Below, piece by piece: positions 1 through 64,000 of a DNA stretch of 64,000 nucleotides. A program made the position numbers and the translations under genes. Numbering within the stretch: the stretch's first letter is position 1; the number at the start of each line of letters is the position of its first letter. Below the pieces are notes generated by a model that was given only the letters and a program-made list of their open reading frames with translations, did no database searches and was not told the origin of the DNA. The DNA comes from Akkermansia sp. (GTDB taxonomy: Bacteria > Verrucomicrobiota > Verrucomicrobiia > Verrucomicrobiales > Akkermansiaceae). Location of the stretch: NCBI GenBank assembly GCA_030523775.1, contig JAUNHW010000013.1, positions 1 through 64,000 on the forward strand, written 5' to 3'.

Positions 1-321
1 CTCACCCGCAAGAAAACGCGGCCACCTCCCGCGCGCGTGCGTGAGTGCAGCGGTTGGGTGTGTGGTGGTATGGGTAGAGAATATCTTATACCTTGTCAGG
101 TTCTTGTTATTGTTATTGTTATTATGGCATGCATATGCAAATGCATAATAATGTCATTGATTTTTCAATTATTTATGAAAATCTGCTGTATTCTTACAGC
201 TCTCGTAGAATTGATTTTTTGTTCAATTTTCGTTCGAATCGTGTCTATTTTTGCTCAATTTTGAATCAAAACTGGCTCAAGTTGGTTCTGTGCTGATTTA
301 TGCAAAAGCATCACGCTCCCG

Positions 322-345
322 CATGCCGTGGCACATGCCGTGGCA
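322..345. repeat. Tandem pair of 12-bp palindromic units
   Basis: Two perfect back-to-back copies of CATGCCGTGGCA lie at 322-333 and 334-345. Each contains the inverted repeat TGCC-GT-GGCA, so the pair looks like two adjacent dyad operator sites. They sit about 20 bp upstream of a candidate plus-strand promoter. The sequence is clear; the operator role is inferred. Confidence 0.55.
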
Positions 346-363
346 GTATGACAAAACTTATCC

Positions 364-391
364 TTGACCTCGCGCGCGCGTGTGCTACCAT
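364..391 (+). promoter_or_regulatory. Possible promoter, TTGACC-16-TACCAT
   Basis: A -35-like TTGACC (364-369) and a -10-like TACCAT (386-391) are separated by 16 bp. Transcription would run from about 398 into the GAAA-capped hairpin at 450-473, giving a short RNA of about 80 nt with no obvious reading frame. The -10 is weak, so this is tentative. Confidence 0.3.
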
Positions 392-449
392 GCAAGGCAA
401 CAAGGGCGTGTGTAGTTCCTAATTTGTCACTGCTCTTGGTCTTTGGAGA

Positions 450-473
450 GCCGTGCGGCGAAAGCCGCGCGGT
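450..473. terminator. Stem-loop at end of the phage late operon
   Basis: A 10-bp stem, GCCGTGCGGC with GCCGCGCGGT (two wobble pairs), is closed by a GAAA tetraloop. It starts 7 bp beyond the last minus-strand gene of the late operon. On the plus side it is followed by TTCTTT, on the minus side by no clear T run, so termination efficiency is uncertain in both directions. Confidence 0.55.
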
Positions 474-479
474 TCTTTG

Positions 480-1238
480 CTATTCCCTTACCTTGCCGCC
501 GACAATAAAGCTGTACGTATACACCACACGCATCCTTGCCGTGTCCATGCTCGCATACTCGAAATTGGCTAGTCCAGCCGTGTACGCGTACTCCTTCACA
601 TCCGCACCGCCTGAAATCGGCGTTTCCTCCGTCTCCACGAACGGCGTGTTGGTCCACGGCATTATCGCATACCCGTTGCTTGCCGCGCCGTGAACGCCAA
701 TGCGGCGCAGCACCACCCTGCCATCCTCCAGCGTGGCCTCAATATCGCGCGTGTTCATCCAATACTGCCCGCTGTCGTCGTTTAGTGCGGCCAAAAGCTC
801 CTGCACCGTGTCGCCGTCCTGCGCGTTCCACGCCCAACTGTTCACCTCCACACCGTTCTCCCTCACGGCGAACTCGTAGGCCATGGACGATTCGTAGCTC
901 TCGCGTGGCGTGAGCACAGCCCTGGCATCCACAGCCCTATCCACCACATACCGTAGCACGCCCCGCTGGTGCTCGTCCGCAAAATCCTGTCGCGCTAGCA
1001 CGTCTTCAAGCATTTCCGTTTCGTCCTCGTAGTCTACCGTTACGGGGATGCTGCACTCGCGTTCAATGTTGCCGCTCTCGTCCAGTTCCACCGCGTCCGC
1101 GCCCAAGTGTGCCACAGCCTGTGTCGTGTACCGCGTGTTCCCGTTGAGTGCACCGTTCGCGTCCGCAAGGGTGCCTCCGTTTAGCAGGTCCTCGCCCGCA
1201 TATTCCAATCGTATTTTTTTGAATTTTATTCTTGCCAT
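480..1238 (-). CDS. Phage tail-region protein, unknown function
   Basis: This 252-residue soluble protein is the last gene of the late operon. It is acidic and aromatic-rich with a beta-strand-like pattern and no signal peptide or membrane segment. Its position, after the tape measure, hub and a second large tail gene, suggests a baseplate, tip or receptor-binding accessory protein; that is inference from order only. The start is supported by AAAGG 9 nt upstream of ATG. It ends just before the stem-loop at 450-473. I do not recognise the family. Confidence 0.75.
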   Translation of the reverse strand: MARIKFKKIRLEYAGEDLLNGGTLADANGALNGNTRYTTQAVAHLGADAVELDESGNIERECSIPVTVDYEDETEMLEDVLARQDFADEHQRGVLRYVVDRAVDARAVLTPRESYESSMAYEFAVRENGVEVNSWAWNAQDGDTVQELLAALNDDSGQYWMNTRDIEATLEDGRVVLRRIGVHGAASNGYAIMPWTNTPFVETEETPISGGADVKEYAYTAGLANFEYASMDTARMRVVYTYSFIVGGKVRE

Positions 1239-1256
1239 TTTCGTTTACCTTTCAGG

Positions 1257-2606
1257 TTAATTAAAAAGTTCCGTGCTCGCGCTTCCAGTCAGTAGTACAT
1301 CACTCGTTTCCGCTCCCGCTATCATCAGGTACACGTTCCCCATTGGCCCCTGTACGGTGGTCTCCGCAACAAGTTTCCAATCGCTCGCCACGGCGGGTAG
1401 CCACGTACTAGCACTCGTGCGGCAGAAGGCCAAGTCGTCATCGTTGTACGTCCCGCAAGCTTCCACGCAAAGTGGGTCGAACAGTAGGCTGAATCCTGGT
1501 GCAATAACCGATTCCGTGTGCTGCGGAATAATGCGTGGCAGGTGGTAGATTCCTTCAATAACCTCAAAATCGCCCGCCGTGCCGAAAAATATCGTGTCAA
1601 TGTGTTCCCTGCTGATAGGTGAGCTTTTGCGCGCCATGTAACGTGCAGCCGCTAGGTGTAGGCGTGGGCAGAACCAGAATCCAGGCGAAACGCACTGCCC
1701 TTGGTACAGCGGGAACTCGCTGTTGTCGAACTGGGATTGTAGGCCAAGCGTGCCAAGCGTGAAATTCGTGTCGTTCTCTATATCGTGCACGGCTCTTTCC
1801 TCGTCAAATTGCCACGGTAGCGGCGCAATGGCGGTGAAGCCGCACATCTCCTCCTCCGCACCCTCTGTTACGGGTACCAGTTTTCCGCAGGTCAGGCACG
1901 TGTTTGCATAGCTCTCCCTGCGCCCCGCTTCCTCGTCCTCGGGGTCGGCTCCATACGCGCGCAATAGCCCGCCGTAGGCCGTCCAGTTCTTCACATCGTC
2001 TTTACCGTCAAACGCCTTTTCGGTCTCGTAGAAACAAAGCACGTTCCCAACCGTCACCACCCATACGGTCATCACGGTAGACGGATACTCACCACTTTCC
2101 ATCGGTCCCGTGGCAAACAGGGCAGTGCAGAGCAAATCCCAGTTCGCCCACGCGCGCCACCGTCCATCTGGTGTTTTTAGGAAACTGTCCCGTTCATCCA
2201 GTCCCGCAATGAATAGGTCGGGCGAAATGTCACGTCCCGTGCCGTATGGGAGTTCCATATCATCCGCGCCGCCCACATATCCCGCGCCGTTCGTTTCTTC
2301 GGAGCCCTCGCCATGGGTTCCAAGTCCAGACTCGTTGAATTTCAGGTACAGCCTCCCCGTCTCGTAGGCCGCGTAAAGCGATATTCCAAAGCACGGTATC
2401 TCCGTAACCTCAACCCAATTTGCATCATCTGGTGCGCTGCCGTGCGCCCCCCACTCAAGCGGGCCAGTGTGTATTGTTGCCCCTCCTTCCTCTGGGAAGC
2501 CGCTGCTGTCGAACGCGGCAACATGTGTGCACATCCCGTCATTAGGTTGCGGAATGCTCTGGAACGGCCACGCAGGGGTCGGCGCCGTGTACTCTTCATC
2601 CGTCAT
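1257..2606 (-). CDS. Phage tail-associated protein, unknown function
   Basis: This 449-residue protein overlaps the upstream hub gene by 4 bp (ATGA), which implies translational coupling and stoichiometric expression with the tail tip. It is rich in Trp, Tyr, Gly and acidic residues and has several Cys, including a CLTCG pair near residue 235 and further Cys near 255 that could form a metal-binding site. No transmembrane segment is visible. Location suggests a tail-tip or receptor-binding component. The family is not recognised. Confidence 0.75.
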   Translation of the reverse strand: MTDEEYTAPTPAWPFQSIPQPNDGMCTHVAAFDSSGFPEEGGATIHTGPLEWGAHGSAPDDANWVEVTEIPCFGISLYAAYETGRLYLKFNESGLGTHGEGSEETNGAGYVGGADDMELPYGTGRDISPDLFIAGLDERDSFLKTPDGRWRAWANWDLLCTALFATGPMESGEYPSTVMTVWVVTVGNVLCFYETEKAFDGKDDVKNWTAYGGLLRAYGADPEDEEAGRRESYANTCLTCGKLVPVTEGAEEEMCGFTAIAPLPWQFDEERAVHDIENDTNFTLGTLGLQSQFDNSEFPLYQGQCVSPGFWFCPRLHLAAARYMARKSSPISREHIDTIFFGTAGDFEVIEGIYHLPRIIPQHTESVIAPGFSLLFDPLCVEACGTYNDDDLAFCRTSASTWLPAVASDWKLVAETTVQGPMGNVYLMIAGAETSDVLLTGSASTELFN

Positions 2607-5600
2607 TGTGCGCTCTTGTCCTTGTGTAGTAGTTTCAATGTCCAGCCGCCACCTCGCACCTTGACCGCCTTAACGTAATAGTCGATACTCTTTTTCCTGC
2701 TGGTGCCCAAGCTCGTTTTCGGGAACGTTAGTACGCCGCCAGGCGTTACCATTTTGCCCTCGTTCATGTACCACTCGTTCCCTTCTGCGAAAATTTCAAA
2801 CTGCTTCCGTTGCACGGGCGCGTACTTGTTCGTGGCCACGCTCGCACTAATACTTGGGCTCACCATCGGCGGGCTCTCCTTCTCCTTTTCGTCCTGCACC
2901 TCCTGCGGTGTCAACGGGTAGTCCACCTCAATATCGCGTGCGCTGTCACCGTCTCGCGGCTCCTGTTCCGCCGCGTCCTTGTGCCTCTCTTTCCAGGCAA
3001 GCCACGCCTTGTCTTTCTCCGCGTGTCGCCGCGTCAAGAAGTCATCCAGCTCGAAATGCGCCCGTTGTCCCGCCGTCCCGCGAGCCGTGAGCGTGCGCGT
3101 CTCCGCATCGTAGGAGTAACCGCCGCTCGCGGCGGGCTCCATGTCCAGCGCGGCAAACACGTCATCAACTGTCAAGTTCGTGTCAAACTCGCCGCCCTGC
3201 ACATGCGCGCTCACCTCCTCCGTGCGCCCGTCCTCGCCGCGTGCCGCGTTGGCCGCCAAAAATGCCTTGGCCGCCTCTATGTAATCCGTTTTCGTGAGCC
3301 CCTGCTCGGGCTCGGGGTCCTCCTCCTCACGGTCGCCAATAATATACCACCCCGCATTTTCGCCCGCGTCCTTGTCCTCATCGTAATCGGGGTCGCTCGT
3401 GTCCTGCTTGTTGGTCCCCGTCTGGTACCGCTTCCACGCTCGGTTAATGAACACACCCTCAACCTCCAGTACCGCAAAGCGTCTCTGGTTCTTCGAGCTG
3501 TTGAAAAACTCGCACGTTTCCTCCTTTGTCAGGTTCGGTACCGTGTCCCCCGCTATTTGCACCTCCTGTGTCAGCGTGCCAAAGCAGAATTTCAATCCGC
3601 CCACGTTTGCCCCCGCCTTGCTGCTCGCGGGAAAGCTCCCGTCAATTAGTAGGTGCAGGTTGTCCGCAAACGTCAGGGCCTTGTAATTCGCGGGCACGTT
3701 GGAATGTTCCAAAATGCTCGGTCCAAGCATCCCGCCAGGCAAGCGTTTCTTCGCTTCCTCGAAATCGGGTGCGGCTTCGGGCGGGTACGCGTCAGCCGCC
3801 GACTTCGCCTTAAACGTCATCTTCTCGAACTTCATCCCCGTCCCGTTGCACTTCTTTAACAGGGCAAACGCCCCGAACTGTCCCCAGAACTCGCACAGCT
3901 TAGCAGGGCTCCCGCCGCTGGGAATCGGCGTGCCCTTTACGCTCATCCACGGTTGCGTCTGCGCCTGCAATCGCCCCATCTGCCGCGCCTGTACGCGCAC
4001 CTCCTGTCGCGCAAGCTCCTTCGCCTTCTCGGGGTCGTATTCCCAACTCTTGCGCTCGATCTGCGCCTGTTGCGTGCGCGCTATGTCCACATCCACCACA
4101 AGTGCTCCCTTCTGGTACGGGCTCGCGCCATCGGGTACCACAAACGCCACCGCCTGCTGGCCGCCAACCGTGTGCACGCCCACCACGCACGTGGGGGCCA
4201 AATCCCCCGCGTCATAAGTTACGCTGCGGTGCGTCACGCGCAAATTGTCGGGTAAGTCAGGCCGCGCACGCATGCCCAGTAACCCGTCATACTGTGCGCG
4301 CACCTCCGTTCCGCTCCCGCCTGAAAACGGTGTCAGCACACACGGTAACCCGCTAGGGTCCGTTCCGCCAGAAAACTGCCCCGCCGTACCAAAGCAACCG
4401 TTCGCCTGTGCGCCAATGCCGTTGCCTGAGCTGCCCGCCACCTTCGCCGTGAGTAAGATGTCATCCCTGCCGCCTGAGAACGCCAGCTCATCACCGTCAA
4501 GCTCCACAGAAAGCACATTCCCCGCAGAGCCCGCGTACTCGTCACTTGTTGCCTCAATCACAACATTGTCCCCATCGGGCCGCGCCCCCACGTATCCCTG
4601 CCCGCCGTTGATGAGGTCCAGAAACTCCTGAACGCTCTCCATCACGTGCCCCGCGTCAAGCGTGGCAAGCGGAACAGTGCCACCGCCTCCCGTTGCCTCG
4701 TAAAGCGTCACATACCGCACGCGCCAACCCTCGTCCGTCACCGTCACGCTCGCCGCCACGCCGCCAACCGTGCCAGCCGTGAAGGGAAACTCAACCTCGG
4801 GGTCTTCGGGTTCGTTGATAGCGTCCACCAGGTCGTCAATATCGCGCGCACCATCCGCGCCGCCCTCCAGCGTGGGCCCGCTCACGCGGTTGCCCGCATC
4901 GGGTATCAGCGTGATGGAGTTGCCAGCCGTGCCGCCCTCCAAGGCCTCAATCGTGGCCGCATACGCAAAATCGCCAGGCCCGCGCGTCACCGCCGTGCAG
5001 CGCGCGGGGCACCCCGCCTCCGTCATGGCCGCAGTCCACGCGTTCGCGTCCGCTACCAAAATGGCGGGCGGTGGCACAAAATAATGCTCCGAACCGCCAA
5101 TCTCGAACCCTTGCCCCTCAAGCTCATAGTAAAGCGTGCCGACAGCCGCCGTACCCTCTGCCGCCTCCAGTTCCAGCGTGTTTTCCCCATCCGTCAGCGT
5201 GCCCGCCTGCGCCAAGTCCTCTGGCAATCGTAGACGCGCCGTGGCTTTCGTGCCGCCCGCAGGTGTGCCGTTGTACGCAAGCGCAATGGAGTTGCCAGCC
5301 GCGCCAGCCTCGCGCGCTGTCAGGAAAATGTAGCGGCCCTGCACCATAGCATCCGCCTCCGCGCAATTAGCAAGCGCATCGCAAATCAGCCGCGCGTGGC
5401 CTGAATACCAGTTCAGCGGTTGCGCGCTCGCTCGGTTGCGCCCGTACACCTCTGCCAAGTCCACCTCCGTGGTCCCCACCGTCAGCGTCCCCTCCTTCAT
5501 GTCGGGGGTGCACTGTATCACCGCCGTGGCACGCGTGGCCGCGCTCACAAGCTCGCCCTGACCGCCCCACACGGAAACCGTGTTCCCGTTCACCCTCGTG

Positions 5601-6112
5601 GTGTAGTTTGGCACCCGCCGCCCCACCTCGTCCAGCACCTCCGCCACGCTGGAGCCGTTGTCCAGCAGTGGTACCGTTATCAAGCCCGCGTCAAGTCCGC
5701 TGTAATCCAGAGTGATGCCAGCCCGCGCAGCCGCCGTGGCGCACGCCGCAAGCACATCGGCGGCATCCACCATGGCAGTCAACCCCCAGCGCGCAGCCGC
5801 AAGCGTGGCCGCACGAGCACGCACAGGCAGATTGCTCCGCAGGAAACACGGCACATCCTCAAGCTCGCGCAGCGCGTCACGGTAGCTGTACGTCACCTCC
5901 ACGCCGCCCGCAGCATCATGCGTCTTCTCCTTCCCCTTCAGCGTGTAGGAAAAACCCTCCCCCGTCACCGTGGAATTCAGGGCCGCCGTGTGCGTGTCCG
6001 TCTCACCATGCAGCACACGCCACCGCAGCGAAAGCGTGCCGCCGCTCCCGCTCTCCTTCTCCAAGCTCCACCCATACGGAGCCTGCGCCTCAATATACTC
6101 GTTCAAATTCAT
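2603..6112 (-). CDS. Large tail hub/tip protein with repeated GN modules
   Basis: This 1169-residue protein follows the tape measure gene with a 4-bp ATGA overlap, the usual place for a tail hub or tip protein. The N-terminal 250 residues look like a phage hub/late-control fold. The middle carries about four repeats of a beta module with the signature G-x-x-GN-S/x-I, around residues 270, 400, 530 and 570, the last followed by GCFG and GGT. The C-terminal third is charged and includes a coiled-coil-like stretch and a CEFF Cys. Homologous modules recur in the fibre-like protein at 14916-16937. The hub role is inferred from order and size. Confidence 0.7.
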   Translation of the reverse strand: MNLNEYIEAQAPYGWSLEKESGSGGTLSLRWRVLHGETDTHTAALNSTVTGEGFSYTLKGKEKTHDAAGGVEVTYSYRDALRELEDVPCFLRSNLPVRARAATLAAARWGLTAMVDAADVLAACATAAARAGITLDYSGLDAGLITVPLLDNGSSVAEVLDEVGRRVPNYTTRVNGNTVSVWGGQGELVSAATRATAVIQCTPDMKEGTLTVGTTEVDLAEVYGRNRASAQPLNWYSGHARLICDALANCAEADAMVQGRYIFLTAREAGAAGNSIALAYNGTPAGGTKATARLRLPEDLAQAGTLTDGENTLELEAAEGTAAVGTLYYELEGQGFEIGGSEHYFVPPPAILVADANAWTAAMTEAGCPARCTAVTRGPGDFAYAATIEALEGGTAGNSITLIPDAGNRVSGPTLEGGADGARDIDDLVDAINEPEDPEVEFPFTAGTVGGVAASVTVTDEGWRVRYVTLYEATGGGGTVPLATLDAGHVMESVQEFLDLINGGQGYVGARPDGDNVVIEATSDEYAGSAGNVLSVELDGDELAFSGGRDDILLTAKVAGSSGNGIGAQANGCFGTAGQFSGGTDPSGLPCVLTPFSGGSGTEVRAQYDGLLGMRARPDLPDNLRVTHRSVTYDAGDLAPTCVVGVHTVGGQQAVAFVVPDGASPYQKGALVVDVDIARTQQAQIERKSWEYDPEKAKELARQEVRVQARQMGRLQAQTQPWMSVKGTPIPSGGSPAKLCEFWGQFGAFALLKKCNGTGMKFEKMTFKAKSAADAYPPEAAPDFEEAKKRLPGGMLGPSILEHSNVPANYKALTFADNLHLLIDGSFPASSKAGANVGGLKFCFGTLTQEVQIAGDTVPNLTKEETCEFFNSSKNQRRFAVLEVEGVFINRAWKRYQTGTNKQDTSDPDYDEDKDAGENAGWYIIGDREEEDPEPEQGLTKTDYIEAAKAFLAANAARGEDGRTEEVSAHVQGGEFDTNLTVDDVFAALDMEPAASGGYSYDAETRTLTARGTAGQRAHFELDDFLTRRHAEKDKAWLAWKERHKDAAEQEPRDGDSARDIEVDYPLTPQEVQDEKEKESPPMVSPSISASVATNKYAPVQRKQFEIFAEGNEWYMNEGKMVTPGGVLTFPKTSLGTSRKKSIDYYVKAVKVRGGGWTLKLLHKDKSAQ

Positions 6113-8019
6113 GGCTTGGCTGTTCTTTTGTCAACTTGTCGCTGTAACTGTCTTATCTTTGCCTCCATCGTGGCCATCTTTGCGTCCGCGTTCTTTCCCT
6201 GTAAGTCAAGTGCGGCGCATACCTTTAGTAGCTCGGACACGTTCACTCCGTACTGCCTTATCGCCTTGCCGTTCGTTTCCAGTAGTTCCCCTATCATGCG
6301 GAATGCCTGTGTATCATTGGTCTTGTCCTTGTCGGTGGCCAGTTTCAGCGTTTCCTTGGTTACCTGGTCTACTATTTTCTGCGTCTCATTCCGTTTCCGT
6401 TTCTGTTCCCCCTCTTGCTCTTTTCGAGCCTTTTCTTCTGCCTGTCGTTGCTTCTTTCGTTTATTATTCTCTATTTCTGCCTTTCGTACACTGCGTTCAC
6501 TATCACTAATTTCCTCATCACGCAACGCCTCCATGAAAGTATCTTCCTCCGTTTCCTTAAGTTTCCGTTTAGCTGTTGTGAGTTTTTCCTCAACTTCATT
6601 AGCCTTCTGTGAAAGTTCGCCTATCAGCTTATCTTGCTGTTCAAGAAATTTTGCGCCTTCGGAATAACCTTCATTAAGTTTTTTCTGCTGTTCGTAATAT
6701 AGTTCAAGCTGTTTTACGCGTTGACTCCACTCGTCTTTGTCCTGCAATCCCTGATTATAATCAGTTCCGAGTGTTGGTCTTCCTTCGGCTTTTGCTATTT
6801 CTACAGCAGTTTGCATGCGCTGCCTCGCTTCCGTGACCCTTGACCGTGCATACTTAAGATCGCTCTCAATGAGGGCTAAGTCGTTATCGGAAACCCTGCC
6901 TCTTTGAGCCGTCTCCGCTGCCCCGCGTGCCGTCCTTGCGTCCGCAAGTCGTCTTTCTAAATCCTGTCGCTGCGCTTCCAGATTTTGCACACTTGTCGCC
7001 GCCGCGTCAACACGGCCCTGACGCATTGCCCCGCGCTCGCGCATGCCAAGCTCCGCCATCTGGTTCTCGTATTCTTCGTCGGATATTTCCTCCATTAACT
7101 TCTTGCGTTTCAATTCAAGGCCCTGCAAGCGTATTTCGTGGCTTTCCCGTTCCGCTCTGTCCTTGATTGCACGCGCCTCCAGTTCCGCTTGAATCTGCAT
7201 GAGCCCGAGCGTCTTTTCCTGTTCCTTGCGTTGTTGCGCGAATAATTCCGCTATCCTTTCAGCGTTTTCTTTAAGTTGTTTGGCAGAATTATCCTTGTCA
7301 AATTTGTCTTTTAATGCTTGGTATTCCTCACCTGCCTTAACAGATGCGGCGTGTGCGTTATTCAATGCCTCCTTTGCCCTTTCGGCAGCTTCTTCTGCCG
7401 CTTTCATTTCCTCCTCGCTCTGCCCAAACATGGACTTGATGCCTTTCCAAGCCCACATAATCCCATCCATGGCAAGTTGGATGGCTCCCAGTACCACCGT
7501 GGAATATGCAAGCCCCTTCAGTGCAAGCCCAAGCTCGCGCACAGCCAGTTTTCCCTTGGCCAAGTTGACAATAAAGTGACCGATGGCCGTGCGAAGCGAG
7601 CGGTACGCGTGGATGCCGTTTTCCTCCGTTTTTCTGTGTCCTTCCTGTAATTCCTTGACCTTTTCTTTGAGTTTGTCAATCTGAACACCCTGGTCTGCCA
7701 GTCTGTCATTGAGTGTGGACATCTGGGCTTGCAGCTCCATAATCTGCTTGCGCAGGTTCGTAACTTGTGCGAAAAACTCCGCGCTCATCTCGCCGCTGCG
7801 CTGCTGTAGCCTGTAATACTCAATCTGGAGCTCACGTACCGTGCGGGTGTACTCGTCCAGTTTGGCTTTCATCTCGCTTATCAGCTCAATGTCCTCTGGA
7901 GACAAAAAGCCCCCAGCGGCCTTGATTTTTTCAATCTCATCCCGCAGCTGGTGGATGGCCTTTAGGGCTTCCTGAATCTCTGCCTTGAAATTTAACGTAA
8001 TCTCTGCGTCTGTCGCCAT
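6109..8019 (-). CDS. Tail tape measure protein
   Basis: This 636-residue protein is dominated by heptad-type coiled coil. A hydrophobic stretch near residues 160-190 contains GLALKGLAYSTVVLGAIQLA, followed by further alpha-helical charged segments. That pattern of long helix plus an internal hydrophobic patch is typical of tape measure proteins, which set tail length and help DNA cross the membrane. It is short for the class, implying a tail of under about 100 nm by the usual scaling. Its start overlaps the preceding gene by 28 bp and its stop overlaps the hub gene by 4 bp. Confidence 0.8.
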   Translation of the reverse strand: MATDAEITLNFKAEIQEALKAIHQLRDEIEKIKAAGGFLSPEDIELISEMKAKLDEYTRTVRELQIEYYRLQQRSGEMSAEFFAQVTNLRKQIMELQAQMSTLNDRLADQGVQIDKLKEKVKELQEGHRKTEENGIHAYRSLRTAIGHFIVNLAKGKLAVRELGLALKGLAYSTVVLGAIQLAMDGIMWAWKGIKSMFGQSEEEMKAAEEAAERAKEALNNAHAASVKAGEEYQALKDKFDKDNSAKQLKENAERIAELFAQQRKEQEKTLGLMQIQAELEARAIKDRAERESHEIRLQGLELKRKKLMEEISDEEYENQMAELGMRERGAMRQGRVDAAATSVQNLEAQRQDLERRLADARTARGAAETAQRGRVSDNDLALIESDLKYARSRVTEARQRMQTAVEIAKAEGRPTLGTDYNQGLQDKDEWSQRVKQLELYYEQQKKLNEGYSEGAKFLEQQDKLIGELSQKANEVEEKLTTAKRKLKETEEDTFMEALRDEEISDSERSVRKAEIENNKRKKQRQAEEKARKEQEGEQKRKRNETQKIVDQVTKETLKLATDKDKTNDTQAFRMIGELLETNGKAIRQYGVNVSELLKVCAALDLQGKNADAKMATMEAKIRQLQRQVDKRTAKP

Positions 8020-8657
8020 ATGAGTTCTGCCTTTACTGTGTTAAATGCCTTTGCCGCTTCCTCCTCCATGAACCCGCGCAGTTCCTCGTCTCGCGGGATG
8101 GCTGGAAGTCCCCTGCGCTCCTGCAGGGACGGGATGCGGACGCTTTTCATGAGGACGTAGGCCGCATGTACCTTGCCCACGTCGTCTGCCCAGCACAGCG
8201 AGCCTATCTTCTCGCCCGTGGCGTGCTTGGTTACCATGAAGAGCTGGTGCGGGAAACTACGCGCCCTGCGCCCCACCGCCTCGTTGGTGACGGGTATCGT
8301 GAGCGCAAGCGCGTTGACTGGGCGCATGTTCTCAATGCCCCGATGGTGGAGCCTTAAGCCCCACGGAACGCCGTGTGCACGCGGGTGCCTGAATTCCACG
8401 CTGAACTCGGTCGAGCCTTGCAGGTGGTAGTTCCATGCGTCTGCCAGCGGTGGTACGAACGTGCGCCCGCCCCTGCGGCGGGAAGTACCGTCTGGGAACG
8501 GTGACGGGTTGTCAAAATATGAGTCTGGCAGTGTCCTGTACCAGAGCTTGACCTGCTCGGTCACACCCTTGCTGGTCAGCTCCCGCATGCGTTTCATGTG
8601 CGAGTCGTTGAACAGTAGTTCGAAAAACGCCGTGCCCTGTATCTCAATGCTGAACAT
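7992..8657 (-). CDS. Virion/tail morphogenesis-like protein (possible)
   Basis: This 221-residue soluble, basic protein is encoded between the tail tube and tape measure genes. The N-terminal part (residues 1-40) resembles the start of phage virion-morphogenesis or HK97 gp10-type tail proteins, and the middle contains R/H-rich loops (FRHPRAHGVPWGLRLHHRG). The slot usually holds tail assembly chaperones, yet no slippery heptamer or second frame is evident. The assignment to a morphogenesis family is tentative. It overlaps the tape measure gene by 28 bp. Confidence 0.6.
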   Translation of the reverse strand: MFSIEIQGTAFFELLFNDSHMKRMRELTSKGVTEQVKLWYRTLPDSYFDNPSPFPDGTSRRRGGRTFVPPLADAWNYHLQGSTEFSVEFRHPRAHGVPWGLRLHHRGIENMRPVNALALTIPVTNEAVGRRARSFPHQLFMVTKHATGEKIGSLCWADDVGKVHAAYVLMKSVRIPSLQERRGLPAIPRDEELRGFMEEEAAKAFNTVKAELIWRQTQRLR

Positions 8658-8674
8658 GCCCGCTCTAAAAATGC

Positions 8675-8712
8675 GCCCTGCCCCCCGTCCCGTGCGGAGA
8701 GCAGGGCTTTTT
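8675..8712. terminator. Bidirectional terminator-like hairpin inside the late operon
   Basis: GCCCTGC (8675-8681) pairs with GCAGGGC (8701-8707), with TTTTTA on the plus side and GCATTTTTA on the minus side. For the minus-strand late operon it lies just after the tail tube gene and before the morphogenesis-like gene. A partial terminator here would make more tube protein than downstream tail-tip protein. Confidence 0.55.
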
Positions 8713-8748
8713 ACCCATTACTGTTTTAATATTATGGAGTGAAAGAGC

Positions 8749-9396
8749 TTACACTTGCTCGCCCCCGTTGGGTTCTTCGCCCCCGTTGGGGGGCGGGTCG
8801 TCGCTGCCCGTCTGCCCCGTCAAAACCTGTGTCAGGATGCTGACGTTGTGCACGCTTGGCTGGATGGTCAGTGTTATCTTCGGTCTGATGGTCTTGTCGT
8901 CCATCTGTACCGCGTCCGTGACGCTAATCTTCGCGTAGAAGTACTGCGTCTCCAGTAGTGCGCCCGCTGCGTTTTCGCGGGCAAGGCGGATGCAGTACGG
9001 CACGGCGGGGTCGCTGTTCGCGTACACGGGTACCTTGGCTCCCGCGCTGTAGTCCGTTGTGTCGGGGTTCTTCACCCCGTGCAGGATGGCGTGGAAGAGC
9101 GGGGTGTAGTCCGCGCACTCGAACGTGAGCGTGTTGCCCACCACCTTGGTCTGGGGGTCGGTGGTCCATACCTTGGCAATGTGGTCCCAGTACTTCAGCG
9201 GGTCGTCCTCCTTCGTGTTCTCAACCTGATGCAGGATAATGTCCGCCAGATTGTGCCACACGATGGAATCGGCGGTCAAGTCGCCTGTCGTTTCCGTGTT
9301 CTCGGGTTTCAGGGTGGCCGTTTGCGGGGTTATGTCGAGCGTTGCGCCCACCGCAATGCGGCTGTGGAAATACGGGTCGTATGCTGTCTGTGCCAT
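8749..9396 (-). CDS. Major tail tube-like protein
   Basis: This 215-residue protein has the size, beta-rich composition and genome slot of a major tail subunit: after the DUF1320 and terminator-like genes and before the tape measure. It starts MAQTAYDPYFHSRIAVG and ends in a low-complexity Gly/Pro/Glu tail with two NGGEEP/NGGEQV repeats that is probably flexible and surface-exposed. The stop is followed by the hairpin at 8675-8712, consistent with high expression. Assignment rests on order and composition rather than a recognised motif. Confidence 0.55.
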   Translation of the reverse strand: MAQTAYDPYFHSRIAVGATLDITPQTATLKPENTETTGDLTADSIVWHNLADIILHQVENTKEDDPLKYWDHIAKVWTTDPQTKVVGNTLTFECADYTPLFHAILHGVKNPDTTDYSAGAKVPVYANSDPAVPYCIRLARENAAGALLETQYFYAKISVTDAVQMDDKTIRPKITLTIQPSVHNVSILTQVLTGQTGSDDPPPNGGEEPNGGEQV

Positions 9397-9398
9397 AG

Positions 9399-9905
9399 TT
9401 AATCTAGTGTGGTTAGGATTTCAATTCTGAACATGTGCGTTTCTTGCGTGTCGCTCCACTTGGAATGCGTGAGCTGGTCCGTGCTTGTGTTCTGCTTGCC
9501 CCGCAGCCGTGCATAGCTGCCCTCTGGGTAGCAGCTGGCATTGTTGAACGCGGCAAACATCCTGTCGGCCACCTCGTACGGTTTCAGCGGTTCGGGTGTC
9601 GGGTCCGTTCCCGTGTTGCCCGTTTCCGAGCCGTTGGCGGGGGGCTGTGCGCTGTTCTGGGCGAGGATTGAGGAATGTATCGCGCAGCCGATGCTGACGC
9701 GGTACATCGTCTCTCCCGTGTTGGACGTGTCGCGGGTCTTGCTGGGTAGGCTGAACAGCACCACCGTGCCGAACTTGTTCATCAACGCCGTATTGATGAG
9801 CCAGTCGAGACTCCGACTCCGCTCGTCCGTCACGTTCTCGGCTTCCACAAGCCCCGTTGCCGTGGCCGTGGCCTTGCACCAGTCCAGTAGCTCGTCCGTC
9901 GTCAT
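9399..9905 (-). CDS. Tail completion/terminator-like protein
   Basis: This 168-residue protein sits between the DUF1320 gene (4-bp gap) and the tail tube gene (2-bp gap), where Mu-like phages keep gp37-type or tail-terminator genes. The N-terminal 80 residues are alpha/beta, residues 80-110 are a Pro/Thr/Asn linker, and the C-terminal part ends in a short beta strand. No catalytic motif is visible. The function is proposed from synteny only. Confidence 0.5.
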   Translation of the reverse strand: MTTDELLDWCKATATATGLVEAENVTDERSRSLDWLINTALMNKFGTVVLFSLPSKTRDTSNTGETMYRVSIGCAIHSSILAQNSAQPPANGSETGNTGTDPTPEPLKPYEVADRMFAAFNNASCYPEGSYARLRGKQNTSTDQLTHSKWSDTQETHMFRIEILTTLD

Positions 9906-9909
9906 GGCG

Positions 9910-10356
9910 TTAGATAATGTTCACGTTCATGCGCGGGTCGCTGCCCCACGATACCTCCCCGCTCTCGCTGTCGTCTATCAGGTCGGCTGGGTCTGCACCG
10001 ATGGTGTAGTCGGAGAGTTGCAGTTCTCCAGCCGCCACCTGTCGCAACATGTCCTGTGCCGCCTGATACTCGGCTTGCCGTGCGCCGCCTTGCAGCGTGT
10101 CGTTGAGCTGGGAGCCAGGGGCGCGCGCTATGATGGCGTGGCGGCAGAGCACCAGCGTGCTGTGCACCAGTTCGCTCGGTACCTTGCTGCGCCCCGTTGC
10201 CAGTCGTGCATACACCCCGCTGGTGTTCACCGCCAGTACCACCCCGTCGCAGACCTCCGCTATAACGGCGGCGACCTGTGTCGCGTCCGTTAGGCTCGCA
10301 AGCTCGCTCGCCACCATTATGTTGGCGATCTGCGACTGGGTGATGGGTTCAAGCAT
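9910..10356 (-). CDS. DUF1320 (Mu gp36-like) head-tail protein
   Basis: The 148-residue sequence has an alpha-helical N-terminal half with many small residues (ELASLTDATQVAAVIAEVCDGV), then a helical hairpin and an acidic C-terminus. This matches the pattern of the DUF1320/gp36 family, whose members follow the capsid genes in Mu-like phages and are thought to act at the head-tail joint. Synteny agrees, since it lies two genes after the capsid protein. Confidence 0.6.
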   Translation of the reverse strand: MLEPITQSQIANIMVASELASLTDATQVAAVIAEVCDGVVLAVNTSGVYARLATGRSKVPSELVHSTLVLCRHAIIARAPGSQLNDTLQGGARQAEYQAAQDMLRQVAAGELQLSDYTIGADPADLIDDSESGEVSWGSDPRMNVNII

Positions 10357-10377
10357 GGTTGCTCTCGCGTTCCGTGG

Positions 10378-10785
10378 TTACATGGCGATGAAGAACGTGG
10401 CCGTGCCGCTGGCGGCGGTGCCCTCCGTTGCGTCCTCGTCGATGGTCACGGTGGGTACCACGCGGATATAGCGGCGCACGTGCATGTTCGTGTTCGTCCA
10501 GCTCATGTCCTCCCCGTCGCTGCGGGGAATGTTGGACAAAACAATGCCCGTGTCGGTCCAGCTGTCGCTCACGTCGGGCGTGTTCGTGCACTGCACCTTC
10601 ATGGTCACGGTCACTCCCTCGTCCTGTGTCTTGGACAGCTCCATCTGGAACTGCGTGTACGCGTTCGGGCCGCCCTGCTCCAGTAGGTCGAATACGGGGG
10701 AGTTTTCCAGCGTTTCCTCCGTCAGGTCCACCTCGTAGGACAGGGCCTTGTCAATCAGACTGCGCTTCTGCGCTCCTTCTTGCAT
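10378..10785 (-). CDS. Small head-associated protein, unknown function
   Basis: This 135-residue protein is encoded directly downstream of the capsid gene. It has a helical N-terminus and a beta-rich remainder, and ends with a Thr/Ala/Gly-rich strand. The slot is often used by decoration or minor structural proteins, so an accessory capsid role is reasonable but unproven. Translation is supported by AAAGGA upstream, one of the few ribosome-binding sites in the late region. Confidence 0.6.
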   Translation of the reverse strand: MQEGAQKRSLIDKALSYEVDLTEETLENSPVFDLLEQGGPNAYTQFQMELSKTQDEGVTVTMKVQCTNTPDVSDSWTDTGIVLSNIPRSDGEDMSWTNTNMHVRRYIRVVPTVTIDEDATEGTAASGTATFFIAM

Positions 10786-10808
10786 GTCGTTGTTTCCTTT
10801 CTATGTGG

Positions 10809-11888
10809 TTAGTACTCAAGCGAAGCGGTCGGGTTCGCCTTAATGATGTCCTCCTTGCCCTGTGCGGCAATGGCTGCGTCCGTCTCGTCCAGCAGGATGG
10901 TGTCGTCCTCAATGATGGGCACTCCGTCCACCTCGGTCGGGCGCTTGCTGTCCGTGCCCTGCTGCGCCATGCTCCCGCTCGGGTATACCATGGCCGCGGC
11001 GCGGCTGTCCTGCAGCATGCTCACTACCATCGGGTGCATGAACATGGCAGTCACCTTCATGCCCAGCAGGTCGAAGATGCCGTGCATCTTCTGGCGAATG
11101 ACCTTGTCGCTGATGGTGCTGGACGACTTGATATTCTTCAAGCGACCAAACGTGAAGGCGTTGCGCTCGTACAGAGCCATCCAGCACTTCATGTGCTGCA
11201 CCTGTGCCTCAAGGGAGCCATCCTCGCCGTTGATGGTCTCTGCGGGCACGTCCATCTTGATGATGGGGCTCGTGTGGATACCCTTGTTTAGGCCCCACTT
11301 CACCACCGCGTTCTTGTTGCCCTTGCAGACAAAGTAAATCGACGTGCCCGTGTTGTCCTTCACCGCGTTCTTGTACGCCTGCTGGCTGTGCTGCGCGGGC
11401 GTGAAGTTCTGGTAGCTCGGGTCGACCGACTCCGTCATGTACGGACCAATCAGCTGATGGATGCCAGGGAAAATGCCCTTGCCCAGCTTGTTGCCGTAGT
11501 ACAGGCAGCGGTTCAGGTACTCCATGCTGCCCTCGCCCGCATCCCGCTTCGTGCGCTCCCATACCTTACCAGCGGGAATGCCGTTGCTGGCTTCCACGTC
11601 AAGCAGGGACTGCTGGATTTCAATCTTGCCGTCGAAGTGGAAGAGCTGTGCCACAAACGTCTCGTAGAAGCTCTTCATGTTCTTCGCACCATACCCCACG
11701 GGGGCGGGGCCGATATGCGGAATGCCCTTGCGCCTGAATCCCTGGAACGTGGTCGAGGCCGAGACCTCGTGGTCAAAGTAGTTCAGAAGCGGGGCATGCG
11801 TGATGACCTCGTCGACGAAGTTGTAATCCTTCTCGGGGGTCGTGTTCTGCTGGATGTCTGCCAGCGTGATATTCATGTTCGTTGCCAT
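10809..11888 (-). CDS. Major capsid protein
   Basis: The 359-residue product is of capsid size and follows the protease/scaffold gene. Its N-terminus (about residues 20-90) describes a bait-and-fold pattern seen in HK97-fold phage structural proteins: PEKDYNFVDEVITHAPLL, then strands with FQGFRRKGIPHIG. Internal segments such as YGNKLGKGIFPGIHQLIG and MKVTAMFMHPMVVSMLQD resemble major structural proteins of Mu-like and related prophages. Lys and acidic residues are balanced and no membrane segment is present. Start and stop fit the spacing of its neighbours. Confidence 0.75.
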   Translation of the reverse strand: MATNMNITLADIQQNTTPEKDYNFVDEVITHAPLLNYFDHEVSASTTFQGFRRKGIPHIGPAPVGYGAKNMKSFYETFVAQLFHFDGKIEIQQSLLDVEASNGIPAGKVWERTKRDAGEGSMEYLNRCLYYGNKLGKGIFPGIHQLIGPYMTESVDPSYQNFTPAQHSQQAYKNAVKDNTGTSIYFVCKGNKNAVVKWGLNKGIHTSPIIKMDVPAETINGEDGSLEAQVQHMKCWMALYERNAFTFGRLKNIKSSSTISDKVIRQKMHGIFDLLGMKVTAMFMHPMVVSMLQDSRAAAMVYPSGSMAQQGTDSKRPTEVDGVPIIEDDTILLDETDAAIAAQGKEDIIKANPTASLEY

Positions 11889-11909
11889 TGTCGTGTTCTG
11901 GTTCGTGGT

Positions 11910-12950
11910 TTACTTGTTGAGCTTGTCGCATTCCTCCTGACAGTAGTCGGACATGCCCTTCTTTTTCTTCTTGTCGTCCGTCTTCTCGCCGAAGTGGAAA
12001 TCCTGCTGCGGCTTGTACGCGGCAAGGATGGTCTGTGCGGCGGCGGGGTCGTTCTTGAAAGTCGTCTTCAAGGTGGAAATCAGCTCCTCGTTCTTGGCGG
12101 GGATGCGTCCTTCCTCGATGGCGGCTTGAATCATGGCGTTGCCAGTCTTGTCAACCAGCTCGTCATACTTCTTGTTGGCGGCTTCCAAGGACTTTTTGGT
12201 TTCCTCCAGTTCCTCGTTGGCCGCGTCAAGCGATGCCTGGATTTCATGCGTGCCGTTGTCGGTCTTCAGGTCCTGCAAGGCCTCGATGGCAGCAAGTACC
12301 TCCGTCTCGGTCGCATTCTGGTCCAAGCCCAGTTTTTTTGCGATTGCTTTCATATTGTCTTTTTCTTTTGTTTCTTCTTCGGTCTTGTCCTTGGAAGTGG
12401 TTTTCTCGAACTGCCATGCCGCGGCTATCTCCCTGTACTCGGGGCGTAGCTCCGCTTCCGCGTTCCACATGGCGGCTATGTGCGCGTTCTCCTTGAACGC
12501 TGGTTCGTTGGTAAGGCTTCCTATCTCGGCGGTCGTGTGCGGTAGGTCAATCGGGTTGCCGCTCTCGTCCACCACGAACGCGGGGCTGAATCCGTTGTAC
12601 TCCCCGCCCTCCACCATGGCCTTGCCTGTCGGCGTCCAGCGGGTCAGGTGCAGCATGATGCCCTCCTTGCCCTCCTGGTTCTTCCCCCACTCGAAGCGGT
12701 CGGGGTACGCAGCCGCACGCCCCCGCTTGTGGTCGAAGAATATCACGGGTTTCAGGCCCTCGCCCTCCTTTCGTGCGCTAAGTGCGGTATTTAGCCGCTC
12801 CACGCAGCCCTCCGTGGCGTGTACCGTGTACCGTCCAGGCTTGCGGTCGATGGTTGCACAGATGGTGTGCGTGCCCGCGGGCATCCACATGATGCTCATC
12901 GGTGCCTCGCCGCCGTTCGCGGCCACGTTCGTTACAAAGTTGTCGGCCAT
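11910..12950 (-). CDS. Mu gpI-like prohead protease/scaffold
   Basis: This 346-residue protein has two parts. Residues 1-185 resemble phage I-like protease domains: FFDHKR, WTPTGKAMVEGGEYNGFSPAF, and a EIGSLTNEPAF motif that is characteristic of this family. Residues 185-346 are a Lys/Glu-rich coiled coil with a basic C-terminal tail, fitting a scaffold that is cut away during maturation. In Mu, gpI encodes the protease and its shortened form Z the scaffold; an internal start may exist here too (MKAIAKKLGL near residue 199). The capsid gene follows after 21 bp. Confidence 0.75.
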   Translation of the reverse strand: MADNFVTNVAANGGEAPMSIMWMPAGTHTICATIDRKPGRYTVHATEGCVERLNTALSARKEGEGLKPVIFFDHKRGRAAAYPDRFEWGKNQEGKEGIMLHLTRWTPTGKAMVEGGEYNGFSPAFVVDESGNPIDLPHTTAEIGSLTNEPAFKENAHIAAMWNAEAELRPEYREIAAAWQFEKTTSKDKTEEETKEKDNMKAIAKKLGLDQNATETEVLAAIEALQDLKTDNGTHEIQASLDAANEELEETKKSLEAANKKYDELVDKTGNAMIQAAIEEGRIPAKNEELISTLKTTFKNDPAAAQTILAAYKPQQDFHFGEKTDDKKKKKGMSDYCQEECDKLNK

Positions 12951-12954
12951 GGTC

Positions 12955-13494
12955 TTATTCTGTCAGCGTTTTCTCCGTAGTGGTACCCCCATCTTGTGGG
13001 CTAATCCCGTTTTTAGCCAGCGAGCCCACCGCGAATATGGCGACGATGGCGATTATCGCGCCCAACGCCACCAGCCACGCCGTGCGCATGGTGTCGCCGT
13101 GCGTTTCGGCCTTTTTCCGCTTGATTGCTGCGTTGTCCTTCTTGATGGCCTCCTCGATTTCCTCGTATGGAGTCAGTGTCGCGGTCTGGGTGGCGGGTGT
13201 CTCCGCGCTTTGCCCCGTTCCTGCCGTTCTTTGCCCGCCTGTAGCCCGTTTCTCGGGCAGCGTGGGTAGTTTGCCATTCTTGTGCAGTGACAGCTTCCTG
13301 AGCGAGTCTCGGCGGTTCTTCTCGCGAAGCACGTCTCTAGTGTCGAACAGTGTCACGCGCTTCTTGTGTCGCGTCTTGTACCCTGCGCGCCTGATGGCGC
13401 CCAGCCGTGCAAGCGTGAACACCATCTCGCGGCTCACGCCCAGTTCCCTTGCCGCCCTGACGGCGGTTATCGTTTTCGGTGTCTTCTTGTTCAT
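12955..13494 (-). CDS. Membrane-anchored helix-turn-helix protein
   Basis: The 179-residue product joins two unlike parts. Residues 8-60 look like a winged-helix/excisionase-type DNA-binding domain (AVRAARELGVSREMVFTLARLGAI, followed by a basic wing and LFDTRDVLREKNRR). Residues 60-125 are a polar linker. Residues about 137-156 form one strong membrane segment (AWLVALGAIIAIVAIFAVGSL). It overlaps the holin-like gene upstream by 4 bp and lies next to the protease gene. No standard phage role fits. It could tether DNA to the membrane or couple lysis timing to DNA, but both ideas are speculative. Confidence 0.65.
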   Translation of the reverse strand: MNKKTPKTITAVRAARELGVSREMVFTLARLGAIRRAGYKTRHKKRVTLFDTRDVLREKNRRDSLRKLSLHKNGKLPTLPEKRATGGQRTAGTGQSAETPATQTATLTPYEEIEEAIKKDNAAIKRKKAETHGDTMRTAWLVALGAIIAIVAIFAVGSLAKNGISPQDGGTTTEKTLTE

Positions 13495-13838
13495 GGTCGT
13501 TTACTGGCATCTGCCTTTTCGGGTGGCATGTTCTCGGAGTAGTCCCCGCTCACGCGCTCCACGGCTTCCCTGTTCACCGCGTTGGTTAGTTCGATGCCCT
13601 GCGTGCGCATGGTGTCCACCACCTCGTAATACCGCTTCAAGTTCTCCGCGCGTTCCTCACGCCGTTCCTTGCGCTCCATTCGTAGCTCCTTGTGTAGCTG
13701 CACAATGTACCACGCCATGAGTGCGGTTCCCGTCAGGCTTACGCCGTTCTGGAGCACGTTTTCGGAGAGCATGCCGCTGGTCATCCCCGCGGTGGCGATG
13801 CCAAGCCCGACAAGTCCTCCTACTGCGTTCCCAGCCAT
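13491..13838 (-). CDS. Holin-like small membrane protein
   Basis: This 115-residue protein has two hydrophobic segments (about residues 4-24 and 32-47) followed by a highly charged KELRMERKERREERAENLK stretch and a soluble tail. The order, membrane hairpin then dense basic/acidic helix, resembles BhlA/UviB-type holins. It lies in a run of three small membrane-protein genes, so a lysis role is plausible. The protein is not diagnostic by sequence alone. Confidence 0.5.
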   Translation of the reverse strand: MAGNAVGGLVGLGIATAGMTSGMLSENVLQNGVSLTGTALMAWYIVQLHKELRMERKERREERAENLKRYYEVVDTMRTQGIELTNAVNREAVERVSGDYSENMPPEKADASKRP

Positions 13839-13844
13839 GGCGTG

Positions 13845-14270
13845 TTACTTCGTTACGTTTACAACAGGAACCTGCGGTACCCCGTAGAGCTTGATGAGCT
13901 GCGCCGCCGTGGCACCGTCGATAATGAGCGTGCGTTCCGTGCTGGAACCGTCAGCCTGCACCTGTTTCACGCTGGATGCGCAGGAAGTCAGCCCCCATAT
14001 TGCGGCAAGGCCCAGCAACATGATGGCAATTGTGCGCACCCACTCGTGCCGCTGAAGCCAAGTGCGCGCCTTTTCGGGCAGGTAGCTCACGCCATACTTC
14101 GCCGCATGGGAAGCGGCCAGCGCAACAACGAGCTTGCCGTGGTGCTCCTGGTTCAGCGTCTCGGCCAGGTCGTAAACCTCCTTGCGCTTGTCCTCCTCGT
14201 TGTCATGCTCGGCGAGTGCGTTCTTCAGCGTGCCCGCAAGCTCCTTTATTCTAGTCAATGTATCGTTCAT
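13845..14270 (-). CDS. Small membrane/lipoprotein-like protein of the lysis-like cluster
   Basis: I start this gene at the ATG at 14270, which has GGAG 8 nt upstream, rather than at the ATG at 14324, which has none. The 141-residue product has an N-terminal soluble helical region, a hydrophobic segment near residues 78-96 and a lipobox-like LTSC at its end, then a short periplasm-like tail rich in Thr and Val. A spanin-like bridge is one possibility because a holin-like gene follows, but spanins normally have N-terminal anchors. Confidence 0.5.
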   Translation of the reverse strand: MNDTLTRIKELAGTLKNALAEHDNEEDKRKEVYDLAETLNQEHHGKLVVALAASHAAKYGVSYLPEKARTWLQRHEWVRTIAIMLLGLAAIWGLTSCASSVKQVQADGSSTERTLIIDGATAAQLIKLYGVPQVPVVNVTK

Positions 14271-14355
14271 GGTATATTCTCCGTATGTTGTTTCGGCAAG
14301 TTGTTCTGCGTGTTCTTTGAACATAGTTAAAAGCTAATCTGCGGCTAATGTTTGG

Positions 14356-14913
14356 CTAATTAGCCGCAAGCTGCGCGGCAAGCTCCAGCGCGGCCTCTAC
14401 CTCGTCCACGTCCTGCGCGTTGGCAATCCGCACGCGCACCTGCGTGGTGGCCGCGTAGAGCTCCTGCCGTTTTTCGGTGAGCGCGCCCTTGATTGTCTCC
14501 ACCTGCTCTGCGGTCAGCGTGTGCACCCCGTCGGCGGCGTCAATGAACTGCATGCCCGCCTTAAGCCCTCCCGCGTTGATGAGCGCGTTGCGGTCGTACA
14601 CAATGCCAGCGGGGAAACCCTCGCACGGTATCGTCTGGCGCGCGTCAAGCACGGCGTCCAGTCTGTCCTGCACAGTCTCCAGCGCGTTGCCCTTGGCCTC
14701 CTCCAGTTCCCACGGCTTCCACGTCTCCGTGATGGCATCCTCCCCCTCCGCGTACCCCTTTCGGTAGTAGCGGCCAGGCTGCGGCGTCTCCACTAGCTCC
14801 TTGAAGCCGTGGGTGGCGGCGTAGGCGGCCGCCTGCTCATCGGTGGGGTTGCTTATGTTCGGCACGCGCCCCATCACGCGGAGCGCACCCGCTTCTATTT
14901 TTGCGTATGTCAT
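14356..14913 (-). CDS. DUF4376-like tail fibre accessory protein
   Basis: The 185-residue protein begins with a short fibre-attachment-like domain (residues 1-75, with YYRKGYAEGEDAITETW). Its C-terminal part (about 80-180) resembles the DUF4376 fold found in tail fibre and fibre-assembly proteins: AVLDARQTIPCEGF, YDRNALINAGGLKAG, then a paired helix ending in an Ala-rich tail. It is encoded 2 bp after the large fibre-like gene, as fibre chaperones usually are. Confidence 0.55.
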   Translation of the reverse strand: MTYAKIEAGALRVMGRVPNISNPTDEQAAAYAATHGFKELVETPQPGRYYRKGYAEGEDAITETWKPWELEEAKGNALETVQDRLDAVLDARQTIPCEGFPAGIVYDRNALINAGGLKAGMQFIDAADGVHTLTAEQVETIKGALTEKRQELYAATTQVRVRIANAQDVDEVEAALELAAQLAAN

Positions 14914-14915
14914 AG

Positions 14916-16937
14916 TTATTTCTCGAAAATTCGGATTTTGTCAACATTCCTATTCACCCATGCGCCTGTGAAAAGCAACCGGAATTTGGAGGCAACCACC
15001 GCCGCTTCAGGGTGCAAAATGTAGTTTCTCTTACCCGTCGTCATTGTGATTTCGCCTCCAATGTCAACCCAAGTGTCGTTAACACGTGCCTGAAACAGAG
15101 CCTTTGCTCCGCCTGAGCTCCATAACTCCGCCGAAATCGCATGCACGTTTAGTGCTCGGGCCGTGCAAAACGTAACGGCCTGATGGTGCCCATATGACAA
15201 AGGGAATCCAGCCGGCATTTCTGTCGGAATGAACTCATCTCCCAATAAATTTTTTTCATTAACCGGAGTAAAACCACTATAGTATTTGTCCCCGTTAGAA
15301 TTGAAAGCCTCTTGGGGGCCTTTGTCATTTGAATCGTACGCCCCCGCACTTTGCGAGGTCTCCGCCGCAAGCAAATACAGCTGTAAACTTGTATTTGTGC
15401 GATTTGACTCAGTCAAGCTTTCATGAACAAATTCCGGCCTCACCTCATAGCTGTCTACAACCTTTGCAGTGGTCGCGTGGTTGTCGCGTTCCACCTGTAG
15501 GCGGTACTGTTTGAAATAATCGAACTCCGGCTGCATGCCGTCCTCCGTCAACCATTTCCACGACGGCCACTGCACATTCAAAGGCCCGGTGTCCTTATAA
15601 GCCCAAATCCGCGCCGTTGCGTTGGCGGGGAGCGTCACGTTCCGAGCGTCAATATCCGCATCCACCGTGTACACCCCGCCGTTGCGCATGGCTGTGGTGG
15701 GCGTGAGCGCGGTTGGCACGGGCGCGGGCTCCACATCCAGCTCCGCACCGTTCAGGTAAATCTTGAACGCGGTCTGCTCCACGGCGTTCTTGCCGCGCGT
15801 GGTGGAGCCCTGCTTCACCGTGCCGCTGCCGAAGCAGCCCGTGGCCGTGTAGGTGATGGCGTTCGCCGCCGCGCCCGCCGTGTTGGCAGTCAGGGTGATG
15901 GTGCCCTCCGTCTCACCCGCGGTAGGCGTGATGTCGTCAAACTCGCCCGCAATGGCGGTCACAAGCTCTGCCACGGAGTAATCCCCATGGCCGCCGCTCA
16001 TGCCCGCCGCGTCGGAGAACATGCTGCCCGTGATGGCAATCTCATCGTTCACGCCGTACTCCTTGGCCGTGAAGACGAGGTCCTGCTCGTCCGCGTCCAG
16101 CGTCACATCCACAGGGCAATCCTCATCGTCGTGAATGTCGTTGTACACGTCGACCGCCGTGCGGGCAGTTGAGCCTCCCGCCAGTGTCACAGGCTCGTAG
16201 TTCTCCACGGAAATCACAATGCTGTTCCCAGTCTCGCCAGTCTCGGCAGCCTCAACGGAAAGAACAATCTCGCCGATAGCTTCAACCGCAGTGCATACAA
16301 TCCCGCATCCAGCCGCCGTGAACGCCGCATTCCATCCGTCCACACTTTCGTAGTCTGGATAAGCGAGGACGGAAACAGGGTAATCAACCCCACCGTTGGT
16401 GACGGTTATCACTTCTCCCTCTGCTGCCATAGTGGCAAACGTGCCGTAAGCCTTGGCATCCGTCTTAGCTTCCCACTCCTTGCTCCACTCGCCAATCGTT
16501 AGCGTGCCCGCCGCCGTGGCATCGGGGATGCTGACTGTGCCCGTCGCGTACTTGTGCGGGTTCTCCAACTCCACGGATTGCCCGTTGGAATCCTCCAGCG
16601 TGCCGCCCGTGGTAAGGTTGCCAAGCGTGAGAGTGCACACGGCGGCAACTGCGGGTTCATCCCCGTTGCCAACGTACAGGTTCCCGTCAAGGTGTCCGTC
16701 GAACTCGCCCCCACCGAGACCTCCAGCGGGGGCTACCTTAAAAGGGCCTTCAACAAGTGCGTGGTCGTCGTCATCGATGGACAGCTTGTCGCTGATGGTC
16801 TTGACCATGTACTGCCCCGCCTTGCTAGGCGTGGCGAGTGTCTGGGTGTACCCCGTGCCGTCCTCGGCGGTGATGGTGCATGCCTCGCTGACTGTTACGC
16901 AGTACCACTGGTTCGGGATGAGTTTCGTTACGTCCAT
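14916..16937 (-). CDS. Fibre-like protein with GN modules and discoidin-like C-terminus
   Basis: This 673-residue, Thr/Gly/Ala-rich protein has a short N-terminal domain, then tandem beta modules carrying G-x-x-GN-x-I signatures around residues 230, 290 and 355, the last followed by GCFGSG. The C-terminal 170 residues (TSQSAGAYDSND to FRLLFTGAWVNRNVDKIRIFEK) resemble an F5/8-type-C or similar carbohydrate-binding jelly roll; this match is tentative. Similar modules occur in the hub protein at 2603-6112. Together with the DUF4376-like gene after it, this suggests a receptor-binding fibre, although the position between gpF and the protease is unusual. Confidence 0.6.
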   Translation of the reverse strand: MDVTKLIPNQWYCVTVSEACTITAEDGTGYTQTLATPSKAGQYMVKTISDKLSIDDDDHALVEGPFKVAPAGGLGGGEFDGHLDGNLYVGNGDEPAVAAVCTLTLGNLTTGGTLEDSNGQSVELENPHKYATGTVSIPDATAAGTLTIGEWSKEWEAKTDAKAYGTFATMAAEGEVITVTNGGVDYPVSVLAYPDYESVDGWNAAFTAAGCGIVCTAVEAIGEIVLSVEAAETGETGNSIVISVENYEPVTLAGGSTARTAVDVYNDIHDDEDCPVDVTLDADEQDLVFTAKEYGVNDEIAITGSMFSDAAGMSGGHGDYSVAELVTAIAGEFDDITPTAGETEGTITLTANTAGAAANAITYTATGCFGSGTVKQGSTTRGKNAVEQTAFKIYLNGAELDVEPAPVPTALTPTTAMRNGGVYTVDADIDARNVTLPANATARIWAYKDTGPLNVQWPSWKWLTEDGMQPEFDYFKQYRLQVERDNHATTAKVVDSYEVRPEFVHESLTESNRTNTSLQLYLLAAETSQSAGAYDSNDKGPQEAFNSNGDKYYSGFTPVNEKNLLGDEFIPTEMPAGFPLSYGHHQAVTFCTARALNVHAISAELWSSGGAKALFQARVNDTWVDIGGEITMTTGKRNYILHPEAAVVASKFRLLFTGAWVNRNVDKIRIFEK

Positions 16938-16987
16938 GCCACCATGCTACCGTGTCCGCTGGTGGTAGGCAATCCCCACTTTGTGGG

Positions 16988-17998
16988 CTAATCCTGTTTT
17001 TTGTCCTGTCCGTGCTTGTCAGGCTGTTTCTTTTTGTCGTTCCAGATAATCTGCGCCATGCCAGCAGTGATAACAATATCGTCCAGTGAGCCGTACCGCT
17101 CCTTGTACCGCCTTATGCGTGGCAGCGGGTTCGGTGGTTCTGGTTTCTCTGGTGCTGGTGCTGGGTCTGGTGGTTGTGTAGGTCTCGGCGTGGGCAAGTT
17201 GTCGGGAGCTGGGCTGCTCGGCGTTTTAGGGGGTGCTGTGGGCTTTGTGGGTGGTATTTTGACGGGCTGGGGCACAGCCATGCCCGTGTGCCCCGCTTGC
17301 CAGTCCTTGTCCAGTAGGTCGCGGAAGCGGCTGCGGTTCATGTTCATGTTGGACTGCCGTGCTATGCGTAGCGGCGATATGCCCGCCCGTAGCGCGTCCT
17401 TCTTGGAGACTGGTCGAAGCACCATGTACGAGTTGAAGCCGAACGGGGCATACGGGACCTCGAAGCCGCCGAGTGATCTGGCGTTCATCCTGTCAGCCCA
17501 AAAGTGCCAGTCGGTCTTCAAGCGGATGGCGTTTTCATTTCTCTGGTGGACAAGGCGTTTCTGCTTGGCTCCAGGCGTTCGCACGAACTTCCACGCGGGG
17601 TAGTGCGAGAGATGCCACTTGTCCATGCCCACGCGCCACTGTGCAAGGCCGTGCGCCTGTCGCACATTGGTCTGATAAATGAGTTTCAAGCGGGCGGGTT
17701 GAATGAGTTTTTGGAGCTCTGGTGGCAGGTCACCCTCCCCGCACGTGTTGCGGATGACCGCCTGTGCGTCGCGGATGAACTTGTCGTAGTCCTCCGCACT
17801 GTAGCTCTCGCCGTTGGCAAGTGCTCGGTCGATGAGTGCCTGAAGCTTGCCAAGTAGCTCCTCCTCCTGGATGCCCGCGCTGGTGAACGCGAACGTGAAC
17901 ATGGACTCGGACACGTTGTCGTAGGCGGTCGGTACCTTTTGCCTGAACGCCCGCAGGGCGAGCCTGTCCATCTCGGCCTGTGTGTACTTGGTAGGCAT
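16988..17998 (-). CDS. Mu gpF-like minor head protein
   Basis: The 336-residue product contains the core of the Mu gpF/SPP1 gp7 head-morphogenesis family: LKLIYQTNVRQAHGLAQWR, where an Arg/Thr-Asn element is conserved, followed by an RRLVHQRNENAIRLKTD-like region (KQKRLVHQRNENAIRL). Residues 245-305 are Pro-rich and probably disordered, and the C-terminus is Lys-rich. The family is a minor head protein that works with the portal. The portal gene that normally precedes it is missing here. A short hairpin-forming sequence (CCCAC-AAA-GTGGG) follows the stop codon. Confidence 0.75.
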   Translation of the reverse strand: MPTKYTQAEMDRLALRAFRQKVPTAYDNVSESMFTFAFTSAGIQEEELLGKLQALIDRALANGESYSAEDYDKFIRDAQAVIRNTCGEGDLPPELQKLIQPARLKLIYQTNVRQAHGLAQWRVGMDKWHLSHYPAWKFVRTPGAKQKRLVHQRNENAIRLKTDWHFWADRMNARSLGGFEVPYAPFGFNSYMVLRPVSKKDALRAGISPLRIARQSNMNMNRSRFRDLLDKDWQAGHTGMAVPQPVKIPPTKPTAPPKTPSSPAPDNLPTPRPTQPPDPAPAPEKPEPPNPLPRIRRYKERYGSLDDIVITAGMAQIIWNDKKKQPDKHGQDKKQD

Positions 17999-18002
17999 GG
18001 TC

Positions 18003-18296
18003 TTACTTGTTGGCTATGTTGCGCACGTCCTCCCGTTCGTGGACCACGTTGACGTTCATGAACTGGTCGGCAATCTGCTGGGGTGACAGCGGGGTGTCCT
18101 TGTCCAAGTGCCACCGCATGTCGGTGGACATGCCGAGCATCTGCAGAATGCGGATTAGGACATATGTCACGCGGTAGGCCTGTGTCCTGTCGCGTGTCTG
18201 GAGCCCAAGCTCCACCGTCTGGCGTTGGTATCCGTCTCGGGCGACAAAGGGCAAGCGCACCTTGTACCCGCCGCTTGTGTTTCTTCTCACTTGCAT
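18003..18296 (-). CDS. Small phage protein, unknown function
   Basis: This 97-residue protein is basic at its N-terminus (MQVRRNTSGGYKVRLPF) and may be alpha/beta. The N-terminal 35 residues loosely resemble the arm-type DNA-binding segment of integrases, but no catalytic domain follows. It overlaps the HAD gene by 10 bp and precedes the gpF-like gene by 4 bp, so it belongs to the same transcript. Confidence 0.55.
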   Translation of the reverse strand: MQVRRNTSGGYKVRLPFVARDGYQRQTVELGLQTRDRTQAYRVTYVLIRILQMLGMSTDMRWHLDKDTPLSPQQIADQFMNVNVVHEREDVRNIANK

Positions 18297-18940
18297 GGCT
18301 CGCTGGCAATCATCAGGGCTTGTAACTGACCAAGGTCGTCCACCTCCGTTTCTGGGTGGACCTCCCGTAACTCGGCGGGCGTGGCATATCCCGTCCTGAC
18401 CGCCACCACCGTGGCGTGTGCCGCCTCCCCCGCAATCACGTCGTGCGGCGTGTCTCCCACGTAGAGAGTTTGCTCGGGCGCCATGCCCGCCTGTGCCATG
18501 TACTGGCGCAGGGCGTTGGCCTTGTCGTGTTGCCCGCCAATGATGCGTTTCATGTAGCGGGAGAGACCAAGGTACTGCGCCTGCCGCTTGACGACAGAAG
18601 TCTGTGCCGCACTGAACACGTGGCAGTCGATGCCCCGTTCCTGCAGGTAGTTCAGCAACATCTTGGCACAGGGTAGCGGTCGCACGTTGGTGACGCGGTG
18701 TTCCAGCCGTAGGTATGCCATGCCGTACAGCTCGTCAACCCGCTCGGGCTTGACGTTCGGGAACTGGGCGGCGTTGAACTTGGTTATGGGTAGGCAGAAT
18801 GCGTTTATCCACTCCTGCTCGGAATACTCGCGCAAGCCCAGTCGCCGCCGCACCCAGTTGAACACCTCGGTGCTGAACGGAACATCGTTGCAGAGTGTTC
18901 CGCTCCAGTCTAATATTGCGTGCTTAATGTTGCTTAACAT
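18287..18940 (-). CDS. HAD-superfamily hydrolase with altered motif I
   Basis: This 217-residue protein matches the phosphoglycolate-phosphatase-like HAD layout. Motif I is ILDWSGTL with the nucleophile D11. A cap domain follows (about 20-85), motif II is FSAAQTS, and motif IV is TLYVGDTPHDVIAGEAA. The second Asp of the usual DxD is Ser13, which removes the normal general acid of phosphatases; phosphonoacetaldehyde hydrolases, for comparison, carry Ala there. The gene lies between the helicase loader and structural genes. A role in nucleotide or sugar phosphate metabolism during infection is possible; the substrate is unknown. Confidence 0.75.
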   Translation of the reverse strand: MLSNIKHAILDWSGTLCNDVPFSTEVFNWVRRRLGLREYSEQEWINAFCLPITKFNAAQFPNVKPERVDELYGMAYLRLEHRVTNVRPLPCAKMLLNYLQERGIDCHVFSAAQTSVVKRQAQYLGLSRYMKRIIGGQHDKANALRQYMAQAGMAPEQTLYVGDTPHDVIAGEAAHATVVAVRTGYATPAELREVHPETEVDDLGQLQALMIASEPCK

Positions 18941-18947
18941 ACTTGTA

Positions 18948-19550
18948 TTACTTCGTTAACGATAATTCCTGCTTTGCCCGCAAACAGAAGTCCTCGGCAT
19001 CCGATGCCTCCACCACCACATTGCGCCCACGGTGGATGCGGCTGGCAATGCGGATGTCGATGCTGTCGCTAATCTCGTTCACGGACAAGTTGCTCGTGAG
19101 GAGAGTCCACTTGCCCAAACGCGCGTTCAGAACTTGGTAGAGCTGGGCGCGGACGAACTCGGACATCTGTTCTGCGCCAAGGTCGTCAATGGCAAGAAAG
19201 CGCAGGGTGCACAGGTGGTCGGTCAAGCCATACTCTCCGTCTCGGAGCATGGATGCAATCTTTGACATGCTCCAGCACTGTGCCTCCTTGCCCATGTTGC
19301 GCAGTACGTTGACCACCGCCTTGGCGAGATGGGTCTTGCCGCACCCGCTCTGGCCGCATAGAGTGAGCCAGTAGGCTTTCTGGCGGTGGATAATGTCGTT
19401 CAGGAGCCATTGTGCCTCCTTGTGCATGCGGCGTGTTTCTGGTGTGAGCCAAGGCGGTTCTTCCCAGCCAAGTGCAAACTCGGTCGGTGTGTAGTTCCTT
19501 TCAGGTGCCACCAGTTCGTACAGGGTGGCGTTGATGAGTGTCTGGTCCAT
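18948..19550 (-). CDS. DnaC-like helicase loader ATPase
   Basis: The 200-residue AAA+ protein has Walker A GQSGCGKT (residues 66-73), Walker B FLAIDDLG (about 118-125) and a DnaC/IstB-type arginine-finger region (DIRIASRIHRG). It would load the host or phage replicative helicase at the origin opened by the initiator encoded 4 bp upstream (19555-20316). The initiator plus DnaC-like pair is the standard lambdoid replication arrangement. Confidence 0.85.
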   Translation of the reverse strand: MDQTLINATLYELVAPERNYTPTEFALGWEEPPWLTPETRRMHKEAQWLLNDIIHRQKAYWLTLCGQSGCGKTHLAKAVVNVLRNMGKEAQCWSMSKIASMLRDGEYGLTDHLCTLRFLAIDDLGAEQMSEFVRAQLYQVLNARLGKWTLLTSNLSVNEISDSIDIRIASRIHRGRNVVVEASDAEDFCLRAKQELSLTK

Positions 19551-19554
19551 GGTG

Positions 19555-20316
19555 TCAGTATATGTTGCGGTTTAGCTTTGTTGACGTGTTCGGCTTGTTC
19601 TTCGTCTTGTCGCGTTCTCGGTTCTCTGCCCAGTACCTCGCCCACTTCCTCGCTGCCGCCCGCCAATCGCGGATGGTGCGTCCGTGGTTATCCTGCCAGT
19701 CGGTGGCAAGCAAGTTGTCGAGAAACTGCGAGGCGCATAGTTCGGCGTTGTCGAGCTTCATGCCGAGTCGCGCGAGCGCGGGTTCCATTTCCGCTTGGAC
19801 TAATGGCAGCGTAATGGGTGGGTGGTTTATTTGGGTTATATTCTCCTTATCTTGTATTGTCTTGTTATTGTTATTGTTATTATTGTTTGCATATGCATTT
19901 GCATCACGCGGTTCCATGCTTTTGTTCTGCAATTGCATTGCATCTGCATCTGCATCTGTACTCGGTGCCGTTTCCGTGTTTTCCCCGCCGTTGCAACGTT
20001 TTTGCCACCTTTCCTTTGCCGCAAATTGACGCTTTTGGCACACGTTTCTGTAGTGCGAAGCCGTCTCGGAGTTGTAAATGTTCAACACCAAATCGTCTCC
20101 GTCCCAGCTCCAAAGTTGAGAGTTTTTGGGAATTTTTTGCACGCCAATCCACCGCATCCACTCCGATTTTTTCCATTTTCTGGCTCCAATCAGGCGTCCG
20201 CTGGTGCTGTCCTCGCGAGCGAGATACATGCACATCATGATGGCTTGACCTACCTCCAGCTCCCCCGCTTGCAGGAAGATATTCTGCAGTTCCATGCCCA
20301 GTATGTAGTGCTTCAT
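19555..20316 (-). CDS. Phage replication initiator-like protein with poly-Asn linker
   Basis: This 253-residue protein begins with a winged-helix-like domain (residues 1-110, including MRWIGVQKIPKNSQLWSW). A low-complexity linker (about 115-155) contains an Asp/Ala stretch and eight consecutive Asn. The C-terminal region reads DNLLATDWQDNHGRTIRDWRAAARKW, like the helicase-interaction end of phage replisome organisers. Pairing with the downstream DnaC-like gene supports the role. Translation starts from a strong AAAGGAG. The poly-Asn is encoded by a TTGTTA hexanucleotide microsatellite, so its length can change without a frameshift. Confidence 0.7.
   Translation of the reverse strand: MKHYILGMELQNIFLQAGELEVGQAIMMCMYLAREDSTSGRLIGARKWKKSEWMRWIGVQKIPKNSQLWSWDGDDLVLNIYNSETASHYRNVCQKRQFAAKERWQKRCNGGENTETAPSTDADADAMQLQNKSMEPRDANAYANNNNNNNNKTIQDKENITQINHPPITLPLVQAEMEPALARLGMKLDNAELCASQFLDNLLATDWQDNHGRTIRDWRAAARKWARYWAENRERDKTKNKPNTSTKLNRNIY
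19862..19884. repeat. TTGTTA hexanucleotide microsatellite in the initiator gene
   Basis: Tandem TTGTTA units on the plus strand encode alternating AAT/AAC Asn codons on the minus strand. A very similar tract lies at about 103-125 near the left edge, followed in both cases by GCATATGCA-type sequence. Confidence 0.7.
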
Positions 20317-20531
20317 TTCTGGTGGTCTCCTTTCTCGTCCAGCGGTTCAAGGTGCGTGCAGGTTACCATCTCGCCCGTTGCGTGTAGGCAAAGGTGCTCC
20401 GCGCCCTGTATGGCGGGCTTGTAGTTCAACACGGCCACAAACACGCGCGGGCGGTTCTCGGCGCGCATCTGCTCGTAGTGCTCCGCGCTGAAGTAAATTA
20501 TCGGCGGTCGCTTGCGTCTTTTGGTTTTCAT
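20313..20531 (-). CDS. Small phage protein, unknown function
   Basis: This 72-residue protein has a very basic start (MKTKRRKRPPIIYFS) and two Cys/His pairs in the second half (CLHATGEMVTCTH) that might bind a metal. It overlaps both neighbours by 4 bp (ATGA) and has AAAGGAGG upstream, so translation is well supported. Confidence 0.6.
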   Translation of the reverse strand: MKTKRRKRPPIIYFSAEHYEQMRAENRPRVFVAVLNYKPAIQGAEHLCLHATGEMVTCTHLEPLDEKGDHQK

Positions 20532-20752
20532 GCCGTACCTCCTTTCCAGATGACTGTTTCTTCTTTCCAGATGGCGCGTTTTCCGCGGATGGTTACGGTT
20601 AGTTCGCCCGTGCTCCAGATGGTCGGTTCCACTTCGGTGGCCTCGTCTGTAAAGACGAGATTTAGGCTATCCTTGAATTGTATCCATACGGGGCGGTCTA
20701 GTTCTTCCTCGTCCAGTTTTTGCAGTTCTGTCAGTAGTTCACGTGCGGTCAT
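20528..20752 (-). CDS. Small acidic phage protein, unknown function
   Basis: The start at 20752 (MTARELLTELQKLDEEELDRPVW) was chosen because it has AAAGGAG 7 nt upstream and overlaps the XRE gene by 4 bp. The 74-residue product resembles another small protein of the block (24307-24516): both open with a T-x-x-ELLTEL/ELITEL helix followed by an acidic loop and an aromatic strand, so they may be distant paralogues. Confidence 0.65.
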   Translation of the reverse strand: MTARELLTELQKLDEEELDRPVWIQFKDSLNLVFTDEATEVEPTIWSTGELTVTIRGKRAIWKEETVIWKGGTA

Positions 20753-21123
20753 GGCTGGTCTCCTTTCGTGTCGAATTGCGGGAACATGGCGATTATATCT
20801 GCCGCGTTTGCCCATCCATTCGTGATGGCGGTGACGATGGCGCGGAATGCCACGCCAAGTCGTTTGTCGGTCTGGCATAGCTCGCGTATCTCATGCACGG
20901 GCGGGCGGCAGTCGTGCATGATAATGTCGGCATAGTGCATGTGCAGGGCGGCTAGTAGCAATTGCAGTTGCTTGTCGTTGGCATCCCTGCGGCCTGTCTC
21001 AATGTCCGTGATATAGGACGGAGACACCCCGCTGCGCTTGGCTAGCTCGCGGACGGAAAAACCCATCTCCCTGCGGCGGCGGTGGAGTAGTATGCAGTAC
21101 GGTTCAAACAGTGGTTCTTTCAT
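20749..21123 (-). CDS. XRE-family transcriptional regulator
   Basis: The 124-residue protein has a classical Cro/CI helix-turn-helix at about residues 12-66: LLHRRRREMGFSVRELAKRSGVSPSYITDIETGRR. The C-terminal 55 residues are an unassigned helical domain. It is encoded within the replication block rather than at the divergent switch, so it may act as an antirepressor or late switch. AAGGGAG precedes the start. Confidence 0.8.
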   Translation of the reverse strand: MKEPLFEPYCILLHRRRREMGFSVRELAKRSGVSPSYITDIETGRRDANDKQLQLLLAALHMHYADIIMHDCRPPVHEIRELCQTDKRLGVAFRAIVTAITNGWANAADIIAMFPQFDTKGDQP

Positions 21124-21126
21124 GAT

Positions 21127-21486
21127 TCAGCTCCCTTCTATATTGTGGCCGTATGTGCCGCATTCTTTAATAAGTATGCTGCGCTTTAGTAGTCTGTCAT
21201 TTTGGAAATGCTTGTAGTAATTCCTCCAAAAATCTTCAGTTCTGGCCGCATCTTCGATAGCTTGAGACAATTTTCTTATCTTGTTTTTCAGCCGTGCCTC
21301 GCGGTTCTTGCGCATCCAGCGGGCGCGCTCTTTGTACGGCTCCCATGTATGTCCGCAATGGCTAATTGTCCTGCGGTGGCAATCGCGGCAAATGCTGGTT
21401 TCTTCTGTTTCGTGGCTAGGGTCGAGGTGTACGTCTAGCGGTCCTCCGCACCATACGCAACGATGCTCTCTTTTCGGTGTCTTCAT
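21127..21486 (-). CDS. Zinc-ribbon/HNH-like small protein
   Basis: The 119-residue product carries CVWCGG (residues 10-13) and CRDCHRR (33-36), a treble-clef arrangement seen in HNH-like and zinc-ribbon proteins, followed by a very basic helical C-terminus (KERARWMRKNREARLKNKIRK). Without a clear catalytic H-N-H triad I only claim zinc binding, with nucleic-acid binding likely. It overlaps the next gene by 4 bp and has an AAAGGAG site. Confidence 0.6.
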   Translation of the reverse strand: MKTPKREHRCVWCGGPLDVHLDPSHETEETSICRDCHRRTISHCGHTWEPYKERARWMRKNREARLKNKIRKLSQAIEDAARTEDFWRNYYKHFQNDRLLKRSILIKECGTYGHNIEGS

Positions 21487-22124
21487 TCCTTGTCTCCTTT
21501 CTGTTCCGCTGCCAGATAATAGCTGTTCATGCGCTCCAGCATAGGCCGCAAGCGTTCCATTGTTCCCAGCAGCTCCCGCAGGGAGAGCCGTTGGTCGAGG
21601 TTCATGTTCGGGTAGCCGTCCACGTTGTCGTCGGCCTCCGTGCCAAGCTGCACCGCGCGCGCCGCACCTATAAGCTCATCCAGTTCATCGTGTGCGTCTG
21701 ACTGGTCCTCGAAGGGTGCCCACATGGCGGCATGGTGTTTTCTGTACCAGTCTTTCCATTGCGCGGCCGCCTCCTCGCTCACAACGCGGTGGCAGGCCAC
21801 GCAAATCACAGCGGCTTCAAGACCGCCCGTCTCGCGGTTGTAGCACGGCAAGTTGTACACCTGTCCGCCGCAATGCTCGCACTTGGGGCGTGTGGCATCC
21901 TGTTCAGCCTGTGTCAGCTTTTCGTCCTCAGCCCTGTCCATAGCGTCAGCCAGTGCACGGAATGCGCCTGAATCGTACTTGGCGAATTTGCGGGCGTTTT
22001 TGCTCATGTCCAACAAGCCGTCTGCGAAGGTGCCCACGCATATTCCCATACCCTTGCCCCGTGGTATGATGCTAAGCCCTCCCCAGCGTACTTGTGCTTT
22101 ATAGTCCGATGCTTTTCTGCTCAT
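21483..22124 (-). CDS. Zinc-finger phage protein, unknown function
   Basis: The 213-residue protein has an N-terminal region of unknown fold and a four-Cys site built from CEHCGG and CVACHR near residues 82-111, separated by about 22 residues. The C-terminus is helical and acidic. It overlaps the zinc-ribbon gene by 4 bp and is preceded by AAAGGA. A role in the replication/recombination module is inferred only from position. Confidence 0.6.
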   Translation of the reverse strand: MSRKASDYKAQVRWGGLSIIPRGKGMGICVGTFADGLLDMSKNARKFAKYDSGAFRALADAMDRAEDEKLTQAEQDATRPKCEHCGGQVYNLPCYNRETGGLEAAVICVACHRVVSEEAAAQWKDWYRKHHAAMWAPFEDQSDAHDELDELIGAARAVQLGTEADDNVDGYPNMNLDQRLSLRELLGTMERLRPMLERMNSYYLAAEQKGDKE

Positions 22125-22142
22125 CTGTGTAGTTCCTTTCTC

Positions 22143-22658
22143 TTAAAATGCTATAATGCAGTACCCCTGCAAAGCCTTGTCCTTTTCCCCGCGGCAACGC
22201 CCCGTGTGCATCTCGCGGTCGTCGATGCCCCAGTGCTTGGCCATGGTGTCGCGTACGTGCTTGAGCCTGCCCCACACGTTGTCATCGTCTGGAGCCACGC
22301 CTCTGTTGTAGCACCATATCACGTGGTACTCGCTGGGTGGCTCGGTGGAGATTGCGTGGTTCTGTTCTTTGCGGCGGTAGATTGCCGCCATGGTGGCGTA
22401 CTCGATGGCGTTCCACCAATTGCGGCGCGCCCACATCAGGTTCCTCCCGCTGTTCAGCCCCACGATTGTCGGCGGGTGTGGGATGATAATCCAGCGCATG
22501 CCCGCGTAGCCGTGTTTCTCCACCAGCTCGTTGGCGTGGGCAAGTTCCCGTTCTCCCAGTAGGTTGCCCGCGAGTAGGTATACCTGCTGCGCGGTAAGGG
22601 CGGTCTTGGCTTTGCGGGCGGGGGCTTTCGCCCCCGCCTTTTGGGTTGATTTTTTCAT
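22143..22658 (-). CDS. RusA-like Holliday junction resolvase
   Basis: I start the gene at ATG 22658 (MKKSTQKAGAK), 2 bp from the SSB-like gene; longer readings run back into that gene. The 171-residue product has a basic N-terminal tail and then a RusA-like core: IIIPHPPTIVGLN, YHVIWCYNRGVAPDDDNVWGRLKHVRDTMAKHWGIDDREMH. The DDDN and IDDRE acid clusters with the intervening Lys match the metal-binding Asp pattern of RusA. It would resolve branched phage DNA made by the neighbouring recombination proteins. Confidence 0.65.
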   Translation of the reverse strand: MKKSTQKAGAKAPARKAKTALTAQQVYLLAGNLLGERELAHANELVEKHGYAGMRWIIIPHPPTIVGLNSGRNLMWARRNWWNAIEYATMAAIYRRKEQNHAISTEPPSEYHVIWCYNRGVAPDDDNVWGRLKHVRDTMAKHWGIDDREMHTGRCRGEKDKALQGYCIIAF

Positions 22659-22660
22659 CT

Positions 22661-23218
22661 TTAGAACGGAATGTCGTCGTCCTGCTCGTTCGGCAGCGGT
22701 ACGGGGGTCTGTACCTGCGGGGCTGGTGCCTGTGCAGGTGCGGGTGGTGCCGCCTGTTGCACAGGTGCCGTGCGCTGTGTCTGTTGCTGGCGCGGCGCGG
22801 GCGCATCCTCCATGTCGGGTACCTCGTCGGGGCGCACGTAGCGGTCTACCTTGGACTTCACCTTCCACTCGCCCGTCTTTTTGTCTTGGTAGTCCTCCTC
22901 CACGGTCTTTACCCAGCACTTGCGCTGTATCAGCTGGGGAGTGTTGACGATGGCTTTCTGCCCCGCTTCCACGTGTTCGCCGATGGCGTGCCTGAACTGG
23001 TCTATCTTCCAGAATGCCTTGTCGGTGAATACAAGGTTATCATAGACCGTTTCGATGCCGTTGATGGCATCTCCGACTTGGAGTTTCAGGGCAATCATGT
23101 CGTTGCCGCTGGTGCTCCGTTTTTCCTCTGCGTCTTGGACGCGGCAGGGATAGTACCCTGGTTTCAGGTGCGTGTTGCCGCCACCTGTTCCATCACTAGT
23201 TGCTGTGTACGTAATCAT
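22661..23218 (-). CDS. Single-stranded DNA-binding-like protein (DUF669-like)
   Basis: The 185-residue protein opens with an OB-like domain (residues 1-125) resembling phage DUF669 proteins: LKPGYYPCRVQDAEEKRS, MIALKLQVGD, and KKTGEWKVKSKVDRY. A Pro/Gln/Ala-rich linker follows and the protein ends in the acidic tip QDDDIPF, the hallmark of SSB proteins that recruit partners. It sits between the nuclease and the resolvase genes. Confidence 0.75.
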   Translation of the reverse strand: MITYTATSDGTGGGNTHLKPGYYPCRVQDAEEKRSTSGNDMIALKLQVGDAINGIETVYDNLVFTDKAFWKIDQFRHAIGEHVEAGQKAIVNTPQLIQRKCWVKTVEEDYQDKKTGEWKVKSKVDRYVRPDEVPDMEDAPAPRQQQTQRTAPVQQAAPPAPAQAPAPQVQTPVPLPNEQDDDIPF

Positions 23219-23245
23219 TTTTTCTTTTTTGGGTTAGGGGTTAAT

Positions 23246-24310
23246 TTACTTCTTGCTGATGCTCAACCGCTGGGCGGTGGGCTTTTCCTCGAACTTGTCC
23301 TCGGGGACGGGTTTGCTGTCTCCGTAGTGGAGTTTCCACATCTCCGTGAACGTTTTTGCGGACATGCTGCCGTAGGCGTGCAGGACGCGCATGTGTCCAA
23401 AGTCGCCAATGTATTGCCCCACAAGGGTCTCGGGGGCTACCTTGCTGACTCCTGGTTTCGAGAGCTTGAAGCGGCCAATCTTGTCCACTTTTTGCTCTGC
23501 CATCTTCGCTCTGATGCCGTTCTTGACCGCATCCGCATAGGAGCTGGCCACCGCCGCCATTTCGACGAACTGTGCCGCCTTGTCGGGGTCTTTCAGCAGC
23601 TCGGTGACAAAGGTGATTTTTTCTGGGAGTTCCTTTTCCTTGTCAGTTAGCTTCTTCAAGCCCTCCGTTTCCTTTTTGGCTTGCTCCACCATCTGGAGAC
23701 GGAGCGGGCAGTCGTCCTTGCGGCCGCACCATGAGCACTTGTCGCATGCGTGTGGTTCGGCGGGCGCGTCGATGATGCCGCGCACCAACCGTTCCGCTTC
23801 CGCGCGGGTGAACGTCATGTACGTGGTCTCCTCTTGGTCTATGTAGAGCAGCACCGCCGTCCATTCGTCCACAAAGTAGGCGTTCATGCAAGCCAACGCG
23901 TATGCCGCCATCTGCGCGCGGTAGTCGCGGATCTGGCCGCTCTTGTAGTCGATGAGGATGCCGCGCTCTGGAATGAGCGTGTCCATCGTTCCCACCTTTA
24001 GGGAGTCGATGCCGTGCTCGGCGCGCAACTCGTCCTCGCGGGTGATGATGACGGTGTCTTCTGCCAGTTGCAGGACGTGTTGCACCGCCCAGCGGCAGGC
24101 AACCTCGTCGTTGTCCTTTAGCGTGGCACCCAATGCCCCCGCCGCCTTGGTGACGGACTTGTCGGGGCGGGCGAGAGCCTCGCGGATGATGCTGTCCAGC
24201 TTGGTGCCGCGCTGGGCGGCTTCCCCTGCGGGTTCATCGTTGGGGAGCCAGCAGCGGCAGGATTCCAAGCTCGGAAGCTGTGACGGGCGTATCTCGGTCA
24301 GGGTCTTCAT
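23246..24310 (-). CDS. PD-(D/E)XK nuclease, DUF2800/Cas4-like
   Basis: The start at 24310 (MKTLTEIRP) has AAAGGAG 7 nt upstream and a 4-bp overlap with the preceding gene. The 354-residue product has the nuclease core VGTMDTLIPERGILIDYKSG, giving the D-(x)n-D-x-K signature, followed by QMAAYALACM. A four-Cys cluster, CDKCSWCGRKDDC (about residues 195-207), is as in iron-sulfur Cas4/RecB-like enzymes. A helical C-terminus completes it. Such proteins act as phage recombination exonucleases, here with the RecA-like ATPase at 25036-26139. Confidence 0.8.
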   Translation of the reverse strand: MKTLTEIRPSQLPSLESCRCWLPNDEPAGEAAQRGTKLDSIIREALARPDKSVTKAAGALGATLKDNDEVACRWAVQHVLQLAEDTVIITREDELRAEHGIDSLKVGTMDTLIPERGILIDYKSGQIRDYRAQMAAYALACMNAYFVDEWTAVLLYIDQEETTYMTFTRAEAERLVRGIIDAPAEPHACDKCSWCGRKDDCPLRLQMVEQAKKETEGLKKLTDKEKELPEKITFVTELLKDPDKAAQFVEMAAVASSYADAVKNGIRAKMAEQKVDKIGRFKLSKPGVSKVAPETLVGQYIGDFGHMRVLHAYGSMSAKTFTEMWKLHYGDSKPVPEDKFEEKPTAQRLSISKK

Positions 24311-24516
24311 TGTGTATCTCCTTTCCGTTTTTTTGCACACAGTAGGCATACAAAATCGCTGTCCTCGGTGTCTGCATACAACATGCGTTCCTCGTCTACC
24401 TCTTCGATGGTTTCAAAAGGTTCTCCTTTCTTGTATGACTTTGCGAAACGCACTTCTTCATTGCCATATTCGTCGAGAAATTGGACCAATTCCGTGATGA
24501 GTTCCTTTACAGTCAT
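24307..24516 (-). CDS. Small acidic phage protein, unknown function
   Basis: The start at 24516 (MTVKELITELVQFL) was chosen for its AAAGGAG 7 nt upstream and ATGA overlap with the gene before it. The 69-residue product is acidic and ends with CLLCAKKRK, a possible metal-binding pair. Its N-terminus resembles that of 20528-20752. Confidence 0.6.
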   Translation of the reverse strand: MTVKELITELVQFLDEYGNEEVRFAKSYKKGEPFETIEEVDEERMLYADTEDSDFVCLLCAKKRKGDTQ

Positions 24517-24689
24517 CGTACAACTCCTTTCTGGTAGCGTAGCTGCTTGCGGTGGCCCTTGCTGCGCTGGAGTTTCCACGCTGCCGCATGGCGGTTCATG
24601 CGCGTTGATTTTGCTGCGTATAACCAGCGTAAGAGCTTTTCCCATCGCCGTTTCTTGGTGTCGGTTGCCGTTTCAATTTCTGGGTTCAT
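24513..24689 (-). CDS. Small basic phage protein (58 residues)
   Basis: This short gene fills the gap between two neighbours, overlapping both by 4 bp (ATGA at each end), and has AAAGGGG 7 nt upstream of its ATG. The product, beginning MNPEIETATDTKKRRWEKLL, is strongly basic (KKRR, KLQRSKGHRKQLRYQK) and mostly helical, which suggests nucleic-acid binding. No family recognised. Confidence 0.6.
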   Translation of the reverse strand: MNPEIETATDTKKRRWEKLLRWLYAAKSTRMNRHAAAWKLQRSKGHRKQLRYQKGVVR

Positions 24690-25039
24690 TGCTCATCCCC
24701 TTTCTCGTAGTCGTCGTTCATCTTTTCGGCAAGTGCAATAGCCGCCTCTTCGGAGTCGCAGTACTTCTCAAGCACTTCACTGTCGTACACAGCCCAAATG
24801 CCAGGGGTTACCTCTGCGGCGTAGTATCGCCTGCCGCTGTCGTGTCGCGTTTCCTTTTCCAAGTACACAAGTGGTTCGCCATGCGTGCCATAATCGGGTA
24901 CTATTGACATGATGGTCCACCCATCTGCGGACAGTTCGTTGATGCGTGTAACGTGGTTCCTGCTGCCCCACGTTTCCACGTCCGCGGGCTTGCTGGTTAC
25001 GTCTCCGTGGACTACTTCAATGAGCTTGTACCGCTTCAT
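24686..25039 (-). CDS. Small phage protein, unknown function
   Basis: The 117-residue protein starts with a DUF4177-like strand-helix pattern (MKRYKLIEVVHGD, then INELSADGWTIMSIVPDYG) and ends with an acidic helix. It has the strongest ribosome-binding site of the block (AAAGGAGGT) and overlaps both neighbours by 4 bp. Function unknown. Confidence 0.6.
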   Translation of the reverse strand: MKRYKLIEVVHGDVTSKPADVETWGSRNHVTRINELSADGWTIMSIVPDYGTHGEPLVYLEKETRHDSGRRYYAAEVTPGIWAVYDSEVLEKYCDSEEAAIALAEKMNDDYEKGDEQ

Positions 25040-26139
25040 GCCGCCACCTCCTTTCCAGTTGCCGTGATGGTCTCAATAACCTTGTCAACATTGCTGTTCA
25101 TTCGGTTAATCATGGCCGTCTTGAGGCTAGCCAGCGTTTGCGTGGCCGATATCATTTTCTTTGCCCGCGCATAGGCCAGTAGTTCCACGCGGTACGGCTT
25201 GAGCTTGGGGTTCAGGCTGGTTTTCCAAAAGCCCGTCTCGTCGTCCAGTTCGGGTATGTAGTCGGGGTCACCCTCGTTGCGCGTTGTCGCGCCCTGTGCG
25301 GCGGGTTGCTCCTGCTCTGGTGCGGGTGTGGGCGTTGGCTCGGGTGCGGCGTTCTGGGTGGATTCTGGGGCTTGCTGGGCGGTATTTGCGGGGCAGCATT
25401 CCTCGATGGTCGTAAACAGCGGGGCGAGTACCCCTTCCTCCACGAACAACTGCGGGGCAAGTCCGTGTCTGCTCTTGGCCGTGACATCAGGCGTGCTGGA
25501 CGTGATGAGTATGCGGTTCTGCCCGCCCTTTGCCACTCCCTTGTCCACCGTTACGTCGGTTGTCAGGAAGTATACCTCGTCGCACCATTCGCGAATCTTC
25601 TCGGCGGTCTGGGTGGACTGTTTCTGGGTGCCCGTTATTTTCAGGTTCCACACGCGGTACGGTTCAAGTCCAGGCAGACGGAGCAGTTCGTCTCGGGCGT
25701 GTGCCACCAGAAGTATGGCATAGCCCATATTGTTTAGCTCGGTCAGCTTGTCGAGTATCTCGGTCATCTTGCCGCGCATGTACTCATACCCAGCCTTGTA
25801 CCCGATATCCTCAATGTTCTTGACTCCCTTTTCCTTGCACACGGCCTTTTCGGCCATGTCATTGAGCCAGTCCACCGTGTCAATGACGATGGTCTCAATC
25901 TCGGTGCTGCCCGCGCTGATTAGCGCGTCCAATGTACCCGCTAGGGTGTCGTACGTGTCCGCGAACTTGCGGAAACGCAGGTCAAGGCGTAAGCTGCCTT
26001 TCTCGGTGTCGATGAAGAACGGAGCGGGGAACGTGGCGGCAAGTGTCGACTTGCCTACGCCGCTGGCTCCGTAAATCAGGATTCGCGGTGCGCGCTTGAT
26101 TGCGCCCGCGCTGTCGCATATTGCATCTAATGTGCTCAT
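25036..26139 (-). CDS. RecA-like phage recombination ATPase (AAA_24/Sak4-like)
   Basis: The 367-residue protein has Walker A GASGVGKST (residues 24-32), a DTEKG element (about 42-46), Walker B-like TIVIDTVDWLND and the sensor-type ILLVAHARDE. This is the layout of the Sak4/AAA_24 recombination ATPases of phages. Residues 255-300 are Pro/Glu/Ala-rich linker and the C-terminal 65 residues form a small helical domain. With the DUF2800-like nuclease, SSB-like protein and RusA-like resolvase it forms a complete recombination set. Confidence 0.75.
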   Translation of the reverse strand: MSTLDAICDSAGAIKRAPRILIYGASGVGKSTLAATFPAPFFIDTEKGSLRLDLRFRKFADTYDTLAGTLDALISAGSTEIETIVIDTVDWLNDMAEKAVCKEKGVKNIEDIGYKAGYEYMRGKMTEILDKLTELNNMGYAILLVAHARDELLRLPGLEPYRVWNLKITGTQKQSTQTAEKIREWCDEVYFLTTDVTVDKGVAKGGQNRILITSSTPDVTAKSRHGLAPQLFVEEGVLAPLFTTIEECCPANTAQQAPESTQNAAPEPTPTPAPEQEQPAAQGATTRNEGDPDYIPELDDETGFWKTSLNPKLKPYRVELLAYARAKKMISATQTLASLKTAMINRMNSNVDKVIETITATGKEVAA

Positions 26140-26152
26140 GGTCTTTGTTTTT

Positions 26153-26359
26153 TTACTTATTCTTGTTTCTTCCTTTGGGGAAGGGGGTTGTTCCGTTTCG
26201 TTGGCAAAGCATCCTGTCTCGGTAGGCTAGGGCCTGTTTCAAGACGCGGTTGCGGTTCTGCCACGTGAAGCGGAAAGCTCTCGCGTGTCTCTCCCCGTGC
26301 ACTTGCACGCGTACGAGGAACGAACGTTTGCGCTCGGTTATGTCTTTCAGGGTTCCCAT
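26153..26359 (-). CDS. Small basic phage protein, unknown function
   Basis: I prefer the ATG at 26359 (MGTLKDITERKRSFLVRVQ); a GTG at 26410 would add 17 residues but overlap the small gene upstream much more. The 68-residue product is very basic, with an integrase-arm-like strand pattern (KRSFLVRVQVHGERHARAFRF) and a basic helix. DNA binding is likely. Confidence 0.5.
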   Translation of the reverse strand: MGTLKDITERKRSFLVRVQVHGERHARAFRFTWQNRNRVLKQALAYRDRMLCQRNGTTPFPKGRNKNK

Positions 26360-26481
26360 GTCGGGCAGTCGGGTTGAAATCCCGAGTACGGGTACTCTGG
26401 CTGGTTCCACGTGCTAATGGCTCGGTAGGTAGCCACCGCTGCCATTATCACGCAAAGGATGGTTATTGCTGCTGCTTTCAT
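26347..26481 (-). CDS. Possible 44-residue membrane peptide
   Basis: A 44-codon frame, MKAAAITILCVIMAAVATYRAI then a short polar tail ending CPTWEP, fills a gap between two genes. It has one hydrophobic segment and overlaps the next gene by 13 bp. No good ribosome-binding site is present, so this is a candidate only. Confidence 0.35.
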   Translation of the reverse strand: MKAAAITILCVIMAAVATYRAISTWNQPEYPYSGFQPDCPTWEP

Positions 26482-26510
26482 TGTCTTGGTCTTTGGTCTT
26501 GGTCTTTGGG

Positions 26511-26822
26511 TTAGGTTAGCGGACTGCCGCCGCTTCGAAGATAGTCGTCGAACGATGCCGCTTCCACGCGCTGCATGGGCTTCTCGCCACGGGCGCGGAA
26601 CGTGCGCACCTTGACCACGCCCGCGCGCACCCCGTCATCGATGAGCCGCTGCGCGGTGTTGCGGGAGAGCGTGTACCGCTCCATGAGCGTGTCGCGCTTC
26701 ACCCACTTGGTGTCGCGTTCCTTGACAGCTGGTGCCGTTAGTTCCAGAACGGCACGCTGGATGCCCCGCACCATCGTGGTCAGGGTCTCCAGTTGTTCTT
26801 GCTGTTGCTCAAATACTCCCAT
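26511..26822 (-). CDS. Early DNA-binding protein (HTH-like)
   Basis: The 103-residue product has an N-terminal Gln/Glu helix and then a helix-turn-helix-like region (MERYTLSRNTAQRLIDDGVRAGVVKVRTF) as in excisionases and MerR-like adaptors. It is the second gene of the leftward early transcript, 2 bp after the first. It may be an excisionase or early regulator. Confidence 0.6.
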   Translation of the reverse strand: MGVFEQQQEQLETLTTMVRGIQRAVLELTAPAVKERDTKWVKRDTLMERYTLSRNTAQRLIDDGVRAGVVKVRTFRARGEKPMQRVEAASFDDYLRSGGSPLT

Positions 26823-26824
26823 GG

Positions 26825-26992
26825 CTAGGCGTGTGCTTTGGCTTCCCGTTCCTCGCGCATGACGCGCTCGATGGTGGCGTTGACGAGGGCTTCCAGAAAG
26901 TCCTGCGGGTCGAGTCCGTAGTGTTTCGCGGCGGCTGTTGCCGCTTTGCCCACAGGGCTGTTTTTATCGATTGTTACAAGGGTTTCTTTCAT
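26825..26992 (-). CDS. First gene of the leftward early operon (55 residues)
   Basis: I choose ATG 26992 (MKETLVTIDKNSPVG) because a leftward promoter lies at 27005-27033 and its -10 box sits inside the longer reading from 27028. The product is a small alpha-helical acidic protein with KHYGLDPQDFLEALVNATIERVM. In this position phages often encode a Cro-like or other switch protein, but no HTH is clear. The predicted mRNA leader is only about 6 nt. Confidence 0.6.
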   Translation of the reverse strand: MKETLVTIDKNSPVGKAATAAAKHYGLDPQDFLEALVNATIERVMREEREAKAHA

Positions 26993-27004
26993 GTCTACGG
27001 TCGG

Positions 27005-27033
27005 AGTATATATAAAATCTGTGCGCATGGCAA
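27005..27033 (-). promoter_or_regulatory. Leftward early promoter, TTGCCA-17-TATACT
   Basis: On the minus strand the -35 TTGCCA (27033-27028) and -10 TATACT (27010-27005) are separated by 17 bp. The predicted start is about 6 nt before the ATG at 26992, so the transcript is nearly leaderless. It diverges from the plus-strand promoter at 27118-27146. Confidence 0.7.
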
Positions 27034-27043
27034 GAGAAAAGTG

Positions 27044-27144
27044 TTTATTTTATAAAACTTTTTTCCAGGCGTGTAATGCCGCTTGAAAAAAATAATCATT
27101 TTTTATAACAAGACCCCTTGACAGAATGTTCATTTTTTGTTAGA
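27044..27144. promoter_or_regulatory. Candidate operator array in the divergent switch region
   Basis: Three related AT-rich 15-mers lie between and within the two divergent promoters: TTTATTTTATAAAAC (27044-27058), TCATTTTTTATAACA (27096-27110) and TCATTTTTTGTTAGA (27130-27144). The last overlaps the spacer and -10 of the plus-strand promoter. They could be binding sites for the regulator encoded at 27156; this is inferred from position and similarity. Confidence 0.45.
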
Positions 27145-27146
27145 GT
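27118..27146 (+). promoter_or_regulatory. Regulator promoter, TTGACA-17-TAGAGT
   Basis: A perfect -35 TTGACA (27118-27123), 17-bp spacer and -10 TAGAGT (27141-27146) precede the ATG at 27156 by 9 nt. Transcription would start within about 3 nt of the start codon, reminiscent of the leaderless lambda cI message from PRM. Confidence 0.7.
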
Positions 27147-27155
27147 TCCACCGTC

Positions 27156-27518
27156 ATGATTATCCCCACACTATCCGAAATCGAAGCCCGCCGTGCTGCG
27201 TTGAAGGTGTCTAAGCGTGCCCTTGCCAAGGCCGCGGAGATGAACTACAACTACCTCCTTCAAGTCTACTGGCGAGACAAGAACGGCACCCCTCCCACCA
27301 AGGCCATCCTCATCCGTCTGGACGCCGCCCTGCCGAAGTATGACGACGCGTTCCGTATCGCCATCAAAGACCACTCCCGTTCCGAGTGGTTGCAAGCCCG
27401 TGCCGAAGTCGAGGGCGTGTCTGTTGCCGACCTCGTCTATCAGCTCGTCGGCGAAGTCCTGTCTAGGGGCAGGGGTACCACTAAAGGTACCACCCGCAGG
27501 AAGTCAACCACCCCTTAA
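27156..27518 (+). CDS. Phage regulator, HTH-like (candidate repressor)
   Basis: This is the only plus-strand gene of the prophage. The 120-residue product has an XRE/CI-like N-terminus (IEARRAALKVSKRALAKAAEMNYNYLLQVY..., then LIRLDAALPKYDDAFRIA) and a C-terminal half with a short helical domain (ARAEVEGVSVADLVYQLVGEVL) and a basic, Thr-rich tail. Its divergence from the early operon, its own strong promoter and the AT-rich repeats between them suit a lysogeny regulator. It lacks a peptidase-like cleavage domain, so a RecA-cleaved repressor is unlikely. Confidence 0.65.
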   Translation: MIIPTLSEIEARRAALKVSKRALAKAAEMNYNYLLQVYWRDKNGTPPTKAILIRLDAALPKYDDAFRIAIKDHSRSEWLQARAEVEGVSVADLVYQLVGEVLSRGRGTTKGTTRRKSTTP

Positions 27519-27578
27519 CCCTCATCAGTACGTAATCAACCGCCGCTCTGGCGATGATAGTAGCCCTACTCCCCAAAG

Positions 27579-27610
27579 GCCGCCCGGTTCTCCCAGAGCC
27601 GGGCGGCTTT
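27579..27610 (+). terminator. Terminator at the prophage-host junction
   Basis: GCCGCCCGGTTC (27579-27590) pairs with GAGCCGGGCGGC (27596-27607) around TCCCA, followed by TTT. It separates the phage regulator from host hpf and may mark the old host side of the attachment region. Confidence 0.6.
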
Positions 27611-27644
27611 GCGTTGCGGGCTTCGCTTTGTTGGAAGTTTTTCC

Positions 27645-27673
27645 TTGCAAAAAAGGAGGAAGCGGGTTAGCAT
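27645..27673 (+). promoter_or_regulatory. hpf promoter, TTGCAA-17-TAGCAT
   Basis: A -35-like TTGCAA (27645-27650) and -10-like TAGCAT (27668-27673) are 17 bp apart. The leader before the ATG at 27739 would be about 60 nt and includes AAAAGG, so this gene is translated in the conventional way. Confidence 0.5.
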
Positions 27674-27738
27674 GACTATTGCAAATGGCGTTTGAGCGCG
27701 CCACAAGCACAGAACAACATATAGAAAAGGTACACACC

Positions 27739-28338
27739 ATGTCCAGTGAAGCAACGAACATTACCGTGACGGGTCGCCATATCGAGGTGACGGATGCCAT
27801 CCATGATTTCGCCGTCAAGAAGATCCAGGCCATCCACATTGAATACCCGCGCATCGTGGAAGCGCGCGTGGTGGTGGATGTGCAGAAGGACCGGCAGTTG
27901 GCGGAAATCGTGCTATTCTGTGCCGACCACATCACCATCCAGGCCTCTACGGTGAGCAGCGACCTGTACGCCGCCATCGATGAAACAATCACCAAGATCA
28001 TGCGGCGCATGCGCAAGCACAAGACGCGCCTGCTGAAACATTTCCGCCCCCACCGCTCGGAGAGCATCCGCAAGCTGGACGAAACCGTGTACCAGGAGGA
28101 CGTGCTGGACCAGGACGTGGATATCGACGCCCCGGAGGACCCCAAGCCCGTGCGCATCACGCGGGAAGGCTACGACCTGCGCACCATGTACAAGGAGGAC
28201 GCCATCATGGAGCTGGAAATCTCCGGCAAGCCCTTTGTGCTGTACCGCAACGCGCGCCGCAACGTGCTGCAGATTGTCTACCGGCTGTGCCCGGGGGAAT
28301 ACTCCATCATTGAGCTGGGCAACGAGCTCAAGGCCTGA
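27739..28338 (+). CDS. hpf: Ribosome hibernation promoting factor, long form
   Basis: The 199-residue protein has an N-terminal S30AE domain (about residues 1-105: ITVTGRHIEVTDAIHDFAVKKI... ARVVVDVQKDRQ) and a C-terminal dimerisation domain (about 135-199: VRITREGYDLRTMYKEDAIMELEISGKPFVLYRNA...EYSIIELGN). Long HPF ties two ribosomes together at the N-terminal-bound 30S subunits to form 100S dimers in stationary phase. I use ATG 27739, which has AAAAGG 8 nt upstream; an earlier in-frame ATG at 27679 would overlap the predicted transcription start. Confidence 0.9.
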   Translation: MSSEATNITVTGRHIEVTDAIHDFAVKKIQAIHIEYPRIVEARVVVDVQKDRQLAEIVLFCADHITIQASTVSSDLYAAIDETITKIMRRMRKHKTRLLKHFRPHRSESIRKLDETVYQEDVLDQDVDIDAPEDPKPVRITREGYDLRTMYKEDAIMELEISGKPFVLYRNARRNVLQIVYRLCPGEYSIIELGNELKA

Positions 28339-28366
28339 GGCGCCGGCAGCCCCGCAAACATTCAAA

Positions 28367-28397
28367 GCCCGTCCGGCGTGCTGCCGGGCGGGCTTTT
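28367..28397. terminator. Terminator between hpf and an exported thioredoxin gene
   Basis: GCCCGTCCGGC (28367-28377) pairs with GCCGGGCGGGC (28383-28393) and is followed by TTTT on the plus strand. The two genes are convergent, so it probably serves hpf mainly. Confidence 0.7.
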
Positions 28398-28438
28398 GCG
28401 GTGTGCGGCGCGGCGCGGCGCGAAAACCGTGGCGTGCC

Positions 28439-29350
28439 TCACCTGTCCTTCATGAGCTCCTTGAGCTTGGCCTCGGGGTCGGCGTACTCCCTCTTCACGT
28501 CCTCCACATCCTTGGGGGTGCAGGTGGGCTCCAGCTCCGCGAGGCCGAGCATGTACTTCTTGAGCTCCAGCACCTCCTCCACGGTGGTGGCGTTCACGAT
28601 GAGCATCTGGGCGTGCAGCCCCCAGATGTCCAGGCGGTTCTGGGGCATGGCGATGGGCGCGTACTTCCTGGTGACGCCGTACAGGCCGTCCGAACCCTGC
28701 GAGACCTTGCATTCCGCGTAGAATTGGCGCATCTGCTCCTCCGCCTTCAGCTCGTCTTTCATGCCGGTTTGGTGGGCGGTGTCCAGCTTGATGATTTCCT
28801 CGCGCATGGCGCGGGAGTGTGCGCGGTACTGCTGGGGCACGTTCACCCAGACCTCGAAAAGGGCCTTGGCGCGCTCCTGCCCGGTGAGCTTGGCGGCCTT
28901 GCGCAGCTTCTTGCCGGCCTTCACGGCCTCGTCCAGCGGCTTGGTGACCTGTTCAAAGGTGTTTCTGCCGCCGAAGAAGCCGCCCACGAGCTCGCCGGTG
29001 TGGTCTGCCACCAGGATGGTGGGGTAGATGCGCACGCCGTACTCCTCGCAGATGGCGGCGTTGTGCTTGAACTGCTGCTCGCTGAATTTGGGCTTGTGGG
29101 GCATGTCCACCTCCAGGCACACGAACTTGTCTTTGGCGTAGGCCTCGAACTCCGGCTTGTCGAAGATGTCTTTCTTCATGGCGATGCAGTGGCCGCACCA
29201 GTCGGACCCCGTGAACTCCAGCAGGATGAGCTTGTTCTCCGCCTTGGCCTTCGCCTTCGCGGCCGCAAAGTCAGTCATCCACTCCACGCCGAAGGCCGGG
29301 GCCGCCAAAACGGCCACCGCCGCTGCCAATGTAAAGAACTGTTTGAGCAT
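28439..29350 (-). CDS. Exported thioredoxin-fold protein 1 (CGHC)
   Basis: The 303-residue protein has a signal peptide (residues 1-21, MLKQFFTLAAAVAVLAAPAFG) and a thioredoxin-like domain with the shared FTGSDWC signature and redox pair C52-G-H-C55. A cis-Pro-type YPTILVAD follows near residue 110. The C-terminal 150 residues are a helical domain shared with three paralogues at 50004, 50953 and 53075. CGHC is the protein-disulfide-isomerase-type active site. I start at ATG 29350, whose A is exactly at the predicted +1 of the promoter. Confidence 0.8.
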   Translation of the reverse strand: MLKQFFTLAAAVAVLAAPAFGVEWMTDFAAAKAKAKAENKLILLEFTGSDWCGHCIAMKKDIFDKPEFEAYAKDKFVCLEVDMPHKPKFSEQQFKHNAAICEEYGVRIYPTILVADHTGELVGGFFGGRNTFEQVTKPLDEAVKAGKKLRKAAKLTGQERAKALFEVWVNVPQQYRAHSRAMREEIIKLDTAHQTGMKDELKAEEQMRQFYAECKVSQGSDGLYGVTRKYAPIAMPQNRLDIWGLHAQMLIVNATTVEEVLELKKYMLGLAELEPTCTPKDVEDVKREYADPEAKLKELMKDR

Positions 29351-29356
29351 GCGTGC

Positions 29357-29386
29357 AGTATAGCGCATTGCCGGCCCGCCCCGCAA
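29357..29386 (-). promoter_or_regulatory. Leaderless promoter, TTGCGG-18-TATACT-6-ATG
   Basis: On the minus strand the -35 TTGCGG (29386-29381), 18-bp spacer and -10 TATACT (29362-29357) end exactly 6 nt before the ATG of thioredoxin-like gene 1. No ribosome-binding site is possible between them. Confidence 0.7.
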
Positions 29387-29450
29387 GGAAAATAAGCCCG
29401 CGCGAAGCGCGCGCTATCTCACTCCTAATCCTAATCCAAATTAGTTGCCC

Positions 29451-29490
29451 CAATGCCCTGCATAATCAAAATGCAACCATCGGGACACCA
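29451..29490 (-). repeat. Dispersed repeat, copy A
   Basis: On the minus strand this contains GTCCCGATGGTTGCATTTTG followed by ATTATGCAGGGCATTGG, directly after the stop codon at 29500. Related copies lie at 32897, 33655 and 36628. A small GGGAC-GTCCC hairpin precedes it. Confidence 0.6.
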
Positions 29491-29499
29491 GTCCCGCAA

Positions 29500-31692
29500 T
29501 CACTCCATGCGTTCCAGGATTCGCTTGGCGAGCTGGCAGGCGGCGGCGTAGTCCAGGCGGCCGTTGGGCAGGGCGGGAATTTCCGGCACGGGGAGGATGA
29601 GGTGCGGGCACCAGTTTTCGGAATACCCCTCGTTGCGGATGCCGTAGCGCAGCACGGAAATATCCGGCGGCAGCTTTTCCGGGGGCAGCGTGGTGAGCAT
29701 GATCAGGTGGTCCCGCGCATCGCGGTCTGTGAGGGAGACAATGGCGATGCGGCGCTCCGTGGAGGCGGGATCCGTTTCCCCGAATCCCTCCAGCAGCAGG
29801 TTCTCCAGCGCGGCGTGGGGGATGAATTCCCCGTGCACCACGGCGTAGCGCTCGCGGGTGCCCAGGATGTGCAGCTTGCCGTCTGCATCCACCATGCCCA
29901 GGTCTCCGGTGCGCAGCCAGCCGTTGCGTATGTTGGCGATGGTGGCCTCCTCGTTGTCCTGGTAGCCGCGGGTGAGTGCGGCGCCGCGCACCCACACCAG
30001 GCCGGGCGTGTTGATGGGCAGCAGGTGGGAGGGGCGGCGCGGATCGCTGATGCTCACGGCAATGCCGGGCATGGGCTCGCCTATGCCCTCCTCCTTCAGG
30101 TAGGGGGTGGCCTGCCGCGCGGCGGCGGTGGCGGTGCAGGTGTTGTCCTGTGAGAGGGAGACCAGCGAACCGGCCTCCGAGAGCGCGTATGCGCCCAGCA
30201 GGGAGGTATGCAAATGTTCCTTCACGGCGCGCGCCAGTGCGGGCGGCACGGGGCCTCCGGCGGCCACCAGGTATTTCAGGGAGAGCAGCGGGCAATCCGC
30301 GCCGTCCTCCACCAGGGCGCGCGCGGTGTCCGGCGTGCCGATGGCGGATTGCACGCCGTGGCGCAGGATGAGCTCGCGCAGGCGCGCCCCGGCGTCCTCC
30401 GGCGAGGGGTAGGTGACCATGCTGTGGCCGTAGAGCAGCGGCATGAGCAGGCCGGGTATCAGCCCGGCGCTGCAGTAGAGCGGGGCCGCGGCCAGGATGG
30501 GCTTGTCCGCCTGCAGCTGCATGCGGCTCTGCAGGGCCGTGAGGTTGGCCCAGGCCATGCGGTGGGTGAGCACAATGGCGCGCGGGGCGCCGGTGGTGCT
30601 GCCGCTGAAGATGAGCGCCGCCTCATCGTGCGGCTTGCGGGCGGGCAGGCGCAGCAAGCGCAGCAGCTGGTCCGTGCGCAGGTGGTGCACCAGGAGGCGC
30701 CACACGCGCAGGCGGCCGCCGCCCAGCTCCTCCAGCGTTTCGTCTATGTAGACGAGGTCCCGCGTGGGAGGCCAGTCGAACCCGCTTTGCAGGGTCACGA
30801 AGCGTGTTTCCGTGATAAAGCGGGTCACGTGGGCCTGAAGCATCATCTCGCGCACAATTTCCGGCGCGGCGGTGTAGTTGATGTTCACCGGGGTGATGCC
30901 GGCGAGCAGGCAGGCCAGGTTTGCAATGGCGGCGCGCTTGCCGGGCGGCAGGATGATGCCCAGCCGCTTGTGGGTGATGTTGCGGCGCAGGTGCCGCGCC
31001 AGCATCAGGGAGACGGCCAGCAGGTTGGGGTACGGCAGTTCGGAATCGTCTATGCCGTCGATGATTTTCGCCTCCGCGTGCGCCTGCAGGCTGGTGACGA
31101 GCATGCGCGCCAGCGAGCAGTCTTCCGGCAGCGGCAGGTCCGCGAACATATCCGCCGCGGCTTCCATCCACGCTTCCAGCACGCGGGCGCTCTGCGCGCC
31201 ACGCCCGCGGATGGGCTGCATGATGCGCAGCCTGGTTTCACCGCAGGGTAGCTGCGTGGCAACGGCGTTCTCCAGCCCCTCGTTGAACATGCCCACGTAC
31301 ACGGGCACGGTGTCCAGCGTGCTGCCGTCCATGTGGGAGAGCAGGCGGCCGGGAACATCGCTGAGCGTGGCGCCGTCGTCCGTGTCGCGCGGGCCGGTGA
31401 GCAGCACCACGTGGCGGCCGCTGCCCAGCATATCGTGCACCTGCTCCGCGAGCATGATGCCGCTCTGCCGCGCCAGGGAACCCATGATTCCGGCGGCGCG
31501 GCTCCGGCGCAGGTAATCCATCACCTCGCCGGTGGGCAGGTGCGTTTCCTCCACCAGCCAGGCCACGCGCTGCGGGCCGCCCAGCAGGTTTTCCAATTCC
31601 TGCAGAACCTCCAGGCCGGGGATGCGGTTGGGAATGAAGAACGCCGGGCGTGCCGGCACGTTCTCCCTACCCTCTGTGCGGATGGACGGCAT
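29500..31692 (-). CDS. AMP-binding acyl-activating enzyme with degenerate acyltransferase-like N-terminus
   Basis: The 730-residue protein resembles the acyl-ACP synthetase/2-acylglycerophosphoethanolamine acyltransferase group. The C-terminal ligase has the A3 motif FSGSTTGAPRAIVLTHR, GAYALSEAG, the A7-type LRTGDLG and a C-terminal PNGRLDYAA. The N-terminal 230 residues look like a PlsC domain, but the catalytic H-x4-D motif is not visible. The gene follows mscL (18-bp gap) and a histidine-phosphatase gene in one operon. It may recycle fatty acids into membrane lipid. No substrate can be deduced. Confidence 0.7.
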   Translation of the reverse strand: MPSIRTEGRENVPARPAFFIPNRIPGLEVLQELENLLGGPQRVAWLVEETHLPTGEVMDYLRRSRAAGIMGSLARQSGIMLAEQVHDMLGSGRHVVLLTGPRDTDDGATLSDVPGRLLSHMDGSTLDTVPVYVGMFNEGLENAVATQLPCGETRLRIMQPIRGRGAQSARVLEAWMEAAADMFADLPLPEDCSLARMLVTSLQAHAEAKIIDGIDDSELPYPNLLAVSLMLARHLRRNITHKRLGIILPPGKRAAIANLACLLAGITPVNINYTAAPEIVREMMLQAHVTRFITETRFVTLQSGFDWPPTRDLVYIDETLEELGGGRLRVWRLLVHHLRTDQLLRLLRLPARKPHDEAALIFSGSTTGAPRAIVLTHRMAWANLTALQSRMQLQADKPILAAAPLYCSAGLIPGLLMPLLYGHSMVTYPSPEDAGARLRELILRHGVQSAIGTPDTARALVEDGADCPLLSLKYLVAAGGPVPPALARAVKEHLHTSLLGAYALSEAGSLVSLSQDNTCTATAAARQATPYLKEEGIGEPMPGIAVSISDPRRPSHLLPINTPGLVWVRGAALTRGYQDNEEATIANIRNGWLRTGDLGMVDADGKLHILGTRERYAVVHGEFIPHAALENLLLEGFGETDPASTERRIAIVSLTDRDARDHLIMLTTLPPEKLPPDISVLRYGIRNEGYSENWCPHLILPVPEIPALPNGRLDYAAACQLAKRILERME

Positions 31693-31709
31693 GCAAACCC
31701 GCGGGGCGC

Positions 31710-32102
31710 CTATTTACGCAGCGCATCACGGATTTCGCGCAGCAGTTGAATGTCTTCCGGGGTGGGGGCGGGGGCTTCCTCCTTGGGCTCCTCCTTGTCC
31801 TTGGCGCGCAGCTTGCAGATGACGCGGATGGCGAAGAAGATGGAGAGCGAGATGATGAGGAAGTCTATGATGGTCTGGCAGAACGTGCCGTACTTGATGC
31901 CGTTCCAGGCCAGGTCGTCCAGCTTGCCGGCGGGCGTGATCAGCAGGATGGCCGGCATGATGACATCATTCACCAGGGAGGTGACAATCTTGCCGAACGC
32001 ACCGCCGATGATGACGCCGACGGCCATGTCCACCACGTTGCCCTTGAGGGCGAACGCCTTGAATTCCTGCACCCATGCGGGTGTGAGTTTGTTGATTTCC
32101 AT
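31710..32102 (-). CDS. mscL: Large-conductance mechanosensitive channel MscL
   Basis: The 130-residue protein is typical MscL: an amphipathic N-terminal helix ([24 protein letters not shown]), TM1 with the gate, and TM2 ([18 protein letters not shown]). A charged C-terminal bundle helix ends [15 protein letters not shown]. It opens under membrane tension to release solutes during osmotic downshock. It is the middle gene of a three-gene operon. Confidence 0.92.
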
Positions 32103-32120
32103 ATTGTCGATTGGGTTTGG

Positions 32121-32807
32121 TTAGATTTGTTTGAAAGCCTTGGTGCCCCACTCGGAGCAGGTCCACGCGGCGCCGTCCGCGCTGGTGAAGATGCACACGC
32201 CGCCCGTGGGCACCTTGATGTCGTGCGCGGCGCAGAAACCGTCGTAGTCCCCGGTGATATGCGGGGCAAAGCGTATGGTGCCGTTGCTGGAGACGCAGAG
32301 CAGCACCTCTCCCTCCGCCACTTCCGCGGCCAGCTCGCGCCAGTTGGCGATGATGCGCGGCACATCCACCTTCCAGCCGTCCGGCACCACGGCGCGGGCG
32401 TTCCACAGGTCAATGGCGGCGGCGCCCAGCCCCTGCAGCTCGTCTGCGGAGAGCGCGGCGGCATCCCGCCCGGCGGCCGCGGCGGCGGCACGGCCCAGGC
32501 GGTCCATCACCTGCTCCTCCGTGCGGTTCTCGTCCGGCCCGTAGTCCACCTCGATGAAGCGAGCATCCGCCAGCACGGGGCAGGGGTTGCCCAGCTCCTC
32601 CGCGGCCAGTTCCGCGGTGCGCATGGTGCGTTTGAGCGGCGCGGCCAGGATGCGCGTGGGGGTGAGCCCCAGCTTTTTGAGGTACAGGCCGATACCGCGG
32701 CCGCGCTGCTCCTCCACCAGCTCCAAATCTGTGCGGGAGCCCACGCGGGTGGGGGTTTCCCCCTGGCGGAAGGTGTTGCCGTGGCGGGCGATGACAAGCG
32801 TTTTCAT
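32121..32807 (-). CDS. Histidine phosphatase-family protein with altered second His motif
   Basis: The 228-residue protein has the phosphate-binding RHG motif at residues 8-10 and the surrounding phosphoglycerate-mutase fold (PLKRTMRTAELAAEEL; EVDYGPDENRTEEQV). The second catalytic His of the family, normally in VSHG, is Asn175 in VSSNG. The enzyme may therefore have a different acid/base arrangement or reduced activity; many annotated members of this family carry a similar SNG, so it may be a subfamily trait. It is the first gene of the mscL operon. Confidence 0.75.
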   Translation of the reverse strand: MKTLVIARHGNTFRQGETPTRVGSRTDLELVEEQRGRGIGLYLKKLGLTPTRILAAPLKRTMRTAELAAEELGNPCPVLADARFIEVDYGPDENRTEEQVMDRLGRAAAAAAGRDAAALSADELQGLGAAAIDLWNARAVVPDGWKVDVPRIIANWRELAAEVAEGEVLLCVSSNGTIRFAPHITGDYDGFCAAHDIKVPTGGVCIFTSADGAAWTCSEWGTKAFKQI

Positions 32808-32838
32808 GGTGCGGATGATGCCGTTTCAGGCGCTAGGT

Positions 32839-32868
32839 ATTCTACCCCGCCACCCTTTCCTCATGCAA
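32839..32868 (-). promoter_or_regulatory. Promoter of the mscL operon, TTGCAT-18-TAGAAT
   Basis: On the minus strand the -35 TTGCAT (32868-32863) and -10 TAGAAT (32844-32839) are 18 bp apart. The ATG at 32807 is 31 nt beyond, so this unit has a short leader without a recognisable ribosome-binding site. Confidence 0.5.
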
Positions 32869-32896
32869 GCCAAAAATGAGGGCGCGTGCGCAGAGG

Positions 32897-32947
32897 CACA
32901 TGTGTGTCCCAATGGTTGCATTTTGATTTTACAAGGCATTGATGGGC
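32897..32947 (+). repeat. Dispersed repeat, copy B
   Basis: Contains CACATGTGTGTCCCAATGG then TTGCATTTTGATTTTACAAG and GGCATTGATGGGC. It matches copy A at 29451 in reverse orientation. Confidence 0.6.
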
Positions 32948-33154
32948 AAGAGGTGGGGAATTTCATGAAAAAGGAAGCCCCCCCCTCTTCAAAATTTGGC
33001 AGTAATGACGGCCACCCGTCTTCGCTAAAGCTTCGCCGTGGCCTTCGGGAAACATGTGGGAGGGGACAGGTCCAACCACCCCGCCATTCGTCCGCCTTCG
33101 CTATGCAACGGCGTGACTAGGCGGGGTTTGCGGCTGGGAGGTTTGGATGGGGGA

Positions 33155-33449
33155 CAATCCCCACGTTGACACGTGGGGCGAATTTTTGGAAGCACCCCCC
33201 ATTCGGCGGGGTGCAAAGGGAGCGCGCGCGTCGCGCGCGATGCAACCATGCGCTCGCGCGCAACACAGCGCACCGTCATGAAAAGCATGCTGCGATTTGC
33301 ACGTTGGCTGCGCAAACCTGCGCTTGCGTTTGCCCCGCGCATGCGGAGCATTGTATTGGAAACGCGCCCGAAGGGCACGCTAACTTTGCACCCCGCCGTT
33401 CAGGGGGGTGCTTCCTTTCAATTCGCCCCACGTGTCAACGTGGGGATTG
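33155..33449. mobile_element. MITE-like element with long inverted repeats
   Basis: The outer 30 bp (33155-33184) and the reverse complement of 33420-33449 are identical, and similarity continues inward to about 33217 and 33385, giving arms of about 63 bp. Each arm contains its own palindrome, CCCCACGT-TGAC-ACGTGGGG. The centre (33218-33384) has no recognised gene. It resembles a non-autonomous palindromic insertion element. Confidence 0.6.
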
Positions 33450-33475
33450 ACCCCGGCACAAATGTTTCGGCTCCG

Positions 33476-33513
33476 CACCCCGCCATATGGCGGGGTGACA
33501 GGACCTGCACCCG
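33476..33513 (-). repeat. REP-like palindromic unit
   Basis: Read on the minus strand this gives GTGCAGGTCCTGTC followed by the hairpin CCCCGCC-AT-ATGGCGGGG. A close match lies at about 36738-36772 on the plus strand and a partial one at about 33064-33090. Confidence 0.55.
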
Positions 33514-33654
33514 CACGCATGTCCCGGAACCGTCGATACGCGCACTGCGTTCACACCCACCGCAAATTCCCCCACTTTTTCGATTTTCCCATCACTCTCC
33601 CCGCAACCATGCGGGTTAGCGCTCCGCTATCGGAGCGCTATGGGACGGCAGTGA

Positions 33655-33682
33655 ATCAAAACTCAACCATTGGGACACATGT
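33655..33682 (-). repeat. Dispersed repeat, copy C
   Basis: Read on the minus strand this gives ACATGTGTCCCAATGGTTG then AGTTTTGAT, close to copies A, B and D. It lies about 30 bp past the stop of hslO. Confidence 0.55.
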
Positions 33683-33708
33683 CGTGCGCGCCTGGCGCCC
33701 GCCGGGAA

Positions 33709-34473
33709 TCACTGCACCATCTGGGCGGTGATTTTGTACTTTGCGCCGCAGCGCGGGCAGTTGGCCTCTATGAAGCCCTGCTCGGAGATTTCATCTGCAA
33801 AGTCCTTCTTGAGGCTGCGGATGACGGGCAGGAGCCTCTCCAGGGTGCAGCCGCAGCGGAACTGGAAGCGGCGGGTCTCCAGGCGCTTGGTTTCCTCTGT
33901 TTCCGGGATGGCGGCGACCTGCTGCGCGGTCAGCTCGGAGAGCCAGTCGTGGTCGGCATCCGGCTGGGCGGTGAGCAGGGCGTAGCGGTCGTTGCCGAGG
34001 TCGAACGCGCGCGCGGCGCGCTGTTCGCTCTGGCGGTAGAAGCACTCCACCCAGTCCTCTGCGCGGGAGCCCTCCAGGGAGATGGCGGAGGTTTGGGGGT
34101 CCCTGCCCTGGCGGATGATTTGAGCGTAGAGCATGTCGCGTTCCGGCTCGCGCACGTTTTCGCGGAAGGCGCGGCCGACGACTGATTCATCAGTGGCGGC
34201 GCCGGAGACGAAGTAGTTGGCGAGGCGCGGGGAGCGCACGTTGAAGGTCCAGGCGTGGTATTCCTGCCAGGGGCGTGCGGTGAGGTGGAGGGTGAAGAGG
34301 GCGAGCAGCTGCTTGAGGGTGAAATCCTCCTGCTGCTCGTTGCGCAGGCCGTGTTTCTGCAGGTGCAGGTAGTAGTCCACGAAGAGCGGGGAAAAATCCG
34401 CCTGCAGCAGCAGGCAGTTGCGCCCGCGCACGTACACGGATTCCACGGTGGTGAACTCTGGTATGTCTTCCAT
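33709..34473 (-). CDS. hslO: Hsp33-like redox-regulated chaperone
   Basis: The 254-residue protein has the Hsp33 layout. An N-terminal chaperone domain includes LTARPWQEYHAWTFNV and a linker region. The C-terminal zinc switch has four Cys at 207, 209 (CGC) and 239, 242 (CPRC). Oxidation releases zinc and activates holdase activity; spacing is close to that of the E. coli protein. It is encoded downstream of the M3 peptidase in the same operon. Confidence 0.88.
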   Translation of the reverse strand: MEDIPEFTTVESVYVRGRNCLLLQADFSPLFVDYYLHLQKHGLRNEQQEDFTLKQLLALFTLHLTARPWQEYHAWTFNVRSPRLANYFVSGAATDESVVGRAFRENVREPERDMLYAQIIRQGRDPQTSAISLEGSRAEDWVECFYRQSEQRAARAFDLGNDRYALLTAQPDADHDWLSELTAQQVAAIPETEETKRLETRRFQFRCGCTLERLLPVIRSLKKDFADEISEQGFIEANCPRCGAKYKITAQMVQ

Positions 34474-34485
34474 GGTGCGCGGGGG

Positions 34486-36570
34486 TTAGCGGATGCCGCA
34501 GCGCTTCAGCAGGGCGGAGCTGTCGGGGTCGCGGTGCATGAAGGAGCGGAAAAGCTCTGCGGCGGGCTGGGCGTTGCCCTGGGAGAGGATGCAGCGGCGG
34601 AAATCACGCCCGGTCGCCGGGTTGAAGATGCCCTCTTCCGCAAAGCGGGAGAAGGCGTCCGCCTCCAGCACCTCCGCCCATTTGTAGGAGTAGTATCCGG
34701 CCTCGTATCCGCCGTCGAAGATGTGGGAGAAGGCGCGCAGCATGGTGTAGCCCGTTTCCGTGGCGGGCACGCGGTAGTCTGCCAGGATTTCGCGGTCGGA
34801 TTCCTCCAAATCGGCGCCCAGGAAGCGTTCGGTGTGGGTGTGGAGCTCCAGGTCCAGCTTGCCGAAGCAGAGCTGGCGCATGAAGAAGGAGGCTGCGCCG
34901 TAGTTGCGCGCGGCGAGCATTTTCTCCTTGAGCCCGGCGGGCATGAGCTCGCCTGTTTCCCAGTGGCGGGCGTAGCGGTCGATGGCCTCCGGCTGCCAGG
35001 TCCAGTTCTCGTTGATTTGGCTGGGCAGCTCCACGAAATCCCAGGCGGTGTTGCAGCCGCCCAGGGAGCGCACCTCCACGTTGCTGAGGATTTGGTGCAT
35101 CAGGTGGCCGAATTCGTGGAACACGGTTTCCACCTCCATGTGGGTGAGCAGGGCGGGTTTGCCGCCCACGGGCTTGGAGAGATTGCCGCACATGAACGCC
35201 AGGTGCGGGATGCGCGCGTGGCCGTCCTGCGGGGGCAGGCCGGTGGAGAGCGCCTCCATCCACGCGCCGGCTCGCTTGGAGTCCCGCGGGTGCCAATCCG
35301 TGTAGAACGAGCCCAGGTGCTCGCCGGTGGCCTCGTCGTGCACCTCGAAGAACAGCACCTCCGGGTGCCACACCTCCACCTGGCCCGGCGCGGGGGATTC
35401 CCCGTCTTTCAGGCACACGGTGGGCCGCTGGGTGAAGCGTATGCCGTACAGCCCGGCGTAGATGGAGAACATGCCCTCCAGCACGTTCTGCATGGAGTAG
35501 TACGGGCGCAGGCTCTCCGTGTCGAAATCGTACAGGGCCTTGCGGCGCTTCTCGCTCCAGTAGGCCACGTCCCACGGGTTCATCACGGGGATTTTCTGCC
35601 CGCTCTGCTCTTCCGCGAATTGGCGTATGGCTTCCTGCTCCGCCACAAAGGCTTCCTTCACCTCGTCGTGCAGGTTGTCGATGAACTGCAGGGCGGCCTT
35701 GCCGCTGCCGGCCATGCGGCGGCTGGTCACGTAGTCCGCGCAACAGTTGTAGCCGAGCATCTGCGCTTTTTCCGCGCGCAGCTCCAGGATGCTCTGGATG
35801 AGCGGCGCGGTGTCGTGCTCCCCGGTGCCGATGGCGTTCTTGGCGCGCCACACGCGCTCGCGCAGCGCCGCGTTGTCCGCAAAGGTGAGCACGGGCTGCA
35901 CGGAGGTAAACTGCAGGGTGAAGCGCCATTGCGGCGCCTCTTCCGTGCCGTAGCCCTTGGCCAGGGCATCGTGCCGCGCGTTCTCGCGCGCGGATTCCGG
36001 CAGGCCCGCCAGCTCCGCCGCATCCGCGGTCACGTACTCCCAGGCGTTGGTGGCGTCCAGCACGCGCTCCCCAAACTGCTGGGATGCCTGCGCCAGCTCC
36101 GTGGAAATCTCTGCAAAGCGTTGCTTTTGCTCATCGTCCAGCTCTGCGCCGCTCTCGCGGAAATCTGCCAGCGTTTCACTGATAAACCGTTGTTTCACTG
36201 GCGAAACCTCTTCCGCCCAGGGCTGCTCGGAGGCTTTTTTCAGCACGGCGTACAGGCGGGGGTTGAGAGCCACGCTGGTGGAGTGCGCCACCACTTCCGG
36301 CATGAGCTCGGTGATGACCTCGCGGATGGCGGGGGAATCCATCACCGAGCGCAGGTGGTTCAGGCGCAGCCAGCCGCGCATGAGCTCCGCGCCGGATTCC
36401 TCCAGCGCGGCAAAGGTGTTGCCGTATGTGGGTTCCTCCACCGCGCAGATTGCCTCCACCGCGGCCTTGGCGCGCTCAATGGCCAGGCGGATGTCACTGC
36501 GCGCCCTTTCCGGTGTCAGCCTGCTCCACGCCACATTCAGCGTGTCCTCCAAAAACGGGTGTTCTGTCAT
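34486..36570 (-). CDS. prlC: Oligopeptidase A (M3 family zinc peptidase)
   Basis: The 694-residue protein shows the M3 active site FHEFGHLMH, with HEFGH at residues 485-489 providing the zinc ligands and catalytic Glu, and the downstream GxxES-type region near IFDGGYEAGYYSYKWAEVL. M3 oligopeptidases degrade cytoplasmic peptides and some signal peptides. Length is as expected for PrlC. The promoter at 36580-36608 overlaps a GGAGG only 6 nt from the ATG, so the predicted mRNA leader is about 3 nt. hslO follows after 12 bp. Confidence 0.9.
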   Translation of the reverse strand: MTEHPFLEDTLNVAWSRLTPERARSDIRLAIERAKAAVEAICAVEEPTYGNTFAALEESGAELMRGWLRLNHLRSVMDSPAIREVITELMPEVVAHSTSVALNPRLYAVLKKASEQPWAEEVSPVKQRFISETLADFRESGAELDDEQKQRFAEISTELAQASQQFGERVLDATNAWEYVTADAAELAGLPESARENARHDALAKGYGTEEAPQWRFTLQFTSVQPVLTFADNAALRERVWRAKNAIGTGEHDTAPLIQSILELRAEKAQMLGYNCCADYVTSRRMAGSGKAALQFIDNLHDEVKEAFVAEQEAIRQFAEEQSGQKIPVMNPWDVAYWSEKRRKALYDFDTESLRPYYSMQNVLEGMFSIYAGLYGIRFTQRPTVCLKDGESPAPGQVEVWHPEVLFFEVHDEATGEHLGSFYTDWHPRDSKRAGAWMEALSTGLPPQDGHARIPHLAFMCGNLSKPVGGKPALLTHMEVETVFHEFGHLMHQILSNVEVRSLGGCNTAWDFVELPSQINENWTWQPEAIDRYARHWETGELMPAGLKEKMLAARNYGAASFFMRQLCFGKLDLELHTHTERFLGADLEESDREILADYRVPATETGYTMLRAFSHIFDGGYEAGYYSYKWAEVLEADAFSRFAEEGIFNPATGRDFRRCILSQGNAQPAAELFRSFMHRDPDSSALLKRCGIR

Positions 36571-36579
36571 ATCGCCTCC

Positions 36580-36608
36580 ATCTTACCAGCACGCCCCCGC
36601 CGCGTCAA
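36580..36608 (-). promoter_or_regulatory. prlC promoter, TTGACG-17-TAAGAT-9-ATG
   Basis: On the minus strand the -35 TTGACG (36608-36603) and -10 TAAGAT (36585-36580) are 17 bp apart; the ATG is 9 nt beyond. The intervening GGAGG could not be part of a full leader if transcription starts at the usual point. Confidence 0.6.
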
Positions 36609-36627
36609 GGTGCGTCTGCGGGTGCAG

Positions 36628-36667
36628 ACATGTGCACTGATGGTTGCGTTTTGATTTTGCAGGGCAA
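36628..36667 (+). repeat. Dispersed repeat, copy D
   Basis: Contains ACATGTGCACTGATGGTTGC then GTTTTGATTTTGCAGGGCA. It resembles copies A-C, but the GTCCC portion has diverged. Confidence 0.5.
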
Positions 36668-36842
36668 GGGGGAGAAATCAATTAGGAATGGGTTAGTGCG
36701 CGCTCCGCGCGCGCGGCCAGTGGGGGGAACGCAAAGGTGCAGGTCCAGTCACCCCGCCATGCGGCGGGGCGGCATCGCGCTCTCGCCCATATATCTCTGC
36801 CCCTCCCCTACCCATAATTGCCAAAACAGTTTGATTTTCACC

Positions 36843-36871
36843 TTGCAAGGCAGGGGCGGATGCAATAAGAT
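36843..36871 (+). promoter_or_regulatory. Autotransporter promoter, TTGCAA-17-TAAGAT
   Basis: The -35 TTGCAA (36843-36848) and -10 TAAGAT (36866-36871) are 17 bp apart. A leader of about 48 nt precedes the ATG at 36926. No Shine-Dalgarno sequence is obvious. Confidence 0.5.
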
Positions 36872-36925
36872 GCCCTTGGTCGCAATCAGACCGCACAGAT
36901 ACATCACTCCTATTAACTCAAAAGT

Positions 36926-39900
36926 ATGAAAACACACATACCTGCATCATTGAGAAAGGCGCTGCTCGCAGCCCTTTTCGCCACCGTCTCCATTGCCTCC
37001 ACCACCTACGCTGTGGATGTGGATTACGCGCTGGATGTCATCAACTGGTCCGATGGCTACGGCGAGACGACCTTTGGAAACAACAAGCACTCCACCGGCT
37101 ACACGGACCTGACCTTTAGCGGCACAGACCCCTCGCTGGGCACCGTGGACCACTGGTGCCACGACTACAACGTCATATCCATCCCGTCCCACTTCACCGA
37201 CCGCAAAGGCGCTGACACGGGAATCTGGGTGGAGCCGGACTATCGTACGGGCAAGTACATCGTCCATTCCATCACGGCCGACCAGGGCAAAGCCAATAAC
37301 ACCAACTTCAACCTCGATGATTGGCACGACCACGATTCCCACGACGAGTACGGCTACTCCTACTCATGGAGCAACGGCAACATCAACGTGAAAGGTGAGG
37401 CCGTGCTAGAGGTGACCACCAACATCAGCGCAGACGGCACCATCACCATCAGCGACAGCAGCCAGGTGACCGTGGGAAACAAGGTTTCGGCAGGCGAAAT
37501 CAAGGTTACCAGCGGACAATTGACTGCAAAGGACATCTCCGTCTCCGTAAAGAATCTTTGGAATCCCGGCGAGGATGACTACGACAGCACGGGCGAGCTG
37601 CTTGTCAGCGGTTCCGGCGCGGAGGTGACGGCAACGGGCACCGTGTCTGCGGCCGGTGGCGTGAATGTGTCCGACGGCGCCCATCTGAACGCCAGCAAGA
37701 TTACCTCCAATGTGACCGGCAGCAAGGGCTATGTGCACGCGCTGCCGAACCAGAACCTGGTGATTACCGATGCCGTTGCGAGCAAGGGCACCCAGTACAT
37801 CGTGGACAACGGCTGCACCATCACCCTGAGCGGCATCGGACTGTTGGTGAACGAGGGAACTCCCGAAGAGCCGCAGATGGTGATGCACGGCAACGGCAAC
37901 TTCTTTGGCTTCGGACCCGATTCCAACAACATCAAGGCCGACGCCGTCTATGTGATGGGCGACATCATCAGCGACGGCAACACTTTAGCCGCGCTCGGCA
38001 GCGCTGTGCATAACCAGACGGTGGATCCCTCCTGCAACACCATCCTGGTGAACGGCTCGATTACCGGCAACGGCAACAGTCTCTTTGTCCGCAGCGAGGA
38101 TGCCGCAGGCATTTGGGTTGACAAAAACATCTCCGGCAACAACAACGACCTGACCATCTACGACGGCGACATTCACGTCGGCGGCGCACTGGGCCGCAGC
38201 CAGAACGACGAAAAGGGGATGGCCAAAGGCAACAGCATCACAGCGGGCGACAACATCACCATCGGGAAGCTTTCCGACAACGACGGCCTCAACATCGATG
38301 CCTGGAACGGTGAGGTGACTATCGAACAGGCCGCCGACGCCATCCTCGTCAACTCCAACATCTCGGCGGACGACGATATCACCATCGCCCAGGGCGCGAC
38401 CTCCCCTGCCGTGCTGCAGCTCACCAATTCCCACATCGTGAGCGATAACGGCGACATCACCATCGGCCAGTACGTGGCGGCGGATGCCACCTCGTCCATC
38501 GAGGCGGAGGAAGGCGCCGTCAACATCCACGGCCTCACCGCCAACGGCGCCACCGTGAAAGCAGTGTCCCTGGACGGCACGGAATTCATCCGCCTGGACG
38601 GCACGGGAACAACCGACACCACCATCTCCGTGGAGGAGGACATGACCAGCTCCAACGGCAGCATCTTCGTCCGCAACTACAACGGTGAAGACCCGCGCAT
38701 CACCGTGGGCGGCGACATGCGCGCCAACCTCGTCATGGACATTGCCGGCGCCAACATCACCGTCGGCGGCAACCAGGCCACGGAAACCGATTCCATGAGC
38801 ATCGACGGCACCACCCTCACCGTGGGCGGCAACCAGACTTCCGGCAAGAACCTCACCACATCCTCCTCCAAGGTGGACGTGGCGGGTGACCAGTCCGCCG
38901 TCGGCAGGGCGGAAATCCACTCCTCCACCCTGAATGTGGGCGGCAACCAGACCTCCGGCAAGAACCTCGTCATCGACTCCGCCAGCAAGGTCACCGTGGG
39001 TCATGTGGACGAGGAGACGGGAGAGCTCGTCGGCGGCACGCAGTCCGCCGGCAAGGACCTCCAGATTGCCAACTCCATTGTGGAGGTGCTGCGCGACCAG
39101 GAGGCCACCAACGGCGCCATCACCATCACCGGCGGCAGCAACGTCACCGTGGGCTCCTCCCGGATGACCGTGGTTGCCGACTACCCCGACCCCGTGGGCG
39201 AGTACCTCACCTTTAACACCTTCATCGTAAAGGGGTGCGTGGTCGCGAGCCTTGAGGCGCTCAAAGAGGCTGCTTCCACCGCCATATACGGAACCAGGGG
39301 TGCCAACGGGGCGATTCTTGTGACCGCGAACGATGCGCAGACCGGCGGCAACCAGACCGCGAAGGGCGACATCACCATCGATGCCTCCACGGTGAACGTG
39401 TTGAACAGCCAAACCTCCCTGGAGGGCGCCATCACCATCACCGGCGGCAGCACCGTCACCGTGGGCACCGCCGGCAGCCAAGTTGGCCATGTCATTGACA
39501 ACCCAAATTACAAAATAGATCCGAAAGAAACAATTTACATTGGAATAATAGAGCCGGGCGACATCTCAAGCGAGGAGCGTCTCCGTCTCGCCCAGGCCCT
39601 TCCCAACGAGGCGCAGGCCGGCGGCAACCAGACCGCAAAGGGCGACATCACCATTGCGGATTCCTCTGCCACCATCTATGGTGACCAGACCTCCCTGGAA
39701 GGCTCCATCTCCATCACCTCCGCCGCGGATAGCCAGACCCCGAGCGAGGTGCATGTGGGAGGCAACCAGACCGCTGCCAAGGACATCGAGATTGCCAACT
39801 CCATTGTGGAGGTGCTGGACACCCAGGAGGCCACCAACGGGAACATCTCCGTCTCCGGTGCCAGCACTGTCACCGTGGGCACCCAAGCAGTGGCAAAGGC

Positions 39901-42292
39901 ACTGGCAGTCGTGGGCACCTCGCAGATGACGGTGAACGTGGCCACGGAGGACCTGCCGGAGGGCGAGACCTCTGTGCTGAAGGTGGAGGAACTGACGGTG
40001 GGCCCGGAAGCCACCCTGCACACCGGCGACGTGGAGCTCACCGGTGCCAAGGAGACCATCCACGGTGTCGTGGAGGCGGGCGTGAAGGACGACAGCGACC
40101 CGACAAAGGACATTGCAGCCGACTGGAAGGTGACCGGTTCCCATGACATCAGCGGGGCGAACGCCCACCTGATGGCGAACGGCGATATCGAGATTGTCGC
40201 AGCCGAGGAAGGCGATACCATCCGCATCGCGGGTGGCGCCACCGTGAGCGCCACGGGCGACGTGACCATCCAGGGCCTGGCCGCCGCGCTGGCCGAGGTG
40301 GAAGGAGCCAATGTGCGCGCCGACGGTGACATCATCCTCGACAACGCCGAGCTCAAGCACAACACCGGGACGGATATCACCACCAAGGGCAGCGACATCG
40401 TGCTCAAGAACCGCGTGGAAATCTCCGACACCATCCTCAACGTTCTTCCCCCGGAGGAGGGCGATGAGGGCGTCATCAACGTGGCGGAGGGCGCGGATGT
40501 GCAGCTGTACCAGGGCACGGTGGACGTGTTCAACGGCAAGCTCGCCGGCACGGGTTCCGTGACCGCCAATGATGAAAACCTGACGCTCTACCACGACGCC
40601 ACCGCCTTCAACGGCACCATCAACCTGGTGCGCGACAACGAGCAGGCCATCAACATCGCCTGCGAGGGCGTGGGCGAGGATGCCGTCATCAACCTGACGG
40701 AAGGCAGCTCCCTGTACACCATAGCGGGTGGCCAGGGCGCGCACCTGGGCAACGTGAACACCACGGACGGCTCCCATATCCAGCTGACCGCCGTGGAGAA
40801 GGGCAACACCGCCACCGCCACCAGCCTGAACCTGACCTCCGGCACCACCTACGATGTGCTCGCCGCCACGGATGAGAACGGGGCCATGGTCTCCGATAAC
40901 ATCACCGTGTCCGGCAGCGTGCTCGCCAACGGCGCCAGCGTGAAGGCCCACTCCAATGGTGTGGAGACGCTGAATGACGGTGCCCGCTTCTCCATTGTGA
41001 CCGGCAACGTGGATAGCGCCTTCAACGAGGACGTGGTCTACGACATGGTGCGGGATGCCCACGGTGCCCTCACCACCCGCAAGCTGCAGACCCGCAACAT
41101 GCACCTGGAGCACAACGCCAACGGCGTGGACCTGGTGGTGAGCGAGAACTACAAGGCCGTTGATGCCAGCAACGCCAACGTGAACGCTGTGCGTGAGATC
41201 ATCATGCCGCTGGACGCCGCCGCGGACCACCGCCCCGGCACGCTGGCGGAATCCACCAGCAACCTGGACCACATCCTGGACGCGCTGGACTACACCCGCA
41301 GCGGTGCCGATGCCAAGGCCGGCGTGCTGAGCGTGTCTGCCGCGGCCAACCTCATCGTGCCCAACATGATGATGGATGCCTCCCGCCACCACCTGAGCAC
41401 CCTGCGCGACCACATGGCCGCGCCCGTGTGCCGCAAGGACTACAAGGGCAGGGGCAACGTGTGGGCCGCCTACACCGGGGGCTACGACCACATCGGCGGT
41501 GACAACAACATGGGCAAGTACACCCACTCCTACCAGGGTGCCATCATCGGCGGTGACTACGCCGTGAACTGCAAGTGGGCCGTGGGCCTGAGCGCGGGCT
41601 ACCAGAAGTCCATCGCACGCACCTCCGCCACCCGCGCGGATGCCGATGTCATCAGCGGCGACCTCTACGCCGTGGGCCGCACCGGCAAGTACACCCACCG
41701 CTTCAGCATGGGCCTGTCCTCCTACACCACGGATGTGAAGCGAGGCACGCGCATCGCCGCCAAGGGACACACCTATGACGGCTTGAGCACCGGTGATGCC
41801 GACGGCATGTCCTGGAACTTCGGTTACCAGATCAGCCGAGACTACGCCATCAACCAGGTGAGCGCCATCACCCCGTACCTGGCCGTGGATGTGGCCCTGC
41901 AGCGCATCGACACGCTCACCGAGAAGGGACAGGGCGATGCCAGCGTGAAGACGGACTATGAGGACTTTGTGCAGGCGGATGCCGCGCTCGGCGTGGCGTA
42001 CTCCCACACCTTCACGTCCTTCAACCGCCAGGCCGGCGTGTTCTCCGTGGATCTCTCCGTGCACGGCGAGTTCAGCGAGCACCGCGCCACCGCCGAGAAC
42101 CACTTCGTGGATTCCCCGGAGGTCACCTGGAAGACGCGCAGCATGAAGCGCACACCGCTCTACGGTGAGCTCGGCGCAGATGTGCTGGTGCCCTTCACAC
42201 GGCACTTCTCCGGTACTGCCGGTGTGAACTTCGAGTTCTCCGACGACCGCACCTACGTGGGCGGCCACGCCGGCGTGAACTACAGGTTCTGA
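36926..42292 (+). CDS. Giant autotransporter adhesin-like protein
   Basis: The 1788-residue protein begins with a signal peptide (residues 1-29, basic start MKTHIPASLRKALLAALFAT, cleavage after TYA). The passenger to about residue 1480 is a beta-helix built from repeats such as VGGNQTSGKNL, TITGGSNVTVG and VEVLDTQEATNGNI. The last 280 residues form an autotransporter beta-barrel (RGNVWAAYTGGYDHIGG to GHAGVNYRF) ending in Phe. It is a type V secretion protein displayed on the surface. No enzyme motif is visible in the passenger, so adhesion is the likeliest role. A strong terminator follows. Confidence 0.88.
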   Translation: MKTHIPASLRKALLAALFATVSIASTTYAVDVDYALDVINWSDGYGETTFGNNKHSTGYTDLTFSGTDPSLGTVDHWCHDYNVISIPSHFTDRKGADTGIWVEPDYRTGKYIVHSITADQGKANNTNFNLDDWHDHDSHDEYGYSYSWSNGNINVKGEAVLEVTTNISADGTITISDSSQVTVGNKVSAGEIKVTSGQLTAKDISVSVKNLWNPGEDDYDSTGELLVSGSGAEVTATGTVSAAGGVNVSDGAHLNASKITSNVTGSKGYVHALPNQNLVITDAVASKGTQYIVDNGCTITLSGIGLLVNEGTPEEPQMVMHGNGNFFGFGPDSNNIKADAVYVMGDIISDGNTLAALGSAVHNQTVDPSCNTILVNGSITGNGNSLFVRSEDAAGIWVDKNISGNNNDLTIYDGDIHVGGALGRSQNDEKGMAKGNSITAGDNITIGKLSDNDGLNIDAWNGEVTIEQAADAILVNSNISADDDITIAQGATSPAVLQLTNSHIVSDNGDITIGQYVAADATSSIEAEEGAVNIHGLTANGATVKAVSLDGTEFIRLDGTGTTDTTISVEEDMTSSNGSIFVRNYNGEDPRITVGGDMRANLVMDIAGANITVGGNQATETDSMSIDGTTLTVGGNQTSGKNLTTSSSKVDVAGDQSAVGRAEIHSSTLNVGGNQTSGKNLVIDSASKVTVGHVDEETGELVGGTQSAGKDLQIANSIVEVLRDQEATNGAITITGGSNVTVGSSRMTVVADYPDPVGEYLTFNTFIVKGCVVASLEALKEAASTAIYGTRGANGAILVTANDAQTGGNQTAKGDITIDASTVNVLNSQTSLEGAITITGGSTVTVGTAGSQVGHVIDNPNYKIDPKETIYIGIIEPGDISSEERLRLAQALPNEAQAGGNQTAKGDITIADSSATIYGDQTSLEGSISITSAADSQTPSEVHVGGNQTAAKDIEIANSIVEVLDTQEATNGNISVSGASTVTVGTQAVAKALAVVGTSQMTVNVATEDLPEGETSVLKVEELTVGPEATLHTGDVELTGAKETIHGVVEAGVKDDSDPTKDIAADWKVTGSHDISGANAHLMANGDIEIVAAEEGDTIRIAGGATVSATGDVTIQGLAAALAEVEGANVRADGDIILDNAELKHNTGTDITTKGSDIVLKNRVEISDTILNVLPPEEGDEGVINVAEGADVQLYQGTVDVFNGKLAGTGSVTANDENLTLYHDATAFNGTINLVRDNEQAINIACEGVGEDAVINLTEGSSLYTIAGGQGAHLGNVNTTDGSHIQLTAVEKGNTATATSLNLTSGTTYDVLAATDENGAMVSDNITVSGSVLANGASVKAHSNGVETLNDGARFSIVTGNVDSAFNEDVVYDMVRDAHGALTTRKLQTRNMHLEHNANGVDLVVSENYKAVDASNANVNAVREIIMPLDAAADHRPGTLAESTSNLDHILDALDYTRSGADAKAGVLSVSAAANLIVPNMMMDASRHHLSTLRDHMAAPVCRKDYKGRGNVWAAYTGGYDHIGGDNNMGKYTHSYQGAIIGGDYAVNCKWAVGLSAGYQKSIARTSATRADADVISGDLYAVGRTGKYTHRFSMGLSSYTTDVKRGTRIAAKGHTYDGLSTGDADGMSWNFGYQISRDYAINQVSAITPYLAVDVALQRIDTLTEKGQGDASVKTDYEDFVQADAALGVAYSHTFTSFNRQAGVFSVDLSVHGEFSEHRATAENHFVDSPEVTWKTRSMKRTPLYGELGADVLVPFTRHFSGTAGVNFEFSDDRTYVGGHAGVNYRF

Positions 42293-42319
42293 TAAGCCCA
42301 GCCCATCAAGGGTTTTCAA

Positions 42320-42351
42320 GGCCCGTCCGGCATACGCCGGGCGGGCCTTTT
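42320..42351 (+). terminator. Terminator of the autotransporter gene
   Basis: GGCCCGTCCGGC (42320-42331) pairs with GCCGGGCGGGCC (42336-42347) around ATAC, followed by TTTT. Confidence 0.8.
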
Positions 42352-42659
42352 CGCAATGGGAAGGAGAGGAGGATTGGGATTGAGTTAGCGCGCCTGCGGC
42401 GCGGGGTGACGCAAGGCGCGGGATGACGGCCAGAGATGGTTGGACGGGAGACGTCATTCACCCGCCCCGTCGGGCGGGTTCCAGTGCCGAGACGTTTGGA
42501 CGCGGGTGACCCCACGCCCTTTCGGACGTGGCTATATTTGAGTCGCCATTGAAATGGCTAGTCTAGCGCGCCATGCGGCGCGTTCCGGCGGACCCGCTGC
42601 CGCGGGGAACGCTATCGCGATACAATGATTTCGCGTATGAAAGGCGCTGCATTGCATAG

Positions 42660-42688
42660 TTGACGCATCGTTGCCCTTTTGGTAAGAT
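42660..42688 (+). promoter_or_regulatory. Leaderless promoter, TTGACG-17-TAAGAT-6-ATG
   Basis: The -35 TTGACG (42660-42665), 17-bp spacer and -10 TAAGAT (42683-42688) end exactly 6 nt before the transposase ATG at 42695. Confidence 0.65.
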
Positions 42689-42694
42689 GCGGGC

Positions 42695-43153
42695 ATGGGG
42701 CATTCGTACCACATCATTCTCGCGCACGTTGTTTTTCACACGGGTAGACGCACAATCAGGGAATCGGATCTTGCCCGGCTGCATGCCTACATAGCAACCT
42801 TGGCCAGGGATTACAGGATACACAGCCCCGTAGTCGGCGGCGTGGCCGACCACATTCATTTCATCGGCAACTTTCCCGTAGACAAGGCGCCATCTGCACT
42901 CGTAGGCGCAATCAAGGCCAATTCATCCCGCTGGCTCAAGGGAGTCAACAGGTATTATGCGGATTTTGCATGGCAGGAGGGCTACGGGTATTTTTCCGTG
43001 AGCGCTTCCATCCGCACGGATGTTGTGCGCTATATCCAGAATCAGGAGGCGCACCACGCCCGCGAGAGCGCGGCGCGAGAATTCGAAAGAATGGTACGCA
43101 TACACAAAATGGCGGCCGGCGAAATTGAATTGCAGGAGGCGTATAAAATTTGA
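42695..43153 (+). CDS. REP-associated tyrosine transposase (RAYT/IS200-like)
   Basis: The 152-residue protein has the Y1 HUH nuclease pattern: an N-terminal strand (HIILAHVVFHTGRR), the metal-binding HUH-type motif DHIHFIG with flanking hydrophobic residues, and the catalytic Tyr helix (VVRYIQNQEAHH). The C-terminal 25 residues are basic and helical. It would nick and process REP palindromes. The size is typical for IS200-like proteins. It is leaderless by promoter spacing. Confidence 0.8.
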   Translation: MGHSYHIILAHVVFHTGRRTIRESDLARLHAYIATLARDYRIHSPVVGGVADHIHFIGNFPVDKAPSALVGAIKANSSRWLKGVNRYYADFAWQEGYGYFSVSASIRTDVVRYIQNQEAHHARESAAREFERMVRIHKMAAGEIELQEAYKI

Positions 43154-43411
43154 TTCTCTCCCCGCGCACCGTTCATTCGGAGCCATCCTGATGGCGACTC
43201 AAATTTAGCCACGTCCGAAAGGGCGTGGGGTCACCCGTGCCCAAACATCTCGGCACTGGAACCCCGCCTTGTGCGGGGTGGCTACACGCTCCCGCCCAAT
43301 CATCTCCCTCCGTCCATCCCGCGCCTTGCGCCCACCCCTCTCCGCGCCATAGGCGCGCGAATTTTCAAATCGCAAATCATATCATTATTTTCATTTCTCC
43401 CGCGTGTTTCA

Positions 43412-43444
43412 CTGCCACATGCGGCAAATTGCCGCATGTGGCAG
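43412..43444. promoter_or_regulatory. Perfect 14-bp stem-loop upstream of mreB
   Basis: CTGCCACATGCGGC (43412-43425) pairs perfectly with GCCGCATGTGGCAG (43431-43444) around AAATT. It ends 33 bp before the -35 box and has no T run on either side, so a protein-binding dyad or RNA element is likelier than a terminator. Confidence 0.45.
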
Positions 43445-43477
43445 TTGGCAAAGAGCGAGCATGCCGCACAAAAAGGG

Positions 43478-43506
43478 TTGACACGGCGGAGCCGAATCCC
43501 TAAAAT
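43478..43506 (+). promoter_or_regulatory. mreB promoter, TTGACA-17-TAAAAT
   Basis: A consensus -35 TTGACA (43478-43483) and a near-consensus -10 TAAAAT (43501-43506) are 17 bp apart. The leader before the ATG at 43620 is about 107 nt. Confidence 0.7.
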
Positions 43507-43619
43507 ATGCGCGCAGGTGTATAATGCGCGGGCGTTATGCACCCGCGCCGCCGTGCGCGAACCGCAGCGGGCGCGGCATGCAACGAAGCCCGCGGCAAGC
43601 CTTACAAGAAAGATTTTCC

Positions 43620-44642
43620 ATGCTCAGTTTTTTCAAGAACCTAGGCCGGTTGTTCACATACGACATAGGCATAGATCTTGGCACGGCCAACACGCTGGTC
43701 TATATCAAGGACCAGGGCATAGTGCTGCGCGAGCCTTCCGTGGTGGCCATGCAGGGCGACCAGGTGAAGGCCGTGGGAGAGGAGGCCAAGCGCATGGTGG
43801 GCCGCACGCCGGGGAGCGTGGTGGCCATCCGGCCGCTCAAGGAAGGCGTGATAGCGGACTTTGTGGTGGCGCACCAGATGCTCAACTACTTCATCAAGAA
43901 AGCCCGGCAGAGGCGCAGCCTGCGCGGGCCGCGCGTGCTTATAGCCCACCCCTCCGGCATTACGGAGGTGGAGCGCCACGCCATTGAGGTTTCCGCCTAC
44001 AACGCCGGCGCCAGCCGCGTGCGCCTGGTGGAGGAGCCCATGGCCGCCGCTCTCGGGGTCGGCCTCCCCGTCTCCGAACCCGTGGGCAACATGATTGTCG
44101 ATATCGGTGGCGGCACCACCGAGGTCGCCATCATCTCCCTTTCCGGCATCGTCTACAGCCAATCTGAAAAGTGCGGCGGCGATGCGCTGGACGATTCCAT
44201 CACCCGCCACATGCTCTCCGCCCACAACCTGCTTGTGGGGCCGCGCACGGCGGAGGAAATCAAAATCCGGGTCGGCTCTGCACACCCGCTGCAGCAGGAG
44301 CTGCAGATGGAGGTGAAGGGACGCGACCGCGGGAGCGGCCTGCCGAAGACCGTGACCGTGCGCTCCGAGGAAATCCGCGAGGCGCTGAAGGATAAGTTCG
44401 AGATCATTCTCAATGCCGTGAGGCAGACGCTGGACCACTGCCCGCCGGAGTTGGCGAGCGACTTGTACGACCGAGGCATCGTAGTGGCCGGAGGCGGCGC
44501 TCTGATAAGGGGCATTGCGGATTTGCTGCATGAGGAAACGCAGTTGCCGATTCTGATAGCCGAGGACCCGCTGAGCGCGGTGGCGGAAGGAACCGGCAGG
44601 TTTCTGCAGGAATCGGAGGCGGTGTTCGACACGTACGATTAG
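43620..44642 (+). CDS. mreB: Rod shape-determining protein MreB
   Basis: The 340-residue actin-family protein starts MLSFFKNLGRLFTYDIGIDLGTANTLVYIKDQ, with the N-terminal amphipathic helix and phosphate-1 motif DLGTANT. It continues with IRPLKEGVIADF, the connector VDIGGGTTEVAIISL (phosphate-2) and the adenosine motif GIVVAGGGALIRGI. It forms membrane filaments guiding lateral cell-wall synthesis. I use ATG 43620, which gives the standard length. mreC/mreD are not adjacent; an RNase E/G gene follows. Confidence 0.95.
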   Translation: MLSFFKNLGRLFTYDIGIDLGTANTLVYIKDQGIVLREPSVVAMQGDQVKAVGEEAKRMVGRTPGSVVAIRPLKEGVIADFVVAHQMLNYFIKKARQRRSLRGPRVLIAHPSGITEVERHAIEVSAYNAGASRVRLVEEPMAAALGVGLPVSEPVGNMIVDIGGGTTEVAIISLSGIVYSQSEKCGGDALDDSITRHMLSAHNLLVGPRTAEEIKIRVGSAHPLQQELQMEVKGRDRGSGLPKTVTVRSEEIREALKDKFEIILNAVRQTLDHCPPELASDLYDRGIVVAGGGALIRGIADLLHEETQLPILIAEDPLSAVAEGTGRFLQESEAVFDTYD

Positions 44643-44728
44643 CCGCCCCCGGGCCGCGGAGGGGCAATCCCGCCCGCTGCGCGGTGAAACACCAACCCAA
44701 ACATATAACCTTGTCTTTTATTTCCAAA

Positions 44729-46321
44729 ATGATTAACACAGTGAAGCACCTCTTCGGGTTCGGCCAATGCAACCCGAAGGAGGGAACCACCATCGTGATC
44801 AATGCCGAGAAACTCGAGCGCCGCGCAGCCCTGCTGGAAGACGGCGTGCTGGAGGAATACAGCATTGAGCGCGAGGGTGAGGAAAATATCGTGGGCGGCA
44901 TCTTCAAGGGCCGTGTCAAGAACATCGAACCCGGCCTCAAGGCCATGTTCGTGGACATCGGCTATGAGAAGAACGCATTCCTCCACTTCTGGGATGCTCT
45001 CCCCCTGGCTCTCGATTCCTCTCTGGAGGAAATCCAGAAGGAGGGCCGCCCCCGCAAGCAGCAGAAGAAAATCACCAGCAAGGACATACCGGACATCTAC
45101 CCCATCGGCTCCGATATCATGGTGCAGGTCACCAAGGGCCCCATCAGCTCCAAGGGCCCGCGCGTAACTACCAACATCTCCCTGGCAGGGCGCTACATTG
45201 TGCTCATGCCCTTCACGGACCAGTTCGGCATCTCCCGCAAGATAGACGACCCGAAGGAGCGCCAGCGGCTGCGCCAGATAGTGCAGAAGCTCAACGTGCC
45301 GGACGGCATGGGCATCATCATGCGCACGGTGGCGCAGGGGCAGCGCTACCGCCACTTTGTGCGAGACCTGGCCATGCTGCTGGAGCAGTGGCGCGGCGTG
45401 GAGGAGAAGTTCAACACCCAGCACACCGCCACCTGCGTGTACCGCGAGCCGGACTTGGTGGAGCGCACCGCACGCGATTTCCTGACGGACAACGTGGACT
45501 ACATTGTGTGCGACAACAAGGAGACCACCGAGCGCATGCAGGACATAGCCGGCAGGATTTCCCGCCGCGCCAAGCGCCGCATCCAGTACCTGCCCTGCCA
45601 GCAACCCATCTTCGAGGAACTGGGCGTGGAGAAGCAGATTAAGGAAGCCTTCCAGCGCCAGGTGCTCCTGCCCTGCGGCGGGTATCTCGTCATCGACGAG
45701 ACGGAGGCCCTCATCGCCATCGATATCAACACCGGCCGCAACAAGGGCAACAAGGACCTGGACAAGACCATCCTGGAAACCAACCTGGAATCCGCCCGCG
45801 AGATTGCCCGCCAGCTGCGCCTGCGCAACATCGGCGGCCTGGTGGTGGTGGACTTCATCGACATGCGCCACCGCAAGGACCAGATGGCCGTGTACAAGAC
45901 CATGAAGGAAGCGCTGAAGCGAGACAAGGCCAAGACGCAGGTGATGCAGATCACGCCCATCGGGCTCATGGAGATGACGCGCCAGCGCATCAACGAATCC
46001 CTGCTGGATTTCGTGAACGACCACTGCCCGTACTGCCACGGCCGCGGCCGCATCAAGAGCGTGATGACCATGAGCGTGGAAATCCAGCGCCAGCTCAAGG
46101 CCACCATCACACGCTTCCACGACAAGGTGGGCGACATGGTGGTGGTGGTCAACAGCGATGTGCTCTCACGCTTCAAGAACGAGGACGCCAAGCTGCTCGT
46201 GGAGCTGGAGCGCCAGTGCACCGGCCGCCTCATCTTCCGCAGCGATCCCTCCATCCACCGCGAGGCTTTCGCCATTGTGGACCCCCGCACCAACAAGGCC
46301 CTCTACCAGGTGAACATGTAA
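44729..46321 (+). CDS. rng: Ribonuclease E/G family protein
   Basis: The start MINTVKHLFGF at 44729 gives 530 residues; an earlier in-frame ATG at 44684 is also possible. The protein has an S1-like domain (residues 45-130, with an insertion of basic residues RPRKQQKK), the DNase I-like catalytic residues D332 (IDINTG) and D375 (VVVDFID), and the zinc-link CPYC at 433-436. The 43- and 58-residue spacings match those of E. coli RNase E. The long C-terminal scaffold of RNase E is absent, so RNase G is the closer type. It matures rRNA and starts mRNA decay. Confidence 0.88.
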   Translation: MINTVKHLFGFGQCNPKEGTTIVINAEKLERRAALLEDGVLEEYSIEREGEENIVGGIFKGRVKNIEPGLKAMFVDIGYEKNAFLHFWDALPLALDSSLEEIQKEGRPRKQQKKITSKDIPDIYPIGSDIMVQVTKGPISSKGPRVTTNISLAGRYIVLMPFTDQFGISRKIDDPKERQRLRQIVQKLNVPDGMGIIMRTVAQGQRYRHFVRDLAMLLEQWRGVEEKFNTQHTATCVYREPDLVERTARDFLTDNVDYIVCDNKETTERMQDIAGRISRRAKRRIQYLPCQQPIFEELGVEKQIKEAFQRQVLLPCGGYLVIDETEALIAIDINTGRNKGNKDLDKTILETNLESAREIARQLRLRNIGGLVVVDFIDMRHRKDQMAVYKTMKEALKRDKAKTQVMQITPIGLMEMTRQRINESLLDFVNDHCPYCHGRGRIKSVMTMSVEIQRQLKATITRFHDKVGDMVVVVNSDVLSRFKNEDAKLLVELERQCTGRLIFRSDPSIHREAFAIVDPRTNKALYQVNM

Positions 46322-46351
46322 GGCCGCGCACCGCCCCCATTCCCAGAACGT

Positions 46352-47020
46352 ATGAAGCCGCTCAACAAGCTGGGTGAAACGCAGACGGACGATGGAAGCC
46401 TGTGGGAGCTCTGGGAGCGCGATGGCGAGCTGAGCCTGCAGCGCGACGGCCTGCCCTGCGCCTCCAGCTTCACCCACGGAAGCGAGGAAAGCATGGCGGA
46501 AATCGCCACCTCTCCCATCACCCGCGCCGGCCAGCCACAAATCCTGGTGGTCGGCCTGGGCCTGGGCTACGGCCTGGCGCGCGCCATGCAGTGCCTCCCC
46601 AAGGAGAAGGCGCGCTTCATTGTGGCTGAGCCCGTGGAGCAGATTGTGGCCTGGAACCGCGAACACAGCGAAAACAAGGCCGCGCTGGACGACCCGCGCG
46701 TATCCGTGGAGACCGCCCACGCGGCAGACCTGTGCCGCAAGCGCACGGGCTCCCTGCACGCCATTCTGCTGCGCCACAGCTTTGCCCGGTGTGAGATGAA
46801 CCTGGCGGACGCCCAGGCGTATTTCAACGCGCTCAAGGGCGGCAGCCTGCTGGCCATCACCCTCGCCAAGCGCGACAAGCGCCTGGAGGGCACCCTGGGC
46901 CGCGCCGGGTTTGAGACAAGCTTCTCCGCCGTGCCGGCCTCCTCCAAGGGCAAGCAGACGCGCATGCACACGCTCCTGCTGGCGCGCCGCGGCCGCTTTG
47001 TCCCCTTTGCAGAGCGCTAA
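46352..47020 (+). CDS. Spermidine synthase-like methyltransferase-fold protein
   Basis: The 222-residue protein has a Rossmann-type core: QILVVGLGLGYGLARAM (glycine-rich loop) and ARFIVAEPVEQIVAWNREH (acidic end of strand 2), as in the polyamine synthase superfamily. The usual DxxD of true spermidine synthases is not obvious. The gene lies 30 bp after the RNase gene without a ribosome-binding site. The enzyme's substrate cannot be assigned. Confidence 0.7.
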   Translation: MKPLNKLGETQTDDGSLWELWERDGELSLQRDGLPCASSFTHGSEESMAEIATSPITRAGQPQILVVGLGLGYGLARAMQCLPKEKARFIVAEPVEQIVAWNREHSENKAALDDPRVSVETAHAADLCRKRTGSLHAILLRHSFARCEMNLADAQAYFNALKGGSLLAITLAKRDKRLEGTLGRAGFETSFSAVPASSKGKQTRMHTLLLARRGRFVPFAER

Positions 47021-47045
47021 CCCCCAACCGCCCCCCCCACCACCC

Positions 47046-47447
47046 ATGACCCTGCCCCCCATCCACTCCGCCCGCAGAAGCCTGGACGAGCGGGAGGAGC
47101 AGCGCCAAAGCCGCCAGCACGGCATTTCCGGCCTCATTGTGGTGGCCGGTGTCATCCTGCTGGTGCTGGTGGCCTTCCTCACCTCGCTCCTGGTGCTCAA
47201 CCCCCTGCTGGAGCTCTACCACCTGGAGCAGGAGCGCGACCAGGCACAGGACCAGTTCCGCCGCGCCAAGGCCGCGGAAAACCAGGCCTACAACGAATTC
47301 CACTGGATGATGGACCCGGAGTACTTTGAACAGGTGGCGCGCGACCGCGCCAACCAGGCCAAACCCGGCGAAACCGTCATCCACCGCCCCGCGCCGGACC
47401 AGCAGCCCCACCCTGCCGCCACGCCTCCCCAGCCCGTCAAGAAATAG
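47046..47447 (+). CDS. FtsB/DivIC-like septum formation protein
   Basis: The 133-residue protein has a cytoplasmic N-terminus, a membrane helix (residues 28-50, [22 protein letters not shown]), a coiled coil ([20 protein letters not shown]) and a [20 protein letters not shown] segment. The last follows the family consensus in which the coiled coil is followed by an E-x-x-AR-x-x-L-type motif. A Pro-rich tail ends it. It probably acts in the division complex with FtsL/FtsQ. Confidence 0.75.
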
Positions 47448-47485
47448 CGCCTCCCGAAAAAGTGTGGGGACACACGCCCCGGCGT

Positions 47486-47514
47486 TTGACATTCCCGCCG
47501 CGCGCCTGTATACT
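47486..47514 (+). promoter_or_regulatory. prfB promoter, TTGACA-17-TATACT-8-ATG
   Basis: A consensus -35 TTGACA (47486-47491), 17-bp spacer and -10 TATACT (47509-47514) precede the ATG at 47523 by 8 nt. The transcript would start about 2 nt before the start codon. Confidence 0.7.
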
Positions 47515-47522
47515 GCGCGCGT

Positions 47523-48636
47523 ATGGAAAACCAGACCAACAACGTTGATCTCTCGGCGCTCGACACGGAGGCCATGCGCAGCCGTCTTTCCGAGCTCGGG
47601 AGCTATCTTTGACCTGGCCGCCATTGAACGCAAAGTGGCGGAATTGGACGAGCGCATGAGCGCGCCGGACTTTTGGGACAACCAGGAGAGCGCACGCGCG
47701 CTCATGAACGAGGTGAACCCGCTCAAGCGCCGCCTGGAGCAGTTCCGCGCCCTGGAGAAGGGCTTGGAAGACGTGGAGGTGGCCGTGGAAATGGCCGCCG
47801 AGGAGCCGGAGATGGCCGCCGAGGCCAAGTCCGAGTACGATGCCTGGGTGAAGAGCCTGGAGGAGTTCGAGCTCGTCACCCTGCTCAACGGCCCGCATGA
47901 TGACGCCGGCTGCTACATCACCATCCACGCCGGGGCCGGCGGCACGGAGGCGTGCGACTGGGCCAGCATGCTCATGCGCATGTACCTGCGCTACTGCGAA
48001 CGCCACGGCTTCTCCACGGAAATCATGGAAAGCACGGATGGCGACGAGGCCGGCATCCGCTCCGTCACCATCAAGATTGCCGGAGAGTACGCCTACGGCT
48101 ACCTCAAGAACGAGCGCGGCATCCACCGCCTGGTGCGCATGAGCCCCTTCGATGCCGCCGGAAAGCGCCACACCTCCTTCTGCTCGCTGGACGCCACGCC
48201 GGATATCTCCGACGACATCGAGATCGAGGTGAAGGACGCGGACGTGAAGATGGACACCTACCGCTCCGGCGGCAAGGGCGGCCAGAACGTGAACAAGGTG
48301 GAAACCGCCGTGCGTCTCACCCACCTTCCCACCGGTATCATCGTGGCCTGCCAGACCCAGCGCTCCCAGCTCCGCAACCGTGAGGAGGCCATGCGCATGC
48401 TCAAGGCGCGCCTCATCCAGCTGGAGGAGGACAAGAAGCGCGCAGAGGCCGACCGCCAGTACTCCGAAAAGGGCGATATCGCCTGGGGCAACCAGATCCG
48501 CTCATACGTCTTCCAGCCGTACCAGATGGTCAAGGATCTGCGCACGCAGTTCGAGTCCGGCAACATCCAGGACGTGATGGACGGCAACATAGACGGGTAT
48601 ATCGAAGCCATGCTCAGGCATAACGCCAATGCTTGA
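47523..48636 (+). CDS. prfB: Peptide chain release factor 2, with programmed +1 frameshift
   Basis: A 29-codon first frame from ATG 47523 ends in TAT CTT TGA C at 47604-47613, the classical RF2 shift site; TGA is at 47610-47612. A +1 slip on CTT continues in the second frame to 48636, giving about 370 residues. The SPF recognition motif occurs in [10 protein letters not shown] and the catalytic GGQ at about residues 252-254. RF2 terminates at UGA and UAA, and scarcity of RF2 raises its own frameshifting. The stimulatory upstream sequence is GGGAG, a weaker match than the usual AGGGGG. Confidence 0.92.
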
Positions 48637-48639
48637 TTT

Positions 48640-49186
48640 ACGATTTACAATTGACAATTGACAATTTGGAAAATTCGGCGCGCTCCGCGCGCGGGCACGG
48701 GGAGACGCTCACGCGCCGTATGCGCCGCCAAATAATTGCCAATCCATGGACAAAAGGGAGCTACAGACACGAACAAAACAGTTTGCCCTGCGCGTGATCC
48801 GCCTGTGCGGAGAATTGCCGCAGAACACGGTGGGCCGCGTCATTGGCACCCAGTTGTTGCGCTGCGGAACATCGGTGGGCGCCAATTATCGTGCAGCCTG
48901 CTTGGGCAAGAGCCATCCGGACTTTATCAACAAACTCAAAATCTGCGAGGAGGAGGCAGATGAAGCCGTATACTGGATAGAGCTGATTTCCGACTCGGGG
49001 TTGATGAAAAAGGAGCTGCTGTCCTCCATTTTGCAAGAGGCCCGGGAAATATCTTTCATCATGACCGCATCCATCAAAACCGCACGTTCATCAGATGACG
49101 GCAACTCGGGAAAGTAACGCGCCGCAGGCGCGCAAATTTTCAAAATCGTAAATCGTCAATTGTAAATTGTCACTTGTAAATTGTAA
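48640..49186. mobile_element. Four-helix-bundle cassette between inverted repeats
   Basis: The segment between prfB and trmD begins with AT-rich repeats of the ACAATTGAC type (48640-48680) and ends with their reverse complement (about 49135-49186), each arm also carrying a GCGCGC palindrome. The four-helix-bundle gene lies between. The same arm sequence, without the gene, forms the element at 51907-52074. This suggests a small mobile cassette; mobility is inferred. Confidence 0.5.
48746..49117 (+). CDS. Four-helix-bundle protein (S23/bIVP/Avd-like family)
   Basis: The 123-residue protein is all helical: LQTRTKQFALRVIRLCGELPQN, VIGTQLLRCGTSVGANYRAACLG, EADEAVYWIELISDSGLM and a C-terminal helix ending in REISFIM. 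This is the recognisable S23/IVS family pattern, first found in 23S rRNA intervening sequences and related to the Avd protein of diversity-generating retroelements. Its biochemical role is unknown. It is embedded in repeat arms and not in rRNA. Confidence 0.75.
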   Translation: MDKRELQTRTKQFALRVIRLCGELPQNTVGRVIGTQLLRCGTSVGANYRAACLGKSHPDFINKLKICEEEADEAVYWIELISDSGLMKKELLSSILQEAREISFIMTASIKTARSSDDGNSGK

Positions 49187-49972
49187 ATGTTAGAAATTGA
49201 TGTTCTTACCCTGTTTCCGGAGCTCGTTTCCGTGCCGCTGTCCCAGAGTATCATGGGGCGGGCGGCGGAGAGCGGGCTCATCGCCGTGCGCGCCCACCAG
49301 CTGCGGGATTGGACGCACGACAAGTACCGGCGCACGGACGACTACCTGTGCGGCGGCGGGCAGGGCATGCTCATGAAGTGCGAGCCCATCTTCGAGGCGA
49401 TAGAAGAGCTGCGGCGGGAGAACACCAGGGTCATCCTCATGACCCCGCAGGGGCGCGTGTTCTCGCAGCCCGTGGCGCAGGAGCTGGCCGCCCCCTGCAT
49501 GGACGGCGGGGACGCCCACTACATCATCCTCTGCGGGCACTACGAGGGCGTGGACCAGCGCGTGATCGACACCCTGGTGGATATGGAGCTCTCCATAGGC
49601 GACTACATCCTCACCAACGGTGCCATAGCCGCCGTGGTGGTCATTGATGCGGTGGCGCGGCTGCTGCCGGGCGCGCTGGGGGATGAGCGCAGCAGCATAG
49701 AGGAATCCTTCTCCAACGGCCTGCTGGAGGCCCCCGCCTACACCAAGCCGAACGTCTTCCGCGGCATGGAGGTGCCGCCCGTCTTCCTTTCCGGCAACCA
49801 CCAGGCCATTGAGGAATGGAAGCTGGAGCAATCTGTGGAGCGCACCCGCCGCAACCGCCCGGACCTCTACGAGGCCTGGGCCGCCGCACACCCGGAATTC
49901 TTCAACCCCAAGAAGAGGAAAACACGCCCCACCGCCTACAAGCCCCGCAAAAACGCGCAGGAGAATGATTGA
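49187..49972 (+). CDS. trmD: tRNA (guanine-N1)-methyltransferase TrmD
   Basis: The 261-residue SPOUT-class protein has LTLFPELV, GGGQGMLMKCEPI, the trefoil-knot SAM site HYEGVDQRVIDT and SIGDYILTNGAIA, and the C-terminal WKLEQSVERTRRNRPDL. It methylates G37 of tRNAs to prevent +1 frameshifting. The C-terminal tail is basic. Its translation start lies immediately after the repeat arm of the cassette, so its promoter could have been supplied or displaced by that insertion. Confidence 0.95.
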   Translation: MLEIDVLTLFPELVSVPLSQSIMGRAAESGLIAVRAHQLRDWTHDKYRRTDDYLCGGGQGMLMKCEPIFEAIEELRRENTRVILMTPQGRVFSQPVAQELAAPCMDGGDAHYIILCGHYEGVDQRVIDTLVDMELSIGDYILTNGAIAAVVVIDAVARLLPGALGDERSSIEESFSNGLLEAPAYTKPNVFRGMEVPPVFLSGNHQAIEEWKLEQSVERTRRNRPDLYEAWAAAHPEFFNPKKRKTRPTAYKPRKNAQEND

Positions 49973-49997
49973 CGCGCCGCTCCCCTGCGTGTATAGT
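49969..49997 (+). promoter_or_regulatory. Leaderless promoter, TTGACG-17-TATAGT-6-ATG
   Basis: The -35 TTGACG (49969-49974) overlaps the trmD stop codon; 17 bp further the -10 TATAGT (49992-49997) ends exactly 6 nt before the ATG at 50004. Confidence 0.7.
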
Positions 49998-50003
49998 GGC
50001 AGT

Positions 50004-50945
50004 ATGTTCAAACAGTTGATAACATTGGCATGCGCGGCCGCCGTGGTGGCTCCCGCATGGTGCGCGGAGTGGATGGCGGATTTCGAGGCCGCCCAGGCCA
50101 AGGCCAAGGAGGCCAAGAAGCCCTTGCTCGTGGATTTCACGGGGTCGGACTGGTGTTCCGCCTGCAAGGCCCTGGAGAGGGATGTGCTCAACAAGCCGGA
50201 GTTCCTTTCCTACGCCAAGGACAAATTTGTTTTGGTGAAAGTGGATGTACCTATGAACGCCAAGATGGATCCGGCGCTCAAGAAGAAGAACCAGGACCTG
50301 GTGAAGAGGTACAGCATCCCGGGTTTCCCCACCCTTCTGGTGATGACCCCCTCCGGTGCCGTGTCCGGCGGCTTTGTGGGAGCCAAGGCCTCCCCGGATG
50401 CCGTGAAACCCATACTGGACAAGGCAGCCGACAACGCGCGCGCGCTGGTGAAGGCCCGCCACCTGAAAGGCAGCAGCGAGGAACAGGCCAAGGCCCTGTA
50501 CGATGTGTACCAGGCCATGGGCAGGGAGGTGCGCCCCTGCGCCGCCGCCCTGCACGCTGAAATCCGCCAAAAGGACCCGCAGGACACGCTGCACCTGGTG
50601 GGCGGCGAGCAGGATGTGGCCGCCCAGGCGCAGGAGCTGGAGGCGCGCACCGGGGAGAAGATGTTCAGCATGACCGGCCAGCAGATACTCGACATCGTGA
50701 AGGAGTTTGAGCCCAAAATCTACCCGGAGAACCGCCTTTCCCTGCTGCAGGTGAAGATGACCGGGCTGCTTTTTGCCGCGGAGAGCGTGGATGACATGAA
50801 CAAGGCGCGCGATATCCTGCTGAAGGATGCGGAATCCCTGCCGGAGATGAAGGACGAGGTGATGGAGCAGATACGCCACCAGTTTGCGGACCCCGCCGGC
50901 ACGCTCAAGAAGATGCAGGAGTTCAAGGCCCAACAGAAACACTGA
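50004..50945 (+). CDS. Exported thioredoxin-fold protein 2 (CSAC)
   Basis: The 313-residue protein has a signal peptide (about residues 1-20) and then a thioredoxin-like domain with FTGSDW and redox pair C51-S-A-C54, and GFPTLLVM around the cis-Pro. The helical C-terminal domain of about 170 residues includes the conserved NDPQDT-like segment (KDPQDTLHLVGG). It is the first gene of a two-gene unit with the next paralogue, 7 bp downstream. Confidence 0.8.
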   Translation: MFKQLITLACAAAVVAPAWCAEWMADFEAAQAKAKEAKKPLLVDFTGSDWCSACKALERDVLNKPEFLSYAKDKFVLVKVDVPMNAKMDPALKKKNQDLVKRYSIPGFPTLLVMTPSGAVSGGFVGAKASPDAVKPILDKAADNARALVKARHLKGSSEEQAKALYDVYQAMGREVRPCAAALHAEIRQKDPQDTLHLVGGEQDVAAQAQELEARTGEKMFSMTGQQILDIVKEFEPKIYPENRLSLLQVKMTGLLFAAESVDDMNKARDILLKDAESLPEMKDEVMEQIRHQFADPAGTLKKMQEFKAQQKH

Positions 50946-50952
50946 TACCGCC

Positions 50953-51906
50953 ATGTTTGCCAAAACCCTTTTCCCGGCGGTGCTGGCCGCCATCGTCCTC
51001 CCCGCGTTCGGCGCGGAATGGCTCACGGATTTCGAGGCCGCCAAGCAGAAGGCCGCCGCAGAGCACAAGCCCATCATCATGGATTTCACGGGGTCGGACT
51101 GGTGCGGCGCCTGCATGCACCTGCACAGCAGCATCTTCGAGAAGCCGGAGTTCGACGCCTTTGTGAAGGACAAGTTCATCCTGCTGGAAATCGACTGTCC
51201 GCACGGCGACAAGATGCCTGCGGAGGAGAAGGCCCGCAACGAGGCCCTGGTGGAGAGCTATTCCGTGCACGCCTTCCCCACCGTGCTGGTGCTTTCCCCG
51301 AAGGGTGATGTGCTGGGCGGCTTCCTCGGCTCCGGGTTCTCCATGGAGCAGGTGCAAAAGGAGCTGCAGCAGGGCGCGGACAACCTGCCCAGGCTGGAAA
51401 AGGCGCAAGCCCTCACAGGGCCGGAGAAATTGCAGGCCCTCGGCGAGCTCTACAAGTCCCTGAACAACGATGCCCGCCCCTGCGCCACCTCTATTGAGGA
51501 GCAGATTATCCAAAACGACCCGCAGGACACCCTGGGCTTTGCCCACCGCCGCGCCGTGGAGCGGCAGAGGCGTGATATCAAATCCCGCACCATGCGGCTC
51601 ATGCAGTGGCGTGATTCCGCGCAAATCCTGGCCGCCGTGGCGGAGCTGCAGCCCACTGTGATGCCGGAGAACCTGCCCTTGGTGCTGGAGCTCAAAATCA
51701 CGGGAAACGTGCTGGCCGCCCAGTCTGAGGAGGATTTGGCCAAGGCGCGGGACTCCCTGCAGGCAGAGCTGGACTCCATGCCGGAAAGCCCGCAGAAGGC
51801 GGAGGTGGCCAACCGCCTGAAGGCCACTTTCTCGGATATCCACCACCTCTTCCTCCAGCTCAAGGCCATGCGCGCACGCCAGGCCGAACTGGATATGATG
51901 AGATGA
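50953..51906 (+). CDS. Exported thioredoxin-fold protein 3 (CGAC)
   Basis: The 317-residue paralogue has a signal peptide (residues 1-20), FTGSDW and C51-G-A-C54, AFPTVLVL, and the same helical C-terminal domain with QNDPQDTLGFAH. Residue 205 onward is rich in Arg (HRRAVERQRRDIKSR). It follows gene 2 by 7 bp with no ribosome-binding site and ends exactly where the repeat element 51907-52074 begins. Confidence 0.8.
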   Translation: MFAKTLFPAVLAAIVLPAFGAEWLTDFEAAKQKAAAEHKPIIMDFTGSDWCGACMHLHSSIFEKPEFDAFVKDKFILLEIDCPHGDKMPAEEKARNEALVESYSVHAFPTVLVLSPKGDVLGGFLGSGFSMEQVQKELQQGADNLPRLEKAQALTGPEKLQALGELYKSLNNDARPCATSIEEQIIQNDPQDTLGFAHRRAVERQRRDIKSRTMRLMQWRDSAQILAAVAELQPTVMPENLPLVLELKITGNVLAAQSEEDLAKARDSLQAELDSMPESPQKAEVANRLKATFSDIHHLFLQLKAMRARQAELDMMR

Positions 51907-52074
51907 TTTCAATTTACAATCTACAATTGACGATTGACAATTTGAAAAGCTAGCGCACCTTACGGCGCGATATAGTGAAGGGCCATCTGGCAACATGCCA
52001 GATGGCCCTCCGAAATTCCCGCGCGCGCAGCGCGCGCTAATTCTACAAATTGTCAATCGTCAATTGTAAATTTC
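51907..52074. repeat. Inverted-repeat element with central hairpin
   Basis: The arms, TTGACGATTGACAATTTG at about 51927-51944 and its reverse complement at about 52045-52062, enclose a perfect hairpin GGGCCATCTGGC-AACAT-GCCAGATGGCCC. GCGC-rich dyads also lie inside. The element exactly fills the space between two convergent stop codons. The arms match those around the four-helix-bundle gene at 48640-49186. Confidence 0.65.
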
Positions 52075-52956
52075 TCAGAATCTGAAACCCACGCCGGCGC
52101 GCACGCCGTGGTAGTGGAGACGGTTGGCGGTCACTTCCCCGAACTCGCAGTGCGGTTTGCACTTGGCCGTGTTGCCGCAGAACTGGTAGGCGGCAAAGAG
52201 GTTCACCGCGGGGGCAACGGCATAGCAGAAGCCCAGCTCTGCGGAGTATGCGAATCCCCAGGCGGAATCATGCGCGCTGAGCAGGTGCTCATGCTCAATG
52301 TACATGTTGAGCTTGTTGCTGGCGTTGGCAATGCCTGCATTCACGCCGCCGTACACGGAGAGCTGCGGCGTGAGCGCGTGCGTGCAGCGGTAGCCGGGCA
52401 TGAAGCTGAACGTGTGCACGCGCGCCCTGGACCAGAAATCCACGCGCTCGTCCATTTCCCCCAAATCCTCCGCAGGTATCATCGCCTCGGTGGTTTGCAG
52501 GGCGGTGGGACTGGGGTGGTGGTTCTTCCGCTTGAGGCTTTCGTAGATTTTCATGATTTCCTGCTTGTATTTATCAATCAAGCTTGGGCCGAAAGGCGAG
52601 GTGGGCCTGAAGTTTGCCAGCGGGCCGTCCTGCAAGGCGGAAAGTTCCAGGCTGTCTGCCCATTTGTTGCCGCCCCAGGAGTAGCCGAAGCGCAGGGTGA
52701 GCGCGCTGTGCTCGCTCACGCGGTACACGGCGGTGATATCCCCGCCGATGCTCTTGACCTCTTGGCAGGATGCCCAGTCACGGTACGTGTCCGGCACGGC
52801 CCAGCTGTAGGTGGCACCCAGCTCCATTTCCCAGGGGGATGCTGTCTGGGGAGCCTGCGGTGCGGGCACGGGGGCCGGGGCAATGGCGGCGGGCTGCCCG
52901 CCGAAGAGCGGCAGGCTCACCCATGCGGCAAGGATGATTGCATGTTTCATGTCCAT
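52075..52956 (-). CDS. Outer-membrane beta-barrel protein
   Basis: The 293-residue protein has a signal peptide (residues 1-21, then a Pro/Ala-rich spacer) and alternating amphipathic strands (WEMELGATYSWAVP, TAVYRVSEHSALTLRFGYSWGG, FSFMPGYRCTHALTPQLSVYGGVNAG). It ends RAGVGFRF with the C-terminal Phe needed for BAM insertion. An acidic/basic insert at about 120-175 would be a periplasmic or surface loop. Eight strands fit, so it resembles OmpA/OmpX-type or porin-like proteins. Ligand unknown. Confidence 0.75.
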   Translation of the reverse strand: MDMKHAIILAAWVSLPLFGGQPAAIAPAPVPAPQAPQTASPWEMELGATYSWAVPDTYRDWASCQEVKSIGGDITAVYRVSEHSALTLRFGYSWGGNKWADSLELSALQDGPLANFRPTSPFGPSLIDKYKQEIMKIYESLKRKNHHPSPTALQTTEAMIPAEDLGEMDERVDFWSRARVHTFSFMPGYRCTHALTPQLSVYGGVNAGIANASNKLNMYIEHEHLLSAHDSAWGFAYSAELGFCYAVAPAVNLFAAYQFCGNTAKCKPHCEFGEVTANRLHYHGVRAGVGFRF

Positions 52957-52964
52957 TGCCTTTC

Positions 52965-52993
52965 ATCATACCCCGCCCATTTGCCTGTTGCAA
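52965..52993 (-). promoter_or_regulatory. OM barrel promoter, TTGCAA-17-TATGAT-8-ATG
   Basis: On the minus strand the -35 TTGCAA (52993-52988) and -10 TATGAT (52970-52965) are 17 bp apart, 8 nt before the ATG at 52956. AAAGG lies in the 8-nt gap, so a short leader with a Shine-Dalgarno sequence is an alternative reading. Confidence 0.55.
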
Positions 52994-53015
52994 GCGTGTT
53001 TTGCCGTGCGCGGAA

Positions 53016-53048
53016 GCAAAAGAGCCGCCCGCGGTTGGCGGGCGGCTC
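53016..53048 (-). terminator. Terminator of thioredoxin-like gene 4
   Basis: On the minus strand GAGCCGCCCGC pairs with GCGGGCGGCTC around a 5-nt loop and is followed by TTTT. It lies 27 bp past the stop at 53075. Confidence 0.75.
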
Positions 53049-53074
53049 GCGGTTGGGGAAACGGTGTGGCGGAA

Positions 53075-54088
53075 TCAGGCCTTGGGGGCTTCCGGGGCAG
53101 GGGCGGGGGCCTTCTGCTCTTCCGTCTTCTGCTGCTCCTGGGCCTTCTTCATCTGCTCCATGCGGTCGCGATGCTGCTTGGCCATCTGGAGAAGGCGCTC
53201 CGGCTGGGAGAACACTTGGTTGATGTTCTCCTTGATACGGTCGATGTTCGGCTCGTTCTCCACCTTGCCGAGATCGGTGAAGATGGTGTCCTTGGCCTTC
53301 TGCAGGTCCTCTGCGGTCTCTGCCTTCGTGATGAGGGCGTTGAGCTTGATTTGGATGAGGGAGAGCTTGTTTTCCGGGAAGACCTTGCCCTCGAACTCCT
53401 GCACCAGTGCCAGCACGGCATCCGGCCCCAGGGGCATGCCGTTGTTCTCCAGCTTCTGAGAGAATTCCTCCATCTGGTTCTCCACGTCCTTGCCGTGGCG
53501 CAGCCCGCACTTGTCCTGCGGGTCGTTCTGGATGATTTCATCCACGAGGTGCGTGGCGGAGGCCTGCACGCCCTGCTTCATGCTCTTGTAAATGTTGCCG
53601 TAGGCGGCCAGCTTCTCATCGCCGGAGAGCTTGCGGGCCTCGTCCAGGGCCTTCATGTTGGCCAGGCCGGTGTCCAGCGGCTCCTGGATATCCGCCAGGG
53701 CGCGGGCGCCGCCCACGAAACCGCCCACAACCTCACCCTTGGGGGTCATGACGAAGACGGAGGGGAACCCGCTGATGCGGTACTGCTCCACGAGGGCGCG
53801 GTTCTGCTTCTGCAGTTCCTCCGGCAGCTGCTTGGCGCGGGGAACATCCACCTCCACCAGCACGAACTTGTCTTTGGCGTAGGCCTCGAAATCCGGCTTG
53901 TCGAGCACGTTCTGGCGCAGCATGATGCAGTAGCCGCACCAGTCCGACCCCGTGAAGTCCACGAGCAGGGCCTTGTTTTCCGCGGCGGCCTTGGTCTTGG
54001 CCGCTTCAAAATCCGTCATCCACTCTGCGCAGAATGCCGGGGACACCAGGGCTGCAAGCCCCACTACGGTAAACGTCTTGGTAAACAT
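53075..54088 (-). CDS. Exported thioredoxin-fold protein 4 (CGYC)
   Basis: The 337-residue paralogue starts at ATG 54088, which lies 6 nt past the -10 of its promoter; a longer reading to 54169 is not supported. It has a signal peptide, FTGSDW with C51-G-Y-C54, GFPSVFVM and the helical C-terminal domain (QNDPQDKCGLRH). It ends in a Lys/Gln/Glu-rich coiled coil with an Ala/Pro tail. A Cys in the C-terminal domain could form a second disulfide. Confidence 0.8.
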   Translation of the reverse strand: MFTKTFTVVGLAALVSPAFCAEWMTDFEAAKTKAAAENKALLVDFTGSDWCGYCIMLRQNVLDKPDFEAYAKDKFVLVEVDVPRAKQLPEELQKQNRALVEQYRISGFPSVFVMTPKGEVVGGFVGGARALADIQEPLDTGLANMKALDEARKLSGDEKLAAYGNIYKSMKQGVQASATHLVDEIIQNDPQDKCGLRHGKDVENQMEEFSQKLENNGMPLGPDAVLALVQEFEGKVFPENKLSLIQIKLNALITKAETAEDLQKAKDTIFTDLGKVENEPNIDRIKENINQVFSQPERLLQMAKQHRDRMEQMKKAQEQQKTEEQKAPAPAPEAPKA

Positions 54089-54094
54089 GCCGCG

Positions 54095-54124
54095 AGTATA
54101 CGCACGCGCGAGCCGCCGCCGCAA
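54095..54124 (-). promoter_or_regulatory. Leaderless promoter, TTGCGG-18-TATACT-6-ATG
   Basis: On the minus strand the -35 TTGCGG (54124-54119) and -10 TATACT (54100-54095) are 18 bp apart, exactly 6 nt before the ATG at 54088. The layout is identical to that of thioredoxin-like gene 1. Confidence 0.7.
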
Positions 54125-54165
54125 GCCAAAAACCCGCAACTGACATACTTTCCCGCGCAGCTGCG

Positions 54166-54621
54166 TCACAGCACCGCCTCCTGCAGGGATTGCAGGTAAT
54201 CCGCCACGGGTGCGGCCAGCATGGCGGGCGCGTTCTCTCCCAGGCGGAAACGCCAGCGCATCAGGTTGCGCAGCAGGCCCAGGTGAACCTCCGGCCGTTC
54301 CTCCGGCACCAGCAGCAGGATGATGAATTGCGCCTGCCCCAAATCCCAGTTCACGCCCTTGGCGGAGCGCGCCGCGTACACGCCTGCGCGCGCCAGGCCG
54401 GGGATGCGGCCGTGCGGCACCGCCAGCCCCTGGGAAACGAAGGTGGGCTCCAGGTGCTCGCGCTCCAGGGCGGCTGCCACGGCGGTCTCCGCGTCCTGCA
54501 GGCCCATCATGCCGGAGAGCTCGCGGGTCATGAGGCTCACCACCTCGTCCCGGTTCTGCAGCTCCGGCAGCTCGCCCTCCTTCACAAAGAGGAACGGCGC
54601 CGTCTGTGTGTCCTTTGCCAT
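54166..54621 (-). CDS. PTS EIIA(Ntr)-like regulatory protein
   Basis: I start at ATG 54621, 13 nt past a promoter -10, giving 151 residues. The PTS EIIA type-2 fold is recognisable: the phosphorylatable His70 in GLAVPHGRI, then FIILLLVPEERPEVHLGLLRNLMRW. It is not linked to a sugar permease, so it is probably a signalling EIIA of the PtsN type, communicating nitrogen or carbon state. The operon partners EINtr and NPr are not in this window. Confidence 0.8.
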   Translation of the reverse strand: MAKDTQTAPFLFVKEGELPELQNRDEVVSLMTRELSGMMGLQDAETAVAAALEREHLEPTFVSQGLAVPHGRIPGLARAGVYAARSAKGVNWDLGQAQFIILLLVPEERPEVHLGLLRNLMRWRFRLGENAPAMLAAPVADYLQSLQEAVL

Positions 54622-54634
54622 CAAAGCGGGGCGC

Positions 54635-54663
54635 ACCTTACCACAGCCCACCGCCGCGTGCAA
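54635..54663 (-). promoter_or_regulatory. EIIA promoter, TTGCAC-17-TAAGGT-13-ATG
   Basis: On the minus strand the -35 TTGCAC (54663-54658) and -10 TAAGGT (54640-54635) are 17 bp apart, with 13 nt to the ATG. The leader would be about 7 nt. Confidence 0.45.
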
Positions 54664-54728
54664 GACCTTTGCCCGTGCGTATGACGCAGAGCGCCGCCGG
54701 CGCCGCAACGGGGCGTGCACGAATTTCC

Positions 54729-54758
54729 TTGCCATGCGGAGCGGGGTGGGAGTATGCT
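54729..54758 (+). promoter_or_regulatory. Leaderless promoter, TTGCCA-18-TATGCT-6-ATG
   Basis: The -35 TTGCCA (54729-54734) and -10 TATGCT (54753-54758) are 18 bp apart, exactly 6 nt before the ATG at 54765. Confidence 0.6.
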
Positions 54759-54764
54759 GGAACC

Positions 54765-56063
54765 ATGAATAAATGGGTTTTTGGAATGGAAATCTCGGCG
54801 TGTTCCGCCATGGTGTGCCTGGCGGCCACGGATTTGGCGGAGCCGGTGAAGAGCGGCGAGCTCTGGAAGCTGGACAAGCAGGAGCTCCAGGCAAAGTACA
54901 TGCGCGGCGTGCGCTATTCTCCCGTGGATGAGAACACCTTGCGCATCGATGCGGCGAACACCCTCACCATCGGCAAGATTGCGCCCGCGGAGATGGTGTT
55001 CAAGCTGGACGGCGACCACCTGGCCAGCATCCAGGTCATCATCTACAACAAGGGAGACGACGGTGCCATCCCGCAGGAGGCCTTCGAGAACAAGGTGAAG
55101 GAATCCGTGGCGGCCGTGGAGGAAGTGGTGGGCGCGCCCGGCAAGGCCGGCAAGGGCTCCGAGAAGGAGACGGGTATCAAGACCCGCGCCTGGGACTGGG
55201 AGTGGGAGACCGGCGCCATCCACCTGGACAGCGGCTCCACCGGAGGTTCCTCCAAGAACAAGAAGAAGCCCGGAACCCCCTTCACCGCGGAATTCATCCG
55301 CCTGAACCTGGGGCCTGACGCCGCCGCCATCGAGACCGGCGGCGCGCGCGATGCCGTGGCCCACAGCGAGCTCAAGAAGAACGTGCGCCACGAGGAGAAC
55401 GGCGATGTGTGGATCGACAACGTGCCCATGGTGGACCAGGGCCAGAAGGGCTACTGCGTGCCCGCATCCATGTCGCGCGTCTTCGCCTACTACGGCATGG
55501 ACGGTGTGGACCAGCACGCGCTGGCAGCCGTTTGCGGCAGCTCCGGAGACCAGGGAACCCGCACCGACAACATGGAGGAATCCATGCAGCAGATCTGCAA
55601 GAAATTCCCCATCCGCATCGTCAACTTGGAAAACAAGAAGCTCCGGGACTACACCACCTTTATCCTGGATTTGATTGCCAAGTACAACAAGACCGCCAAG
55701 ACCATGGGCGCCGACCCCATCCCGGTGGACGGCACCGTGACGCCGTTCGACCACGGCGACCCGGAGGTGCTGCTCAAGGCGCGCGCCGGAAAGGCGGCGG
55801 ACGTGAGCAAGTGGATAGGCGACATCAGCAAGCAGATCAACAGCGGCATACCCGTGCTGTGGTGCGTGACCCTGGGCATCTACAAGGAAGCCGTGCCGCT
55901 GCCGCAGGGGCGCGGCGGCCACATGCGCCTCATCATCGGCTACAACAAGGCGGAGAAGACCATCATCTACACCGATTCCTGGGGCGCCGGGCACGAGAAG
56001 AAGACCATGCCCGCCGACGAGGCCATGTCCATGACCTCCAGCCGCTACGTGCTGCGGCGATAG
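54765..56063 (+). CDS. Exported C39-like cysteine peptidase
   Basis: The 432-residue protein starts with a hydrophobic segment (residues 1-20) that may be a signal peptide or anchor. The N-terminal half (to about 200) is an unassigned domain. The C-terminal half matches the C39/papain-like fold: VPMVDQGQKGYCVPASMSRVFAYYG with Cys231, then RGGHMRLIIGYN with His386 and IYTDSWG with Asp404. It could cleave a peptide outside the cytoplasm, since C39 enzymes usually process Gly-Gly leaders. No substrate gene is adjacent. Confidence 0.7.
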   Translation: MNKWVFGMEISACSAMVCLAATDLAEPVKSGELWKLDKQELQAKYMRGVRYSPVDENTLRIDAANTLTIGKIAPAEMVFKLDGDHLASIQVIIYNKGDDGAIPQEAFENKVKESVAAVEEVVGAPGKAGKGSEKETGIKTRAWDWEWETGAIHLDSGSTGGSSKNKKKPGTPFTAEFIRLNLGPDAAAIETGGARDAVAHSELKKNVRHEENGDVWIDNVPMVDQGQKGYCVPASMSRVFAYYGMDGVDQHALAAVCGSSGDQGTRTDNMEESMQQICKKFPIRIVNLENKKLRDYTTFILDLIAKYNKTAKTMGADPIPVDGTVTPFDHGDPEVLLKARAGKAADVSKWIGDISKQINSGIPVLWCVTLGIYKEAVPLPQGRGGHMRLIIGYNKAEKTIIYTDSWGAGHEKKTMPADEAMSMTSSRYVLRR

Positions 56064-56106
56064 CCGCACCCCACGCAAAAAAGGGGGCGTGTGACGTGGA
56101 TTGGGC

Positions 56107-56135
56107 TTCACCTGCGGTGAGAAACGCGCTATAAA
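56107..56135 (+). promoter_or_regulatory. Leaderless promoter, TTCACC-17-TATAAA-6-GTG
   Basis: A weak -35 TTCACC (56107-56112), 17 bp, and -10 TATAAA (56130-56135) end exactly 6 nt before the GTG at 56142. Confidence 0.55.
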
Positions 56136-56141
56136 GGCGGC

Positions 56142-58412
56142 GTGCCAGTTTGCCCGCAATGTTCCGCCACCATTCACACCGGTGCCTTGCACCGGTGCCC
56201 TGCGTGCGGGTATAGCCTGCCACGCGCGGAAAGCGTGTTCGGCACCGGGCAGGTGGAGTTCACGCGCGTGGTGGATGCCGCCGGCGCGCTCAAGCACCAC
56301 GACCGCGTGGAGCTCATGCGCTTCCTGGAGGATTTGGAGCGCAACCTGCCGCCCGTGGCGCTCTGCGTGTACATCACGGACCACGGGCAGGTGCGCGAGC
56401 TGCGCCCCCACGCACACTGGATTTTGAACCACGCGCGCATCCACCACCCCTCGTTCGGCAAGCGTGAGCAGAACAAGGCGATTGAGGACGCCAAGGTGCG
56501 CGAGCGGCTGAGCCGGGACGGCGAGCCGCAGCCGGAGCGGCGCCGGGAAACGGGTGTGGCGCACGCGCTGCGTGAATTCTGGAGCGGCGTGAAAAGCCGC
56601 GTGCGCGATATCTTCCATCCCTACTCCTTCCCGGTGAAAATGGAGTGGTCCCTTATCCTGGTGATGGATGTGCAGCTGGAGATGGCGTGCTTCTCCTGGG
56701 GGTACAGGCTGGATCCCTACATCAACCCGGAGAAAATCAACAAGGCCATTCTTTCCGCCCGCCTGCAATTCCGCGAGCGCGCCACCGTGCAGGGTATCAA
56801 GAAGGTCATGAAGACCGCCGTGCGGCTCATTGCCACGGACGCCCGCGCAGAGATGCGCCGCATCCGCCGCGAGGGGCGCGTGGGCAAACCCGTGGGCGTG
56901 GAAACTATGCCCGCGCTGCGCAAGGGGGCCAACATGCTGCTGTGCGCCGCGGCGCTCTGCCTGTTGGCCGCCGCGCCCTCATCCGCCGCCCCGGCTGCGG
57001 GCACCACCCGCAAGCCCGCGGCAACCGCTCGCGCCCGCACGGCAACCGCCAAGCCCGCAGCCAAGCCTGCAACAACCAAAAAGCCCACCGCCACCAAGGC
57101 GCGCACCACGGCAAAACCCGCTGCCGGGAAACCGGCCGGCACCGTCAAGAAGGCTGCGAATGCCCGCAAGCCCGCCGCGGCAACCGCCAGGAAACCCGCC
57201 ACCGCCCAAAAAACCGCGCGGCGCGAGGTGAAGAAGACGGCCGCAGAGAAGAGAACGGACACCATAGCCGCACCGGAAAAGGTGCGGGATGAAGGCGCTC
57301 CCCTTATTGTGCCGGCCAAGCTGCCGGCGGAAAAGCCCGCCGCCCCGCGCCTGCCGGACGCCCCGCTGGCTTCCCAGCTGGTGGACGACGACATAGCGGA
57401 GGAGGTGGAGGACGATGTGCCGGAGGTGGATGTGGAGGACACCCCGCCGCCCGATGCGGCGCGGGAGACGGATGCCGCCTCTTTCGACTCTGCGCCGCGC
57501 TGGAAACCGGAGGATTACGCGCTGCTCATGAAAGGCAGCCTGCAAACCGGCTACACCGCGCTCTTCCCCGCCAAGGGGGAAGCGGCGCCCAGCCCGTACC
57601 GCAGCGCCGGCGGCACCCGCAACGCACCCGCGGAGGAAAGCGATTCCATGGTGCTCGCCAAGTATTGCGGGGAGTACGCCAAGCCCTCTCCCCACGGCCT
57701 CATCGACCCGCAGGGGCTGCTCTCCACCGTGGAGCGGGACGATGCGGAGCATGTGCTGCGTGAAATCAACGCCAACGGCCGCTTCCGCATCTACGCCGCC
57801 GTTATCAAGGCCGGGCAGGAAATGCCGCGCGACCTGGCCGTGGGCACCCTGGCCACCGCCGCGGCCCAGCCCTGCGAGTACGCGGTGTTCATGCTCTACC
57901 ACATCGGCAGCCCCGGCAGCCTGGAGCTCGGATACCAGGAAATCAAGGCGGATGACAACCAGCGCCACGAGTGGCTCAACAAGGTGCGCGCCGCCGCTGC
58001 GGCCCAGGGCTCCGGCGTGGAGGGCCTGCTGGCCGCCATGCGCCAGGTTGGCGCCAACATGGCTCCCATTGCCGCCTCCTTTGTGCCCATCACCGCAGAG
58101 AACACCGCCAAGGCCCCCAAGCTGGATATCCAGTACAAGCAGGTGGAGGAGAAGAAGGAGCCCGGGCTCAAGGAAAAAATCGCGGAAACGCTCAAGGACC
58201 CGGAAAACGCCTCCTTCCTGCCCTACTTTGGCGGGGTGTGCCTGCTGCTGCTGCTTTGGGCCTTCGTGGCCTTCTACCGCCGCCGCCACGCGCCGGAGCT
58301 GCTGCCCACCACCCCGGACTGGCGCTTGAGCGCCCCCTACGGCGCCGGGGTCAGCCGCCTGGTCAAATACCTGGAAGGCAAGGAGAGCGAAAGGGAGAAA
58401 ACCCTTTTCTGA
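56142..58412 (+). CDS. Zinc-ribbon, TPM-like membrane protein with Lys/Ala-rich linker
   Basis: The 756-residue protein begins with a C-x2-C zinc ribbon (C4, C7, C19, C22) and a TPM-like region (ELMRFLEDLERNLPPVALCVYITDHGQVRELRPHAHWILNH). A membrane segment resembling a signal peptide (residues 265-285, MLLCAAALCLLAAAPSSAAPA) is followed by about 85 residues of K/A/T/P-rich, histone-H1-like sequence. A second TPM-like region (CEYAVFMLYHIGSPGSLELGYQEI) and a C-terminal membrane helix near 700 complete it. Translation starts at GTG. It may be two fused membrane proteins, or TPM-domain scaffolds. No function can be deduced. Confidence 0.65.
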   Translation: MPVCPQCSATIHTGALHRCPACGYSLPRAESVFGTGQVEFTRVVDAAGALKHHDRVELMRFLEDLERNLPPVALCVYITDHGQVRELRPHAHWILNHARIHHPSFGKREQNKAIEDAKVRERLSRDGEPQPERRRETGVAHALREFWSGVKSRVRDIFHPYSFPVKMEWSLILVMDVQLEMACFSWGYRLDPYINPEKINKAILSARLQFRERATVQGIKKVMKTAVRLIATDARAEMRRIRREGRVGKPVGVETMPALRKGANMLLCAAALCLLAAAPSSAAPAAGTTRKPAATARARTATAKPAAKPATTKKPTATKARTTAKPAAGKPAGTVKKAANARKPAAATARKPATAQKTARREVKKTAAEKRTDTIAAPEKVRDEGAPLIVPAKLPAEKPAAPRLPDAPLASQLVDDDIAEEVEDDVPEVDVEDTPPPDAARETDAASFDSAPRWKPEDYALLMKGSLQTGYTALFPAKGEAAPSPYRSAGGTRNAPAEESDSMVLAKYCGEYAKPSPHGLIDPQGLLSTVERDDAEHVLREINANGRFRIYAAVIKAGQEMPRDLAVGTLATAAAQPCEYAVFMLYHIGSPGSLELGYQEIKADDNQRHEWLNKVRAAAAAQGSGVEGLLAAMRQVGANMAPIAASFVPITAENTAKAPKLDIQYKQVEEKKEPGLKEKIAETLKDPENASFLPYFGGVCLLLLLWAFVAFYRRRHAPELLPTTPDWRLSAPYGAGVSRLVKYLEGKESEREKTLF

Positions 58413-58456
58413 CGCCCCCGCGCACCCGCGCACGGCACCTGCGCGGGCGATTGTTC

Positions 58457-58485
58457 TTGCGGTGGGGTGGAGAATAGGGTAGAAT
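58457..58485 (+). promoter_or_regulatory. Leaderless promoter, TTGCGG-17-TAGAAT-6-GTG
   Basis: The -35 TTGCGG (58457-58462) and -10 TAGAAT (58480-58485) are 17 bp apart, exactly 6 nt before the dnaX GTG at 58492. Confidence 0.65.
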
Positions 58486-58491
58486 GCGCGC

Positions 58492-60402
58492 GTGAGCTAC
58501 CAGGTGTTTGCAAGGAAGTACCGCCCCCAGACGTTCAAGGACGTGCTGGGGCAGGACCATGTGGTGCGCACGCTCTGCAACGCGATTGAGCAGAAGCGTC
58601 TGGCGCACGCGTACCTTTTTGTGGGCCCGCGCGGCACCGGCAAAACCTCCACCGCCCGCATCTTCGCCAAGGCGCTCAACTGCTCCGGGGGGCCCAAGGT
58701 GGATTTCGACCCGAACGAGGACGTGTGCCTGGAGATTGCGGAGGGCCGCAGCCTGGACGTGCTGGAGATTGACGGTGCCTCCAACCGCGGAATCGACAAC
58801 ATACGCGACCTGCGCGACAACGTGCGTTTCGCCCCCACGCGCGGGCAGTACCGCATCATCTACATAGACGAGGTGCACATGCTCACCAAGGAATCCTTCA
58901 ACGCGCTGCTCAAGACGCTGGAGGAGCCGCCGGCGCACGTGATGTTCATCTTCGCCACCACGGAGCCGCACAAAATCCTGCCCACCATCCTCTCCCGCTG
59001 CCAGCGCTTCGACCTGCGCCCCATCCCCACGGACATCATCGCCAAGCACCTGGTGCACATTGCCTCCAACGAGGGGGTGGCCCTCTCCGAACCCGCCGCA
59101 TACGCCATTGCCCGCGTGGCGGACGGCGGCATGCGGGATGCCCAATCCATGCTGGACCAGCTGGTGTCCTTCTGCGGCAACAGCATAGACGAGCAGAACG
59201 TGAACGACATCTTCGGCGTCACCAGCCGCGAAACCGTGGCACGCGCGCTCGCCTACATACTGGACCGCCAGCTGCCGAGCCTGCTCCACCTGGTGCACGA
59301 GCTCTCCGAGGCCGGGCGGGATATGGGCCAGCTGCTTTCCGAAATCATGGGCGCCGTGCGTGAGCTGCTCATCTTGAAGGTGGCACCGCAGGAGGCCAGC
59401 CTGGCCGTGCCGGAACAGTGGCGAGACACCCTGGTGCAGCTGCTGGAGCGCACGCCGAGCGACAAGATTGTGCGGCTCATGGAAGTGCTCTCCGGCGCAG
59501 AGGAGCACATGCGCTGGAGCACCAACAAGCGCCTGCACCTGGAGATGGGGCTCATCCAGGCCGTGCACTCCCTGGCGGAGGCCAACATCAGCGATATCAT
59601 CCGCGCCCTCAACGGCGCACCCCTGCCGGAAACCCCCATTGCCACCACCACCCTGCCGGCCGTGGCGCTCCCCGCCGCCGCTCCTGCGGAGCTTCGGCGT
59701 GGCAAGCCCGCTTCCGCAGAGCAGCCCGCTTCCGCTGCAGGGCAGGCCAAGCCCGCCGCGGCGGTAGAAACGCCCGCGCCTGTTGCAGAGGAGCCGCCCG
59801 CGCCCGCTTCCGCCCCTGCGGAGCTTCAGCGTGGCAAGCCTGCCGGGTTGGAACCCATAGACGATGAGCCCCCCATCTTCAGCTCGTCGCCGTCGCCCGC
59901 CAATGCCGCGGGGCTTCAGGGCGCCGAGTCCGCACCGGCCGTGCGTGCGCTCACCCCGGAGCTCTGGGAGCAGCTGCTGGAACAACTGCGCGAGAAACTG
60001 CCCATCCAGGGAGGCCTCATCGGCAACACCCTCTTCATCAGCGATGACGACGGCCGCGTGAGCATTGCCTGCCATCCGCAGGATATCGAGACGCGCGACA
60101 CGCTGTACAGCGAGGAGACGGGCGCGGCCCTGCGCGAGCTCTCCACCGCGCTGTGCGGGCGCGCCATCAAGCTGCAGCTGGAGATGGACGACAGCCTGGA
60201 ACCGCCCGCACCGCCGGAGACCCCGCCCGTGCCCGTGGCCGCGCCGGAACCCGCCCCGGCCGCTCCCAAGAAGCCAGAACCCGCGCCGGAACCCGTGCCG
60301 GATCCCCGCCCCAGCGATGACGAGTTCTACCAAGACCCCCTCATCCTCCAGGCCCTGGAAACCTTCCACGCAACTCTTGTCAAACAGAATCCCACCGTAT
60401 GA
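58492..60402 (+). CDS. dnaX: DNA polymerase III subunit gamma/tau
   Basis: The 636-residue protein has the clamp-loader core: Walker A GPRGTGKT (residues 45-52), IIYIDEVHMLTKESFNALLKTLEEPP, the sensor-1 region FIFATTEPHKILPTILSRCQRFD and a domain III to about 360. The four-Cys zinc module between the first helix and IDGASN is reduced to two Cys. A Pro/Ala-rich linker with repeats of APAELxRGKPA joins the C-terminal tau-like domain. It loads the beta clamp and binds helicase and polymerase. No slippery frameshift site was seen. Its stop overlaps ybaB by ATGA. Confidence 0.92.
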   Translation: MSYQVFARKYRPQTFKDVLGQDHVVRTLCNAIEQKRLAHAYLFVGPRGTGKTSTARIFAKALNCSGGPKVDFDPNEDVCLEIAEGRSLDVLEIDGASNRGIDNIRDLRDNVRFAPTRGQYRIIYIDEVHMLTKESFNALLKTLEEPPAHVMFIFATTEPHKILPTILSRCQRFDLRPIPTDIIAKHLVHIASNEGVALSEPAAYAIARVADGGMRDAQSMLDQLVSFCGNSIDEQNVNDIFGVTSRETVARALAYILDRQLPSLLHLVHELSEAGRDMGQLLSEIMGAVRELLILKVAPQEASLAVPEQWRDTLVQLLERTPSDKIVRLMEVLSGAEEHMRWSTNKRLHLEMGLIQAVHSLAEANISDIIRALNGAPLPETPIATTTLPAVALPAAAPAELRRGKPASAEQPASAAGQAKPAAAVETPAPVAEEPPAPASAPAELQRGKPAGLEPIDDEPPIFSSSPSPANAAGLQGAESAPAVRALTPELWEQLLEQLREKLPIQGGLIGNTLFISDDDGRVSIACHPQDIETRDTLYSEETGAALRELSTALCGRAIKLQLEMDDSLEPPAPPETPPVPVAAPEPAPAAPKKPEPAPEPVPDPRPSDDEFYQDPLILQALETFHATLVKQNPTV

Positions 60403-60701
60403 ACCTGCAAAAACTCATGAAACAGGCCCAGGCCATGCAAGCCAACATGGCCAATGCCCAGTCCCGCCTCGCAGAGATGAAATTCACCGCAGAGGAAGCC
60501 GGCGGCAAGGTGAAGGCCACCGCCACCGGTGACGGCATGATAACCGAACTGAGCATCGACCCCTCCGTGGTGGACCCCGATGATGCCGAATTCCTGCAAT
60601 CCCTGGTGCTCAAGGCCGTGCAGGGCGCGCTGAACGGCGCCAAGGAGCTGGCCGAGCGCGAAATGCGCAAGGTGACCGGCGGAATGGGCTTCCCCATGTA
60701 A
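60399..60701 (+). CDS. ybaB: YbaB/EbfC nucleoid-associated protein
   Basis: The 100-residue protein matches the YbaB/EbfC family: MKQAQAMQANMANAQSRLAEMK, then GGKVKATATGDGMITELSIDPSVVDPDDAEFLQSLVLKAVQGALNGAKE. It forms tweezer-like dimers that bind DNA. Linkage to dnaX is common in bacteria; here it is translationally coupled to it by ATGA. Confidence 0.92.
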   Translation: MNLQKLMKQAQAMQANMANAQSRLAEMKFTAEEAGGKVKATATGDGMITELSIDPSVVDPDDAEFLQSLVLKAVQGALNGAKELAEREMRKVTGGMGFPM

Positions 60702-60706
60702 CCACC

Positions 60707-61729
60707 ATGAATCTCCGTACCGCCAGCCTGGCCGCCGTGTTCCTGCTGCCCCTGCAGGCGGGGGCGCAGCCTGTACCCGTGGGCTCCTTCCCCGCCAAGA
60801 TTGTGCCGGAGCAGGCCACCACCCTTCCCCTGGAGCGCGGCACCGTTTCCGATTTGGCGGATGCCTCCCGGCGCCTGAAGCGCGGGGATGTCGTTGCCCG
60901 CGTCAATGTGGAGAAAACCGAGCGCGAGCGCGAGGAGATGGAGCTGCAGATTTCCAAGGAGAAACTCGCCAAGCGGGATGAGCTGCGCAAGCTGGAGTCC
61001 CAGCGCAGCAAGCTGCACTTCTATCTCAACTCCCTTTCCGACGAGGAGCGCAAGTTCGCCAAGGACATGGGCGGTGAGGACATGCAGCCCAGCAAGGAGG
61101 CCCTGGCGGATATAGAGGAGCGCATCTCCCTGCTGCAGCGGGAAATGGACCGCATGCCGCAGCGCAAGCGGGAGGAGTTCGAGCGCGCCCACGAGTCCAT
61201 GACCGTCAAGATGCCCTACGATGGCCGCCTGCAGTACAACATCACCCTGCCGGAAGACAGGGAGAAACCTTTCGAGTACACCGCCTCCGGCTCCCAGCCT
61301 TTCGCCACCGTGTGTGACGACTCCGCCTTCTACATCACCATCAACCTCAACCAGACGGAGCTCACCCAGCTGCCGCCGGAGCAGTTCTCCGCAGAGGTGG
61401 CCCTGCCGGACGGCAAGAAGCTTTGCGGCACCTTCCACCACCGCCGCGTGGAGCACAACGGCAGCACAGACATGCTGGTGTACTTCTTCCGCCTGCAGCC
61501 GCAGGACCATGAAACCGCCTACACCATGCTGGGCGGCAACGCCAAGGCAGCCATCACCTTCGAGACCGGGGAGGACGTGCGCATAGAGAGCAAGGCCAAG
61601 CTGCTCAACCGCCCGGAGGCCGCAGAGAGCGAGAACTGGGAGGAGCTGGTGCAGCGCATGTTCCCGGATTACAACATTGTGCTGATTGCCGAGCGCGATA
61701 TCGTGCTGCGCGCCAAGAACGCCAAGTGA
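60707..61729 (+). CDS. Periplasmic adaptor (HlyD-like) of an ABC transporter
   Basis: The 340-residue protein has a signal peptide (residues 1-20, MNLRTASLAAVFLLPLQAGA). A beta-barrel/lipoyl-like start (AKIVPEQATTLPLERGTVSDL, RGDVVARVN) leads into a long coiled coil (residues 68-160, basic/acidic heptads). The lipoyl half returns (MTVKMPYDGRLQYNITLP) and a barrel ends it. It would link the ABC exporter encoded next to the outer envelope. It lies 5 bp after ybaB without a ribosome-binding site. Confidence 0.7.
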   Translation: MNLRTASLAAVFLLPLQAGAQPVPVGSFPAKIVPEQATTLPLERGTVSDLADASRRLKRGDVVARVNVEKTEREREEMELQISKEKLAKRDELRKLESQRSKLHFYLNSLSDEERKFAKDMGGEDMQPSKEALADIEERISLLQREMDRMPQRKREEFERAHESMTVKMPYDGRLQYNITLPEDREKPFEYTASGSQPFATVCDDSAFYITINLNQTELTQLPPEQFSAEVALPDGKKLCGTFHHRRVEHNGSTDMLVYFFRLQPQDHETAYTMLGGNAKAAITFETGEDVRIESKAKLLNRPEAAESENWEELVQRMFPDYNIVLIAERDIVLRAKNAK

Positions 61730-61744
61730 CCCACCCCGCGGGAA

Positions 61745-62377
61745 ATGAACCTGATTTGCGAGCACCTTGCCTACGCCTACACCGCGGATGCCGCCGTGTT
61801 CAGTGATTTCAGCCATGAATTCCGCCGCGGCATCACCGTGCTCAAGGGCTACTCCGGCTCCGGCAAGACCACCCTGCTCAAGCTGCTGGCGGGCTACCTG
61901 CATGCGCAGCGCGGCCGCATTTCCACCCCCACCGGGGTGAAGGTCACCAGCCGCACCTACCGCCGGCGGGATGTGGCCTACATGTTCCAGGGCATCAACC
62001 TGCTGCCGCTCATGAGCGTGGAGCGCAACCTGCGCCTGGCCGCGGAAATGGCCATGCTCCCCGGCAGGGAATGGAAGCCCCGCTGCGAGCAGCTCATACG
62101 CGACCTGGGGCTCACCGAGCTGCGCCACCGCCGCGCAGACAAGCTCTCCGGCGGCCAGGCCCAGCGCGCAGCCCTGGCCAGAACCCTCATGAAGGGCGCC
62201 CCCACCATCCTGCTGGATGAACCCACCTCCGGGTTGGACGACGCCAACACCAACATCATCAAGAAACTCGTGCTGCAAGATGCGGCGGACCGCATCTGCA
62301 TCATCAGCACGCACGATGGACGCCTGCTGGACCTAGCCGATGAAATCATTGATTTTGACAGTAATCTACCTGGCTAA
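61745..62377 (+). CDS. ABC transporter ATP-binding protein (LolD/MacB-like)
   Basis: The 210-residue ATPase has Walker A GYSGSGKTT (about residues 35-43), a Q-loop region (AYMFQGINLLPLMSVERN), the signature LSGGQAQRAALARTLMKGAPTILLDEPTSGLD with Walker B, and the switch STHDGRLLDLADEI. The overlap of 38 bp with the permease gene indicates one complex. The size and motif set fit MacB/LolD-type exporters. Confidence 0.88.
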   Translation: MNLICEHLAYAYTADAAVFSDFSHEFRRGITVLKGYSGSGKTTLLKLLAGYLHAQRGRISTPTGVKVTSRTYRRRDVAYMFQGINLLPLMSVERNLRLAAEMAMLPGREWKPRCEQLIRDLGLTELRHRRADKLSGGQAQRAALARTLMKGAPTILLDEPTSGLDDANTNIIKKLVLQDAADRICIISTHDGRLLDLADEIIDFDSNLPG

Positions 62378-63491
62378 GGACACGCTCAACAGGTGGGTAT
62401 CACGCATCTCCAGCCCGCTTGCGCGCGTGCTGGTGGTGTTCTTCCTCTCCCTCTGCGCGCTCTGCTTCCTGGGCAGCTACGTCATCACCGCCAAGGCCCT
62501 GCGCGACAAGATACGCACGCAGGGCGGCGACCTGGTGCAGCTGATGGTGTTCTCCGACCAGCGCGGCGGCGTCTCCCTGCCCACGGAAGAGGAGATGAGC
62601 GAGCTGCTGGACGTGGACACCCTGGCCGTGCGCAGCGTGGGCTCCGCCTATGTGTACGACAACAGCGTATCCATCCTCACGTATGATTTCCAGCGCTCCG
62701 CGCAGTTCCTGCCGCTGCTCTCCCCCAGCGCCGGAGCAGTCTTGCTCTGCCCGCGCGACAAGCCGCGCTACCGCCCCGGCCCCGTGGACATAACCCTGGT
62801 GGGGGAGGGAACCAAGCGAACCATCATGGCGCGCTACCTGACGCCGGACCACATGCTCATGCGCATGATGCCGGACGGCTGCATCCTGGTGCCGCCGGAC
62901 CTTGCGGAACGCCTGGGCACGGGGCGCAGGCTCTCCTCCATGCAGCGCATGATGGCCCGCGTGCGCCATTTGGAAGGTGCCTCATCCCTCACCCGCGTGG
63001 AAACCTACTTCAACAACCTGCTGCGCCTGGAGCACGCGCAGGGGCATGTCATCTCCGCCTCCCGCATGCTGCGTGAAATGGATGTGGTGCTCAGCAACCA
63101 AACCCAGTGCCGCGCCGCCTTCTGTATCGGCATCGTTGGCATTGTGGGCATCCTGCTCACCGCGCTGGCCGGCATGGAGTACAGGCAGAACGAATACATC
63201 TACACGCTCATGAAGAGTTTCGGCATCCACCCGTTCATGCTGGTGGGGGCCTTCCTGGTGGAGAACCTGCTGCTGGTGGGGGCCTCCTTTGCGGCGGCGG
63301 TGGCCACCTTCATGCAGTGCCAGGCCATCATTGCCGGGCAGTTTTTCAAGATGGGGCGCTACTCCCTGCAGATGGAGGAAATCATGCCGGAAATCAAGCT
63401 CATCGCCGCCATGCTCCTCATCTGCATCGCCTTTTCCGCCATTCCCGTCACCGCCGCCGCCAACAGGGAAATCGGCAGGGTGCTCAAGTGA
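62340..63491 (+). CDS. FtsX-like ABC transporter permease
   Basis: The 383-residue protein has an N-terminal TM helix (VLVVFFLSLCALCFLGSYVITA), a large periplasmic domain (about 50-270) and three C-terminal TM helices (CIGIVGIVGILLTALAG, FMLVGAFLVENLLLVGASFAAAVAT, LIAAMLLICIAFSAIPVTAAANREI). This is the MacB/FtsX topology. With the adaptor and ATPase it forms an export system of unknown cargo. Confidence 0.8.
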   Translation: MKSLILTVIYLAKDTLNRWVSRISSPLARVLVVFFLSLCALCFLGSYVITAKALRDKIRTQGGDLVQLMVFSDQRGGVSLPTEEEMSELLDVDTLAVRSVGSAYVYDNSVSILTYDFQRSAQFLPLLSPSAGAVLLCPRDKPRYRPGPVDITLVGEGTKRTIMARYLTPDHMLMRMMPDGCILVPPDLAERLGTGRRLSSMQRMMARVRHLEGASSLTRVETYFNNLLRLEHAQGHVISASRMLREMDVVLSNQTQCRAAFCIGIVGIVGILLTALAGMEYRQNEYIYTLMKSFGIHPFMLVGAFLVENLLLVGASFAAAVATFMQCQAIIAGQFFKMGRYSLQMEEIMPEIKLIAAMLLICIAFSAIPVTAAANREIGRVLK

Positions 63492-63528
63492 CGCCGCCAC
63501 CTTTTTTTGGCATAATTGTTTTTTGGGC

Positions 63529-63556
63529 TTGCATTGTGCGCTCCTTGTGATACAAA
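63529..63556 (+). promoter_or_regulatory. Possible promoter of the DUF6941-like gene
   Basis: TTGCAT (63529-63534) and TACAAA (63551-63556) are 16 bp apart, giving a leader of about 55 nt before the ATG at 63617. Both boxes are imperfect. Confidence 0.3.
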
Positions 63557-63616
63557 TAAGCCGTTATCGCCCCTCACCAGGGGTTCATATCACCTAACCA
63601 AAATCGATTTAATACC

Positions 63617-64000
63617 ATGGATATCCAAGTTGCCGTCCTTTGTGACTACGCCGCCGATTATCAGGGCAAGCTCTGCGTGCAGGGCGCCTTTGATACGCTC
63701 TTCGCCCGCCAGTTCCCGGTGGTTCATCCCGCCTGCGCTCTTGCCCTCCGCATGTGCCTCACTCCCGAGGACGCCGGTGAGCACAAGCTCGGCATCGCCA
63801 TCGTGGACGAGGACGGAACCCCGCTCGACAAGGAGCGCATGCCCATCGTGGGCGACCTGAAGGTGGCCCTCCCGGAGGGTGCCACGTTCCTCACCCGCAA
63901 CCTGATCATGAACTTCCAGGGCCTCCGTTTCGAGAAGTCCGGCAACTACAGCGTTGACGTGACCCTCGACGGCGAGCTGATGGCTCGCACGCCGCTGCGC
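63617..64000 (+). CDS. DUF6941-like protein (3' end outside the window)
   Basis: The first 128 codons are in the window, beginning MDIQVAVLCDYAADYQGKLCVQGAFDTLFARQFPVVHPACALALRM. This beta-strand pattern with the N-terminal VAVLCDYA and HPACALALR segments resembles the DUF6941 family of unknown function. No signal peptide is seen, so it is probably cytoplasmic. The reading frame is open to the window end. Confidence 0.6.
   Translation, partial: MDIQVAVLCDYAADYQGKLCVQGAFDTLFARQFPVVHPACALALRMCLTPEDAGEHKLGIAIVDEDGTPLDKERMPIVGDLKVALPEGATFLTRNLIMNFQGLRFEKSGNYSVDVTLDGELMARTPLR

Follow-up and report, generated by a model that had tools for sequence, protein, structure and literature searches.

Two intergenic units in a 64,000-bp window of the genome of Akkermansia sp. 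(contig JAUNHW010000013.1, positions 1 to 64,000) probably belong to a single family of minimal mobile elements, one unit bearing a gene and the other none, and the S23 protein encoded by the former probably recognises the repeat arms that bound both. This reading, reached by comparison of genomic sequences, builds on the architecture of the units, their dispersal, their presence and absence at defined sites, repeated independent arrival at one site, and a link between S23 protein lineage and the heptamer of the arms, each of which the comparisons demonstrate. The first-pass annotation had proposed gene-bearing and gene-less forms of one small mobile unit; this part of it is supported by dispersal, by site variation, and by presence or absence on plasmids, while autonomy of the gene-bearing form and a role of S23 as mobility or RNA-binding factor are putative.

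Architecture of the two units and the S23 protein

The gene-bearing unit occupies the 550 bp (48637-49186) between the prfB stop codon, which ends at 48636, and the trmD start codon at 49187. The S23 gene lies in it between one arm and an inverted second arm, each with a small GC hairpin on its inner side. The arms suspected around an S23/Avd-like gene at this place are present, the exact span being 48637-49186. S23 is the only gene of the unit, which lacks the transposase gene of an insertion sequence or of the parent of a MITE. The gene-less unit (51907-52074, 168 bp) makes up the whole of the DNA that separates a thioredoxin-like gene (stop at 51906) from a convergent beta-barrel gene (stop at 52075), exactly as the first-pass annotation had it; the central hairpin noted there also exists, while its perfect stem measures 14 rather than 12 bp. 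The features of both units are as follows.

48637-48668, plus strand: left heptamer arm (TTTACGATTTACAATTGACAATTGACAATTTG), beginning at the first base past the prfB stop codon
48678-48695, no strand: GC-rich hairpin (GCGCGCTCCGCGCGCGGG) inside the left arm, resembling those that border the genome's RAYT genes
48746-49117, plus strand: S23 / TIGR02436 four-helix-bundle gene (123 aa), under purifying selection
49118-49133, no strand: GC-rich hairpin (CGCGCCGCAGGCGCGC) inside the right arm
49142-49186, minus strand: right heptamer arm, inverted, its last base just 5' of the trmD start codon
51911-51944, plus strand: left heptamer arm of the gene-less element, a few bases 3' of the thioredoxin-like gene stop codon
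51979-52009, no strand: perfect 14-bp hairpin AGGGCCATCTGGCA/TGCCAGATGGCCCT of the gene-less element
52018-52040, no strand: GC-rich hairpin CCCGCGCGCGCAGCGCGCGCTAA inside the right arm of the gene-less element
52041-52074, minus strand: right heptamer arm of the gene-less element, reaching up to the stop codon of the convergent gene for an outer-membrane beta-barrel protein

The arms are built of about five 7-bp units (ACRATTK) in tandem, with opposite orientation on the two sides, and a GC-rich hairpin usually follows just inside. Four TTNAC cores at a spacing of 7, plus a degenerate fifth, were found in 32 of the 48 arms of this genome, and 28 of the 48 begin no more than 20 bp from a stop codon that faces them, a raw count to which the shortness of spacers and selection against the disruption of genes contribute. 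The numbers of units in left and right arms are not correlated (r = 0.05). Folded as RNA, the whole gene-less unit has z = -12.4. Similar copies with the same central hairpin are located at two other sites, one of them 85% identical. An Rfam scan of positions 47500-53500 yielded zero matches. The vicinity of the gene-less unit (50004-51906 and 53075-54169) contains three neighbouring thioredoxin-like paralogues, two in tandem and one on the opposite strand.

The product of the gene between prfB and trmD matches PF05635 (E 6e-17) and TIGR02436 (E 6e-25), passing the S23 family cut-offs of 33.8 and 24 bits with 62.2 and 87.5 bits, respectively. Its AlphaFold model (pLDDT 94) is a four-helix bundle, for which the best PDB matches are 2RLD and 2GSC, each with chains A-E, followed by Avd of diversity-generating retroelements (DGRs). 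The gene is under purifying selection (dN/dS ~0.1, with dS saturated), and S23 proteins are mostly basic (median pI 9.1). The relatedness to Avd that had been suggested holds for the four-helix-bundle fold (8UB7, 4DWL) and is structural only, Avd being a pentamer, whereas sequence identity is ~12% and the DGR reverse transcriptase (PF00078) has zero matches in this genome; an Avd/DGR route was rejected on the latter ground.

Dispersal in the genome and variation among related species

The search of this genome (2.33 Mb in 37 contigs) with ACAATTGACNATTGACAATT, allowing up to three mismatches, returned 93 matches, vs. 0 for the reversed pattern, a difference well outside chance, and the ACRATTK-type arm matches correspond to ~40 sites. 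Two further S23 genes are flanked by arms of a GTACAA-type heptamer and of a GGATTA hexamer, respectively, and each of these arm types is also dispersed in many gene-less copies. For the GTACAA/GTACTA-type arrays, 111 matches were obtained against 0 in the control; the reversed control is unusable for the hexamer arms, as the hexamer unit is identical when read backwards. Several contigs of this genome (G000) end inside heptamer or hexamer arrays (C8:4, C11:1, C13:6, C27:1, C31:8615), so the assembly is probably interrupted by these repeats, and the true copy numbers may be higher. The arms are by no means confined to the window: besides the ~40 genomic sites, S23 genes of at least a dozen phyla have equivalent arms.

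Two side observations concern individual arrays. At one gene-less element (L031, ~1350-1390) a different small repeat (CCGTCTACGACTAGCGCC...GCAGGC) is inserted within the left heptamer arm, and similar repeats recur at other sites. In the window, the stretch at ~43346-43383, which comes after a RAYT gene, looks like a decayed heptamer arm.

The interval between prfB and trmD is variable among related species, many of the genomes compared being metagenome assemblies. In many species of the genus it is an empty spacer of 4-46 bp; the other species differ in whether a plain terminator, a heptamer element of 77-116 bp without a gene, or an S23 element is present, and the arms of the last are of the ACAATTK, GTACTAK, or GGACAAG/GTACAAAG-like type. 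The element is, hence, not fixed at one site in all relatives, since empty, gene-less, and differently armed S23 forms all occur there. In G044, a GTACTA-type S23 element is found at the 3' end of prfB, although trmD is not the next gene. Further pairs of empty and filled sites were observed in a cluster of close species.

Synonymous divergence of S23 is discordant with that of its neighbours. Between the two nearest carriers, G000 and G002, dS equals 0.10 for trmD, 0.37 for prfB, and ~2.5 for S23, while in G029, G006, and G048 it is 0-0.05 for S23 and 0.16-0.30 for the flanks. This discordance indicates that the S23 genes at the prfB-trmD site are separate arrivals and were not simply inherited with their neighbours. 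Among the gene-less elements at this site, that of G040 (L101) has one 7-bp unit fewer in each arm than those of G011, G024, and G027 (L099, L103, L105), as if both arms had changed together.

A strict dependence of arrays on the presence of S23 does not hold. One relative with no detectable S23 gene (G022) still carries heptamer arrays, which means that arrays can persist, or move, without S23. Two other relatives lacking S23 have zero arrays in the stretches sampled, and in the S23-bearing G008 arrays are no more numerous than in G022.

S23 loci across phyla and on plasmids

Scanning 84,980 species genomes with an S23 profile produced 80 loci, many of them in metagenome assemblies, from at least a dozen phyla and including an ANME-1 archaeon; no 23S motif was detected in these 80 loci, and a phage collection queried with an S23 protein gave zero matches. 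Inverted repeats between the two flanks exceed the 99th percentile of controls at 59 of 77 loci, compared with 6 of 77 for the direct orientation. A period of 7 or 14 scores best in ~63 of 79 upstream flanks vs. ~75 of 518 distant stretches. At least three AGNAN cores at 7-nt spacing are present in 118 of 160 arms of this S23 subfamily, as opposed to 4 of 160 on the wrong strand, with four to five cores per arm being the commonest number.

The heptamer tracks the lineage of the S23 protein (Mantel r = -0.62, reached in 0 of 2000 permutations, 94 S23 loci). Cyanobacterial S23 lineages at 31-41% identity have different heptamers, and the main S23 lineage keeps its heptamer type in distant phyla. 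As an arm and its gene are physically linked and travel together, common descent alone accounts for part of this correlation. The idea of one universal core shared by every S23 lineage was abandoned, since cores hold no further than across a lineage.

Plasmids provide the clearest pairs of filled and empty sites. An S23 element is present in plasmid C of Trichormus variabilis and in a Scytonema plasmid, while 98%-identical backbones are empty and read AAAAAGTAATTAACAAAT. The filled site reads AAAAAGTAAT, the element, and GTAATTAACAAAT, with GTAAT on both sides, probably a 5-bp target duplication to judge by this comparison. A Brasilonema plasmid contains a gene-less element at the same site. 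Within one Nostoc gene cluster, plasmids differ in which of two junctions contains the element, and some have it at neither. Another possible duplication is TTCTA at a second plasmid site, and two further plasmid sites show small replacements or deletions in place of a duplication; of the plasmid sites compared, the GTAAT site alone has a convincing one.

Some S23 genes (L405, L422, L423) are situated within CRISPR operons of cyanobacterial plasmids, in the positions cas10/cmr3 (III-B) and cas6/cas4 (I-D). In Picosynechococcus PCC 7003 the element lies between cas10 and cmr3, two genes that directly neighbour each other in PCC 7002; the comparison suggests that S23 in a CRISPR operon is an insertion rather than a gene with a Cas function.

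Alternative explanations and relation to known systems

The dispersed units could be palindromes of the REP/REPIN type moved by RAYT (Y1 HUH) transposases, with the heptamers and the S23 gene as passengers. The two kinds of system are alike in having a repeat-flanked gene and many gene-less intergenic copies, three Y1 transposase genes are present in this genome, one of them in the window at 42719-43045, and the inner GC hairpins of the arms (AAAGCTAG-GCGCGC) are very similar to the hairpins on either side of the RAYT genes. Given these genes and the similar inner hairpins, RAYT could move some of the gene-less copies in this genome. As an account of the whole family this explanation is unlikely: all three RAYT genes have hairpin flanks without heptamer arrays, S23 elements of other phyla and of G044 have heptamer arms without RAYT-like hairpins, and the dependence of the heptamer on S23 lineage is contrary to a passenger role. 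RAYT/REPIN repeats are single palindromes rather than heptamer arrays, and RAYT is a catalytic Y1 HUH transposase, whereas S23 has no known catalytic motif.

Alternatively, the arrays might constitute a regulatory system, with S23 as a post-transcriptional regulator binding them in the 3' regions of its targets and around its own gene. Such a role would fit the position of arrays directly 3' of stop codons, their strong RNA stems, the mostly basic character of S23 and the purifying selection on it, as well as the approximate number of five cores, which suits a pentamer. We consider it quite improbable, as the would-be targets are not conserved, the same gene occurring with or without an element in different species, as arm sequences differ between close species at the same site, and as the S23 genes found at a single site arrived there separately. 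Slippage during replication and gene conversion among existing repeats, with no dedicated mobile element, would explain changes by a whole 7-bp unit, as in G040, but are a very remote prospect as the general cause, for slippage creates neither new sites nor clean empty sites with gene insertion and does not explain why arrays accompany S23 in at least a dozen phyla.

The units share traits with several described systems and differ from each in others. MITEs and insertion sequences likewise combine gene-less copies with a gene-bearing copy sharing their terminal inverted repeats; in contrast to them, the gene-bearing copy here has no transposase gene, the ends are tandem arrays, and target duplications seem inconsistent. 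The STRR heptanucleotide arrays of cyanobacteria are short intergenic tandem heptamers, scattered and of an origin not known. The TAACTGA arrays of Beggiatoaceae are also short, intergenic, and scattered tandem heptamers with no evident mechanism, reported in a paper that makes no mention of S23 or four-helix proteins (PMC4679880). Both are known as repeats only; we infer that they may be arms or remnants of S23 elements.

A further comparison concerns the intervening sequences (IVSs) of 23S rRNA in Leptospira and Coxiella, small units with an ORF of the same protein family (PF05635) between terminal inverted repeats, an arrangement also seen around the S23 gene at prfB-trmD. For IVSs with an S23 ORF, mobility has been proposed, with scattered presence and signs of horizontal transfer (PMC4990558). 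They differ from the heptamer units in lying inside 23S rRNA helices, from which they are excised by RNase III, whereas the heptamer units lie between protein genes, as the prfB-trmD unit does, and have tandem heptamer arms and large gene-less families. A search of open-access papers found no work linking S23 genes with heptamer arrays; within this literature, the heptamer-armed S23 element has apparently not been described before.

Proposed mechanism and implications

The units comprise an S23 gene, or hairpins alone, between two inverted arrays of about five heptamers, and in the mechanism that we propose they would land beside stop codons, between genes, spreading within and between genomes and plasmids. 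The most likely target of S23 would be the heptamer type of its own lineage, in the form of RNA or single-stranded DNA, with each subunit perhaps taking one unit, solved relatives having been crystallised with five chains. S23 would also mark element copies, which a host enzyme would then insert. Both the binding of arms by S23 and its driving of movement are putative. The combination of about five cores per arm with five-chain S23 structures invites a ring model in which each subunit takes one unit; TRAP, which binds its repeats with one unit per subunit, is an analogue. More tentatively, S23 might be the mobility factor of an unrecognised class of mobile elements lacking a classical recombinase, its pentameric ring binding five heptamers of its own lineage, and this class might include, as members or remnants, the rRNA IVSs and the orphan arrays of heptamers in cyanobacteria and Beggiatoaceae; we regard this extended version as possible, though on balance doubtful.

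S23 proteins have been known since the discovery of rRNA intervening sequences, with no function known to have been assigned to them. Their link to arrays gives them a candidate partner sequence that differs by lineage, which makes binding directly testable. It also offers a candidate source for the dispersed heptamer arrays that were reported earlier without an origin, and suggests a route by which IVSs could reach rRNA genes. If S23 indeed drives movement, these units would be mobile elements of ~450-550 bp that operate without a known recombinase.
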